Assembly: GCA_021806645.1 (NCBI GenBank)
Contig: JAJZQX010000021.1
Span: forward strand, 1 to 48,061
From: Myxococcales bacterium
GTDB lineage: Bacteria > Myxococcota > Myxococcia > Myxococcales > Anaeromyxobacteraceae
DNA length: 48,061 nucleotides
Direction of reading: 5' to 3'
The translations under genes and the position numbers were made by a program. Of the stretch, positions 1 through 48,061 are shown piece by piece. Each line of letters begins with the position of its first letter. Within the stretch, counting starts at the first letter, position 1. The notes under the pieces were generated by a model. It did no database searches. It worked only from the letters and a program-made list of their open reading frames with translations, and was not told the DNA's origin.

Positions 1-459
1 GCGCATCTCCCTGCGAATGTCGGACGATCTGCCTCGGGCCATCGGTGTCCTCCCTCTCTTGGTTCCTTGACAGCTCCAAGTGAAGGCGGAATCGCTGGCC
101 CACTTCAACTTTCTGGCGTCATGTCGGCCGGTTGGCTCCTGCTAAGCGAACGCGCATGCAGTACGGTGGTTCGATTGGTCTCGCCGCCCCGGGAGCGGGG
201 AGCGCCAAGACCGCAACCACCAGCACGACCGCCCAAGACAGCCGAGGACCGACCACCTGAGATCTACTCGTCAATGTCACGGACTCCCCCTCGCGCGCTG
301 GCGTGAGACGCAGCGTGAGACGCACGCGCAGTTCAGTACGGCCCCCGTCCCATGTCAAGCGAAAAGGTCACCGTGAGCCAAATCTACTGTGGCGACCGAT
401 GGTAAAGTCGGATCGCGACGCCGGCTCACCGGCGGCCGAAGTTGCCGAGGTCGGCCCAC
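1..459. other. Stretch without a supported gene
   Basis: I see no convincing coding region here on either strand. The open frames are arginine- and proline-rich, carry no recognisable motif and overlap one another. The only notable item is the 20-bp word at 141-160 that recurs exactly at 27401-27420. The bases around 300-320 contain a small internal duplication of a GTGAGACGCA-like word. Confidence 0.5.
141..160. repeat. 20-bp exact repeat, copy 1
   Basis: The word GCTAAGCGAACGCGCATGCA occurs here and again at 27401-27420 in the same orientation. Both copies lie in gene-free DNA. Flanks do not match beyond the word. Function is unknown. Confidence 0.7.
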
Positions 460-810
460 TCACGCCTGCCCAGGATTCCCTGTGGCGCGAATGACGGTTC
501 GACCCGGCTTCAGCGTGTGTAGACCCCCAGCAGGCGTGATTTCGACCAAGCTCGAATCATCGCTGGCCAGCGTCTTGTCGATCAGGCTGCTTCCCACGGC
601 CGACGGCGACGGTGCTGCTATGCGGCCCCGGTCGGTCAGCATCGAGGAATGACGGAAGGCCCAGAGCAGGCGCGGCGCGGTCGCCGGTTGGGCCTGGCCT
701 CCGTCCAGCGACGATCCGACCTGCCTGCAGCCGGGTAGGAAGGTCGCTCCGACTATCAGCAGCGCCCGCCATCGAGGCAGTGCCTGGAGCTTCCCCTTGA
801 TCAGCGTCAA
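460..810 (-). CDS. Small putative lipoprotein with a Big_2-like C-terminus
   Basis: This encodes about 116 residues if translation begins at the TTG at 810, which has an AGGGA ribosome site about eight bases upstream. The N-terminus is basic (KGKLQALPRWR) and is followed by a hydrophobic stretch ending in a lipobox-like LPGC with cysteine at about residue 28, so an outer-membrane or periplasmic lipoprotein is likely. The last 45 residues end in ITPAGGLHTLKPGRTVIRAT, which has the rhythm of a bacterial Ig-like (Big_2) strand pair. The protein is much shorter than usual Big_2 lipoproteins and may be a remnant. It stands alone, with no partner gene on the same strand nearby. The non-ATG start and small size make this a moderate call. 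Confidence 0.45.
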   Translation of the reverse strand: MTLIKGKLQALPRWRALLIVGATFLPGCRQVGSSLDGGQAQPATAPRLLWAFRHSSMLTDRGRIAAPSPSAVGSSLIDKTLASDDSSLVEITPAGGLHTLKPGRTVIRATGNPGQA

Positions 811-1230
811 GCGGTTGTCCCTGCACCTGTCACTTTGCGGTGGGTGTGCCAAACTGATGGTCTCTATGATCCACTGCGCGTGACTTGCTGTCACTTGACT
901 CTTTGAGGTGGACGAGAGACGTCGGCGAATGTGACCAGAAAGGGCGTTGTCACGGTCGCTGGGCGGAGACCCGGGGCGTCCCCTGCGTATTCGCCCGCTC
1001 CGGGTGAGCGCCCGTCTGGCGTCTCGAGGATCGCTGCCGTAGAGCATCGAACAGGTTCAATGGGCGCTCATCTCGCCGCCTCGCGCTGGATGGCGATGAA
1101 GCGCTGGCAGCCGACGGGAGAGGCGACGCGGCGGGAGGAGTTCCTGCGTTCCATGACGCGCCTCCCGACGCACGCCCGCTCGTCGGCTTGGTGCCGCGCC
1201 GCTTGTCCGGCCGGGCCAGGCCCAGACGGG
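811..1230. other. Intergenic region between lipoprotein and hom
   Basis: This holds the upstream region of the lipoprotein (see the sigma54-like site) and the 3' flank of hom. TGTCACTT occurs twice (around 828 and 890), but no gene or clear terminator is seen. Confidence 0.5.
835..852 (-). promoter_or_regulatory. Possible sigma54 (-24/-12) promoter
   Basis: Read on the minus strand the site is TTGGCACACCCACCGCAA. It has the invariant GG and GC separated by ten bases and a perfect TGGCAC half, but CCGCA instead of TTGCA in the -12 half. It lies about 25 bases upstream of the lipoprotein start at 810. One weak half-site makes this tentative. Confidence 0.25.
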
Positions 1231-2289
1231 TCAGGAGGGCCGGCCGCCCCCGCCGCCAGCCACCTCGAGCAGGTCGGAGAGCACCGCGTACGCCGTCTGG
1301 TCCACGCCGCCCGCGCTCTCGACGAGGCCCACCTCGCCCATCAGGTCGGTGTCGAGCACCAGCACGCCGTCGGCGCCGTCGGAGACCAGCAGGTCGCCGA
1401 GCGGCAGCTCCTCGGGGGCGACGCGGGCCCACACCCGGCGGCCGTCGCGCCCGGCCCGGGCCACCAGCCGCCAGCGCTTCCCCTCCAGCGTCGCCTTGTC
1501 CACGGCCTGGGCGGTGATCTCGCGGACGCTCACCCGCTCCACCTCGGCCGGGCGCAGCGTGGCCCCCATGAGCGCGTTGGCCAGCGCGCAGGTCTTGACG
1601 GCCGCGTCCCAGCCGTCGAGATCGAAGGCCGGGTCGGCCTCGGCCACGCCGGCCGCCTGGGCCTCGGCCAGGGCGACGTCGAAGGGGACGCCGGCTTCCA
1701 TGCGCGAGAGGATCCGCGTGGTGGTGGAGTTGAGCACGCCGCCGAAGCCGCGGAACTCGACGCCGCGCAGGCAGCGCTCGGCGAGGTTGAAGATCGGGAA
1801 GCCGTCCATCACCGCCCCCTCGTGGAGGAAGCGGACGCGGTGGCGGCGGGCCAGCGCCTTGAGTCGGCCGGCGGCGTGGGCCACCGGCCCCTTGTTGGCG
1901 GTGACGACATGGAGGCCGCGCCGCAGCGCCGCCGCCACGTGGGCGGTGGCCGGCTCGCCGGTGAGCGGCTCGAGCGGGGAGAGCTCGAGGAGCACGTCGT
2001 ACGGCGCGGTCGCGATGAGCGCCCGGGTGGAGGCGACCGGCTTGCCCCGGTGGAGCGGCGCCAGCGAGTGTCCCTCGCGGACCAGCGCCAGCGCCCGGGT
2101 GAGCGGCAGGCCGCGCGCGTCGACGGCCAGGCCGTGGTGGCCGGTGGCGATGGCGGTGACGCGGACCGAGACCCCGGCGCGGCGCAGGATCCGGCCGTAT
2201 GGGCCGCCGAGCAGCTCGGCGAAGCGGCGCGCGACGTTCCCGAAGCCGGCGAAGGCGAGGCGCAGGGGGCGGACGGGTCGGACGGGCAT
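1231..2289 (-). CDS. hom: Homoserine dehydrogenase
   Basis: Homoserine dehydrogenase reduces aspartate semialdehyde to homoserine with NAD(P)H, the branch point to threonine and methionine. The 352-residue product starts with a Rossmann nucleotide loop (AFAGFGNVARRF, residues 12-23). It has the family's ELSPLEPLTGEPA segment and the VTANKGPVAH motif. Further on is the DLDGWDAAVK signature with the catalytic aspartates and lysine. It ends soon after the catalytic domain, so it lacks the C-terminal ACT domain that gives threonine feedback in longer enzymes. The start at 2289 lies 10 bases after the aceF stop, so it is the last gene of the aceE-aceF-hom operon. This is an unusual partner for pyruvate dehydrogenase. 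The C-terminus is a glycine-rich tail. Confidence 0.9.
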   Translation of the reverse strand: MPVRPVRPLRLAFAGFGNVARRFAELLGGPYGRILRRAGVSVRVTAIATGHHGLAVDARGLPLTRALALVREGHSLAPLHRGKPVASTRALIATAPYDVLLELSPLEPLTGEPATAHVAAALRRGLHVVTANKGPVAHAAGRLKALARRHRVRFLHEGAVMDGFPIFNLAERCLRGVEFRGFGGVLNSTTTRILSRMEAGVPFDVALAEAQAAGVAEADPAFDLDGWDAAVKTCALANALMGATLRPAEVERVSVREITAQAVDKATLEGKRWRLVARAGRDGRRVWARVAPEELPLGDLLVSDGADGVLVLDTDLMGEVGLVESAGGVDQTAYAVLSDLLEVAGGGGGRPS

Positions 2290-2299
2290 CTCTCCGAGG

Positions 2300-3607
2300 T
2301 TACAGCAGGAGCCGCCTCACGTCCGAGAGCACCGCGGCGAGGAAGGCGGCGAAGCGGGCCCCGGCCGCGCCGTCGATGACCCGGTGGTCGTAGGAGAGCG
2401 AGAGCGGCAGGATTCGCCGCGGCCGGAACTGGGTCCCGTCCCACTGGGGGCGCATGGCGGCGCGGGAGACGCCGAGGATGGCCACCTCCGGGGCGTTGAC
2501 GATGGGGGTGAAGGCGGTGCCGCCGATCCCGCCCAGGCTGGAGATGGTGAAGCAGCCCCCCTGCATGTCGGCCGGCGAGAGCTTGCCGGCCCGGGCGCGG
2601 GCGGCCAGCTCGGCCACCTCGCGGGCGAGGTCGAGGACACCCTTCCGGTCCACGTCGCGGACCACCGGCACCACCAGGCCTCCGGGCGTGTCGGCCGCGA
2701 AGCCGAGGTGGAAGTACCGCTTCAGCACCAGGGTCTCGCCGTCGAGCGAGGCGTTGAAGTCGGGGAACCGGCGCAGGGCGGCCACGCAGCCCTTCAGGAT
2801 GAAGGCGAGCAGCGTCACCCTGGTGCCGCCCTCGCCCTGCTCCTCGTTGAGCTGGACGCGGAAGGCCTCCAGCTCGGTGATGTCGGCCTCGTCCACCTGC
2901 GTGACGTGCGGGATCATCGCCCAGTTGCGGGCCAGGTTGGCCGCGGCGATCCTGCGGATCCGCGGGAGCGGCTTCGGCTCGATCGGCCCGAACGACGCGA
3001 AGTCGACCTTAGGCCAGGGGAGGAGCTCGAGGCCGCCGGAGCGCGGTCCGCCGCCCGACAGCGTCGCCTTCACGTGGGCCTGGACGTCGTGCTGGAGGAC
3101 GCGGCCATGCGGGCCGGAGCCGGACAGGTTGGCGGCGGCCAGGTCGACGCCCAGCTCGCGCGCGAAGCGGCGGACCGAGGGCGAGGCGTGGACCAATCCG
3201 CCGGCCGGCATGCCGGCTGGCGCCGCCTGTACCGCGGACGACACGGTGGTCGTCGCGGTGGCCTCGGCCGAGACCGGGGCGGCGGTCGGGGCAGAGACGG
3301 TGGGCGTCGCCGCCATCGCGACCGGCTGTGGCGCGGCCGGCTGGACGGCGGACGGCCGTGGCGCGGACGCCGACTCCTCCAGCAGGATGATGAGCGAGCC
3401 TTCCTTCACCCGGTCGCCCGCCTTCATCTTCACCTCGCGCACCGTGCCGGAGGCGGTGGAGGGGACGTCCATGGTCGCCTTGTCCGACTCCAGGGTCACC
3501 AGCGACTGGTCGTGCGCGATGGCATCGCCCGGCTTCACCAGCACCTCCACCACGCCGACGTCCTTGAAGTCGCCGATGGCCGGAACCCTGATCTCGATGG
3601 TGCTCAT
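2300..3607 (-). CDS. aceF: Pyruvate dehydrogenase E2, dihydrolipoamide acetyltransferase
   Basis: This is the acetyltransferase core of the pyruvate dehydrogenase complex, which moves acetyl from E1 through a lipoyl arm to CoA. The 435 residues show one N-terminal lipoyl domain (residues 1-77) with lipoylation lysine K43 in ESDKATMD. An Ala/Pro/Thr-rich linker of about 70 residues follows. Next is a peripheral subunit-binding domain (ASPSVRRFARELGVDL, about 160-200). The catalytic domain ends in the active-site motif DHRVIDG (407-413). E. coli AceF has three lipoyl domains; here there is one. The gene sits 12 bases downstream of aceE. No E3 (lipoamide dehydrogenase) gene follows, so E3 must be encoded elsewhere. 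Confidence 0.95.
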   Translation of the reverse strand: MSTIEIRVPAIGDFKDVGVVEVLVKPGDAIAHDQSLVTLESDKATMDVPSTASGTVREVKMKAGDRVKEGSLIILLEESASAPRPSAVQPAAPQPVAMAATPTVSAPTAAPVSAEATATTTVSSAVQAAPAGMPAGGLVHASPSVRRFARELGVDLAAANLSGSGPHGRVLQHDVQAHVKATLSGGGPRSGGLELLPWPKVDFASFGPIEPKPLPRIRRIAAANLARNWAMIPHVTQVDEADITELEAFRVQLNEEQGEGGTRVTLLAFILKGCVAALRRFPDFNASLDGETLVLKRYFHLGFAADTPGGLVVPVVRDVDRKGVLDLAREVAELAARARAGKLSPADMQGGCFTISSLGGIGGTAFTPIVNAPEVAILGVSRAAMRPQWDGTQFRPRRILPLSLSYDHRVIDGAAGARFAAFLAAVLSDVRRLLL

Positions 3608-3619
3608 GGCCAGATGGTC

Positions 3620-6289
3620 CTAGATCGTCCAGGGGTCGGGGGTGGTGGGGTCGATGCCGTACTTCACCATCGCCTCGGCGGCCCGGCTGGCCGGGACCAG
3701 GCCGTCGCGGCCGAGCGCCGTCAGCGCGGCCACCACCACGTGGTGGCGATCGACCTCGAAGAAGCGGCGCAGCTTCTCGCGGGTGTCGGAGCGGCCGAAG
3801 CCGTCGGTGCCCAGCACCAGGTAGCGGCGCGCCACCCAGGGCCGGATCTGCTCGGCGAAGGCGCGGACGTAGTCGGTGGCGGCCACCACCGGGCCGGTGG
3901 TCGGACCGAGGCAGGTCTCCACCCAGCTCGGCCGGACCGGTGCGCCCGGGTTGAGCCGGGAGGCCCGCTCGCAGCTCATCCCGTCGCGGGCAAGCTGGGT
4001 GAACGAGGTGGCCGACCAGGCGTCGGCCGCCACGCCCCACTCGGCCTCGAGCAGCTCGGCCGCCGCCAGCACCTCGCGCAGGATGGCGCCGGAGCCGAGC
4101 AGCTGCACGCGCGGCGCCTTCCTGGCGCCCTGCCCGGTGCGCACCCGGTGGAGCCCCTTCAGGATCCCCTCCGCCGCGCCCTCCGGCATGGGCGGCTGCG
4201 GGTAGTTCTCGTTGAGGAGCGTCAGGTAGTAGTAGGCGTCCTCCTGCTCGGCGTACATGCGCCGCAGCCCGTCCTGGATGATCACGGCCACCTCGTAGCC
4301 GTAGGCGGGATCGAAGGAGCGGCAGTTGGGGATCACCGAGGAGAAGACGTGGCTGTGGCCGTCCTGGTGCTGCAGCCCCTCGCCGTTGAGCGTGGTGCGG
4401 CCGGAGGTGGCCCCCAGCAGGAAGCCGCGCGACCGCATGTCGCCGGCGGCCCAGGCCAGGTCGCCGACCCGCTGGAAGCCGAACATCGAGTAGAAGATGT
4501 AGAAGGGGATGGTGGGCGTGCCGTGGATGGAGTAGGCGGTGGCCGCCGCGATCCAGTCGCACATGGCGCCGGCCTCGTTGATCCCCTCCTGCAGGATCTG
4601 CCCCCGCTTGTCCTCCTTGTAGAACATGAGCTGGTCGGCGTCCTGCGGCGTGTAGAGCTGGCCCACCTGGCTCCAGATGCCTAGCTGCCGGAACATCCCC
4701 TCCATGCCGAAGGTGCGCGACTCGTCCGGGACGATGGGCACCACGCGCCGGCCGATGGCGGCGTCCTTCACCAGCAGCTGGAGAAGCTGGACGAAGGCCA
4801 TGGTGGTGGAGATGGCCCGCTCGCCCGTCCCCTCCAGCAGCTTGCCGAAGGCGGAGAGGGGTGGCACCGGCAGCGGCTCGCTCTTGCGGCGGCGCTTGGG
4901 GCGATCGCCGCCGAGGGCGGCGCGGCGGGCCTTGAGGTACTCGAGTTCGGGCGAGCCCTCCTCGAACTTGAGGAAGGGGAGCTGCTCGAGCTGGTCGTCG
5001 GGCACCGGCAGCTTGAAGCGGTCGCGGAAGCTGCGGATCGCCTCGATGGAGAGCTTCTTCTGCTGGTGGGTGATGTTCTGGGCCTCGCCCGACTCGCCCA
5101 TGCCGTAGCCCTTGATGGTCTTGGCGAGGATGACGGTCGGCTGGCCCTGCAGCTGACCGGTAGGGTGCTGGCTGGCCGCCTGGTAGGCCGCGAAGACCTT
5201 GAAGGGGTCGTGGCCGCCGCGGTTGAGGTTCCAGATGTCCTGGTCCGACATGTCGGCCACCATGGCCTTCAGCTCGGGGGTGTTGAAGAAGTGCTGGCGG
5301 ACGTAGGCGCCGTCGCGCGCCTTGTAGACCTGGTAGTCGCCGTCCACCGCCGACATCATCCTCCGCTCCAGGTGGCCATCGGTGTCGCGGGCCAGCAGCG
5401 CGTCCCAGTGGCGCCCCCAGACCACCTTGATGACGTTCCAGCCGGCGCCGCGGAACTCGCTCTCCAGCTCCTGGATGATCTTGCCGTTGCCGCGGACCGG
5501 GCCGTCGAGCCGCTGCAGGTTGCAGTTGACGACGAAGACGAGGTTGTCGAGCCGCTCCCGCCCGGCCATGCCGATGGCGCCCTTCGACTCCAGCTCGTCC
5601 ATCTCGCCGTCGCCGACCAGCGCCCAGACCTTGCGGCCGGTGGTGTCGGCCAGCCCGCGGTCCTGCAGGTACTTCATGAAGCGGGCCTGGTAGATGGCCA
5701 TGAGCGGGCCGAGCCCCATCGACACGGTGGGGAACTGCCAGAAGCCCGGCATCAGCCACGGGTGCGGGTAGGAGGAGAGCCCCTCGCCCGAGACCTCCTG
5801 CCGGAAGTTGACCAGCTGCTTCTCGGTGACCAGGCCGAGCAGGTAGGCGCGGGCGTAGATGCCCGGGGCCGAGTGGCCCTGGATGAAGACCAGGTCGCCG
5901 CCCCGCTCCTTGGTCCAGGAGCGCCAGAAGTGGTTGTAGCCGATGTCGTAGAGCATCGCCGCCGACGAGAAGCTGGCGATGTGGCCACCCACGTTGGTGT
6001 CGCGGTTGGCCCGCACCACCATGGCCATGGCGTTCCAGCGGACGTAGTGGCGGATCCGCTGCTCGAGCTCGAAGTCACCGGGGAGTGGCGGCTGGCGCTC
6101 CACCGGGATGGTGTTCACGTAGGGCGTGTTGGCCGAGAAGGGGAGGCCGGTGCCGTCGCGCCGTGCCCGCTCGATCAGCTGCTCGATGAGGAAGTGGGCC
6201 CGCTCGGGCCCCTCCCGCACCAGCACCCCGTCGAGGGCGTCGAGCCATTCCCGCGTCTCCTCGAGGTCGAGATCTTGCGTGCCGTCCAT
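3620..6289 (-). CDS. aceE: Pyruvate dehydrogenase E1, homodimeric type
   Basis: This thiamine-diphosphate enzyme decarboxylates pyruvate and acetylates the lipoyl arm of E2. The product is 889 residues, the full length of the homodimeric AceE family. The ThDP motif GDGEMDELESKGAIGMAGRE and the downstream NCNLQRLDGP are intact, as are the HSAPGIYARAYLLG and SSYPHPWLMPGFWQFPTVSM blocks typical of AceE. The ATG at 6289 is preceded by a GAGGA ribosome site. It is the first gene of the aceE-aceF-hom operon, and the roughly 220 bases upstream (shared with the divergent gene at 6511) should hold its promoter. No PdhR-type regulator is adjacent. Confidence 0.96.
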   Translation of the reverse strand: MDGTQDLDLEETREWLDALDGVLVREGPERAHFLIEQLIERARRDGTGLPFSANTPYVNTIPVERQPPLPGDFELEQRIRHYVRWNAMAMVVRANRDTNVGGHIASFSSAAMLYDIGYNHFWRSWTKERGGDLVFIQGHSAPGIYARAYLLGLVTEKQLVNFRQEVSGEGLSSYPHPWLMPGFWQFPTVSMGLGPLMAIYQARFMKYLQDRGLADTTGRKVWALVGDGEMDELESKGAIGMAGRERLDNLVFVVNCNLQRLDGPVRGNGKIIQELESEFRGAGWNVIKVVWGRHWDALLARDTDGHLERRMMSAVDGDYQVYKARDGAYVRQHFFNTPELKAMVADMSDQDIWNLNRGGHDPFKVFAAYQAASQHPTGQLQGQPTVILAKTIKGYGMGESGEAQNITHQQKKLSIEAIRSFRDRFKLPVPDDQLEQLPFLKFEEGSPELEYLKARRAALGGDRPKRRRKSEPLPVPPLSAFGKLLEGTGERAISTTMAFVQLLQLLVKDAAIGRRVVPIVPDESRTFGMEGMFRQLGIWSQVGQLYTPQDADQLMFYKEDKRGQILQEGINEAGAMCDWIAAATAYSIHGTPTIPFYIFYSMFGFQRVGDLAWAAGDMRSRGFLLGATSGRTTLNGEGLQHQDGHSHVFSSVIPNCRSFDPAYGYEVAVIIQDGLRRMYAEQEDAYYYLTLLNENYPQPPMPEGAAEGILKGLHRVRTGQGARKAPRVQLLGSGAILREVLAAAELLEAEWGVAADAWSATSFTQLARDGMSCERASRLNPGAPVRPSWVETCLGPTTGPVVAATDYVRAFAEQIRPWVARRYLVLGTDGFGRSDTREKLRRFFEVDRHHVVVAALTALGRDGLVPASRAAEAMVKYGIDPTTPDPWTI

Positions 6290-6510
6290 GGTCTGGTCCT
6301 CGGAGCGCCCGGGTCAGTGGCGCCCATCTCATAATCCGGAGACCGGCCGCGCCGCACGTCCACGTGGGGTCGACTCCAGTCCAGACAGGGGGTTGCGCCC
6401 ATGGAGCCGCGCGTCACGAGATCCGCAAGCGTTCGTTTGCACGAAGGAATACGCCGGACGCCCCGTCGCTGCGGTATCCTCTCACGTCAATCAGGAAGGG
6501 GACTCACGGG
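6290..6510. other. Divergent promoter region between aceE and the activase gene
   Basis: This 221-bp gap separates two divergently read genes and should contain both promoters. I could not single out a strong -35/-10 pair. An open frame runs through from 6364, but AGGAAGGGG just before the ATG at 6511 marks the real start of the plus-strand gene. Confidence 0.4.
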
Positions 6511-9500
6511 ATGGCGGCAGCGTTCGGTCTAGGGCTCGACGTCGGCTCGACCAGCGTCAAGGCGTGCTTGATCGCCGGCGGCGCGGAGCGCTGGTCCGAG
6601 GTCCGGGCCCATGACGGGGACGTGGTGGGTACGGCGCGGGCCATCCTGGCCGGCCGCTCCATTCCCGACGGGACCCCCACCGTGGTGACCGGCGGCGAGG
6701 GGCGCCGCCAGTTCCAGCTGGAGAGGGCCATCGCCCCCGAGGCGCTGGAGCGGGCGCTGGTCGCGCTCGGGCTCGACGTCACCGCCGTGGTCTCGGTGGG
6801 CGGCGAGGACCTGGTGGTCTACCGGCTCGACGCCGGCCGCATCGTCGGCACCTACGCCGGCAACAAGTGCGCCAGCGGCACCGGGGAGTTCTTCGCCCAG
6901 CAGCTTCGCCGCATGGACCTGCCGCTCGAGGTGGTGGACAGCCCCGAGATGGACCAGGCCTGCGTCCACCGCCTCTCCTCGCGCTGCTCGGTCTTCATGA
7001 AGAGCGACTGCACGCACAAGCTCAACAAGGGCGAGGCCAGCCGCCACGACATCGTGAAGAGCCTCACCCAGGTGATGGCCGGCAAGGTGCTCGAGTTCCT
7101 CGCCAAGGCGCGGGTGGAGACCGGCACGGTGCTGATGGTGGGCGGCTCGGCCCGCAACCCGCACCTGGTCCAGGCGGTGCGCGATGGGCTCCCCCGCGCC
7201 GAGCTGGTGGTGCCGGTGCAGGCCCCGTACCTGGAGGCCTTCGGCGCCGCGCTGCTGGCCCAGGAGCGTGGCTCGCCGCTCCCGGCCGCCGGGGCGCTGG
7301 CCGGCGAGGGCGACGTGGCCTACGCCCGGACCCGCCCGCTCAGCGAGGCGGCGGCGCTGGTCACCTTCCACCCGTCACGCCGCGGCACCGCGCGTGCCGG
7401 GGCCCGCTACGTGCTCGGCATCGACGGCGGCTCCACCACCACCAAGGTCACCCTGGTGGACGTCTCCAGCCACGAGATGGTCGCCAGCCACTACGGCCGC
7501 ACGCTCGGGGATCCGGTGGCGGCGCTGCGCAAGTGCCTCACCGAGGTGATCGGGCAGCTCACGGCGCAGGTCGGCGGCGAGGACGCGGTGGAGATCGTGC
7601 TGGCCGCCACCACCGGCTCGTCGCGAGAGCTGCTGGGCGTCTTCTGCGGCACCGGCGCCATCTACAACGAGATCATGGCCCACACCGCCGGGAGCACGGC
7701 GCTCGATCCGGCCATCGACACCATCTTCGAGATCGGCGGGCAGGACGCCAAGTACGTCTCGCTCCGCAACCACGTCCCGGTCGACTACGCCATGAACGAG
7801 GCCTGCAGCGCCGGGACCGGCTCGTTCCTGGAGGAGTCGGCCGCCGGCGACCTCGACATCGCCAGCGCCGAGGAGATCGGCCCCATCGCCTTGCAGGCCG
7901 CGGCGCCGCTCAAGTTCGGCGAGCACTGCTCGGCCTTCATCAACTCCGACATCCGCAAGGCCATCTCCCAGGGGGCGTCTCGCGGCGACATCGTGGCCGG
8001 CCTCACCCTCTCCATCGTCTCCAACTACCTGAACCGCGTGGTCGGCAGCCGGACCATCGGCAACCGGATCGTGCTGCAGGGCGGGGTGGCCAAGAACCCG
8101 GCCATGCCGCTGGCCTTCGCGGCGCTGCTCGGCAAGCCGGTGGTGGTGCCGCCGGATCCCGAGCTGATGGGCGCCTATGGCGTCGCGCTCATGGCGCTGG
8201 CCCGGCTCGAGGACGGCACCGTCAAGGCGGCCCCGCTCAAGCTCCGGGAGCTCTCCACCCGGTCGATCAGCGCGGAGAAGGAGTACCGCTGCCGCGCCTG
8301 CGAGAACCTCTGCCCCATCCGGATCATGAAGGTGGGCGAGTCGCGCCACCACTTCGGCGGCCGTTGCAACAAGTTCGCGAACCTGCGCCGCAAGGTGGAG
8401 CTGCCGGCCGGCCAGGTGAAGGACTGGGTCGAGGTGCGGCGCCAGCTCCACTTCGAGACCTACGCGGCGCAGGCCGACGTGCTGCCGCGCGGCGGGCCGG
8501 TGGTGGGCGTCCCCGAGGCACTCTCCGTCCACTCCCTCTGGCCGCTCTACTCCAACTTCTTCGCCGCTCTCGGCGTCCGCGTCCAGCTCACCTCCGAGGT
8601 GTCGCAGAAGGGCGTGGCCTGCTGCGAGTCCTCCTTCTGCTTCCCCGCCGAGCTGGCCCACGGCCAGATGGGCACGCTGCTGGAGCAGGCGGTCAGGCCG
8701 GACTTCGTCTTCCTGCCGCACCTGAAGACCATGCCGTCCTACCAGAAGGACGTGCACGCCTGCCTCTGCCCCATCATGCAGGGGCTCCCCTACACGCTGC
8801 GCACCGCCTTCTCGCTCGACGAGGCGCGGCTGCTCCGGCCGGTGCTCGACCTCGGCGCCGGCCTCGAGGCCGGCCTGGAGGCCATGCAGGAGGTGGCGGT
8901 TCGGCTGGGCCGGACGCGCGAGGACGGGCGCCGGGCCTGGGCGCTGGCCGTGGAGCGGCAGACCGCCTGCTACCGCGAGGGGCGGCGGCTGGGCCGCCAG
9001 GCGCTGGCCGAGGCCGAGCGCATCGGCCGGCCCGCCATCGTCCTCTTCGGGCGGCCCTACAACGCCTTCGCGCCCGCCGCCAACATGGGGATTCCGCGCA
9101 AGTTCGTGACCCGCGGCTGGAGCGTCATCCCGTTCGACTTCCTGCCGGTCGCCGACGAGGCCATCCCGTCCAACATGTACTGGTACTACGGGCAGCAGGA
9201 TCTCAAGGGGGCGGTGCTGGTGAAGGGCCGGCGCGAGCTCTTCGCCTGCTACGTCACCAACTTCTCCTGCGCGCCCGACTCCTTCATCCTGCACTTCAAC
9301 CGGTGGATCCACGACTCCAAGCCGTTCCTGACGCTGGAGCTCGACAGCCACACCGCCGACGCCGGCGTGGACACCCGCATCGAGGCCTTCCTCGACGTCG
9401 CCGAGGCGTGGCGCAAGGCGCCGCGGGGGCCGGCGGCGGCACCGCCGGAGCGCGACTGGGACATCCTGGTCGAGAACCGCCAGGCGGTGCTGGTCAACCG

Positions 9501-10788
9501 GCGCACCGGCGAGCGGCGCGGCATGAAGGACAAGCGCGTCCGGCTGGCCTGGCCGTCGATGGGGCGCGTCACCACCGCGCTGGTGAGCGAGGTGGCCAGG
9601 TTCAACGGCATCGAGTCGGTGGCGCTCCCGCCGGCCGACCAGGGGACGGCCCCGCGGGCCAGGGCGGTGGCCAGCGGCAAGGAGTGCATCCCGGCGCTGC
9701 TGGTGCTGGGCGCCTTCCTCGATTACCTGGCGCAGCAGCCCAAGGACGAGGAGCAGGACCTTATCCACCTCCTGTTCATGCCCATCACCACCGGGCCCTG
9801 CCGCACCGGCCAGTACGCCATCTTCTACCAGGGGCTGGTGCAGGAGCTGGGCTTCCGCAACGTGGTGATGCTGTCGCTCAACTCGGACAACTCCTACGCC
9901 GAGCTGGGGCCCGACTTCAACCGCGAGCTCTGGCGGATGATCGCCGTGGGCGACTACCTGCGCGACATCGAGGGGACGCTGGCCGCGCTGGCGGTGGACC
10001 GCGTCGCGGCCAAGGCCGAGCTGGAGGCGGTGATCCAGGAGGCGCTCCAGGCGGCGCACCGGGGCGGGCCGGCGGTGCTGGCGCGCCTCTCCGGGTGGGG
10101 CGACCGGCTCGGCCGCATCCCGCTCAAGAAGCCGCTCGGCGAGGCGAAGAAGGCCCTGGTGGTCGGCGAGATCTTCGTCCGCCGGGACGACTACTCGGTG
10201 GCGCCGCTGGTGGACCGGCTGGCCGACGCCGGCGTGGTGGCCAAGATCACCGGCCTCACCGAGTGGGTCCACTACCTCGACTGGGACCAGGTCCGCCGCA
10301 TGAAGAAGGCCATGGCGGCCATGTCGCCGTGGCGCCGGCTCCTCTCCAGGGAGCTGCGCGCCCTCTGGGTGCTCCGCGTCGAGATGATCTGGAAGGCCTG
10401 GGTCGAGCGCCAGGTGAAGCAGGGGCTCGGCCGCAGCGGGCTGGTGCCCGAGGCGCCGCACGGCATGGACCGGATCATGGCCCGGGCCGAGGAGTTCGCC
10501 TCCTGCGAGCTGGAGAGCGAGGCGACCCTCTCGCCGGCCTCGGCCGCGGTGGCGATGGACGAGGGCTACCACGGGGTGGCCATCATCGCGCCGTTCGCCT
10601 GCCTGCCGGGCCGGCTCATCGAGGCCACCTACGGCCCCTGGGCGCGCGCGCGCGGGCTGCCGGTGGTGGCGGTGGAGAGCGACGGCAACCAGTACCCGCC
10701 GGGCGTGGTGAGCCGGATCGAGATCTTCGCCCACGACGTCAGCCGCGGCGAGCGGGCCAAGGCTCCGCGCCTGCCGGTGGTGAACTGA
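6511..10788 (+). CDS. Acyl-CoA dehydratase activase / DUF2229 / HgdB-like fusion protein
   Basis: A 1425-residue protein joins activase and dehydratase-like parts of the 2-hydroxyacyl-CoA dehydratase system. Residues 1-280 form a first BadF/BadG/BcrA/BcrD ATPase domain (GLDVGSTSVKACL; CASGTGEFF; RCSVFMKSDCTHKLNKGE). A second follows from about residue 301 (VLGIDGGSTTTKVTLVD; EIGGQDAKYVSL; ACSAGTGSFLEE). At about 593 is a cysteine cluster, YRCRACENLCPIRIM, then a DUF2229-type region (about 660-960, GVACCESSFCFPAEL and CLCPIM). The last 440 residues resemble the HgdB-type dehydratase subunit (FMPITTGPCRTGQYAIFYQG). In characterised relatives the activase dimer uses ATP and a 4Fe-4S cluster to reduce its partner. 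I infer an ATP-driven reductant module, but the substrate is unknown. AGGAAGGGG precedes the chosen ATG. It ends three bases from the convergent kinase gene. Confidence 0.88.
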   Translation: MAAAFGLGLDVGSTSVKACLIAGGAERWSEVRAHDGDVVGTARAILAGRSIPDGTPTVVTGGEGRRQFQLERAIAPEALERALVALGLDVTAVVSVGGEDLVVYRLDAGRIVGTYAGNKCASGTGEFFAQQLRRMDLPLEVVDSPEMDQACVHRLSSRCSVFMKSDCTHKLNKGEASRHDIVKSLTQVMAGKVLEFLAKARVETGTVLMVGGSARNPHLVQAVRDGLPRAELVVPVQAPYLEAFGAALLAQERGSPLPAAGALAGEGDVAYARTRPLSEAAALVTFHPSRRGTARAGARYVLGIDGGSTTTKVTLVDVSSHEMVASHYGRTLGDPVAALRKCLTEVIGQLTAQVGGEDAVEIVLAATTGSSRELLGVFCGTGAIYNEIMAHTAGSTALDPAIDTIFEIGGQDAKYVSLRNHVPVDYAMNEACSAGTGSFLEESAAGDLDIASAEEIGPIALQAAAPLKFGEHCSAFINSDIRKAISQGASRGDIVAGLTLSIVSNYLNRVVGSRTIGNRIVLQGGVAKNPAMPLAFAALLGKPVVVPPDPELMGAYGVALMALARLEDGTVKAAPLKLRELSTRSISAEKEYRCRACENLCPIRIMKVGESRHHFGGRCNKFANLRRKVELPAGQVKDWVEVRRQLHFETYAAQADVLPRGGPVVGVPEALSVHSLWPLYSNFFAALGVRVQLTSEVSQKGVACCESSFCFPAELAHGQMGTLLEQAVRPDFVFLPHLKTMPSYQKDVHACLCPIMQGLPYTLRTAFSLDEARLLRPVLDLGAGLEAGLEAMQEVAVRLGRTREDGRRAWALAVERQTACYREGRRLGRQALAEAERIGRPAIVLFGRPYNAFAPAANMGIPRKFVTRGWSVIPFDFLPVADEAIPSNMYWYYGQQDLKGAVLVKGRRELFACYVTNFSCAPDSFILHFNRWIHDSKPFLTLELDSHTADAGVDTRIEAFLDVAEAWRKAPRGPAAAPPERDWDILVENRQAVLVNRRTGERRGMKDKRVRLAWPSMGRVTTALVSEVARFNGIESVALPPADQGTAPRARAVASGKECIPALLVLGAFLDYLAQQPKDEEQDLIHLLFMPITTGPCRTGQYAIFYQGLVQELGFRNVVMLSLNSDNSYAELGPDFNRELWRMIAVGDYLRDIEGTLAALAVDRVAAKAELEAVIQEALQAAHRGGPAVLARLSGWGDRLGRIPLKKPLGEAKKALVVGEIFVRRDDYSVAPLVDRLADAGVVAKITGLTEWVHYLDWDQVRRMKKAMAAMSPWRRLLSRELRALWVLRVEMIWKAWVERQVKQGLGRSGLVPEAPHGMDRIMARAEEFASCELESEATLSPASAAVAMDEGYHGVAIIAPFACLPGRLIEATYGPWARARGLPVVAVESDGNQYPPGVVSRIEIFAHDVSRGERAKAPRLPVVN

Positions 10789-10791
10789 ACC

Positions 10792-13194
10792 TCAGTCGGT
10801 GGGGAGACCGATCTTCTTCTCCATCGCCTTGAAGCGCGGGTCGCCGCGCAGGCCGCGGAGGAGCGGATCCAGCCGCAGGTCGCCCAGGCCGCCATCGCGC
10901 TGGGCCAGCGCGCGGTCGAGCCACTGGAAGGCCTGGTCGGCCTCGCCGCGCCAGGCGAAGGCGGAGGCGATCTGGAAGGGCGCATCGGCGGAGTGGGTGG
11001 CGATGAGCTGGTCCAGGGCGGCCTTCGAGTCATGGGCCCGGCCCAGGTCCTGGTACGCCGCCGCCTCGAACTGGAGGTGGAAGAGCGGCTCGGCGCTCCG
11101 GCGTGCCGCGGCGATGGCCGCCTCCGGCCTGCGCTCCAGCAGCTCGGCGGTGGCGAGGTAGACTGGCGCCGAGTCCTGCTCCGGCCAGAGTTCCAGCGAG
11201 CGGAGCGCCGCGCTCCGCGCCAGCTCGATCCGCTCCAGCGCCAGGTAGAGGGCCGCCAGCGAGGACCACGGCGCGGAGGACATCGGGTCGAGCTGGCTGG
11301 CTCGCCGCGCCAGCGCGATGGCCTCCTCGACCCGGCCGGTCGGCCCCAGCACGTAGCGGGCGAAGCGCCACATCAGCTCGGGATCACCCGGGCTGATCAC
11401 CAGCGCCCGCTCCATGTCGGCGCGCCCGCCCGCCCAGTCCCGCCGCAGGTTGACGCGGAAGAAGCCGCGGGCCGCGTAGGCCTCGCCGAGCTCCGGCGCC
11501 AGGGCCACCGCCCGCTGGGCCGCCGCCTCGGCGCGCGACTTGGAGGCGTCGAGGTCGGCGCCGGCGTCGCTGACGTTGCCCCAGCCGTAGAAGACGGCAT
11601 AGGAGAGCCCCGCCCAGGCCGGCGCGTAGCCGGGGTCGAGATCGAGGGCGCGCTGGAAGGCGGCGGCGGCCAGGCGCGAGCCGGCCACGGTGTCCCGCCG
11701 CAGGAAGCGCCGGCCTTGCAGGTACTGGCTGTAAACCTCGGGATCCCCGGTCCGGTACTCGCGGCTGGTGGGGCGACGCCCGCGCAGCAGCTCCACCTCG
11801 AGCGCCGCCACCACGGCGCTGGCGATCTCGTCCTGCACCGCGAAGACCCCGGTCAGCTCCCGCACGATGGTCCGCGACCAGAGGTGGCGGCCGTCCCGGG
11901 TCCGGACCAGCCGCGCGGTGACCCGGACCCGGTTGGCGTCCCGGCGGACGCTTCCGACCAGCACGTTGGCGGCGCCGAGCTGGCGCCCCAGCGAGCGCAG
12001 GTCGCCCGTCCGGTCGCGGAAGGCGAAGGCCGAGGCACGCCCGGTCACGCGCAGCCCGTCCACCTGCGCCAGCGCGTTGGTGATCTCCTCCGCCAGCCCG
12101 TCCGAGAAGTACTCCTGGTCGTGCCGCTCGCTCAGGTCGGTGAAGGGGAGCACCGCGACCGACGGCGTGACCTCGGCCGGCGCGGAGCGCCCTCGCAGCA
12201 ACACGGCGCCGGCGGCGAGCGCGGCGACGAGCGCGAGCCCGCCGGCCAGCGCGGTCCGCGAGCGGGCCCGGCGCAGGATGCGGATCGAGGAGGTGCTCCC
12301 CGAGCGGGAGGCGCTGGCGTCCGGGCGCAGCGCCTCCAGCGCCGCCACCACCGCCGCGCCGTCGCGAGGCCGCTCCACCGGATCCTTGGCCAGCATCCGG
12401 CCCACCAGCTCACCCAGCCCTGGCCACTCCGGCACCCCGAGGGCCGGCGCCGGGACCGGGCCGGTCGTCGAGCGCCCGACGTCGTCGGGGAAGGGGAGCT
12501 GGCCGCTGAGCAGCCGGTAGAGCAGGACGCCCAGCGCGAAGACGTCGGTGCGCTCGTCCTCCGGCGCGCCACGCCACTGCTCGGGCGCCACGTAGCCGGG
12601 GGCCCCGCCGTCGAGCCGCGGACGGCCGAAGGTGTGGGCCACGCCGAGGTCGAGCACCTTCACCGCGCCGTCGTCGGAGAGGAAGACGTGGTCGGGCTTC
12701 AGGTCGTGATGGGCCACGCCGCGCGCGTGGGCCAGCGCCAGCGCCCGGGCCACCGCCAGCGCGATGCGGACCGCCTCCCCGGGCGCGAGCGGCTCGGAGG
12801 AGAGCCGCTGGGACAGCCTGGCTCCCTCGAGCAGCTCGTAGACGAGGTACGGCCCCTGCTCGCAGCGGCCGGCGTCGAAGAGCGCGGCGAGGTTGGGGTG
12901 GGTGAGGCCGGCGATGGTCTCGGCCTCGTGGCGAACCCGCTCCGCCGACCCCTGGACCTGTCCGGCTCGCAGCACCTTCAAGGCGACCCGCCGCTCCAGC
13001 ACCGGGTCCTGGGCCTCGAAGACGACGCAGAAGGGGTCGCGCGACAGCTCCCGCACCAGCGTGAACCGGCCAATGGACCGACCCGGTTGCAGGTCGGCGG
13101 CCCAACCGGCTCCCCCCTCGGCCGGGGGCATCCGGACGAGGTCGTCGAGCAGCGCCGAGAGGGTCCCGGGCCTGGGCGTGGTGTGGCGGGTCAC
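10792..13194 (-). CDS. Membrane Ser/Thr protein kinase with TolB-like and TPR domains
   Basis: About 800 residues from a GTG start at 13194; an in-frame upstream ATG exists at 13233. Residues 43-290 are a Hanks-type kinase: VALK lysine K73, E90, catalytic D164, DLG at 182-184 and APE at 203-205. A transmembrane helix lies at about 315-333. A FlgO/TolB-like segment with SVAVLPFTDLS and DGLAEEITNAL (about 345-480) follows, then TPR-like helices to the end. This design is common in myxobacteria and other multicellular bacteria: cytoplasmic kinase, exported sensor half. Oddities are a glycine loop without its glycines (LSRDPFCVVF), HHD instead of HRD, and DLKPDH where family members have DLKPxN. 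It may be a weak kinase or a pseudokinase. Targets are unknown. Confidence 0.9.
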   Translation of the reverse strand: MTRHTTPRPGTLSALLDDLVRMPPAEGGAGWAADLQPGRSIGRFTLVRELSRDPFCVVFEAQDPVLERRVALKVLRAGQVQGSAERVRHEAETIAGLTHPNLAALFDAGRCEQGPYLVYELLEGARLSQRLSSEPLAPGEAVRIALAVARALALAHARGVAHHDLKPDHVFLSDDGAVKVLDLGVAHTFGRPRLDGGAPGYVAPEQWRGAPEDERTDVFALGVLLYRLLSGQLPFPDDVGRSTTGPVPAPALGVPEWPGLGELVGRMLAKDPVERPRDGAAVVAALEALRPDASASRSGSTSSIRILRRARSRTALAGGLALVAALAAGAVLLRGRSAPAEVTPSVAVLPFTDLSERHDQEYFSDGLAEEITNALAQVDGLRVTGRASAFAFRDRTGDLRSLGRQLGAANVLVGSVRRDANRVRVTARLVRTRDGRHLWSRTIVRELTGVFAVQDEIASAVVAALEVELLRGRRPTSREYRTGDPEVYSQYLQGRRFLRRDTVAGSRLAAAAFQRALDLDPGYAPAWAGLSYAVFYGWGNVSDAGADLDASKSRAEAAAQRAVALAPELGEAYAARGFFRVNLRRDWAGGRADMERALVISPGDPELMWRFARYVLGPTGRVEEAIALARRASQLDPMSSAPWSSLAALYLALERIELARSAALRSLELWPEQDSAPVYLATAELLERRPEAAIAAARRSAEPLFHLQFEAAAYQDLGRAHDSKAALDQLIATHSADAPFQIASAFAWRGEADQAFQWLDRALAQRDGGLGDLRLDPLLRGLRGDPRFKAMEKKIGLPTD

Positions 13195-13313
13195 GGTGGA
13201 CCGAAATTCGCATGAGTGGGCGAAGGGCGGCAAGCCCTCGCCTTGCCCACCGCGACCGAGCGTGTCACCATCCTGTCGCGCAGGCCTCTCTCACCGGACC
13301 TCGAGGACCAGAC
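13195..13313. other. Divergent intergenic region, kinase and CBS gene
   Basis: This short 119-bp gap should hold back-to-back promoters for the kinase (minus) and the CBS protein (plus). I could not identify -35/-10 boxes with confidence. Confidence 0.35.
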
Positions 13314-13754
13314 ATGGCGGACAAGAAGCTGACGGTCGGCGGCTGGATGACGCCGAACCCCATCACCATCGACGAGGACGCCTCGGTCATCGAGGCCATC
13401 CACCTGCTCAAGGAGAAGGCCATCCGCCGGCTCCCGGTGATGAAGAAGGGGAAGCTGGTCGGCCTGGTCACCGAGAAGATGCTGGCGGCCTACACGCCCG
13501 GCAAGGCCACCTCGCTCGACCAGTGGGAGCTGCACGGACTGCTCGACAAGACCAAGGTCAGGGCGGCCATGAACGCCGACCCCTACAAGGTCCACCCCGA
13601 CACGCCGCTGGCCGAGGCGGTCAAGCTGCTCCACGACAAGAAGCTGAACGGCGTGCTGGTGGTGGACGAACACGGGATGCTGGCGGGCATCCTCACCAAC
13701 ACCAACGTCCACGAGGCGCTCATCCACTTCGCCGGAGCTGCCGCCGCCCGCTGA
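13314..13754 (+). CDS. Tandem CBS-domain protein
   Basis: A 146-residue soluble protein made of two CBS motifs and little else. The first runs from WMTPNPITIDEDASVIEAI to VGLVTEKML. The second runs from AAMNADPYKVHPDTPLAEAV to LAGILTNTNVHEAL. Such Bateman modules bind adenine nucleotides and report energy state. Stand-alone forms act on partner enzymes or transporters, and no partner is fused here. The ATG at 13314 follows CGAGGACCAG; an upstream in-frame ATG at 13212 would add 34 non-conserved residues that overlap the kinase promoter. It is a single gene, convergent with the liv operon. Confidence 0.9.
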   Translation: MADKKLTVGGWMTPNPITIDEDASVIEAIHLLKEKAIRRLPVMKKGKLVGLVTEKMLAAYTPGKATSLDQWELHGLLDKTKVRAAMNADPYKVHPDTPLAEAVKLLHDKKLNGVLVVDEHGMLAGILTNTNVHEALIHFAGAAAAR

Positions 13755-13768
13755 CACGGGTCGCGGCA

Positions 13769-15031
13769 CTAGGTCCAGACCCGCCGGTCGTCCATCTTCT
13801 TGCTACCCTCGGGGAGCGCGCCGCGGGCGAGCAGCGTGACCTCGCCGCGCACCTTCAGCTCCTCGCGCAGCGCCTCGGCCAGCGCGGCGGCCAGCGCCTC
13901 GTCGCCGGGCCGATCCGACTCGATCTCGTAGCGCAGCTGATCGAGGTGGTGGTCGCGGGTCACCACGGCGCGGAAGCGGCCGGTCCCGGGGAAGCGCTTC
14001 AGCACCGCCTCCACCTGGCCGCCGCGCACGAACATCCCCTTCACCTTGACGGCGTCGCCGACGCGGCCGAGCAGACCGGAAAGCTTGGGCGCCACCCGGC
14101 CGCAGGCGCAGCGGGTGTCCGGCGCCAGCGCGCCGATGTCGCCGGTGGCGAAGCGGAGCAGCGGGTAGGCCTCGTCGAAGATGGTTACCACCAGCTCGCC
14201 GGGCTGCCCGGGCGCGGCGGGCCGGCCGGTCTCGAGATCGAGCACCTCGACGAGCGCGTCGGGGTGGAGGTGCCAGCCGCCCAGCTCGGAGCACTCGTAG
14301 GCGATGCAGCCGAGGTCGGCGGTGCCGTAGCCCTGCCGGCAGCGGACGCCGAAGGCCTCGATGTCGGCGCGCAGCGACTCGGGGAGCATCTCGGCGGCCA
14401 CGAAGGCCACCTCGAGGGAGAGCGGCGTGCCGGTCTCGCGGGCGCGGGTGAGGAGCTGGAAGAGGAAGCTGGGGGTGCCGGTGTAGGCGGTGGCGCGCAG
14501 GTGCGAGGCGGCCTTGAGCTGCAGCTCGGTCTGCCCCACGCCACCTGGGATGACGGCGCAGCCGAGCGCGCGCGCCGCGCCGTCGAACATGAAGCCCAGC
14601 GGCGTCAGGTGGTAACTGGCCGAGTTGAGCACCACGTCGCCGCGCCGGAAGCCGGCGGCGGCCAGCCCGTGGCGGAAGCGCCAGAAGTCGCCGTCGTGCC
14701 CCTGAGGGTCGAAGATGGGGCCGGGGGACATGTAGAGCCGGGCCAGGTCGCCGGGGGCGAGGCCGGCCAGGCCGCCGAAGGGCGGCTCCGAGGCCTGCAG
14801 GCCGGGCAGCGCGTCCTTGCGGGTGACGGGGAGCCGGGCCAGGTCGTCGAGGCCGCGGATGCCGGCGGGAGAGAGGCCGGCCTGCTCCAGGGAGCGGCGC
14901 GTCCGGGGCGCCCTCTTCCAGGCGTGGGCCACGGTGGCGGCGAGCCGCTGGCCGAGCCGGGTCCGCCAGGCCTCCTGGGCAAGACACTCCAGGTCCGGGT
15001 CGAGGATGGATCCAGGACGAAGCGTGGCCAT
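13769..15031 (-). CDS. Phenylacetate-CoA ligase family adenylate-forming enzyme
   Basis: A 420-residue member of the PaaK/coenzyme F390 synthetase branch of the AMP-forming ligases. It activates a carboxylic acid to acyl-AMP and then acyl-CoA. Family signatures visible are YMSPGPIFDPQGHDGD, the adenylate-binding AYTGTPSFLFQLL, YGTADLGCIAYECSELGG and the C-terminal VKGMFVRGGQVEAVLKRF. AAGGAG lies just before the ATG at 15031. It is the last gene of the seven-gene uptake operon, 27 bases after livF. That position implies it activates an acid imported by this transporter. An aromatic acid such as phenylacetate or benzoate is plausible by family, but the substrate cannot be read from sequence. 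Confidence 0.88.
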   Translation of the reverse strand: MATLRPGSILDPDLECLAQEAWRTRLGQRLAATVAHAWKRAPRTRRSLEQAGLSPAGIRGLDDLARLPVTRKDALPGLQASEPPFGGLAGLAPGDLARLYMSPGPIFDPQGHDGDFWRFRHGLAAAGFRRGDVVLNSASYHLTPLGFMFDGAARALGCAVIPGGVGQTELQLKAASHLRATAYTGTPSFLFQLLTRARETGTPLSLEVAFVAAEMLPESLRADIEAFGVRCRQGYGTADLGCIAYECSELGGWHLHPDALVEVLDLETGRPAAPGQPGELVVTIFDEAYPLLRFATGDIGALAPDTRCACGRVAPKLSGLLGRVGDAVKVKGMFVRGGQVEAVLKRFPGTGRFRAVVTRDHHLDQLRYEIESDRPGDEALAAALAEALREELKVRGEVTLLARGALPEGSKKMDDRRVWT

Positions 15032-15058
15032 GGCTGGTACTCCTTCTCGGCCGGCGGA

Positions 15059-15844
15059 CTAGCTCAGCCAGCGCTTGCGGCGCTTGTAGAACTTCAGGTT
15101 CTTGTAGCTCTTGCCGGCCCCGCCACCCATGTAGAACTCCTTCACGTCCTCGTTGGAGCGCAGCTTCTCGGCGTCGCCCTCGAGCACGATCCGGCCGTTC
15201 TCCATGACGTAGCCGAGGTGGGCGATGGAGAGGGCGAGGTTGGCGTTCTGCTCGACCAGGAGGAAGGTGGTCTTCTCCTCTTCGTTGATGCGCTTCACGA
15301 TGCCGAAGATCTCCTTCACCAGCAGCGGCGCCAGCCCCAGGCTCGGCTCGTCGAGCAGGATCAGCCTGGGGCGCGCCATGAGCGCCCGGCTGATGGCCAG
15401 CATCTGCTGCTCGCCGCCGGAGAGGTAGCCGGCCAGGTGCTTGCGCCGCTCCCGCAGGCGCGGGAAGTAGGCGTAGACCATCTCGGTGTCGCGCCTCAGG
15501 CCGGCCCGGTCGTCCCGGGTGTAGCCGCCCATGACGATGTTCTCCTCCACCGTCAGGTCCTCGAAGACCCGCCGCCCCTCCATCACCTGGAAGATGCCGC
15601 GGCGGACGATCTGCTCGGGGGCCACGCCCTCGATGCGCTGGCCGAGGAACTCGATGGCACCGTCGGTGACCTCGCCCTCCTCGGTGTGTAGCAGGCCGGA
15701 GATGGCCTTGAGGGTGGTGCTCTTGCCGGCGCCGTTGGAGCCGAGCAGGGCCACGATCTTCCCCTCCGGGACGTGGAGGGAGAGCCCCTTCAAGACCAGG
15801 ATGACGTCGTCGTAGATGACCTCGACGTTCTTCAGGTGGAGCAT
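15059..15844 (-). CDS. livF: Branched-chain/aromatic acid ABC transporter ATPase LivF-type
   Basis: This is one of two ATPases of a high-affinity branched-chain amino acid (HAAT) family importer. The 261 residues contain Walker A GSNGAGKST, the signature LSGGEQQ, Walker B LILLDEPSLGL and the LivF-type switch histidine region. An unusual basic tail (KNLKFYKRRKRWLS) extends past the normal LivF end. It is separated from the upstream binding-protein gene by a strong hairpin (15866-15895), suggesting lower output than the binding protein. Its ribosome site is weak. Confidence 0.93.
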   Translation of the reverse strand: MLHLKNVEVIYDDVILVLKGLSLHVPEGKIVALLGSNGAGKSTTLKAISGLLHTEEGEVTDGAIEFLGQRIEGVAPEQIVRRGIFQVMEGRRVFEDLTVEENIVMGGYTRDDRAGLRRDTEMVYAYFPRLRERRKHLAGYLSGGEQQMLAISRALMARPRLILLDEPSLGLAPLLVKEIFGIVKRINEEEKTTFLLVEQNANLALSIAHLGYVMENGRIVLEGDAEKLRSNEDVKEFYMGGGAGKSYKNLKFYKRRKRWLS

Positions 15845-15865
15845 GCGGGCTCGCGAAGGCGGAAG

Positions 15866-15895
15866 GGAGGGGCGGCCGCGCTGGACCGCCCCTCC
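15866..15895 (-). terminator. Hairpin between binding-protein gene and livF
   Basis: A perfect 10-bp stem, GGAGGGGCGG with CCGCCCCTCC, encloses a 10-base loop. There is no T-run, so it is more likely a partial attenuator or an mRNA-stabilising hairpin than a full terminator. It is well placed to raise binding-protein mRNA over livF and paaK-like mRNA. Confidence 0.55.
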
Positions 15896-15910
15896 GGGTT
15901 CACAACCGGT

Positions 15911-17095
15911 CTACAGCCCGAGCCAGTCGGGGCGGCGGGGCATGTCGTATTCCTTCACCTTGACCAGCTTGCCGCCCTTGACCATGTAGACGGCGGTCTT
16001 GGTGGAGGGGCGGTGGTCGGTCGAGGTCCAGGTGACCGGGCTGGCCAGGCCGCCCAGGTCGAAGTCCTTGAAGGTCTCCAGCGCGGCGCGGACGCCCTCG
16101 CCGGTGAGCTTGCCGGCCTTGTCGGCGCGCTTGAGCGCCTCGACCCAGACCGTGGCCGAGGCCCAGCCGCGCACGTACAGGGCGTCGTGGGTGTCGGTGG
16201 GGTGGTGGGCCTTGTGGAAGTCGAGCAGCGCCTTCATTCCCGGCACCGGGGTGCCGTAGGGGACGTGCGGCATCACGCCGGTGACGCCCTCGGCGGTCTC
16301 CTTGGCCACCAGCGGGAGCTGCTCTGAGAAGCCGTACGGGTTGGAGCCGAACTTGGTGGCCAGGCCGAGCGCCTTGGCCCCCTTCAGCACCAGGGAGACG
16401 CCGGTGGTGGTGACGTTGATGTAGGCGTAGTCGGCCCCCTTCTGCTTCATGTTGAGGAGCTGGCTGGTCGCGTCCTGGAAGTTGCCGGGCAGGATCTCCT
16501 CGTCCACCACCTCGATGCCGTTCTCCTTGGCGAAGCGGCGTCCGGCCTCCATGGGCGCCTTGCCGTAGGCATTGTCGCCGTAGAAGAAGGCGACCTTGGG
16601 GCCGCGGGTCTTGTCCTTCCAGTCCTCCTTGACCCAGCTGAGCCAGGCGCGGATCTGGTCGGAGTAGCTGGGAGCGACGAAGAAGTTGTACGGGGTCTTG
16701 GCCGGGTCGGTCAGGTCGCCGGCGAAGGAGCCGGAGAAGTACGGGATCTTGTCCTCGTTGATGAAGTTCTTGAGGGCCAGCGTGTCGCCGGTGCCCCAGC
16801 CGTTGATGAGGACGACCTGCTCCTCCTTCATCCGCTTGTAGGCGGAGACGGCCTCGGGGATCTTGTACCCGTAGTCCACGTCGATGAGCTTGATCTTCTT
16901 GCCGTTGATGCCGCCGGTGGCGTTGGTGAGCGCCACGTAGTCGCGGACGCCCTGGGCGTAGGGCTTGCCCACGTCGGAGGTGATGCCGGTCAGGTCGAAG
17001 ATTCCGCCCACCTTGACCTCCTGGGCCACCGCCTGTCCGGTGGCCAGCACCGCCACCGCCATCGCCAATCGCATCGCGCTTCGCATGAGGTGCAT
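15911..17095 (-). CDS. ABC transporter substrate-binding protein (HAAT family)
   Basis: A 394-residue periplasmic binding protein of the Leu/Ile/Val-binding (Peripla_BP_6) type. A signal peptide covers about the first 24 residues (MHLMRSAMRLAMAVAVLATG, cleaved after AVAQ). The mature start EVKVGGIFDLTGITSDVGKP is typical of the family. Other conserved pieces are GINGKKIKLIDVDYGYKIPE and VAFFYGDNAYGKAPM. The ATG at 17095 has GGGAGG eight bases upstream; a longer open frame running to 21157 is only a GC-rich artefact. With ligases of the acyl-CoA and PaaK types in the same operon, the ligand is more likely a carboxylic acid than an amino acid (inference). Confidence 0.93.
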   Translation of the reverse strand: MHLMRSAMRLAMAVAVLATGQAVAQEVKVGGIFDLTGITSDVGKPYAQGVRDYVALTNATGGINGKKIKLIDVDYGYKIPEAVSAYKRMKEEQVVLINGWGTGDTLALKNFINEDKIPYFSGSFAGDLTDPAKTPYNFFVAPSYSDQIRAWLSWVKEDWKDKTRGPKVAFFYGDNAYGKAPMEAGRRFAKENGIEVVDEEILPGNFQDATSQLLNMKQKGADYAYINVTTTGVSLVLKGAKALGLATKFGSNPYGFSEQLPLVAKETAEGVTGVMPHVPYGTPVPGMKALLDFHKAHHPTDTHDALYVRGWASATVWVEALKRADKAGKLTGEGVRAALETFKDFDLGGLASPVTWTSTDHRPSTKTAVYMVKGGKLVKVKEYDMPRRPDWLGL

Positions 17096-17142
17096 CGGTA
17101 AACCTCCCTGTGGTTGTTTGGGCTGCCGCTGCGGGTCCGACG

Positions 17143-18186
17143 TCAATACGAGAACGGGTAGAGCTTCCAGTAGTTCTTGATGTGGTGCCATCGAGCCGCC
17201 ATGCCGTCGGGCTCGAAGATGAGGAAGAGGACGATGGCGAGGCCGAAGACCCCCATCTTCACCGAGGCGAAGAGGGTGGTCAGCTCGGGGAAGGTGGTGG
17301 AGAGGGCGCCGGTGACGAGGCGCAGCAGCTCGGGCAGCAGGGTGATGAAGACGGCGCCGAAGACCGAGCCGAGCAGGCTGCCCAGCCCGCCGATGATGAT
17401 CATGCCGAGCTGGTCGATGGCCACGCTGATGGGGAAGTTCTCCGGGCTGATGATGCGCGCCTGGTAGGCGAGCAGCGAGCCGGCCACGCCCACGTAGAAG
17501 CTGGAGACGGCGAAGGAGAGCAGCTTGTAGCGGAAGACGTTCACCCCCATGACCTCGGAGGAGATGTCCTGGTCCCGGATGGCGACGAAGGCCTTGCCCA
17601 CCTTGGTGCGGAAGAGGTTGCGGGCGAAGAGCAGCAGGCCGGCCGCCACCGGCAGCGCCAGGAAGTAGAGCTGCCGGTCGCTGGCCAGCACCAGCGGTCC
17701 CATCTTCGCGGCGGGGATGCTGATGCCGTTGACGCCGCCGGTCACCGAGTCCCAGTGCGAGGCGACGAACTCGATGACGAAGTGGGCGGCCAGCGTGGCC
17801 ACCGCCAGGTAGAGCCCCTTCAAGCGCAGCGAGGGGACCCCGAAGATCATCCCCACCAGCGCGGTGATCAGGCCGGCGGCCGGGATCACCAGCGGGAAGG
17901 GGAGGTTCCAGTGACCCGCCAGGTAGGCGGTCGAGTAGGCGCCCACGGCGAGGAAGGCGGCGTTGCCGAGCGAGATCTGGCCGGTGAAGCCGGTGAGGAT
18001 GTTGAGGCCGGTGGCGGCGACCACGGCGATGAGGACGCGCAGGCTGACGTCGAGCCAGAAGGCGCTGGCCACCCACGGGACCGCCATCATGGCGGCGAGG
18101 AAGGCGAACATGGCCCGCCGGGCAAAGGCCGTCTCGAAGAGGGCCATGTCCTCGGCGTAGGTCTCCCTGAAGTCTCCGCAGCGCAT
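17143..18186 (-). CDS. livM: ABC transporter permease LivM-type
   Basis: A 347-residue inner-membrane permease with about nine hydrophobic helices, one half of the HAAT importer channel. Family landmarks are GYTGQISLGNAAF-like TGFTGQISLGNAAFLAVGAY and the cytoplasmic loop GKAFVAIRDQDISSEVMGVN that docks the ATPases. The start at 18186 has AAGGGG upstream. It lies 18 bases after livH and 47 bases before the binding-protein gene, within one operon. Confidence 0.94.
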   Translation of the reverse strand: MRCGDFRETYAEDMALFETAFARRAMFAFLAAMMAVPWVASAFWLDVSLRVLIAVVAATGLNILTGFTGQISLGNAAFLAVGAYSTAYLAGHWNLPFPLVIPAAGLITALVGMIFGVPSLRLKGLYLAVATLAAHFVIEFVASHWDSVTGGVNGISIPAAKMGPLVLASDRQLYFLALPVAAGLLLFARNLFRTKVGKAFVAIRDQDISSEVMGVNVFRYKLLSFAVSSFYVGVAGSLLAYQARIISPENFPISVAIDQLGMIIIGGLGSLLGSVFGAVFITLLPELLRLVTGALSTTFPELTTLFASVKMGVFGLAIVLFLIFEPDGMAARWHHIKNYWKLYPFSY

Positions 18187-18204
18187 CTGTTCCCCTTCGA
18201 CCCG

Positions 18205-19092
18205 CTAGACCCGCTCGATTTTCACCTTGCCGAACAACCCGTAGGGCTTCACCGCGAGGATGGCCACCAGCGCGATGAAGGGAGCCACCTCCTTGACGCC
18301 GCCGCCCACCAGCGGGTCGAGGTAGCCGCCGGAGAGGTTCTCCAGCACCCCCATCACCAGGCCGCCGACGATGGCGCCGAGCACGCTGTCGAGCCCCCCC
18401 AGGATCACCACCGGGATCACCTTGAGGCCGAAGAGCGCGAAGGCGCCGTCCACCCCGCCGCGGATGCCCCCCAGCAGCACCCCGCCCACCGCCGAGACCA
18501 CCGCGGCGATCGACCAGGCCAGCGCGAAGATCGCCTTCACCGAGATGCCCATCGACAGGGCCACCTGCTGCGAGAAGGCGGTGGCCCGCATGGCGATGCC
18601 GGCGCGCGAGTACTTGAAGAAGACCGAGAACAGGGTGAGCAGCACCACCACGCTGGCCATGCTGTAGAGGTATCCCTGCGAGACCGGCAGCGGGCCGATC
18701 ATCACCGGGGTGGTGGGGAAGATCTCGGGGTAGGGGCGGGTGTCGGTGCCCCAGATCCCCTGCACCACCGCCTTCAAGACCGAGGAGAGCCCCAGCGTCA
18801 GCATGATCACCGAGATGACCGGCTCCCCGATCATGGGGCGCAGCAGCACCCGCTCGACGAGCACTCCGAGCAGCGCCGAGAAGACCAGGGTGAGCAGGAA
18901 GGCGGCCACGAACGGGACCTTGTGGGTGCCGACGATGGCCACGCAGACGTAGGCGCCCAGCATGAGGAACTCGCCCTGGGCGAAGTTCAGGATCGACGAC
19001 GACTTGTAGATGATGACGAAGCCGAGCCCGACCAGCGCGTAGATCGAGCCGATGACCAGGCCGCTCACCATCAGCTGGAGGAAGAATTCCAT
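18205..19092 (-). CDS. livH: ABC transporter permease LivH-type
   Basis: A 295-residue hydrophobic permease, partner of LivM. Typical LivH features are GLVIGSIYALVGLGFVIIYK near the N-terminus, LNFAQGEFLMLGAY, and the ATPase-docking AMRATAFSQQVALSMGIS loop. It starts three bases after the stop of the acyl-CoA ligase gene, which indicates translational coupling. Confidence 0.94.
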   Translation of the reverse strand: MEFFLQLMVSGLVIGSIYALVGLGFVIIYKSSSILNFAQGEFLMLGAYVCVAIVGTHKVPFVAAFLLTLVFSALLGVLVERVLLRPMIGEPVISVIMLTLGLSSVLKAVVQGIWGTDTRPYPEIFPTTPVMIGPLPVSQGYLYSMASVVVLLTLFSVFFKYSRAGIAMRATAFSQQVALSMGISVKAIFALAWSIAAVVSAVGGVLLGGIRGGVDGAFALFGLKVIPVVILGGLDSVLGAIVGGLVMGVLENLSGGYLDPLVGGGVKEVAPFIALVAILAVKPYGLFGKVKIERV

Positions 19093-19095
19093 GGG

Positions 19096-21045
19096 TCAGG
19101 CCGCCCTTCCCATGTCGAGCTTGCGCACCAGCAGCGTGGTGCGGATGCGGGTGGTCTTGCCGTCCTGGAACTTGATGGTGGTGTCGATGGCCACCTCCGG
19201 CGCGTCGCCATAGAGGGCGGCGATGACCTCCCGGTAGCGCTCCTCGACGAAGCCACGCCGCACCTTGCGGGTGCGGGTCAGCTCCTCGTCGTCGGCGTCC
19301 AGCTCCTTGTAGAGCAGGACGAACTTGGCGATGCGCGCCGCGTCGGGCAGCTTCTCGTTCACCAGGTCCACCTCGCGCTGGAGCAGGTCGTAGACCTGCG
19401 GCTTGGCGGAGAGGTCGGTGTAGGTGGTGTAGGAGAGGCGGTTCTTCTCGGCCCACTTGCCCACCACGCCCATGTCGATGCAGAGCATGGCGGTGAGGAA
19501 GGGCCGGTCGTGGCCGATGACCACCGCCTCCTTCACGTAGGGCGAGAACTTGAGCCGGTTCTCGATGAACTGCGGCGAGAACCGGGTGCCGTCGGCCAGC
19601 TTCATGACGTCCTTGAGCCGGTCGATCACCACCAGCTGGCCGTCGGGCGCCAGGTAGCCGGCGTCGCCGGAGTGGAGCCAGCCGTCCACCACCGTGGTGG
19701 CGGTGGCCTCGTCGTTCTTGTAGTAGCCGAGGAAGACCGACGGGCTGCGCGAGAGGATCTCCCCCTGCTCGGAGATGCGGACCTCGGTCTCCGGGATGGG
19801 CACGCCCACGGTGTGGGACTGGATGTCGCCGTCGCGGTGGATGCAGCTGATGCCGGAGATCTCGGTCTGGCCGTAGATCTGCTTCAACCGCACCCCCATG
19901 GCGTGGAAGAAGCCGAAGACGTCGGGGCCGAGCGCGGCGCCGCCGGTGGAGGCGCTGCGGATGTAGGTGAAGCCGAGCCGGTCGCGCAGGGCCCGGAAGA
20001 GCCCCCAGTAGGCGAGCTGGTAGAGCACCCGGAGGTGGAGCGGGACCGGCTTCTTCTCGAAGTGTAGATCGGCCACCTTTCGGCCGATGGGCATGCAGAG
20101 GTTGAACATGAACCGCTTGAAGGGCGTGGTGTCCATGATCTTCACCTGCACGGTGGAGGTCATCGACTCCCAGAAGCGGGGCGGCGCGAACATGACGTGC
20201 GGGCCGATCTCGCGGATGTTCTCGGCGGTGGTCTCGGTCTCCTCGGGGAAGTTGACCGTGAAGCCGACCGCCAGCGCCGTCGAGAGCGACATCATCTGCT
20301 CGCCGATCCAGGCCAGCGGCAGGAAGCTGACGAACTCGTCCGAGGGGCGCTTCTCGTCCACCTGGTGGAGGTTCATCGCCATGCCCAGCAGGTTGCGGAA
20401 GGAGAGCATGGCTCCCTTGGGGAAGCCGGTGGTCCCCGAGGTGTAGGAGATGATGGCGAGGTCGCCCACCTGGCCGCGGGCCACGTTGGCCTCCCAGAGC
20501 CCGGGCTGTTCGTCGGCCAGCTTCCGGCCGCGCTCCTGCACGTCGGTGAAGCCGATGAGCTTCTCGTGCTGGTACTTGCGCAGGCCGCGCGGGTCGGTGA
20601 AGACCACCCAGCGGACCTTGGGCAGCTTCTCCAGCAGGTCGAGGATCTTGTCCACCTGCTCCTGGTCCTCGGCCACCACCACCGAGGCGTCGCAGTGGTC
20701 GATGACGAAGGCCACGTCGGCGAGGTTGGAGTCCTGGTAGAGGCCGACCGAGGCGGCGCCGCAGGCCTGCGCGGCGATCTCGCTCCAGACCCACTCCGGC
20801 CGGTTCTCGCCGATGATGGCGACGTTCTCGCCGGGCCGCAGCCCCAGGGCCACCAGCCCCAGCGAGAAGTCGCGCACCTGGTCGTGGTACTCGCGCCAGG
20901 TGAACGACTGCCAGATGCCGAACTCCTTCTCGCGGAGCGCGACCTTGTCCGGCATGGTCCGGGCGTTGCGGCAGAGCAGCTTCGGGAAGGTGTCGTCCTG
21001 GCCCAGGCGGTCGAGTGCGGTCACGGTGGTCCCGTCGGGTTTCAA
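19096..21045 (-). CDS. Long-chain-type acyl-CoA synthetase (AMP-forming)
   Basis: A 649-residue AMP-binding ligase of the FadD15/long-chain acyl-CoA synthetase branch. It shows the ATP-binding motif YTSGTTGFPKGAM, the adenine motif YGQTEISG and DGWLHSGDAGYLAPDG. Its start overlaps the livG stop by four bases (ATGA), and livH follows three bases after it. An acyl-CoA synthetase set between livG and livH recurs in proteobacterial aromatic or fatty acid clusters (general knowledge). The likely role is to trap the imported acid as its CoA ester. Substrate not determined. Confidence 0.92.
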   Translation of the reverse strand: MKPDGTTVTALDRLGQDDTFPKLLCRNARTMPDKVALREKEFGIWQSFTWREYHDQVRDFSLGLVALGLRPGENVAIIGENRPEWVWSEIAAQACGAASVGLYQDSNLADVAFVIDHCDASVVVAEDQEQVDKILDLLEKLPKVRWVVFTDPRGLRKYQHEKLIGFTDVQERGRKLADEQPGLWEANVARGQVGDLAIISYTSGTTGFPKGAMLSFRNLLGMAMNLHQVDEKRPSDEFVSFLPLAWIGEQMMSLSTALAVGFTVNFPEETETTAENIREIGPHVMFAPPRFWESMTSTVQVKIMDTTPFKRFMFNLCMPIGRKVADLHFEKKPVPLHLRVLYQLAYWGLFRALRDRLGFTYIRSASTGGAALGPDVFGFFHAMGVRLKQIYGQTEISGISCIHRDGDIQSHTVGVPIPETEVRISEQGEILSRSPSVFLGYYKNDEATATTVVDGWLHSGDAGYLAPDGQLVVIDRLKDVMKLADGTRFSPQFIENRLKFSPYVKEAVVIGHDRPFLTAMLCIDMGVVGKWAEKNRLSYTTYTDLSAKPQVYDLLQREVDLVNEKLPDAARIAKFVLLYKELDADDEELTRTRKVRRGFVEERYREVIAALYGDAPEVAIDTTIKFQDGKTTRIRTTLLVRKLDMGRAA

Positions 21046-21812
21046 GCGGAGAGGTCGGTGGGTTCGCCGAGGTAGGCTTCCTGCACGAGCTTGCTGCGCT
21101 GGACCTCCTCGGGCGTGCCGTCGGCGATCTTCTCGCCGAAGTTGAGGACGGTGACACGGTTGGAGAGGTCCATCACCACCCCCATGTCGTGCTCGATCAT
21201 GACGATGGTGGTGCCGCGCTCCTCGGCGGTCTCGACGACGAACCGGGCCATGTCCTCCTTCTCCTCGGCGTTCATGCCCGCCATGGGCTCGTCGAGCAGG
21301 AGGAGGCGTGGCGCCAGCGCCAGCGCCCGGGCCAGCTCCACCCGCTTCTGCAGGCCGTAGGCGAGCGTGCCCACCACCTTCTTGCGGATGTGCTGGATCT
21401 CGAGGAAGTCGATGATGTCCTCGCAGAGTTCCCGGTGCTCGATCTCCTCGCGCTGCCCGAAGCCCCAGTAGAGGCCCCCCCCCAGCACGCCGGTGTGCTG
21501 GTGGACGTGGCGGCCGATGAGCAGGTTGTCGAGCACGGTCATGCCCTTGAAGAGCGCGATGTTCTGGAAGGTGCGGGCGATGCCGAGCTTGGTGCGCGCC
21601 GAGGGGGTGAGCCGGGAGATGTCGTGTCCGTCGAAGGAGATGCTGCCATGCTGGGGGCGGTAGACGCCCGAGATGCAGTTGAGGAGGCTGGTCTTCCCCG
21701 CCCCGTTCGGGCCGATGATCGCGTGGATCGTCCTCGGTTTGACCTGGAAACTCACGTCCGAAAGCGCGGCAACGCCTCGGAAGTGCAGGATGATGCCGCG
21801 AACGTCGAGCAT
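21042..21812 (-). CDS. livG: ABC transporter ATPase LivG-type
   Basis: The second ATPase of the HAAT importer, 256 residues from the ATG at 21812. It has Walker A GPNGAGKTS, the LivG-type signature LAYGLQKRVELARAL and Walker B LLLLDEPMAGM. An upstream in-frame ATG at 21884 would add 24 residues (RPGVTLCHREHS...) not typical of LivG, so 21812 is preferred, although its ribosome site (GGCGGGG) is weak. It is the first gene of the operon. The upstream 159 bp contain a TTTCGCGAAA palindrome that may be an operator. Confidence 0.92.
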   Translation of the reverse strand: MLDVRGIILHFRGVAALSDVSFQVKPRTIHAIIGPNGAGKTSLLNCISGVYRPQHGSISFDGHDISRLTPSARTKLGIARTFQNIALFKGMTVLDNLLIGRHVHQHTGVLGGGLYWGFGQREEIEHRELCEDIIDFLEIQHIRKKVVGTLAYGLQKRVELARALALAPRLLLLDEPMAGMNAEEKEDMARFVVETAEERGTTIVMIEHDMGVVMDLSNRVTVLNFGEKIADGTPEEVQRSKLVQEAYLGEPTDLSA

Positions 21813-21887
21813 GTGAATCAGGGCCCCGCCAGATCGGATGGAAACAGAGTGTTCACGATGGCAGAGGGTCACACCTGGGCGCAAGCG

Positions 21888-21897
21888 TTTCGCGAAA
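21888..21897. promoter_or_regulatory. Palindrome TTTCGCGAAA upstream of livG operon
   Basis: A perfect 10-bp palindrome lies about 75 bases upstream of the livG start in the only non-coding DNA before this operon. It could be an operator for an operon regulator, but no regulator gene is adjacent. Confidence 0.3.
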
Positions 21898-21971
21898 TAA
21901 CTGCATGACGCAGTGCGCCAGCACGCGGTGCCATGATGTTCACCGGCAGTCAGGAGTCGCGGCGGACCGGG

Positions 21972-24900
21972 CTACGACCCCTGGTCGCCAGTGGCGGGGA
22001 CGGCCTTCCGGGGCAGCTGGACCGTGAAGGTCGAGCCGAGGTCCCGCCCCGGGCTCTCGGCGCGCACCGTGCCGCCGTGCAGGTCCACCAGGTCGCGCGC
22101 GATGGAGAGGCCGAGACCGAGACCGGGCGGGTGGCCATCGGCGCTCTCCTCCTGGGCGAACCGCTCGAAGACGTGCGGCAGGAACGCCAGGTCGATCCCT
22201 CGGCCCGTGTCGGCGACCACCAGCCGGGCGAAGCCGTCAACCGCGTCGATCCGCACGTCCACGTGTCCGTGGCTCGGCGTGAACTTGACGGCGTTGCCGA
22301 GCAGGTTCGCGACCACCTGCCGCAGGCGACCGGGATCGCCCATGCAGCGTGGGGGCTCACCGTCGAACGTGGCCAGGAGCTGCACCGACTTCGCCTCGGC
22401 GGCCGGCCGCATCGACTCGACGACCCCCAGCACCAGGCTTCGCCAGTCCAGCTCCTCGAGCGCGAGGTTGAGCTTGCCGGCGGCGACGCGGGAGATGTCG
22501 AGCAGGTCCTCCACCAGCCTGGCCTGGTGATTGGTGTTGGCCTCGATGGCGGCGGCGGCTCGGGCGACGCCGGGCGCGTCGAGGTGGTCCCTCTGCAAGG
22601 CCTGGGCCTGGAGGAGGATCGTGGTGAGCGGGGTGCGGAACTCGTGCGAGAGGTTGGCCAGGAAGACGTCCTTGGCATGCTCGGTCCGCGCCGCCGTTCG
22701 CAGGGACTCCTCGGCGAGCGCCAGCAGCTCGGCGCGGCGCTGCTCGTCCCGCCGCCGCTCGGTGACGTCCTCGATGGCGAGCAGGATCATCGGCTCACCG
22801 GCCGGAGAGGCGACCGCGCAGCCGGACACGGAGGTGACCCGGCGTGGGGCACCAGGGAACTCGCGCACCAGCTCCAGCGCGTGGAAGGTGCCCGCCGAGC
22901 CGAGCGCGGCGGTCGCGGCCTGCCGCAGCTCCGACGTGTCCCACGCCCCCGCCCCGAGCTCGAAGAAGCGGTGCCCCTCGGTCTCGGCGGCCTTCTCCCC
23001 GAAGAGGGCGTAGTAGGCCGCGTTCGCCGAGAGCACGCGGAGCCTGCCGTCGAGGACGACGAGCGGGACTTGCACCGCCTCCACGATGCTCCTGGCGTAG
23101 TCACCTCCCCACTGGGCGATGGCCACCTCGTTGCGGAGCTCGTCGATGTCCACCAGCGAGAGGATGGCGCCGTCGGTGTCGCCGCCCGGGCCGCGGCGAG
23201 GCCTGATCTGCAACCGGTGCCAGCGGTCGGCGTGGTCGTGGACCTCCGCCTCGACCAGCGTGGACTGGGCCATGGCCTTGGTGATCCACTGCTCCAGGTC
23301 GGGGGCCTGGAGGGACAGGGTGACCTCGCCGATCCGCCTCCCCACGTCGGCCTGCGTGAGCCCCAGGAACGTCGATGCCCGCCGCGTGAAGCGGCGGATG
23401 CGATGCTCCTCGTCAAGCATCAGGATGGGGATCTCGACGGCATCGAGGAGGTTCAGGACGTCGGCGTTGACGCGCAGCAGTTCCTGGTTCCGATCGTGGA
23501 GCTCGTCGTTCAGGGTGGCCAGCTCCTCGTTGGTCGCCTGGACCTCCTCCTTGGCGGTCTCGAGCTCCTCGTTGAGGCTCTGGAGCTCCTCGTTGCTCGA
23601 CACCAGCTCGTCGTTGGCGGAGGCGAGCGCGTCGCTGTCGCGGACGTGCTCCTCGACCAGCGCCGCCAGGTGGGCCTTGGTGGCGGTGAGCTCCTCCTCG
23701 AGCGCCGGGCCAGCCGCATCGGGCGGGGCGGCCTTGGCCCCGCGCCGCGCACCGCGCGGTCCGGTAGGGGCGGGATGGGCGGGAGGACGATCCTCGAAGA
23801 GCACCACGAACGCCGGCTCGCCGCCGTCGGACGCGCCCAGCGGGAGGACGACCAGGTCGCAGGAATGGCCGGGCTCGGCCCCCTCGACGGTGACGCGCTC
23901 CTTGCGCAGCGGGACCGAGGACTTGCGTGCCTGGGCGAGCAGGAGCCGCAGCGGTCCGGCCAGGCCGGGACGCGCCATCTTTAGGAGCTGGCTCTGCGGC
24001 TCCCCCTGCGGCGGCTCGAGGTAGGGACCGGTTCGCCCGCGGAACTGGACCACGTCTAGCCGCTCGTTGACGACGACGCCGGGGGGGCCATACCTCGCCA
24101 GGATCAGGTCGTCGACGTGACGGGCCAGCGCGCCGTGGGCCCTCGAAGGCACCAGCTCGTCGGTGCCGGAAGGCGGGCTCGCCGAGGGGAAGGCCCCGGC
24201 CCGCGGTGCGAAGCGGAACGTGCTCGGCCCGGGCCTGCGAACGAAGAGCATGCCTCCGGAGCCGGCCGGAGCGAACCACTTGGGCACTCCGGAGGCGCTC
24301 TCCGAGTGGCCGAGGAGGAGGTAGCCCGGCTGGCTCAGTGCGTAGTGGGCCGCCGCCAGGACCCGACGCTGGAGCGCGTTGCCGAAGTAGATGAGGACGT
24401 TCCTGCAGCTCAGCAGGTCGAGCCTGGAGAAGGGTGGATCTCGCGCCACGTCGTGCCGGACGAAGACGCAGAGCTCCCGCACGGCCTGGGTGACGCGCCA
24501 GCCCCGCTCGGTCCGGACGAAGAAGCGCTTCAGCCGCTCCTCCCCCAGCTCCTGCACCGCGGCATCCTTGTAGAGCCCGGCCCGCGCCTCCTCGATGGCC
24601 CGCTCGCTGAGGTCGGAGCCGAAGATCAGGATCGGGTGTGAGGGAGGAGCCGTGCCGAGGTGCTCGATGAGCGCGATGGCCAGGGAGTAGACCTCCTCCC
24701 CGGAGGCGCAGCCCACCACCCAGACGCGGATGGGCGCGCCCGGGGGCTTCTGCTTCAGGATCTCCGGGAAGGCGACGGCCTTCAGCTCGTCGAAGCTGTC
24801 GGCGTCGCGGAAGAACGAGGTGACCTTGATGAGGAGGTCCTCGTAGAGGGACCGGACCTCGGCGGGGTGGTTCCGCAACACCTCCAGGTAGGCGCCGATG

Positions 24901-25724
24901 TCCCGCACCTTGCGGACGGCCATGCGCCGGGCGAGCCGGCGCTTGAGCGTTCCCGGCTTGTACTCGCTGAAGTCCACGCCGGTGGTGGCCTGCACCAGGG
25001 CCACCACCTGGCCCAGGAGGGCGGCGCCGGCCGGGGTCGGCGGGACCGGCTCGCTGCGCGCCAGGTACGGGTGCCGGGCCAGCTGCGCCAGCTCGGCACC
25101 GAGCGCGGGCAAGGGCAGGCAGAAGTCGACCACGCCGGCATCGACCGCCCCCTGCGGCATCTCGCCGAAGCGGGCCGAGCGCGGGTCCTGGGCGAAGGTG
25201 ATCCCGCCGTGCGCCCGGATCTCCGCGAGTCCGGCGGTGCCGTCGGCGCCCGTTCCCGAGAGGACCACGCCGATGGCCAGCCGCCCGCGATCGGCCGCCA
25301 GCGAGCGGAGGAAGAAGTCGATGGGGAGGTGGGGCCGGCGCTCGTCCTCCTGGATCGGGGACAGCTTCAGCGCGCCCTGCTCGATCGCCATCTGGGCGCC
25401 GGGTGGGATGACGTACACCTGGTTCGGCTCGATGCGGACGCCGTGCTCCGCCTGGCCCACCTTCATGCCGGTCGCCTGGGCGAGCGCCACGCTGAGCAGG
25501 CTGGCACGGGTCGGGTCGAGGTGCTGCACCAGGACGATGGCCAGGCCGGAGTCCGGCGGGACGTGGGCCAGGAGCTGGCGGAAGGCGTCGAGCCCCCCGG
25601 CCGACGCGCCGACCCCGACGATGGGGAAGGAAACGGTCCCGTCCGCGCGCCAGCGGGCGGCGTCGGGCTCGTCCAGGGACCCAGGCTCGTGGCGTTCCCC
25701 GCTCCGCTTCAAAGGCCTGGGCAT
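21972..25724 (-). CDS. CheB-CheR-PAS-histidine kinase hybrid
   Basis: A 1250-residue fusion. First comes a CheB methylesterase domain with its Ser-His-Asp triad (GVGASAGG, VQHLDP, SGTGADGT). It is followed by a CheR methyltransferase domain (FSEYKPGTLKRRLARRM; SAM site VVGCASGEEVYSLAI). A long Glu/Leu coiled coil follows (ASANDELVSSNEELQSLNEE). Then come two PAS domains and a histidine kinase (phospho-acceptor NLSHEFRTPL, N box NLLGNAVKF, G boxes DTGRGID and GLGLGLSIA). The family is known in soil bacteria as a chemotaxis-like sensor not tied to flagella. No receptor, CheA, CheW or response regulator is adjacent, so the output is unknown. AAGGGG before the ATG at 25724 sets the start. Two tandem palindromes lie 43 bases upstream. 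Confidence 0.93.
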   Translation of the reverse strand: MPRPLKRSGERHEPGSLDEPDAARWRADGTVSFPIVGVGASAGGLDAFRQLLAHVPPDSGLAIVLVQHLDPTRASLLSVALAQATGMKVGQAEHGVRIEPNQVYVIPPGAQMAIEQGALKLSPIQEDERRPHLPIDFFLRSLAADRGRLAIGVVLSGTGADGTAGLAEIRAHGGITFAQDPRSARFGEMPQGAVDAGVVDFCLPLPALGAELAQLARHPYLARSEPVPPTPAGAALLGQVVALVQATTGVDFSEYKPGTLKRRLARRMAVRKVRDIGAYLEVLRNHPAEVRSLYEDLLIKVTSFFRDADSFDELKAVAFPEILKQKPPGAPIRVWVVGCASGEEVYSLAIALIEHLGTAPPSHPILIFGSDLSERAIEEARAGLYKDAAVQELGEERLKRFFVRTERGWRVTQAVRELCVFVRHDVARDPPFSRLDLLSCRNVLIYFGNALQRRVLAAAHYALSQPGYLLLGHSESASGVPKWFAPAGSGGMLFVRRPGPSTFRFAPRAGAFPSASPPSGTDELVPSRAHGALARHVDDLILARYGPPGVVVNERLDVVQFRGRTGPYLEPPQGEPQSQLLKMARPGLAGPLRLLLAQARKSSVPLRKERVTVEGAEPGHSCDLVVLPLGASDGGEPAFVVLFEDRPPAHPAPTGPRGARRGAKAAPPDAAGPALEEELTATKAHLAALVEEHVRDSDALASANDELVSSNEELQSLNEELETAKEEVQATNEELATLNDELHDRNQELLRVNADVLNLLDAVEIPILMLDEEHRIRRFTRRASTFLGLTQADVGRRIGEVTLSLQAPDLEQWITKAMAQSTLVEAEVHDHADRWHRLQIRPRRGPGGDTDGAILSLVDIDELRNEVAIAQWGGDYARSIVEAVQVPLVVLDGRLRVLSANAAYYALFGEKAAETEGHRFFELGAGAWDTSELRQAATAALGSAGTFHALELVREFPGAPRRVTSVSGCAVASPAGEPMILLAIEDVTERRRDEQRRAELLALAEESLRTAARTEHAKDVFLANLSHEFRTPLTTILLQAQALQRDHLDAPGVARAAAAIEANTNHQARLVEDLLDISRVAAGKLNLALEELDWRSLVLGVVESMRPAAEAKSVQLLATFDGEPPRCMGDPGRLRQVVANLLGNAVKFTPSHGHVDVRIDAVDGFARLVVADTGRGIDLAFLPHVFERFAQEESADGHPPGLGLGLSIARDLVDLHGGTVRAESPGRDLGSTFTVQLPRKAVPATGDQGS

Positions 25725-25766
25725 CTCCTGATCCCCTTCGGAAGAAGCTTTCGCAAAACCAGCCAC

Positions 25767-25786
25767 GTTCACGAACGTTCGCGAAC
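25767..25786. promoter_or_regulatory. Tandem palindromes upstream of the CheB/CheR hybrid
   Basis: GTTCACGAAC and GTTCGCGAAC sit directly head to tail. The second is a perfect palindrome and the first has one mismatch. The 10-bp period puts both on one face of the helix, as expected for a cooperative dimer-of-dimers operator. They lie 43-62 bases upstream of the hybrid kinase start. Confidence 0.5.
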
Positions 25787-25859
25787 GGCCCTCAGCGTCC
25801 ATCCGTCCACCGCAGCCTCACCACGGCGACGCCGGAGCGAGCCCCGAAGCCATACCACG

Positions 25860-26249
25860 CTAGTCGCGCCGGCCACCCCGGCCGTCGTGCCCGTGCCCGC
25901 CTCGCCCGTGCTCGCCGCCACGGTAGCGACGGTAGTGGCCTGGGGGGGACCGGATGATCGGGGCCGGGACGTAGCGATCTTCGACCCTGACCCAGCCGCG
26001 GCGGTGGTCGTGCGAACGGTACCAGCCCCGATCCTGGCGGGCCCAGTAGTAGCCGTCGGAATAGAAGACCTCCTGATCGAGGTCGCTGACGACGCTGACG
26101 CCCGGCTCTACCACGACGAGCGGAGGGAGCACCGTCGGGAGGGCCAGCGTGAAGGTGGCTTCGCCACCCACCACCCGGCCATCAGGTCCTACGGTCGCGA
26201 AGCATCCAGCCAGCGACACCGCGACCAGCACGCCCAGGAGCGTCTTCAT
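25860..26249 (-). CDS. Small lipoprotein, Tyr/Arg/Gly-rich
   Basis: 129 residues from the ATG at 26249, which has AAGGAAG upstream. The first 16 residues are a lipoprotein signal ending in SLAGC. The middle part is FYSDGYYWARQDRGWYRSHD, with the YxxxGYYW...W pattern seen in small YXWGXW-type exported proteins. The tail is Arg/Gly/His-rich (RRYRGGEHGRGGHGHDGRGG). I infer an outer-membrane or periplasmic lipoprotein with no known enzyme activity. It is divergent from the envelope operon at 26363, sharing a 113-bp promoter region. Confidence 0.8.
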   Translation of the reverse strand: MKTLLGVLVAVSLAGCFATVGPDGRVVGGEATFTLALPTVLPPLVVVEPGVSVVSDLDQEVFYSDGYYWARQDRGWYRSHDHRRGWVRVEDRYVPAPIIRSPPGHYRRYRGGEHGRGGHGHDGRGGRRD

Positions 26250-26362
26250 GAGCCACTTCCTTTCGGGGGTCTGGAGTTGCACGGCTCATGCCGGCGCGTC
26301 CGAAGCCGCGACCTCCACTCCCGGCCCGCAGCTTGCAGACAGACAGGCCAAGGAGATGCACC

Positions 26363-26584
26363 ATGAACTCCAGGAAGATCGCGGGCATCGCGCTGCTGGT
26401 GGCCGGAGTGCTGGGCCTGCTCTACGGATCCTTCAGCTACACCAAGGACTCCCACATGGCGCAGCTGGGCAACCTCGAGATGACGGTCCGGGACACCGAG
26501 ACGGTCAACATCCCGCGGTGGATCGGGATCGCGGCGCTGGTGGCGGGTGGCTTCCTGCTCTTCCTGCCGGCGAGGAAGAGCTGA
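26363..26584 (+). CDS. Small two-helix membrane protein
   Basis: 73 residues starting at the ATG at 26363 (AAGGAG seven bases upstream). Two hydrophobic helices, IAGIALLVAGVLGLLYGSFSY and IGIAALVAGGFLLFLP, are joined by a short polar loop with MTVRDTETVNIPRW. This arrangement matches small DUF3185-like inner-membrane proteins of unknown role. It is the first gene of a three-gene operon; its stop overlaps the next start by one base. Confidence 0.8.
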   Translation: MNSRKIAGIALLVAGVLGLLYGSFSYTKDSHMAQLGNLEMTVRDTETVNIPRWIGIAALVAGGFLLFLPARKS

Positions 26585-27021
26585 TGGAGAACTGGAGCCT
26601 GGTGGCCGCGCTGCTCGCCGCCGTCCTGGTCGGCGCGCTCATCCCCGTCCTGATGCAGTTCCGGGCCACGCTGCGCGCGGTGGAGAAGGCGACCGAGCGG
26701 TCGGCCGGGCGCTTCGACGACGCGCTGGCCGCGACCTCGGTCGCCGCCGGGAAGTTCGACGCGCTGGTCACGCGCCTGACGGAGAGTGGACAGGTCGAGC
26801 AGCTGGCTCGCGACTTCACGGCGGTGAGTCACCTGGCGAGCCAGGTCGGGGATGTGGTCCGAGTCGCCTCGGCCGTGGGCTCCGCGGTCGGCCCGGCGGT
26901 CGCGGCGGGGATCCGTGCCATGCGCGAGGGTCACCAGGCCCAGACGCCGGCGCCGCGCCCGTTCGAGCACGCCGACTACAAGCACGTTCACCCGCAGGCA
27001 GGAAAGCAGGCCAGGTCATGA
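26584..27021 (+). CDS. Membrane-anchored DUF948-like protein
   Basis: 145 residues. A single N-terminal membrane helix (SLVAALLAAVLVGALIPVLM) is followed by a helical, Ala-rich region (LRAVEKATERSAGRFDDAL) that resembles DUF948/apolipoprotein-like coils. The C-terminus is polar. Start and stop overlap both neighbours (TGATG and ATGA), so translation is coupled. Families of this kind are general-stress envelope proteins; the role here is inferred only from that. Confidence 0.75.
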   Translation: MENWSLVAALLAAVLVGALIPVLMQFRATLRAVEKATERSAGRFDDALAATSVAAGKFDALVTRLTESGQVEQLARDFTAVSHLASQVGDVVRVASAVGSAVGPAVAAGIRAMREGHQAQTPAPRPFEHADYKHVHPQAGKQARS

Positions 27022-27263
27022 GACAGACGGAGCAGACGAGCGGCGGAGGGTTCAGCCTCCTGTTCGCGTTTCTCGGTGGCGCGCTGGTCGGCGGGATCGT
27101 GGCGGTGCTCTACGCACCCCGCTCCGGCGCCGAGACGCGCCGGCGAATGGTCGGCGCGGTCGATGAGACCAAGGGGCTCGCGTCCCGGGTGCCCGAGGCC
27201 TTTCGCGAGGCCTCCAGCGCCGCCCAGGACGCGTTCAAGGCGTCGATGAAAGAGAGCGCCTGA
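27018..27263 (+). CDS. YtxH-like membrane protein
   Basis: 81 residues with a glycine-rich membrane helix (LLFAFLGGALVGGIVAVLYAP) directly followed by RSGAETRRRM, the hallmark of YtxH-type proteins. A short amphipathic tail follows. In Bacillus, YtxH is a sigmaB-controlled stress protein of unknown activity. It is the last of three overlapping genes with the DUF948-like protein, a pairing also seen in ytxGH-type operons. The ATG overlaps the upstream stop by four bases. Confidence 0.8.
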   Translation: MRQTEQTSGGGFSLLFAFLGGALVGGIVAVLYAPRSGAETRRRMVGAVDETKGLASRVPEAFREASSAAQDAFKASMKESA

Positions 27264-27732
27264 CGGCACGACCGGTGGGGGATTCGGCCGGCCCCGGTCC
27301 GGTCCGGTGGCTGGAGCGGGCGCGTTCACAATCCGTTCTTGCGACTACGCCCTGGTCGGATTGACAGGCGAATCCTGCGTGGTTCAATCGGGAACTTCAG
27401 GCTAAGCGAACGCGCATGCATCACGCCGCGATGTGAGAGCGATCAACCACTCGACCGCGACCGAATCACGAAGCTTGTCGCCTTCTTCCTTGCCGTTGAA
27501 CTTTGCCCCGAGAGATTGAACGGTTGGCAGGCATCGCCGGCGCGTTGCTGGAGAGGCCGGCATCTCCAACGTGACGCTCCAGGTGTTCGAGCCCGTCGAG
27601 GCCCAGGTCGGCGGAATCCTCTGCCATGGGAGGGTCCAAAGCGACATCCTCGGGTTCAGCATTCCGACTGAAGGATCCAGGACGGGATCAATCAAGTCCC
27701 ACCCGTCTTCGTACCGATGGCATCGGATGGAG
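27264..27732. other. Intergenic DNA without a supported gene
   Basis: This 469-bp stretch marks the change from core to accessory sequence. The open frames crossing it (for example 27402-27695 on the minus strand) have no motif and no ribosome site. It contains the second copy of the 20-bp repeat. Confidence 0.5.
27401..27420. repeat. 20-bp exact repeat, copy 2
   Basis: Identical to 141-160 (GCTAAGCGAACGCGCATGCA), same orientation, 27.2 kb away and again in gene-free DNA at a boundary of accessory sequence. Confidence 0.7.
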
Positions 27733-28356
27733 CTATGTCTTGGCGCTCTTGATTGGCCGGCCGTTGACGGCGTCGTCGTAGATCTGGGCCAGGTCCTTGG
27801 CGACCTCAGCCGCGCTTCTTGCGGTTCCGTACTCGGCGCTGAGGATGAACAGGACTTCCCCGCTCAGCGGGTCCAGCCCCTTCACAGTGAAGCTGATGAC
27901 ACCAGTGTCCAGGTAATTGCCGCCAGTCATCGCCGAAGCGTAACTGGTGGACATGGCGAGGTTCATGTTGCCGATGAGGACGATTGCCGTCCCCTTGGCC
28001 GCGATGGCCTTCAGCGTGTTTGCTGGAGCGTCCTCGGAGACCACTTGGGAGATGGTCCGAGCGCCATAGCCGAGTTTGAGGAAATCCTTGGCGATCAGGT
28101 CGGAGAAGACCGCGGTGCCATTCCCGCTCCCTGGGTACTGCCCGGTGCTCTGGTTGGTGGCCTGGACGCTGATCCCGAGCTTCTTCTTGCCCTTAAGGGT
28201 CTGTGCGGTCGCGCCATTGGTGAACATGAAGTCGACGTCTCGCTGACCGGAGCGAACGGCCTCGCCGGCCAGCATCATCGCAGCACAGCCCGCGGTGGAT
28301 CCCATGACGAGAGTCAAGACGACAAGTTTGGCCGCCACAACCGTTCTATTGATCAT
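27733..28356 (-). CDS. Putative lipoprotein of unknown function
   Basis: 207 residues. The lipoprotein signal is VVLTLVMGSTAGC with cysteine near residue 24. The mature part alternates strands and helices: DVDFMFTNGATAQTLKGKK, FSDLIAKDFLKLGYGARTI, TAIVLIGNMNLAMSTSYASA and LDPLSGEVLFILSAEYG. The pattern of a variable-lipoprotein core with 'GYGARTISQVV' is reminiscent of CsgG/LpoB-like periplasmic lipoproteins, but I do not recognise the family firmly. It is followed on the same strand by nothing and preceded by the barrel gene at 28484, which may form an operon with it. GC and codon use are milder than in the core genes. Confidence 0.75.
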   Translation of the reverse strand: MINRTVVAAKLVVLTLVMGSTAGCAAMMLAGEAVRSGQRDVDFMFTNGATAQTLKGKKKLGISVQATNQSTGQYPGSGNGTAVFSDLIAKDFLKLGYGARTISQVVSEDAPANTLKAIAAKGTAIVLIGNMNLAMSTSYASAMTGGNYLDTGVISFTVKGLDPLSGEVLFILSAEYGTARSAAEVAKDLAQIYDDAVNGRPIKSAKT

Positions 28357-28483
28357 CGAGCATCCTCTGGTTTAGCGTTGAGTGCCCTCGGATACGTTGG
28401 CACTTTGTGAACTCACCTCGGCCGTCAGTGCAAGACCACGAACTGGTCCGCTTGGCCGGCGCGCACGCCGTGGGCGGGCTCCG

Positions 28484-29038
28484 TCAGAACGCCATGCCGA
28501 CGCCAAGTCGAACCGCCATGAGGCCAGCTTCGCCCTTCAGGTGAATGGCGCCAGCCTTGTAGATGAACCCGGCTGCGCCATCCACATCAAACGAATTTCC
28601 GGGGTTTATCAAGTCGCCACTTGCCTTGCGGTAAACGAGCGAGACCTTCGGATAGAAGGCGAACCGATCGCTGAGCCACAGGTTCCACGCCCCGCCCAGC
28701 ATGAACTGGAGGACGTTCGCCGACTGAGTGATTCCGAAAACCGTCCAGGAAGTCCCGTAGTACTCGACGCCACCCTCGATGCCGATGTCGTCCTTGAGGA
28801 TGCCTCTGGTCCTCAGGAACCCTCCTGGTGCGATCGTCTTCTGATACGTGACGCCGCCGCCGACTCCGGTGGCGGGGACGGGGGCCTCGATTACCCAGGT
28901 CAAGCCAGCGTGGACGGCAAGGAGCCCGTCGATGCTCGGCGAGGTGGAGGAACTGGCGGCCTCCTCGGCCCGAGCAGGCGTGAACGCGAACAGCGTGACT
29001 GCGGCGAGCGCCACAAAGGAGGAGATGCTTCGAGTCAT
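28484..29038 (-). CDS. Outer-membrane beta-barrel-like protein, paralogue A
   Basis: 184 residues from the ATG at 29038. It has a Sec signal peptide (MTRSISSFVALAAVTLFAF, cut after PARA), then alternating amphipathic strands and a terminal aromatic residue (RLGVGMAF), as in small outer-membrane barrels. It is clearly related to the gene at 32400: GILKDDIGIEG, WNLWLSDRFAFYPKVSLVY, SGDLINPG and HLKGEAG have counterparts in the same order. An upstream in-frame ATG at 29170 is rejected because it buries the signal peptide. The region is less GC-rich than the flanking genes, consistent with acquisition. It probably pairs with the lipoprotein at 27733. Confidence 0.82.
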   Translation of the reverse strand: MTRSISSFVALAAVTLFAFTPARAEEAASSSTSPSIDGLLAVHAGLTWVIEAPVPATGVGGGVTYQKTIAPGGFLRTRGILKDDIGIEGGVEYYGTSWTVFGITQSANVLQFMLGGAWNLWLSDRFAFYPKVSLVYRKASGDLINPGNSFDVDGAAGFIYKAGAIHLKGEAGLMAVRLGVGMAF

Positions 29039-29235
29039 TGGTTTCGCTTTCCGGAGAGTAATGGTCGCGGGAGATGCCTCAACAAGTTCGCACGCTATGA
29101 TTCTTAGTTTAACTATGCTTTGGGTGTGTGTCACGTCGCGTGAATGCGGGACGGCAGTATTCTTGCCCACGTACCCCTACACCGTTCCATGCGTGATCGG
29201 TTTACGAGGCCCATGTGCGTGATCCGTCGAGGGTT
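29039..29235. other. Intergenic, relatively AT-rich
   Basis: Upstream region of the barrel gene and 3' flank of the IS4 remnant. It has a near-palindrome TAGTTTAACTA at about 29105 and no gene. IS4 terminal repeats should lie here but were not resolved by eye. Confidence 0.4.
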
Positions 29236-29955
29236 TCATGCGACGGCGGCCATGGGGTGATGACGGTGAGTACGCTGCTCGGCCGAGACGAGGAGACCAT
29301 GGCGGGCCGCGCTGGGGTCCACCGCCTCGTGGAGCAGCACGCGCTGGACCTTGGCCAGCATCGCCTTCACTGTTCGTGGCGGGCGAAGCACCGCCGCCAG
29401 GAGGTCGTGGGCGACGACGGCAAGAACGGTCGCCCAGAGCTGCGCCGGGATTCGATCGGCCAGCGCTGCAAGGCGGCCGCGCACCAGCGCGAGAAGACGC
29501 CGACTCACCACCATGGTCAGGAAGGCCGCGCAGAGCAGGCTCCCCACCACCACCCGCTTGCTGCTCGGCATGTCCTCGACCCGGTAGTAGGTCTTCAGTT
29601 CCTTGAAGAGCAGTTCGACCTGCCAGCGCAGCGAGTATTCGGCGCCGATGTCCTCGGCCGCGAGCCTCTCCGGGGGGACGTTGGTCACGTAGAGGTGGTA
29701 CTGGCCGGTTTCGCGGTTCAGCAGGCCCACCACGCGCAGGCGCTGGGTGTCGCGGTGAACGCGTCCACCGTAGCTCGGCGCGGGAAGCGCACCTCGACCT
29801 CGACGTCCAGCACCTGCCGCTGCATGCGCGGGACGACGTCGCGGAGCCGCTCGCCGACCAGCGGAATGGCGCGGCCCCGGTGGATGCGGTTCACCCCGAC
29901 GATGGTGGGATCGGCGTTGCCCTTCAGCCGGGTCAGGAAGTAGCCTCCGTTGTGC
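29236..29955 (-). pseudogene. IS4-type transposase, C-terminal remnant, frameshifted
   Basis: The C-terminal third of a DDE transposase in two frames. The upstream part (about 29780-29955) reads GYFLTRLKGNADPTIVGVNR. The downstream part (29236-29733) contains YSLRWQVELLFKELK, a perfect IS4-family Y-2-R-3-E-6-K signature with the last catalytic glutamate. A frameshift near 29780 breaks it: RFPRRATVDAF replaces an expected RFxxxxYGGRVHRDT run before VVGLLNRETGQYHLYV. The N-terminal half is missing at 29955, where a ParB-like fragment is joined. A matching N-terminus lies at 31990-32213 on the same strand, so the two pieces probably come from one element split by later insertions and a deletion. 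Confidence 0.82.
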
Positions 29956-30364
29956 GGCACACGAAGCTCTTGTGCCGGCCGAGCAGCACCGCGATCTGCG
30001 GCTGGGTGAGCGCGTCGTCCCGGTACAGCGACCGCACCAGCCAGGCCTCCTCGAGTTCGGACAGCCCCGACGCCGCGTTGCAGCGCAACAGCCGCACCTT
30101 CGCGCCCGCCGCGTCGAGCGTATGCACCTCGGCCCGCACCGCGGGCCACGACAGCTGGCGCGCCGCGCGCGCCCGCTTGAACCCGTCGAAGAGTTCGAGG
30201 CCCTTGCCGGAGCGGTACACCTGCACCGGCGTCAGTTGCCCCAGCCTCGCCAGCGACAACTGTATCTGCTGCTGCGCCTCCGGCGCGCACAGCCGCACCA
30301 CCGAGAGCGCCTCGCCCAGTTCCGCCGGCGCCACCGCGATCGTCGCTGCCGCCTCGCCTGTCAT
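29956..30364 (-). pseudogene. ParB N-domain-like protein, truncated
   Basis: The frame opens with an ATG at 30364 and reads SVVRLCAPEAQQQIQLSLAR and LTPVQVYRSGKGLELFDGFK, then RARAARQLSW. This is the ParB/Spo0J nuclease-like N-domain with its 'leudGfkR' box. An HTH start follows: LTQPQIAVLLGRHKSFVCR. After VCR the sequence passes into the IS4 remnant and stops, so about half or more of the protein is gone. Such ParB-like proteins occur in some transposable elements (general knowledge). The GGCGCGTGAC array just upstream fits an element end. It is unlikely to function in chromosome segregation. Confidence 0.7.
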
Positions 30365-30405
30365 GCGAGGAACGGTGCGCCCGCTCGCTCACTGCTGACC
30401 AAACC

Positions 30406-30654
30406 GGCGCGTGACGGATGTCCCAGCAAAGCGTGCTCAACCCCGCGTCCCGACTCGCGATCCTTGGCTGAGCCCAGCGCGTGACAGTGGGCCCTCATGT
30501 CCCAACCTGCGCCCCCGAGAATTCAATCGTCCCAGCGAAAAGGAGGCGGATCCGACGGCGCAGGCCGGCGCGTGACACGCGCTCGGCTTGTCCCTTATTG
30601 TCGACCATTTCCTCAATGGCGGCTGCTACTTCCGCCGACAGGCCGGCGCGTGAC
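30406..30654 (+). repeat. Four-copy GGCGCGTGAC array, likely transposon-end sites
   Basis: GGCGCGTGAC occurs at 30406-30415, 30567-30576 and 30645-30654. A one-mismatch copy, AGCGCGTGAC, is at 30476-30485. Three copies are extended by a preceding CC. Each is followed within 4-13 bases by (T)GTCCC. The spacing is irregular (70, 91, 78 bp). All copies have the same orientation, immediately upstream of the ParB-like fragment. Multiple spaced same-way sites are typical of the ends of Mu-, Tn7- or IS21-like elements. Confidence 0.6.
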
Positions 30655-30758
30655 ATCGGCGGTCCAGTCCCGCCTGCCGCTGCCGTCGAGATCGTCGCTG
30701 CCGCTCGCGCTCCGCTTGGCGGAACTCCGTCCGGCGCCGCTGTCCGCCGCGCCTTCGC
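30655..30758. other. Junction DNA between repeat array and IS256-type gene
   Basis: Short, very GC-rich low-complexity sequence with no gene. The left end of the IS256-type element should lie here or slightly upstream, but I could not find its inverted repeat. Confidence 0.35.
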
Positions 30759-31940
30759 TTGCCGCGCGCGCCGCTGCCGGCGGCACCCCTCCGAGCACGT
30801 CCTCTGCGTCTTCGCCGTCGCCGCCCGCGCCCGGTCGCCTTGGAGGTCGTCCTGGAGGAGGAGATCCAAGCCTTGGTCGGCGCCAGGAAGTGGGCGCGCC
30901 AGGCCCAGCGGGTCGACAGCCGGAACGGTACGTACCTGCGCCGGCTCATCACCTCCATGGGCGGCATCGATCTCAAGGTGCCGAGATCTCGCGAGGGCGG
31001 CTCCGCCGGCGGTGCCGTGTTCGGGCGGTACAAGCGCCGGAGCGCCGAGGTCGACGACACCATGGTGGCCGCCTACGTGCGCGGCGCTTCGACGCGGGAC
31101 ATCGGCCAGATCACCGAGGCGCTCATGGGTGAGCACGTGAGCCGCTCGACCGTGAGCCGGGCCGCGAAGACGCTGGGCACCAAGGTCGAGGACCTGCGGA
31201 AGGCGCCCATCGAAGGCCCGATCCCGTACCTGTTCCTGGACGCGACCTTCCTCGACGCCCGGTGGGCGCGGGAGGTCGAGAACGTCTCGGCGCTGGTGGC
31301 CTACGGCGTCGGTCCGGATGGCCACCGGCAGCTCCTGGCGATCACCATCGGCGCCGAGGAGTCGGAGGCGTCCTGGAGCGACCTGCTCGCCCAGCTCAAC
31401 GAGCGCGGCCTGTCGGGAGTGCAGTTGGTCATAGCCGACGCTCACGCCGGCCTGGCCAAGGCGGTGCGCCACCACCTCCCCGAGGCGCCGCTGCAGAGGT
31501 GCTGCGTCCACCTCCAGCGGAACGTCGTCGCCAAGGCCCCCCAGAAGCTCAGGGCGCGGCTCGCCAAGGCGGTCTGGCAGGTCTTCCTGGCGCCGTCCAA
31601 GGCCGAGGCCCGCAAGCGGATGGCCGACCTCGCCGCCGGCCTCGGTCGCCAACTCCCGGAGTCGATGGCGTGCCTCGAGGCCGGCTTCGAAGCGGCCACC
31701 AAGTTCTACGCCTTCCCCAAGGCTCACTGGCACCGCATCCGCTCCACCAATGGCCTCGAGCGGCTCCACGGAGAGATCAAGCGCCGGACCAACGCGATCG
31801 GCGCCTTCCCAAACCGGGACAGCGCCCTCCGCCTCGTCACCGCCGTCGCGCTCAACGTGACCTCCATCTGGACCGACCGCCGCTACCTGGACATGTCCCT
31901 GTTGAAGTCGAACGAGGTCGTCGTCACCAAGGCGGCCTGA
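30759..31940 (+). CDS. IS256-family (Transposase_mut) transposase
   Basis: A DDE transposase of the IS256/Mutator group, 393 residues as drawn. Recognisable homology begins at about residue 28 (LEVVLEEEIQALVGARKWAR). Further landmarks are the first Asp region LFLDATFLDARW, the second Asp VIADAHAGLAKAV and CCVHLQRNVVAKAP. The final Glu box is TNGLERLHGEIKRRTNAIG. The catalytic part looks intact. The first 27 residues are Arg/Pro-rich and unlike the family; a TTG at 30840 could be the true start, or the native N-terminus may have been replaced at a junction. It splits the N-terminal IS4 fragment (31990-32213) from the rest of the mobile nest. Confidence 0.85.
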   Translation: MPRAPLPAAPLRARPLRLRRRRPRPVALEVVLEEEIQALVGARKWARQAQRVDSRNGTYLRRLITSMGGIDLKVPRSREGGSAGGAVFGRYKRRSAEVDDTMVAAYVRGASTRDIGQITEALMGEHVSRSTVSRAAKTLGTKVEDLRKAPIEGPIPYLFLDATFLDARWAREVENVSALVAYGVGPDGHRQLLAITIGAEESEASWSDLLAQLNERGLSGVQLVIADAHAGLAKAVRHHLPEAPLQRCCVHLQRNVVAKAPQKLRARLAKAVWQVFLAPSKAEARKRMADLAAGLGRQLPESMACLEAGFEAATKFYAFPKAHWHRIRSTNGLERLHGEIKRRTNAIGAFPNRDSALRLVTAVALNVTSIWTDRRYLDMSLLKSNEVVVTKAA

Positions 31941-31989
31941 AGAACCCGAGTAGCTTCACGCGAAGTACGATTCACACAGGAGAAGGGAC

Positions 31990-32213
31990 TTGACCTTCGC
32001 CCCGGACTCGAAGTAGGGCTTCATCGCGTCGGCCTGCCGGCCGCCGTAGACCGTCGAGGCGAAGATGATCATCGACCGCAACAGCATCAGGGCGTTCAGC
32101 TTCCGCTCTCGCTCCTGGAGCCCCGCCGCGCGCACCGCCGACATCAGCACGTCCTCGGGGAGGATCGTCTCGAAAACCTCCCGCAACCCCCCGCCCTTGA
32201 TCGCCACCGCCAC
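31990..32213 (-). pseudogene. IS4-type transposase, N-terminal remnant
   Basis: The first about 75 residues of an IS4-like transposase: LREVFETILPEDVLMSAVRA, QERERKLNALMLLRSMI and GGRQADAMKPYFESGAKV. After GAKV the frame runs into the IS256 right end and stops at 31956. Orientation and family match the C-terminal piece at 29236-29955. About 100-120 residues, including early catalytic aspartates, are absent from both pieces. Confidence 0.7.
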
Positions 32214-32399
32214 CTCCCGCGTGAGAAGACGGAGTCGATCACGCTCGGTGGGCGCGGCGCAAGTCAGTACGGCAAGCGATCGAATGCATTACGCTTTTCG
32301 GCTAACAGGCCAAGCATGGAAGTATACGTAGCAAAAAGTTGGAGCATGCTGATTGCTTAGGAAGGCGCCTTTCACCACCACCAGACTGAGGAGTGAACA
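32214..32399. other. Intergenic region upstream of barrel paralogue B
   Basis: This contains the outer flank of the IS4 remnant and the promoter region of the gene at 32400. CAGTACGGCAAGCGATCGAA near 32266 may be part of the IS4 end. No other gene is seen. Confidence 0.4.
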
Positions 32400-32972
32400 A
32401 TGGAGCGACGTGCCGTCCGTAGTGTACTCGCAGTCGCGCTTCTCTACGTTACGCCAGTGTGGGCCGAGGATCCCGTCGGGTCGCCTGCCGCGCCTAGCGC
32501 CAACGCGTTCGTGTCGGTACATGGAACCCTGACCACGGTCTTCGCTAATGTCGACTCTGCGACTGGAATTGGAGCCGGAGTCGCCTTTCAGAAGACAGTC
32601 GTTCCAGAAAGCCTCCTGAAGATCAGGGGCATACACAAGGACGACATTGGCATCGAGGTTGAGTTCGAGCGCCTGAGCGTGTCCTACACCATTTACGCCT
32701 ACTACCCGGGGGTGACGTACCGTTTTCCGGCCAGTGCCAGTGCTCTCCTGTTTGGCTTGAGCGGTGTTTGGAACATCTGGCTCAACGAGCGAATCGCTTT
32801 CTATCCGAAGCTCGGGCTCATCTACGCTGATTTTGGGGGTGATATCGAAAATCCCGGAGGGCAGTTTGGTGTCGACGCTGCGGCCGGGTGCGTCTTGAAG
32901 GTGGGACCCATCCAGTTGAAGGGCGAGGCCGGTTACCTGGGGTTTCGGCTAGGCGCCGGGGTCGCATTCTGA
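32400..32972 (+). CDS. Outer-membrane beta-barrel-like protein, paralogue B
   Basis: 190 residues with a signal peptide (SVLAVALLYVTPVWA, cleavage before EDP) and a barrel-like pattern ending in phenylalanine (FRLGAGVAF). GAGGAG lies eight bases before the ATG. It shares GIHKDDIGIEVE, WNIWLNERIAFYPKLGLIY, GGDIENPGG and IQLKGEAGY with the gene at 28484, in the same order. The two are therefore duplicates or arrived from one family. It points away from paralogue A across the mobile cluster. The lower GC than core genes suggests acquired DNA. Role unknown; no enzyme motif. Confidence 0.82.
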   Translation: MERRAVRSVLAVALLYVTPVWAEDPVGSPAAPSANAFVSVHGTLTTVFANVDSATGIGAGVAFQKTVVPESLLKIRGIHKDDIGIEVEFERLSVSYTIYAYYPGVTYRFPASASALLFGLSGVWNIWLNERIAFYPKLGLIYADFGGDIENPGGQFGVDAAAGCVLKVGPIQLKGEAGYLGFRLGAGVAF

Positions 32973-33106
32973 CAGGGATATCGGCCAAGGGGGAACAGCG
33001 GTCAAGGTATCCGGATGGGGAAAGGAAACGGAGAGTATCAGGCGATCCCATTGGGTGGTGGTCGGGGCCGGGAGTTGACGAACGAGATGCGGGATGATCC
33101 GTCACT

Positions 33107-33946
33107 GTGAACGAGGCGACCAGCCCGCAGTTGCAGCGCGCGAAGTCCCGCATCTCGGCCGAGTCGTGGGAGCGGCGGGTGGAGCAGGCCAAGCAGGCTG
33201 AGGTACTGATCAAGCAGGTGCTCGCCGAGGTCGCGGGAGGCGTCACGCTGAACGAGGCGATGGCGCGCCGGTTGCCAGCCTCGCGGCGCAGCTGGGCGTT
33301 GCGCCTGATCCCCGGATACCGCGAGCACGGCTTCGAAGCGTTCATCGACACGCGCACCCCGCGTGAGCCCCAGGCGGCGCTGGCCACCCGCCGGGCCAGG
33401 CTCGACGTGCTGGTGGGGGCCGTCCAGACCATCGGCGCGACCTTCGCCCGCGTCGCCGTCGAGCATCAGCAGGCGCTCCTGCGCGCCGAGCAGGCCGCCG
33501 CTGCCGCGAGCGCGGCCCACGCCGCGGTCGAGCGCAACCAGGCCCGCACCGCCAAGCTCGAGCAGCAACTCACCGAGGGCGCCGCCCGCCAGAGGCATCT
33601 CCAGGCGCAGCGGTCCATCCGCCAGATCGACGTAGCCCAGGACGAGATCCTCACCGCCACCAAGCTCACGGCCACCCAGCTCATCGCCTTCGCCCTGAGG
33701 CTCTACCTGACGGCGCTGCCCATGACGTCCGAGAACTTCGTCTCCCGCGTCTTCCCGATGCGCGGCCGCAAGGAGATCGGGCCGGACCTCGAGCGCGTCA
33801 TCTTCTACGAGAACCCACGCGACCCCGTGGTCAACGCCGGGCTGGAGGACGCCTGCCGCCGCCTCAACGACCGCAAGCTGATGCGAGAGGGCCGCCGCCT
33901 ACGCTACGCGGTCGAGGAAGCGCCGACCACCGGGCGGTCCGGATGA
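33107..33946 (+). CDS. HTH and coiled-coil protein of unrecognised family
   Basis: 279 residues from a GTG at 33107. Residues 30-85 look like a homeodomain-type HTH as found at the front of IS630/IS481-like transposases (GGVTLNEAMARRLPASRR, then LIPGYREHGFEAFIDTRTP). Residues 100-185 form an Ala/Gln/Glu-rich coiled coil (VEHQQALLRAEQAAAAASAA). The last 80 residues are a distinct domain: LTATQLIAFALRLYLTALPM, FVSRVFPMRGRKEIGP and FYENPRDPVVNAGLEDACRR. I do not recognise the whole. No DDE triad is seen, so it is not an obvious transposase. It could be a DNA-binding accessory protein of a mobile element, given its place next to the IS nest. Confidence 0.7.
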   Translation: MNEATSPQLQRAKSRISAESWERRVEQAKQAEVLIKQVLAEVAGGVTLNEAMARRLPASRRSWALRLIPGYREHGFEAFIDTRTPREPQAALATRRARLDVLVGAVQTIGATFARVAVEHQQALLRAEQAAAAASAAHAAVERNQARTAKLEQQLTEGAARQRHLQAQRSIRQIDVAQDEILTATKLTATQLIAFALRLYLTALPMTSENFVSRVFPMRGRKEIGPDLERVIFYENPRDPVVNAGLEDACRRLNDRKLMREGRRLRYAVEEAPTTGRSG

Positions 33947-33952
33947 TCTGAT

Positions 33953-33971
33953 CCCCGGGGTTCGCCCGGGG
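33953..33971 (+). terminator. Hairpin after the HTH/coiled-coil gene
   Basis: A perfect 7-bp stem CCCCGGG/CCCGGGG with a GTTCG loop lies seven bases after the stop at 33946. There is no T-run, so the terminator function is tentative. Confidence 0.4.
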
Positions 33972-34044
33972 CCGAAGTCCCTGTCAGAACCCGCTGTACG
34001 GCGGCGCGTATGGGTACGGCCGATCGGAACACCGAACGACGATC

Positions 34045-34638
34045 GTGAACGGACGGGCGGTGAAGAAGTACGGCCACGACCGACCGATGGAGGCGTGGAC
34101 CGTCCTCTTGCGCGACCACAACGACGGCTACGCCCTGGTCGGGAAGCTCGAGTACGCGGGCGGCCTGGGGCTCGCCGTCCCCTTCGAGTCCGGCGTGAAC
34201 GCCGGGTTCAAGCTCGCGGGTGGCGCCTTCTACGGCCTGCAGACGCTGAAGCCCGGCCTGGTCCTCCAGGTGGGCGGCACCGTCGGCTGGACCTACAACG
34301 GCTACGCCAGCCCGATCGACGGTTCGCTCAACTCCATCGACCTGCTCCCCACCGCGCGCCTCCGCCTGGCCGTGCAGCCCAGGCTCTTCGTCTACGGCGA
34401 CGGCGGCCTGGGGCTGGCCTTCGTCCACTACAAGGCCACCATCTCGCTCTACCCGGGAGGGCCCTCGTTCTCCTCGTCGGGCACCGACACGGCCCTGCTC
34501 GTCAAGCTGGGCGGCGGCGTCGGCTATGACATCCAGCCGAACCTGTCGCTGACCTTCGAGCCGGCCTTCAACATCTACTTGAAGAGCGGCTCCATGACCC
34601 AGTTCACCATGCTGGTGGGCGCGCTCTACCGGCCGTAG
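34045..34638 (+). CDS. Outer-membrane barrel-like protein lacking a signal peptide
   Basis: 197 residues from a GTG at 34045. The body has glycine-rich alternating strands (KLEYAGGLGLAVPFESGVNA, LVLQVGGTVGWTYNGY, LFVYGDGGLGLAFVHYKAT, KLGGGVGYDIQPNLSLTFE) and ends MLVGALYRP. This looks like an OmpA-like or DUF-type outer-membrane barrel. No signal peptide is encoded upstream in frame; the first residues are MNGRAVKKYGHDRPMEAW. The 5' end is probably lost or rearranged, and the product may not be exported. It resembles the other two barrel genes only in general design. Confidence 0.65.
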   Translation: MNGRAVKKYGHDRPMEAWTVLLRDHNDGYALVGKLEYAGGLGLAVPFESGVNAGFKLAGGAFYGLQTLKPGLVLQVGGTVGWTYNGYASPIDGSLNSIDLLPTARLRLAVQPRLFVYGDGGLGLAFVHYKATISLYPGGPSFSSSGTDTALLVKLGGGVGYDIQPNLSLTFEPAFNIYLKSGSMTQFTMLVGALYRP

Positions 34639-34749
34639 TGCCCCGACCCGGGCCAGATGACGTGACGAGGGCGTGAAGCCGCCGGCCGCCTGCGCCACGC
34701 CGGGAAGCACGTCCACGGTGATCCGGGGACCGCATGGGCGGCCGTCGTC
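34639..34749. other. Convergent intergenic gap
   Basis: This 111-bp gap lies between a plus-strand and a minus-strand stop. No clear terminator was seen. Confidence 0.4.
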
Positions 34750-35676
34750 CTACGAGGCGTCGGGGGCGTCGGCCCGCCGCCCGCCCCCGGCTACCCGCAC
34801 GCCGACCAGCACCATGACGATCCCGACGGCGTGGTAGGCGTGGAACGCCTCGCCGAGGAGGAGCGCCGCCAGCACCGCGGTGAAGGCCGGGAGCAGGTGG
34901 AGGAAGGCGCCCGAGCGGTCCGCGCCCAGCTCGGCCACGCCCTGGTTCCAGGCCGCGTAGGCCACCACCGAGGCCATCACGCCGACGTAGCCGAGCGTCG
35001 CCAGCGTGACGCCGTCCCAGGCCACCCGCGCGCCGCGCCAGCTCTCGACGGCGTAGAAGGGGGCGATCCAGGCGAGGCCGACGGCCACCAGCACTGTGAG
35101 CAGCGCCATGGGGTGGAGCCCGGCCGGCCGGCGGGCCAGGAGCACGGTGTAGAAGGCCCAGGAGAGCACGGCCGCCAGCACCCAGGCGTCGCCGCGGTTG
35201 AAGGTGAGGCCGAGCAGGGTCTGGGGATCGCCCCGGGCCACGATGGTGAGCACGCCGGCGAGCGAGAGGGCGATGCCGCCCGCCTGTCGGCCGCGCGGCC
35301 GGCGCCCGCCCAGGAACGGCCCGATGGCGAGGATGAAGGCCGGGCAGGCGGAGTTGAGCAGCGCCGCGTTGGTGGCGGTGGTCTGGCCGAGCCCGACGTA
35401 GACCAGCGTGTTGAAGTTGCCGACGCCGAGAATGCCGAGCGGCACCAGAACGGGGAGTGAACGGCGGATGGTGGGCCAGCCGGCGCGCAGCTCCCGGGCG
35501 GACAGCGGCAGCAGGACCATGAACGCCACCGCCCAGCGCCAGAAGGAGAGGGCCACCGGCGGGATGTGCGCGCTCACGGCGCGCCCGAGCACGAAGTTGC
35601 CGGCCCAGAGCAGCTGCGCCATGGCCAGGAGCAGGGCCGGGTGCACGGGCAGGTGCCGTGCGTGCGGGGTGGACAT
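34750..35676 (-). CDS. EamA/DMT-family metabolite transporter
   Basis: A 308-residue inner-membrane protein with about ten helices arranged as two EamA repeats. The first begins LLLAMAQLLWAGNFVLGRAV and the second contains VLAAVLSWAFYTVLLARRPA. Members of the drug/metabolite transporter superfamily export amino acids, purines or other small metabolites; the substrate cannot be called. It starts at 35676, divergent from the small gene at 35738 across a 61-bp gap. It marks the return to ordinary high-GC core sequence. Confidence 0.9.
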   Translation of the reverse strand: MSTPHARHLPVHPALLLAMAQLLWAGNFVLGRAVSAHIPPVALSFWRWAVAFMVLLPLSARELRAGWPTIRRSLPVLVPLGILGVGNFNTLVYVGLGQTTATNAALLNSACPAFILAIGPFLGGRRPRGRQAGGIALSLAGVLTIVARGDPQTLLGLTFNRGDAWVLAAVLSWAFYTVLLARRPAGLHPMALLTVLVAVGLAWIAPFYAVESWRGARVAWDGVTLATLGYVGVMASVVAYAAWNQGVAELGADRSGAFLHLLPAFTAVLAALLLGEAFHAYHAVGIVMVLVGVRVAGGGRRADAPDAS

Positions 35677-35737
35677 GCCGGGATTCTCGCACGGGGTGGG
35701 GGCGGCGCGCCCGGCGACAGATTAGAGTGGGAGGGGC

Positions 35738-35923
35738 ATGGGCAAGAAGCGGCTGCCGGAGCTGCCGGAGACCGACCGGATCTACGTCGACCGGACCCGC
35801 GGCGGCTGGCTCGCGAGCCCGGCCGTCGAGCGGCACGTCCCCGGCCGGCGGCGCGCTCCCGTGGTGCTGCTCCTCGGCGTGCTCCTCGTCGCCCTGGCGC
35901 TGCTCCTCTACTGGCTCCCCTGA
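35738..35923 (+). CDS. Small single-helix membrane protein
   Basis: 61 residues. The N-terminus is charged (MGKKRLPELPETDRIYVDRT) and the C-terminus is one membrane helix (APVVLLLGVLLVALALLLYW) followed by LP. GGGAGGGG lies just before the ATG. The sequence has typical local codon bias, which supports it being real. Function unknown; it may be a tail-anchored accessory protein. It is convergent with creD. Confidence 0.65.
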   Translation: MGKKRLPELPETDRIYVDRTRGGWLASPAVERHVPGRRRAPVVLLLGVLLVALALLLYWLP

Positions 35924-35970
35924 GGCCTCAGGCCCGCCGACCACGAGCGGAGTGGGCCGGCCCAGGCGAA

Positions 35971-37308
35971 TCAGCCCGGCTTGCCCACCTCGTACCAGTC
36001 GATCTTCCGGGTCGCGACCATCACGCTGGCCAGCACCGCGAACAGGCCGATGCTGCCCATCAGCAGGGCGTAGTCCTCGAGCTGGAGGACCAGGTAGAGA
36101 TAGCCGTAGAGGAGGACCAGGACGCCGCCGACCAGCGCGGCGAGGCGCCTGCTGGCGAGCGCCCAGCGGGCATAGAGCGTGACGAGGCCGATCACCGCCA
36201 CGCTCGAGACCAGGTAGGCGACGCCGAAGCGGAGGTGCTCGGAGAGCGCGATGAGCAGGCTGTAGAAGATGAGGAGCGCGAAGCCGATGAGCAGGTACTG
36301 GATGGGGTGCAGGCGCCTGCGGTTGACGATCTCGCTGAAGAAGAAGGTCGTGAAGGTGAGCACCAGGAACAGCACCGCGTACTTCGCCGTCCGCGTCGAC
36401 TGCTGGTAGACGTCGGCGGCGACGAACAGGCGCACGCCGAAGCCGGCGTCGGCGATCTTCTCGCGCGGCCCGATCCAGGCCTGCGGGAAGTTGCGGTTCA
36501 GGTGCAGCACCTTCCAGCGCGCGGTGAAGCCGTCGGCCCCCACCTCGCGCTCGACGGGCAGGAAGGCGCCGTCGAAGCTCGGGCTCTTCCAGCTGGATGA
36601 CAGCTTCACCTGGGTGGTCTCGCCGACCGGCACGAAGCGGATGCGCTCGCTGCCGTCGAGATCGAGGGTGAGGTCGATGGGGATCTCCCCGCCGCGCGCC
36701 AGGCCCTTGGGCAGGCGCGCGCTGACGCCGCTCGCCAGCACCTCCTGGGTCTCGATGCCCGGGTTGACCGGGAACCGCAGGTTGCCGGAGGTGACGGTGA
36801 TGGCCTCGCGGATGCCGGTCATGTCGCTGATCCCTAGCGACAGGAAGGCGCGATCCCAGAGCACGTCGCTCTCGGCGATGTCGAGGTTGGCGAAGTCGGG
36901 GCGGACGAAGCGCGCGCTCAGGGCCAGCCTGGCGTCGTAGAGCACCGCCTGGTAGATGCCGCGATAGCGGATCTCCGGCTCGAGGGTGCCGGCGACGTCG
37001 AGGGTCCTGGGCAGGAAGTGGGCGTAGGCCGTCTCCTGGCCGCGAGTGCCGTCGGCTCGCGTGAAGGGGCGGTGGAAGGGGATGGTCAGCATCGGACCGG
37101 CGATGGTCTGCGCCTCGCCCCACTTCTGGGCGATCTCCTCGACCGCCCCGGTCCTGCGCCCCTGCCGCTCGCTGATGAGGTCCTTGACCATCTCGGCCGG
37201 GATCATCAGGACCAGGATCAGGAAGCCCATCACCAGGAGCTTGAAGGTGACGGAGTTGCGGATGGCGTCGGCCGCCCGCTTGATCAGCCCAGGGTCACTG
37301 GTCTCCAT
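35971..37308 (-). CDS. creD: CreD-family inner-membrane protein
   Basis: 445 residues from the ATG at 37308 (GAGGAG upstream). An N-terminal helix (SVTFKLLVMGFLILVLMIPA) is followed by the CreD box EMVKDLISERQGRRTGAVEE. A large periplasmic domain follows (AYAHFLPRTLDVAGTLEPEI, FVPVGETTQVKLSSSWKSP), and then five or six helices with the highly conserved RRLHPIQYLLIGFALLIFYS. In enterobacteria and Aeromonas/Stenotrophomonas, CreD is induced by CreBC and affects colicin E2 tolerance and envelope integrity. No creBC pair is here. Instead the gene overlaps by one base the end of an AraC-type regulator, which may control it. Confidence 0.94.
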   Translation of the reverse strand: METSDPGLIKRAADAIRNSVTFKLLVMGFLILVLMIPAEMVKDLISERQGRRTGAVEEIAQKWGEAQTIAGPMLTIPFHRPFTRADGTRGQETAYAHFLPRTLDVAGTLEPEIRYRGIYQAVLYDARLALSARFVRPDFANLDIAESDVLWDRAFLSLGISDMTGIREAITVTSGNLRFPVNPGIETQEVLASGVSARLPKGLARGGEIPIDLTLDLDGSERIRFVPVGETTQVKLSSSWKSPSFDGAFLPVEREVGADGFTARWKVLHLNRNFPQAWIGPREKIADAGFGVRLFVAADVYQQSTRTAKYAVLFLVLTFTTFFFSEIVNRRRLHPIQYLLIGFALLIFYSLLIALSEHLRFGVAYLVSSVAVIGLVTLYARWALASRRLAALVGGVLVLLYGYLYLVLQLEDYALLMGSIGLFAVLASVMVATRKIDWYEVGKPG

Positions 37309-38369
37309 CAGGTGCTCCTCGTTGGTCCCTGGCTGGCCGGGGGGCTCCCGGTCCAGCCCCGGAACGCGCGTGCAAAGCTCTTCTCGCTGCGGAAGCCCAC
37401 GTCCCAGGCCACCTGCTTCACCGACCGCTGCCCCCGGGAGAGCAGCTCGACGGCCAGCTGCCGCCGGACCTCGTCCTTCAGGGCTTGCAGGGACGAGCCC
37501 TCCTCGCGGATCTGGCGGTGCAGGGTGCGGACGGAGACGTGGAGAAACCTCGCCACGTCGCCGGCGGTGCGGACCTCCCCGGCCTTCCGGCGCAGCAGCT
37601 CGCGCACCCGCCGCACCAGCAGCCGGTCGCGCCGGTAGTGGAAGACGGTGAAGGCGAGCGCTCGCTCCAGCATGGCCTGCAGGTCCCGCTCGTCGCGCCG
37701 CAACGGCAGGGCGAGATAGTGGGCGTCGAAGGAGAAGCCGGCCCGCGCCTCGCCAAACGCCACCGGCCCCGGGAACATGTGCGGGTAGGCGGAGGCGTGC
37801 GGGGGAGCCCCGAAAGGGAAGGCGACCCGGAGCAGCGGGATCCGCGAGTCCACGGCCCAGCAGGCGTACCCGTGGACGTAGCGGAGCATGGTGACCAGGC
37901 AGAGCTCCCTCAGCTCGCCGAGGTGGCGGTGCTCCTCGACCGACAGCGTGGCCACGCCGCCCTCCATGGCAAGCGACAGCAGCACGTCCCCGGTGAGCAG
38001 CCGGTGGTGACGGCACCAGCGCTTCAGCGCCACTCCCAGGGTGGGCGAGGTGAGCGAGGCGCGGCAGAGCATGCCGTAGGAGCCCCAGGGGAGCCTCCGG
38101 GAGAACCAGCCGAGGGCCTCGTCGTCGAGCTCCTGCATGGCGGCACCGGAGAGGATCTCCATCTGCCGCGCCGTGATCCGTGCCCCTGGGGTGTCGAGGT
38201 CCTCTGGCGCGATCCGCGCCTCCTGGAGGACCCGGCCAGGGTCGGCGCCCCGCCGTTGGTAGGCTCGTACCACGGCCCGCACCAGGGCCATCGGGGTCTC
38301 GGCGGGCTCGGCGGGCTCGGCGGAGGTCGAGGCAGGTCGGCGGGAGGAGCCGGTCACGCAGGGGATCAT
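37308..38369 (-). CDS. AraC-family transcriptional regulator
   Basis: About 353 residues if translation starts at the ATG at 38369; alternative in-frame ATGs at 38441 and 38291 are possible and none has a strong ribosome site. The N-terminal part is an Arabinose_bd-type (OruR/ArgR-like) sensor domain: [20 protein letters not shown] and [20 protein letters not shown]. The C-terminal part has two AraC HTHs: [20 protein letters not shown], then [20 protein letters not shown]. Regulators of this group often sense small acids or amino acids. It is divergent from ivd and 1-base overlapped with creD, so it could act on either. The short intergenic region before ivd is its probable target. Confidence 0.88.
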
Positions 38370-38452
38370 CGCGACATTGGCACGATTTGCAACCTCCTTG
38401 GCCCCCTGGGTGCCGCTCGCTACCGTATCGTGCGGGCACAAGGAGCCACACC

Positions 38453-39616
38453 ATGAACTGGAAGGGACTGGAGTTCGACCTGGGAGAGACGTCCGACGCG
38501 ATGCGGGAGACGGTCCGGCAGTTCGCGCAGGCGGAGATCGCCCCCCGCGCGGCGGACATCGACCGGGAGAACCACTTCCCCATGGACCTGTGGCGCAAGA
38601 TGGGCGCGCTGGGCCTCCTCGGCGTCACCGTTGACCCCGAGTACGGGGGGGCCGGCATGACCTATCTCGAGCACGTCGTCGCCATGGAGGAGATCAGCCG
38701 GGCGTCCGCGGCGGTCGGCCTGGCCTACGGGGCCCACTCCAACCTCTGCGTGAACCAGATCCACCGCAACGGTAGTCCAGAGCAGCGGCGGCGCTACCTG
38801 CCCCGGTTGATCTCCGGCGAGCACGTGGGCGCGCTGGCGATGAGCGAGTCGGGCGCCGGCTCCGACGTCGTCTCGATGAAGCTTCGGGCCGACCGGAAGG
38901 GCGACCACTACGTCCTGAACGGCAACAAGATGTGGATCACCAACGGCCCCCACGCCGACGTGCTGGTGGTCTACGCCAAGACCGACCTCTCGGCGGGGCC
39001 GCGGGGCATCACCGCCTTCATCGTCGAGAAGGGCATGCCCGGCTTCACCACCGCGCAGAAGCTCGACAAGCTGGGCATGCGCGGCTCGGACACCTGCGAG
39101 CTGGTCTTCGAGGACTGCCGGGTGCCGGAGGAGAACGTGGTCGGTGAGGTGGGCCGCGGGGTGAACGTGCTGATGAGCGGGCTGGACTACGAGCGGGCGG
39201 TGCTGGCGGGTGGGCCGCTCGGGATCATGCAGGCCTGCCTCGACGTGGTGGTCCCCTACGTGCACGAGCGCCACCAGTTCGGACAGGCCATCGGCCAGTT
39301 CCAGCTCATCCAGGGCAAGCTCGCCGACATGTACACGACGTTCTCGGCCTGCCGTGCCTACGTGTACGCGGTGGCCAAGCAGTGCAGCGCCGGCAAGACG
39401 GCCCGCAAGGACGCGGCAGGCGCCATCCTCTACGTCTCCGAGCGGGCCACCCAGATGGCGCTCGACGCCATCCAGTGCCTGGGTGGCAACGGCTACATCA
39501 ACGACTACCCGACCGGCCGGCTGCTCCGGGACGCCAAGCTCTACGAGATCGGCGCCGGCACCAGCGAGATCCGGCGCATGCTGATCGGCCGGGAGCTCTT
39601 CCAGGAGACGGCGTGA
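38453..39616 (+). CDS. ivd: Isovaleryl-CoA dehydrogenase
   Basis: A 387-residue FAD-dependent acyl-CoA dehydrogenase that oxidises isovaleryl-CoA to 3-methylcrotonyl-CoA in leucine breakdown. The family motifs are [15 protein letters not shown] (FAD/substrate) and [16 protein letters not shown]. The IVD-specific catalytic glutamate lies in [16 protein letters not shown]; most other acyl-CoA dehydrogenases place their base near the C-terminus instead. AAGGAG precedes the ATG. The two following genes encode methylcrotonyl-CoA carboxylase, which uses its product, so the assignment is strong. The first gene of the operon, it is divergent from the AraC-type regulator. Confidence 0.95.
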
Positions 39617-39647
39617 TCGGCGACGCGCCGCGGAGGATGGTCACCCC

Positions 39648-41255
<1,608 letters not shown>

Positions 41256-41263
41256 GGGTGCAC

Positions 41264-43270
41264 ATGTTCGACAAGATCCTGGTGGCGAACCGCGGGGAGA
41301 TCGCCTGCCGCGTGATCCGGACGGCGCAGCGCATGGGCATCCGCACCGTCGCCGTCTACTCCGACGCCGACGAGGGGGCGCGGCACGTGGCCATGGCCGG
41401 CGAGGCCTTCCGGATCGGCCCTCCCCCGGCGCGCGAGAGCTACCTCCGGGCCGGGGCCATCGTCGAGGCCGCCCTCCGCAGCGGCGCGTGCGCCATCCAC
41501 CCCGGGTATGGCTTCCTCTCCGAGAACGCCGGGTTCGCCGAGGCCTGTGCCGCCGCCGGCCTCGCCTTCATCGGGCCGCCGCCGGCGGCCATCCGCGCCA
41601 TGGGGTCGAAGAGCGCGGCCAAGCGCATCATGGAGGAGGCCGGCGTTCCCCTCGTCCCCGGCTACCACGGCGAGGATCAATCCCCGGAGCGGCTGGCCCG
41701 GGAGGCGGAGCGCATCGGCTTCCCGGTGCTGGTGAAGGCGACCGCCGGTGGCGGGGGGAAGGGGATGCGGGCGGTGGCCGCCGCCGCCGACTTCCCCGAG
41801 GCGCTGGCCGGTGCGCGCCGCGAGGCGCTGGCGTCGTTCGGCGACGACCGCGTGCTGCTCGAGCGGTACCTGGCCCGGCCGCGCCACGTCGAGGTTCAGG
41901 TCTTCGCCGACACGCTGGGGAACGTGGTGCACCTCTTCGAGCGCGACTGCTCGATCCAGCGGCGCCACCAGAAGGTGCTCGAGGAGGCGCCGGCCCCCGG
42001 GCTGGCCCCGGCCACCCGGGAGGAGATGGGGCGCGCCGCGGTGGCGGCGGCCCGGGCCATCGGCTACGTGGGCGCCGGGACCGTCGAGTTCCTCCTCGAC
42101 GAGGACGGCCGCTTCTACTTCATGGAGATGAACACCCGCCTCCAGGTCGAGCACCCGGTGACCGAGCTGATCACCGGACAGGACCTGGTCGAGTGGCAGC
42201 TTCGCGTCGCCGCCGGCGAGCCGCTGCCGCTGAAGCAGGAGGCGCTCGCCATCACCGGCCACGCCATCGAGGCGCGGGTCTACGCCGAGGATCCAGCCCG
42301 CGACTTCCTGCCGTCGATCGGCGAGCTGGTCCACCTCCGCGCGCCCCGCGAGTCGGCGCACGTCCGGGTGGACACGGGCGTCCGCGAGGGGGACTCGGTC
42401 ACCATCCACTACGACCCGATGATCGCCAAGCTGATCGTCTGGGACACGACCCGGGACGCCGCCGTGCGCCGCCTGCGCTCCGCGCTGGCCGAGTACCAGG
42501 TGGTGGGGGTCACTACCAACCTCGCCTTCCTGGGCGCGGTGGCGGCCCACCCGGCCTACGCCGAGGCGGCGCTCGACACCAGGTTCCTCGACCGCCACCG
42601 GGACGACCTGGTCGGGGGCGAGGAGCGGGCCAGCGACGTGGTGCTGGCGGTGAGCTGCCTCGACGAGATCCAGCGGCGCGCCGATGACGCCGGGCGGGCG
42701 GCGAGGGCCTCGGAGGACCCTCACTCGCCCTGGAACCGGACCGACGGCTGGCGGCTGAACGCCGACTACCACCACACCTTCGCCTTCGTGGACGGTGGCG
42801 AGCTGGTGCGGGTGGTGGCCCACTACCGGCCCGGCGAGGTGCTCCTCGACCTCCCCGGAGGCCAGGTGGCGGCGCGCCTCGGGCGCGGTGGGCCCGACGA
42901 GCTGGTGGCCGACGTGGGCGGGGCGCGCATCCGCGCCACCGTGGTGCGCAGCGGCGCCGACCGGGTGGTGATGATCCAGGGGCGCGGCCACCGGCTGGCG
43001 GTGTACGACCCCGACGCGGCCGAGGAGCGCGACGTGGGGGGCGGCAGCCTGGTGGCGCCCATGCCGGGGAAGGTGGTCGCGGTGATGGTTCGGCCCGGCG
43101 CGGAGGTGAAGAAGGGAGCCCCCCTCCTGGTGCTGGAGGCCATGAAGATGGAGCACACGGTGATCTCCCCGCGGGACGGACGGGTCGCCGAGGTGCGCTT
43201 CGAGGCCGGGGCGATGGTGAGCGAGGGCGCGCAGCTGGTGGTGCTCGATCCCGTCCCCGACGAGGCGTGA
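41264..43270 (+). CDS. mccA: Methylcrotonyl-CoA carboxylase, biotin carboxylase/carrier subunit
   Basis: A 668-residue biotin-dependent alpha subunit. It starts MFDKILVANRGEIACRVIRT and has the ATP-grasp glycine loop KATAGGGGKGMRAV. RDCSIQRRHQKVLEEAPAP and FMEMNTRLQVEHPVTELITG are the biotin carboxylase signatures. The biotinyl carrier domain ends the protein with the attachment site EAMKMEH. The ATG at 41264 follows the mccB stop by eight bases with AGGGGTG as ribosome site. It completes the ivd-mccB-mccA operon. The next enzymes of the pathway, methylglutaconyl-CoA hydratase and HMG-CoA lyase, are not found in the window. Confidence 0.95.
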   Translation: MFDKILVANRGEIACRVIRTAQRMGIRTVAVYSDADEGARHVAMAGEAFRIGPPPARESYLRAGAIVEAALRSGACAIHPGYGFLSENAGFAEACAAAGLAFIGPPPAAIRAMGSKSAAKRIMEEAGVPLVPGYHGEDQSPERLAREAERIGFPVLVKATAGGGGKGMRAVAAAADFPEALAGARREALASFGDDRVLLERYLARPRHVEVQVFADTLGNVVHLFERDCSIQRRHQKVLEEAPAPGLAPATREEMGRAAVAAARAIGYVGAGTVEFLLDEDGRFYFMEMNTRLQVEHPVTELITGQDLVEWQLRVAAGEPLPLKQEALAITGHAIEARVYAEDPARDFLPSIGELVHLRAPRESAHVRVDTGVREGDSVTIHYDPMIAKLIVWDTTRDAAVRRLRSALAEYQVVGVTTNLAFLGAVAAHPAYAEAALDTRFLDRHRDDLVGGEERASDVVLAVSCLDEIQRRADDAGRAARASEDPHSPWNRTDGWRLNADYHHTFAFVDGGELVRVVAHYRPGEVLLDLPGGQVAARLGRGGPDELVADVGGARIRATVVRSGADRVVMIQGRGHRLAVYDPDAAEERDVGGGSLVAPMPGKVVAVMVRPGAEVKKGAPLLVLEAMKMEHTVISPRDGRVAEVRFEAGAMVSEGAQLVVLDPVPDEA

Positions 43271-43303
43271 GGGACGCTGCTGGGATTCGGGACGCAGGGT
43301 CGA

Positions 43304-43483
43304 ATGCTCACCGTGGCCGAGGCGGCCCGGCGGCTCCGGGTGTCGCGGGCGAGGGTCTGCAAGCTCATCGCCGAGGGGTGGCTGGCGCACGTGCCCATCG
43401 GGAACCAGATCCGGTTCCTGCCCGGCTCGCTCACCCCTGCGCTACGAACTCCGCCAGGAAGACGGCCGGCTCTACGACCCTGA
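43304..43483 (+). CDS. Short excisionase/MerR-like HTH protein
   Basis: 59 residues, beginning MLTVAEAARRLRVSRARVCK and continuing LIAEGWLAHVPIGNQIRFLP. This is a clean HTH_17 (excisionase-type) domain. After about residue 43 the sequence becomes Arg/Pro-rich and is in fact antisense to the end of the PIN toxin gene, so the protein is probably truncated at the join. It starts 34 bases after mccA and marks the left edge of the accessory mosaic. It could be a remnant regulator or excision factor of the island. Confidence 0.6.
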   Translation: MLTVAEAARRLRVSRARVCKLIAEGWLAHVPIGNQIRFLPGSLTPALRTPPGRRPALRP

Positions 43484-43859
43484 GGCCCGCGTAGCCGTCG
43501 AGCGGTGCCAGGTGCCGGGTATTCCCGGTCACCACCCAGCGCGCACCTCCCGCCAGCGCGGTTGCCAGGTAGACGTTGTCGGACGGGTCGGCCTTGACGA
43601 CGTCCACTTCCGGCAGGAGATCGGTCGCCACCATGTGGGCGCTCGCCATGGCCCGCTCGACGAGGAGCCGTGGGTCGGTCCGGAACTTCCCGGCCAGCTT
43701 GGGGTACTCGATGACCCGCAAGCACTCGGCGACGATGGGAGGCGACCAGACCAGCTCGAAGCCGTCGCGCTGCCGGGCGCGCGACAGCAGCTCGGCGCAC
43801 TTCCCGGCGGTGAGCGCTGCGGTGATCACCACGTTGCAGTCGAGGACCGCACGTATCAC
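43431..43859 (-). CDS. PIN-domain toxin (type II TA), pair 1
   Basis: 142 residues from a GTG at 43859 that overlaps the antitoxin stop by four bases. It is a PIN_3-type ribonuclease toxin. The acidic positions are in AVLDCNVVITAAL (first Asp), PIVAECLRVI (Glu), KADPSDNVYLATAL (Asp pair) and WVVTGNTRHL, where many relatives have GD (here GN). PIN toxins cut RNA with a metal ion held by these residues. A longer frame to 44009 adds only Arg/Pro-rich antisense of the antitoxin and is rejected. It is convergent and overlapping with the HTH fragment. Confidence 0.85.
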   Translation of the reverse strand: MIRAVLDCNVVITAALTAGKCAELLSRARQRDGFELVWSPPIVAECLRVIEYPKLAGKFRTDPRLLVERAMASAHMVATDLLPEVDVVKADPSDNVYLATALAGGARWVVTGNTRHLAPLDGYAGLRVVEPAVFLAEFVAQG

Positions 43860-44104
43860 CGGGCCCTCGTGGCCCGCTTCGCCTCGTTGACCAGGTCGAC
43901 GGCCTCCTCCTCGGTCAGGCTGCCCGGCTTGGCGGCCAGGAGCTGCTCGCGAAGCTGGATGGCGGCGAGGTCGCGGCGCACTTCCGTCTCGATGATGGCG
44001 CGCCCCCACTCCGAGGCGTCCTCGCCCCTGGCGGCGGCCACCCGCTTGATGGCAGCCAGCGTCTTCTTGGGAACCCGCATCCGGTAGACGGCGTCCTTGC
44101 GCAT
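43856..44104 (-). CDS. Antitoxin of PIN pair 1
   Basis: 82 residues from the ATG at 44104. The N-terminal part MRKDAVYRMRVPKKTLAAIK, followed by RVAAARGEDASEWGR, resembles a ribbon-helix-helix DNA-binding domain. The C-terminal helix (SLTEEEAVDLVNEAKRAT) is likely the toxin-binding tail. The start is fixed by a strong promoter whose -10 box ends just seven bases before the ATG, so the upstream in-frame ATG at 44140 lies inside the promoter. It is translationally coupled to the toxin and likely represses its own promoter. Confidence 0.8.
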   Translation of the reverse strand: MRKDAVYRMRVPKKTLAAIKRVAAARGEDASEWGRAIIETEVRRDLAAIQLREQLLAAKPGSLTEEEAVDLVNEAKRATRAR

Positions 44105-44111
44105 GGCCGGG

Positions 44112-44140
44112 AGTGTAGCTACGTTGGCGCTACGTGGCAA
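44112..44140 (-). promoter_or_regulatory. Sigma70-like promoter of PIN pair 1, leaderless
   Basis: On the minus strand TTGCCA (44140-44135), a 17-bp spacer and TACACT (44117-44112) are followed by seven bases and the ATG. The spacer contains repeated GTAGC and a GTAGCTAC palindrome, a good operator for antitoxin autoregulation. Confidence 0.7.
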
Positions 44141-44188
44141 CCCCGAGGTCCGGAGAGCGGTTGGCGCCAGAGGCGGGGAGATCCCAGT

Positions 44189-44283
44189 ATAGGGACAAAC
44201 GTAACACGGAGCCCGCCATGCCCAAGACCGTCGAGACCTACCGGACCACCAAGGCCCTGCGCGAGCTGGTGCGGCGCGCGGCC
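44189..44283 (+). repeat. Duplicated 5' end of antitoxin 2 (copy 1, truncated gene)
   Basis: 95 bases match 45746-45840 with three differences. The copy includes ATAGGGACAAACGTAACAC, a GGAG ribosome site and the first 22 codons from the ATG at 44218 (MPKTVETYRTTKALRELVRR). After RAA the reading frame changes to unrelated sequence, so this copy is a broken antitoxin gene. Its frame stays open past 44500, but the tail shows no family. Confidence 0.85.
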
Positions 44284-44503
44284 GAGGAGGGCGACGAGGA
44301 CCGCGAGCCGAAGCAGGTTGGAGCGAAGCATGGGGGTCTCCCGGGCCGGTGGCCGACGACCGACCTCCTGATCAAACCAGATCGGCGTGGCGGGTGCTCC
44401 TGGGGCGCGCCGGGACGCCTCGGACACGTGCGGGTCGGGCTCTCCATCCGGATCTCGGAGGACCAGGTCCAGGCGTACCTGGAAGCGGCTGGAACCGGGG
44501 CCC
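44284..44503. other. Filler between the broken antitoxin copy and fic
   Basis: 220 bases. The plus frame reading on from the broken antitoxin includes HVRVGLSIRISEDQVQAYLE, which looks protein-like but matches nothing I recognise. A CCAGGCGTACCTGG inverted repeat is near 44470. Confidence 0.35.
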
Positions 44504-45550
44504 TCACCCGATCTCGTACCAGGCGCCGCGGCCGGCCCCGAGCAGACGCAGGCGACCTGCCTCGGTGAGCTGACGGAGGTGGAGCTTGACCGTGTTGCGG
44601 TTGGCGCCGGTCAGCTTCACGGCCGAGGCGACCGTGAGCCGGCCATGCTCCTTGGCCAGGCGCAACAGCGACTCGTCGAGCGCGGGGAGGGCGGCCATGA
44701 GCTGCTCCCGCTCCACCTTCCGCTCGAGGACCTGCCTCTGCTGCGAGAGGCAGCGCAGGAAGAAGGCAAGCCACTCGCCGAGCCGCTTCTCGCCCTTGTC
44801 GAGCGGGGACTGGGCTCGCCTCAAGGTCCGGTAGTACTCGTCCTTGTTCTCCTCGATGACCCGCTCCAGGGAACTGAAGGGCGCGTACTCGTAGCCCGCG
44901 CGCAGTAGGAGGAGGGTGGTGAGCACCCGCGACAGCCGTCCGTTGCCGTCCTGGAAAGGATGGATGGCGAGGAAGCGGACCGTGAAGGTCCCGATGACCA
45001 GCAGGGGGTGGAGTTCACCGGCCTCCAGGGCCTGACGAGTCCAGCCGACCAGTCCCTCCATCTGGCGCGGGGTGTCGAAGGGGCTGGTGGTCTCGAACAC
45101 GACCCCCAGACTCTTCCCGTCCGGCGCGAAGGCCTCGACGTGGTTGGGGAGCTTCTTGTAGTGGCCGCGGTGGCGCTGGTCTCTGGTCGAGTGCCGGAGC
45201 AGGAGGTCGTGCAGCTGCTTGAGGTGGTTCTCGGTGAGGCTGAGCTCGCGCCAGGACTCGAAGACCAGCTCCATGGCCGCGGCGTAGCCGGCCACCTCCT
45301 GCTCATCGCGGGACCGGAAGGAGCGGACGTCGATCCTGGAGAGGAGCCGGTCCACTTCGGCGTCGGAGAGCTTCGCTCCCTCGATGCGGGTCGAGGAGCC
45401 GACCGACTCGATGGTCGCCACCCGGCGCAGCGCCGAGAGCCGGTCGGGCGCCATTCGGCCGAGCGCCTGCCACCGTCCCTTGAACTCGTCGAGCGAGGCG
45501 ATGAGGCGCAGGAGCGCTGGCGTGATGGTGAGCGAGGAGAGCGGGTCCAT
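44504..45550 (-). CDS. fic: Fic-domain AMP-transferase, class II (self-inhibited)
   Basis: 348 residues from the ATG at 45550. The catalytic motif HPFQDGNGRLSR (197-208) is a perfect HPFx(D/E)GNGRxxR. An inhibitory-helix motif STRIEG (53-58) matches (S/T)xxxE(G/N) and lies N-terminal, which defines class II Fic proteins. The N-terminal domain resembles Fic_N, and a C-terminal winged helix (LTVASAVKLTGANRNTVKLH) suggests DNA binding or self-regulation. Such enzymes typically transfer AMP from ATP to Ser/Thr/Tyr of target proteins and are held off by the inhibitory glutamate. The target is unknown. The promoter found 12-39 bases upstream rules out the longer start at 45589. Confidence 0.92.
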   Translation of the reverse strand: MDPLSSLTITPALLRLIASLDEFKGRWQALGRMAPDRLSALRRVATIESVGSSTRIEGAKLSDAEVDRLLSRIDVRSFRSRDEQEVAGYAAAMELVFESWRELSLTENHLKQLHDLLLRHSTRDQRHRGHYKKLPNHVEAFAPDGKSLGVVFETTSPFDTPRQMEGLVGWTRQALEAGELHPLLVIGTFTVRFLAIHPFQDGNGRLSRVLTTLLLLRAGYEYAPFSSLERVIEENKDEYYRTLRRAQSPLDKGEKRLGEWLAFFLRCLSQQRQVLERKVEREQLMAALPALDESLLRLAKEHGRLTVASAVKLTGANRNTVKLHLRQLTEAGRLRLLGAGRGAWYEIG

Positions 45551-45561
45551 GGCTACCCGCG

Positions 45562-45589
45562 AATATACCCATTCATGACCGATACGCAA
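45562..45589 (-). promoter_or_regulatory. Promoter and operator of fic
   Basis: On the minus strand TTGCGT (45589-45584), a 16-bp spacer and TATATT (45567-45562) are followed by 11 bases and the ATG. The 5' leader would be about five bases. TACCCG and CGGGTA half-sites flank the promoter, an inverted pair well suited for autoregulation by the Fic winged helix. Confidence 0.65.
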
Positions 45590-45644
45590 AACGGGTATGA
45601 GCGGCTACGGCCATGGGTGGCTTCAGCCAAGGACCGGGTTGGCG

Positions 45645-45733
<89 letters not shown>

Positions 45734-45745
45734 GGTCCGGGTAGG

Positions 45746-45840
45746 ATAGGGACAAACGTAACACGGAGGCCGTCATGCCCAAGACCGTCGAGACCTACCG
45801 GACCACCAAGGCCCTGCGCGAGTTGGTGCGGCGCGCGGCC
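45746..45840 (+). repeat. Duplicated 5' end of antitoxin 2 (copy 2, intact gene)
   Basis: Partner of 44189-44283. It carries the shared leader ATAGGGACAAACGTAACAC and the first codons of the intact antitoxin. Conservation of the leader suggests it holds the promoter or operator. Confidence 0.85.
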
Positions 45841-46038
45841 AAGGTGGTCGACAAGCGACCCTCAGAGTTCCTGAGGCAAGCCGCCGAGGAGAAGGCGCGG
45901 GCGGTCCTGCGCGACGCGGCGGGCGAGAACCTTCGCAGCCTTCTGGCGCGCCTACCTCCTGGTCGTGCTGCCAGCGAGGCTGTGGCCGAACGGCTCGGCG
46001 AGAAGGCCGCCCAGGCGGCGAGGAAGGGCGGCGCGTGA
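45775..46038 (+). CDS. Antitoxin of PIN pair 2
   Basis: 87 residues. MPKTVETYRTTKALRELVRR is followed by KRPSEFLRQAAEEKARAVLR, which has an RHH-like N-terminus and a helical Ala/Arg-rich tail. GGAGG lies seven bases before the ATG. The stop overlaps the toxin start (GTGAG/ATG region, four-base overlap), the usual antitoxin-first order. Its 5' end is duplicated at 44189-44283. Confidence 0.8.
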   Translation: MPKTVETYRTTKALRELVRRAAKVVDKRPSEFLRQAAEEKARAVLRDAAGENLRSLLARLPPGRAASEAVAERLGEKAAQAARKGGA

Positions 46039-46460
46039 GGGTCGTCATCGACTCGTCGGTTGTCGTGGCCGCGCTGGCCACACCCAACCCGGAGTCGGCG
46101 TCCCGCGTGGTGCTCGCCGCGGTTGCGGCTGGGGTCGTGGAGCTGGTCATCACCGACGAGTTGGAGGCCGAGTACCGCCGTGCCGTCGAGTACCCGCAGG
46201 TCAGGCGCTACGCTGCCAAGGTCGACCGGCAGGGGTTCGTCGATGCCATCGTGGCTTCGGCCGGGCGGGTCGAGGCCGGCTCTGCTGCTGGCTCGGTACC
46301 CGCCGACCCCGGAGACGACAAGGTGGTGGCGGCCGCCTTGGCGGGTCGGGCGGCCTTCGTCGTGACGCTGCACCGCCACCTGCTCGAGCTTGGCGGGCTC
46401 GCGGGCGTCCTGGTCCTGAGGCCAGGCGACTTCTTGCGGGAACTGCGGGCGACGCACTGA
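46035..46460 (+). CDS. PIN-domain toxin (type II TA), pair 2
   Basis: 141 residues from a GTG at 46035. It is a PIN_3-type protein: VVIDSSVVVAAL (first Asp), TDELEAEYRRAV (Glu), ADPGDDKVVAAAL (Asp pair), then FVVTLHRHLLELGG. Relatives usually read VTGDRHLLEL there, so the fourth acidic residue is replaced (GD to LH). This could weaken or abolish RNase activity while leaving the antitoxin contact. It shares only low similarity with toxin 1, so the two pairs are not a recent duplication. Confidence 0.83.
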   Translation: MRVVIDSSVVVAALATPNPESASRVVLAAVAAGVVELVITDELEAEYRRAVEYPQVRRYAAKVDRQGFVDAIVASAGRVEAGSAAGSVPADPGDDKVVAAALAGRAAFVVTLHRHLLELGGLAGVLVLRPGDFLRELRATH

Positions 46461-46616
46461 TTGGTCCGGGCTGGACCTCGCCGAGAGCAATGCAGCGGTC
46501 ACAGTCTGGTGGGGAGGTGGACCCAAGGCATTCGAGCCGCCGTTCAGATCCGACAGCAGGACTTGATTGCAGTGACTGGGGACCATTGATTCAGGCAGGC
46601 GGCCCCGAACCCCCTG

Positions 46617-46929
46617 TCAATGGGCCAGCTGGTGGTCACCGATGGTGAACGGCTGGTCCGGGTGCCTGGTGTTCCAGGTGTTGACCACGTCCAGCAGGTC
46701 GCCGTTGCTGGGGAAGAGCGGAAGCCCAGCCGACGCCGATCACGGCCCACCCCGCGGTCCGGCGCGTAGCCAATCGATCGGCCATCGGTCCCACCGCCTG
46801 GTCGCTCTTCACCAGCTCCGCGAGGTGGTCGACGTCCTTGACGTAGATGGTGGCGCGAAGATCCGGCGCCTTGGCCGGTCCAGGAGCCATCACCGCAGCA
46901 CTCAACCCTGCCGGGGAGGCGGTTGACAC
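46617..46929 (-). pseudogene. Frameshifted remnant of an unknown protein
   Basis: Two overlapping frames join near 46735. The first reads DLRATIYVKDVDHLAELVKS and ADRLATRRTAGWAVIGVG. The second continues LPLFPSNGDLLDVVNTWNTR and HPDQPFTIGDHQLAH before a stop at 46617. Both halves look like real protein, and a one-base indel explains the break. A membrane helix (AGWAVIGVG-GLPLF) may span the join. Family not recognised. Confidence 0.55.
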
Positions 46930-47003
46930 GACCGCTGGAGCAGGAGCGGTGGCGACCGGGAAGGTCAGGTCATGCTCCTCGATCCAGCCGGCCCGCCCAT
47001 CGG

Positions 47004-47075
47004 CGAGCCGACCGACTCGATGGTCGCAACCCGGCGCATGGCCGAGAGCCGGTCGGGCGCCAGCCGGCCGAGGGC
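47004..47075 (-). pseudogene. fic gene fragment
   Basis: About 70 bases match the fic gene at 45395-45468 with roughly 90% identity. Translated on the minus strand they give ALGRLAPDRLSAMRRVATIE plus SVGS, equal to Fic residues 29-52. The match ends just before the inhibitory STRIEG motif. It is a leftover of a second fic copy. Confidence 0.8.
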
Positions 47076-47106
47076 TACGTCAGGAGCCTGCGCACACAGG
47101 GTGCAG

Positions 47107-47412
47107 TTACGAGGCGTGCCGCACCCAGTCGATGATGGCGGCCCGGAGCGCCGAGTGCAGGGTGAGTCCCTGGGCTTTGGCCTGCTTCTCGAGCTGCCTC
47201 CAGACAGGGGCAGGGAACCTGATGGACCGCGGCTGGGTCGGGCCTGTCTCGGTGCCCTTCTTCGGCCGACCCCGGCGGACGTGGACGATGCCTTCCGCTG
47301 CGACGCGGGCCGCGTAGGGGTTGCGACGGACCTTGGCCAGAGCGAAGTCGACCTCCGGGATCTCGCGGAGCGAGGCCTTCGACGGCTCCCTGGGCTTACT
47401 CACCTTCTTCAT
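47107..47412 (-). CDS. brnA: BrnA-type antitoxin
   Basis: 101 residues from the ATG at 47412 (GAGAGGAGA upstream). The C-terminal half, PRSIRFPAPVWRQLEKQAKA then QGLTLHSALRAAIIDWV, is a ribbon-helix-helix fold, and RRGRPKKGTETGPTQ is the usual BrnA linker. BrnA binds BrnT and represses the shared promoter. Its start overlaps the end of the broken brnT gene by 17 bases, the normal toxin-first BrnTA order. With its toxin frameshifted it may now be an orphan antitoxin. Confidence 0.8.
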   Translation of the reverse strand: MKKVSKPREPSKASLREIPEVDFALAKVRRNPYAARVAAEGIVHVRRGRPKKGTETGPTQPRSIRFPAPVWRQLEKQAKAQGLTLHSALRAAIIDWVRHAS

Positions 47413-47664
47413 CGCGTCTCCTCTCATGGAACGTGGCGCGGCGCGCGCTGACGAGCCGGATGGTGTCGTCGTTCAGTTCGATGTGGACCACCATCAGCAC
47501 CCGCAGCGGTCTGACAGGCCGAGGAGCAGCGTGCGCTCCTCGTGGGCCGCGTCCAGGATGACCAGCGCGAGCGGGTCGGCGAAGACGGTCGCGGCCTCCC
47601 CGAAGATCACGCCGTGCTTCTTCGCGTTGGAGGCGGCCTTGCGAGGGTCCCAGGTGAAGTTCAC
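47396..47664 (-). pseudogene. brnT: BrnT-type toxin, frameshifted
   Basis: From a GTG at 47664 the frame reads VNFTWDPRKAASNAKKHGVI, FGEAATVFADPLALVILDAA and HEERTLLLGLSDR, the BrnT RNase fold. It then stops at 47494. The second frame continues LRVLMVVHIELNDDTIRLVS then ARRATFHERRRDEEGE to a TAA at 47396, which completes BrnT. A one-base loss near 47508 (within GACCGCTGCGG) accounts for it. The intact length would be about 90 residues, normal for the family. Either the toxin is dead or this is a sequencing error. Confidence 0.82.
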
Positions 47665-47671
47665 CGAGTCA

Positions 47672-47700
47672 AGTGTAACACTCTAAGGACCGTGGCACAA
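47672..47700 (-). promoter_or_regulatory. Sigma70-like promoter of brnTA, leaderless
   Basis: TTGTGC (47700-47695), a 17-bp spacer and TACACT (47677-47672) are followed by seven bases and the GTG start. The geometry and -10 box are the same as for PIN pair 1. The palindrome GTGTTACAC overlaps the -10 box and is a probable BrnA operator. Confidence 0.65.
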
Positions 47701-47782
47701 GCCGGACGGTTCGTATCAAGGAGCCTGATCCACGCTTTCGAACGAACGATCCACCTGGTGGACCATGGTGGCGCGCAAAGGC

Positions 47783-47816
47783 GAAGGCCGCGAACCCGTG
47801 AGGATCCGCGGCCTTC
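47783..47816 (-). terminator. Hairpin downstream of the tRNA-Pro fragment
   Basis: A perfect 10-bp stem GAAGGCCGCG/CGCGGCCTTC with a 14-base loop lies six bases after the tRNA 3' end on the minus strand, followed by a short CCTTT. It is probably the native tRNA-Pro terminator carried along with the fragment. Confidence 0.65.
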
Positions 47817-47819
47817 AGT

Positions 47820-47863
<44 letters not shown>

Positions 47864-47951
47864 GTGCGCCCGGGGGGTTTGGCAGGCGATGCACGCGGTT
47901 GCAAGGTCTTGCCGAGGCAGGGGATTCGGGTAGCTGCGGGTACCGGCCCAT

Positions 47952-48035
47952 GCCGATCACTGATTCCGGAGCAAGCCGATCACCCATTCCGGAGGAAGCC
48001 GATCACCGATTCCGGAGCAAGCCGATCGCTGAACG
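47952..48035 (+). repeat. 23-bp tandem repeats, IS21-like element end
   Basis: Three adjacent 23-bp units begin GCCGATCAC and contain ATTCCGGAG (47952-47974, 47975-47997, 47998-48020), plus a partial fourth unit to 48035. They differ at two or three positions each. Short repeats with GATCAC and ATTCCGG are seen at IS21-family ends (from memory, not searched). The rest of the element would lie beyond the window. Confidence 0.7.
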
Positions 48036-48061
48036 CATGACCCGGTAGCCAGCCTCAGGGC

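Follow-up and report, generated by a model that had tools for sequence, protein, structure and literature searches.

Bacteriophage Mu carries an internal, left-side array of repressor-type sites that serves as operator and internal enhancer, and it possesses a transposase and an ATPase, MuA and MuB. For the IS21 family, one study describes ends with two repeats each and duplications of 5 bp (PMC10122671), and another leaves the question of immunity by IstB to future studies, its main text not mentioning ParB (PMC11208146). A search of open-licence PMC papers for ParB together with IS21, IstA or IstB found no account of elements combining them. Here, we describe a ParB-carrying IS21-type lineage that is widespread and seemingly undescribed. 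One remnant of it lies in the window, by which we mean the whole 48,061-nucleotide stretch of Myxococcales DNA that was analysed.

A preliminary description of this DNA had reported four same-way copies of a short repeat at 70-91 bp spacing, each followed by (T)GTCCC. Our window search bears this out: exact copies of GGCGCGTGAC start on the + strand at 30406, 30567 and 30645, a copy with one mismatch, AGCGCGTGAC, starts at 30476, and the spacings are 70, 91 and 78. GTCCC follows the copies at 30406, 30476, 30567 and 30645 at 4, 13, 13 and 12 bases, respectively, three times as TGTCCC and, behind the copy at 30645, as AGTCCC; read on the - strand, GGGAC precedes each copy by 4-13 bases (GGGACA in three). 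At up to one mismatch, the 10-mer of the array is unremarkable window-wide (14 observed versus 15.2 expected). The local arrangement of four copies scores 35, versus 28 for the best of 1000 dinucleotide shuffles of the 420-bp region (0/1000 reach the observed score). The features of the region are as follows:

29236-29953, - strand: IS4-type transposase remnant in two frames (DDE_Tnp_1 and NCBIfam IS4 on 29236-29733)
29954-30835, - strand: internal remnant of a ParB-bearing IS21-family element, 882 bp, 89% identity to the relative L003
29954-30364, - strand: first 137 codons of a parB-like gene (ORF; Noc/ParB models)
30406-30416, - strand: array copy 4, box 2 CGTCACGCGCC, with box 1 GGGACA at 30419-30424
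30476-30486, - strand: array copy 3, box 2 TGTCACGCGCT (one mismatch), with box 1 GGGACA at 30498-30503
30495-30835, - strand: 3' part of a zinc-ribbon ORF (tblastn to the L005 ORF, 49% over 51 aa)
30567-30577, - strand: array copy 2, box 2 TGTCACGCGCC, with box 1 GGGACA at 30589-30594
30645-30655, - strand: array copy 1, box 2 TGTCACGCGCC, with a weak box 1 at 30667-30671
30836-31940, + strand: IS256-type transposase gene without its N-terminus (Transposase_mut E 1e-98; NCBIfam IS256 above cut-off)

Copies 1 and 2 lie within the zinc-ribbon ORF, copy 3 lies past its stop codon, and copy 4 lies between this ORF and the parB start. The ParB-like fragment beside the array, which had also been noticed before, is real: two NCBIfam models match it, nucleoid_noc with E 6e-10 and parB_part with E 5e-6, and neither score reaches its curated cut-off.

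The remnant aligns with positions 737-1625 of L003 at 89% identity over 890 alignment columns, and the similarity stops sharply on both sides. It consists of the 3' part of the zinc-ribbon ORF, which has indels relative to L003 in the gapped alignment, the array and the 5' part of the parB-like gene, and it contains neither istA nor istB. On one side, parB beyond codon 137 is gone at the junction with the IS4-type remnant, a neighbour outside the ParB-bearing element that stands where the rest of parB would be, and of whose region positions 29188-29756 have a 91% copy on contig C25. On the other side, the remnant is abutted by the IS256-type gene, likewise a neighbour outside the element, whose Transposase_mut match starts at profile position 33. 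Since the left tip of L003 is at 560, its left end includes some 177 bp that are absent from the window. The earlier proposal that the left end of the transposon is preserved here is therefore not borne out: only an internal stretch was kept, both ends having been lost to the IS4-type and IS256-type neighbours, and 29954-30835 is a defunct interior piece of an IS21-family transposon. No further copy of the window ParB was found in its own genome, where a second match, on contig C24, is distant. The IS cluster is flanked by two paralogues of a secreted-type protein, divergently oriented (28484-29170, - strand, and 32400-32972, + strand; 47% identity), neither of which matched a Pfam family.

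A contig scan of genomes yielded 17 relatives, of which 16 have istA and istB downstream of parB; the exception, L004, has neither. The gene order of the element is zinc-ribbon ORF, parB-like gene, istA and istB. The proposal that the ParB-like gene and the array are parts of one transposable element is borne out, and the search for arrays next to ParB-like homologues that the preliminary description had suggested did find them, with istA/istB downstream. Together with 10 and 25 elements from further searches, the 17 relatives make up the 52 elements analysed, which were selected for the similarity of their ParB and cleared of duplicates manually; many of the loci are short MAG contigs whose host is uncertain. 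istA lies inside the retrieved stretch in 46 of the 52 (it is absent in L004, L086, L090, L146, L147 and L154). The ParB profile matched 11 of 193 genomes of the window's phylum, 2/296 of the phylum of G201 and 2/229 of the class of G195 at E<=1e-30, and 17/377 of the phylum of G199 and 4/392 of the phylum of G206 at E<=1e-25. Against the NCBIfam IS21 model (cut-off 160), IstA scores 218.5 bits in L005, 121 in L176, 154 in L153 and 150 in L156; IstB scores 199 in L005 and 188 in L176 (NCBIfam cut-off 200), and both pass Pfam IstB_IS21 (E 1.5e-53 for L005). No ParB was present in the retrieved flanks of 22 IS21 elements found via IstA (L054-L075), and in the IstA tree these ParB-less elements are set apart on one side of a branch with full support. 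There were two further peculiarities. Firstly, positions 5445-7618 of L004 contain two opposite-facing parB fragments and two zinc-ribbon ORFs without istA/istB, and are a decayed pair of related elements. Secondly, a further small ORF of about 90 aa lies downstream of istB in L003, as it does in L007, and is common to close relatives.

The arrays of the relatives comprise 3-4 bipartite copies, 68-108 bp apart, which lie partly in the zinc-ribbon ORF, starting in its 3' half, and end just before parB. In class I, box 1 (TGGGACA or CGTGGAC) stands about 11 bp before box 2 (TGTCACnnnCC), in four copies with spacings near 78/91/70, 90/78/70 or 79/100/68. In class II, cGACTaCTC stands about 13 bp before GCnAGACGAGAT-like words, in three copies that are mostly exactly 69 bp apart. 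A score that assumes no prior motif was applied to the 420 bp before parB in the 50 of 52 elements with sufficient sequence; 27 of these 50 reached at least 23, versus none of the 21 regions tested upstream of ParB-less IS21 elements, 1 of 82 istA coding stretches and 7 of 200 dinucleotide shuffles. Twenty of the 50 remained below the threshold of 21, including five Planctomycetota-type elements (L015-L019) and six with a zinc ribbon of type III. Three low scorers (L089, L136 and L139) nevertheless have two or three copies on inspection, and others seem to lack an array; when other repeat forms were sought in 13 array-less elements, a clear array emerged only in L089 (69/70-bp). Within one element, the copies of the 15 class I elements are alike, and between elements they are unlike: TGTCCCTCGCC occurs in all four copies of L006, and TGTCACTGACC in all four of L005, save the first base of one. 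The identity of the variable triplet within elements is 2.57/3, compared with 1.69 (sd 0.07) after permutation (0/2000), a permutation that ignores phylogeny, and gene conversion could contribute to this homogeneity. Copies inside the zinc-ribbon ORF stand in different frames in 4 of 10 elements (CHAP versus SRA), and at least one copy lies past its stop codon in 8 of 10 (the exceptions being L009 and L012). That frames differ among the copies inside a single ORF indicates that the constraint is on the nucleic acid, and that the peptide is not what is conserved.

Based on these arrangements, the repeats in the window are probably an internal cis-acting array of a zinc-ribbon/parB-carrying IS21-family lineage, a putative operator or transposition enhancer bound by an element-encoded protein. 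An element-encoded DNA-binding protein, zinc-ribbon or ParB-like, would occupy the array, its occupancy would set the expression of parB-istA-istB, and the array might perhaps also aid transpososome assembly, by analogy with the repressor operators/enhancer of Mu. As for which protein reads the array, we lean towards the zinc-ribbon protein, with ParB next and IstA least. Several observations bear on this ranking. First, array class tracks the type of zinc ribbon and not the phylogeny of ParB or IstA: L137 has a class I array and zinc ribbon among class II backbones in the trees, L081 (class II array) is sister to L132 (class I) in the ParB tree, and L141 and L144-L146, which have arrays, are nearest to L082 and L143, which have a type III zinc ribbon and no detected array. 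That array class jumps between ParB/IstA backbones favours the zinc-ribbon protein as the reader over both ParB and IstA. Second, the divergences of ParB and IstA are correlated (r 0.86, n=13), and array distance gives no signal with either (r -0.10 for ParB and 0.02 for IstA, n=13); with zinc-ribbon distance, r is 0.20 (p 0.26, n=8). On the other hand, the co-occurrence of array and zinc ribbon could stem from linkage alone, as both overlap physically. A Pfam search of the L005 zinc-ribbon ORF returned no family.

Less probably, the array is instead a parS-like loading site from which the ParB-like CTPase slides off, acting on IstB or nearby DNA, for instance in target immunity. The ParB-like protein itself invites this idea: full-length relatives are about 300 aa long, their profile matches PDB ParB/Noc/Spo0J proteins at E 4e-26, the best PDB matches of a structure model (pLDDT 86.5) are ParB/Noc/KorB, and GxxR-like and EEA motifs fall in line with Noc/ParB, so that the N-terminal and HTH domains have ParB/Noc/KorB sequence and, as modelled, the corresponding predicted fold. 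Moreover, the array abuts parB, and the two boxes of a copy make up an imperfect dyad. However, a ParB without a detectable array is found in all six elements in which a zinc ribbon of type III (CxxCG...CRxCDRGxxYCSxxC) precedes parB (L080, L082, L084, L088, L143 and L148), the near-invariant recognition helix HKSWVCRRL occurs with array class I as well as class II (L144-146), and both the jumps of array class among related ParBs and the uncorrelated distances mentioned above speak against this reading. When compared with plasmids, the window ParB fragment found no match; matches of other ParBs of the lineage in plasmids and phages were mostly ordinary partition proteins, and a match in Desulforapulum led to the intact copy described below. 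In L088, the region upstream of parB also contains an ORF similar to the CHC2 zinc-finger ORF described below.

Another alternative to an array acting as DNA is that the sites work in the zinc-ribbon-parB mRNA, through hairpins or protein binding. Every copy lies in or just after an ORF that is probably transcribed, and pairing between box 1 and box 2 can be drawn. We nevertheless judge this improbable, given that, in L003-type arrays, the spacing of the two boxes shrinks to 2-3 in copy 4, and that their pairing is imperfect in most elements.

The ends of the elements bear on the earlier suggestion that a transposase binds the repeats and that they mark a complex transposon end. Having several short sites that face the same way, close to one side of a transposon, would suit it, and multiple direct repeats do occur in IS21 ends, as stated in PMC10122671. 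Yet the ends of the relatives hold other sequences, namely inverted terminal repeats in which each end has at least two short direct repeats, of the types GATCCAC, GATCCCC, TGACCC, GTACCCC or AAATTGATACA. Such doublets stand at both termini and are distinct from the array, which is internal and restricted to the left side, some 360-850 bp inward of the left tip (L003, L176). In addition, array class disagrees at several places with the IstA tree, as it does with the ParB tree. The array is not the end of the transposon, and the suggestion as a whole is very unlikely. With tips set by eye from end alignments in 16 elements, exact target duplications of 7-9 bp flank eight (L176, L153, L156, L082, L145, L008, L006 and L017), and no exact duplication was found for the other eight (L005, L003, L011, L012, L010, L155, L138 and L014). 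Finally, it is hardly credible that the copies reflect a repeated peptide in the zinc-ribbon protein: the 69 bp between class II copies do equal 23 codons in the same frame, but class I is ruled out by its different-frame and post-stop copies, the peptide varies between elements, and the adjoining residues are better conserved.

An intact copy, L176, is present on plasmid pHRM2a of Desulforapulum autotrophicum (NC_012109.1, about 11165-15901; 4737 bp), with an 8-bp duplication and an array of three copies of GATTGCAAAGA. In that record, the product names are chromosome partitioning protein ParB for the parB-like gene, helix-turn-helix protein for istA and ATP-binding protein for istB; thus, the label of chromosome partitioning ParB is in some cases attached to genes of transposons. 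A promoter scan upstream in this element gave 4 observed versus 2.7 expected, an uninformative difference. Downstream of istB, still inside the element, lies a CHC2 (DnaG-type) zinc-finger ORF. At 4.7 kb and in a named strain, the pHRM2a element is a compact testable system. A bolder generalization, which we consider unlikely as a whole, is that a broad IS21-type lineage co-opted a ParB CTPase clamp, together with a zinc-ribbon DNA-binding protein, to regulate transposition, the two acting at a fast-evolving, element-specific array inside the zinc-ribbon gene that would be a private address: operator, enhancer and perhaps a mark of self-immunity. If this were true, ParB-type CTPase switches would enter DNA transposition, beyond chromosome and plasmid segregation.

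The lineage can be compared with several known systems. It resembles bacteriophage Mu in its internal left-side array and its transposase/ATPase pair, a likeness in layout from which a function of the array may be proposed by analogy. With the ParB/Noc/KorB CTPase family it shares sequence and predicted fold in the N-terminal and HTH domains; it differs in that parB stands between a zinc-ribbon ORF and istA and that the sites are not parS palindromes. No ParA was seen in the element, nor is one annotated inside the pHRM2a copy; compared with ParABS, the partner ATPase gene is that of IstB, and the sites are direct, bipartite and variable between elements. The likeness to the IS21 family comprises the IstA DDE transposase with its AAA+ helper IstB, terminal inverted repeats with two repeats per end and short target duplications, which measure 7-9 bp here and 5 bp in the IS21 member of PMC10122671. 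To this IS21 plan, the lineage adds an upstream zinc-ribbon ORF, a parB-like gene and an internal array, in elements of 3.7-5.2 kb.
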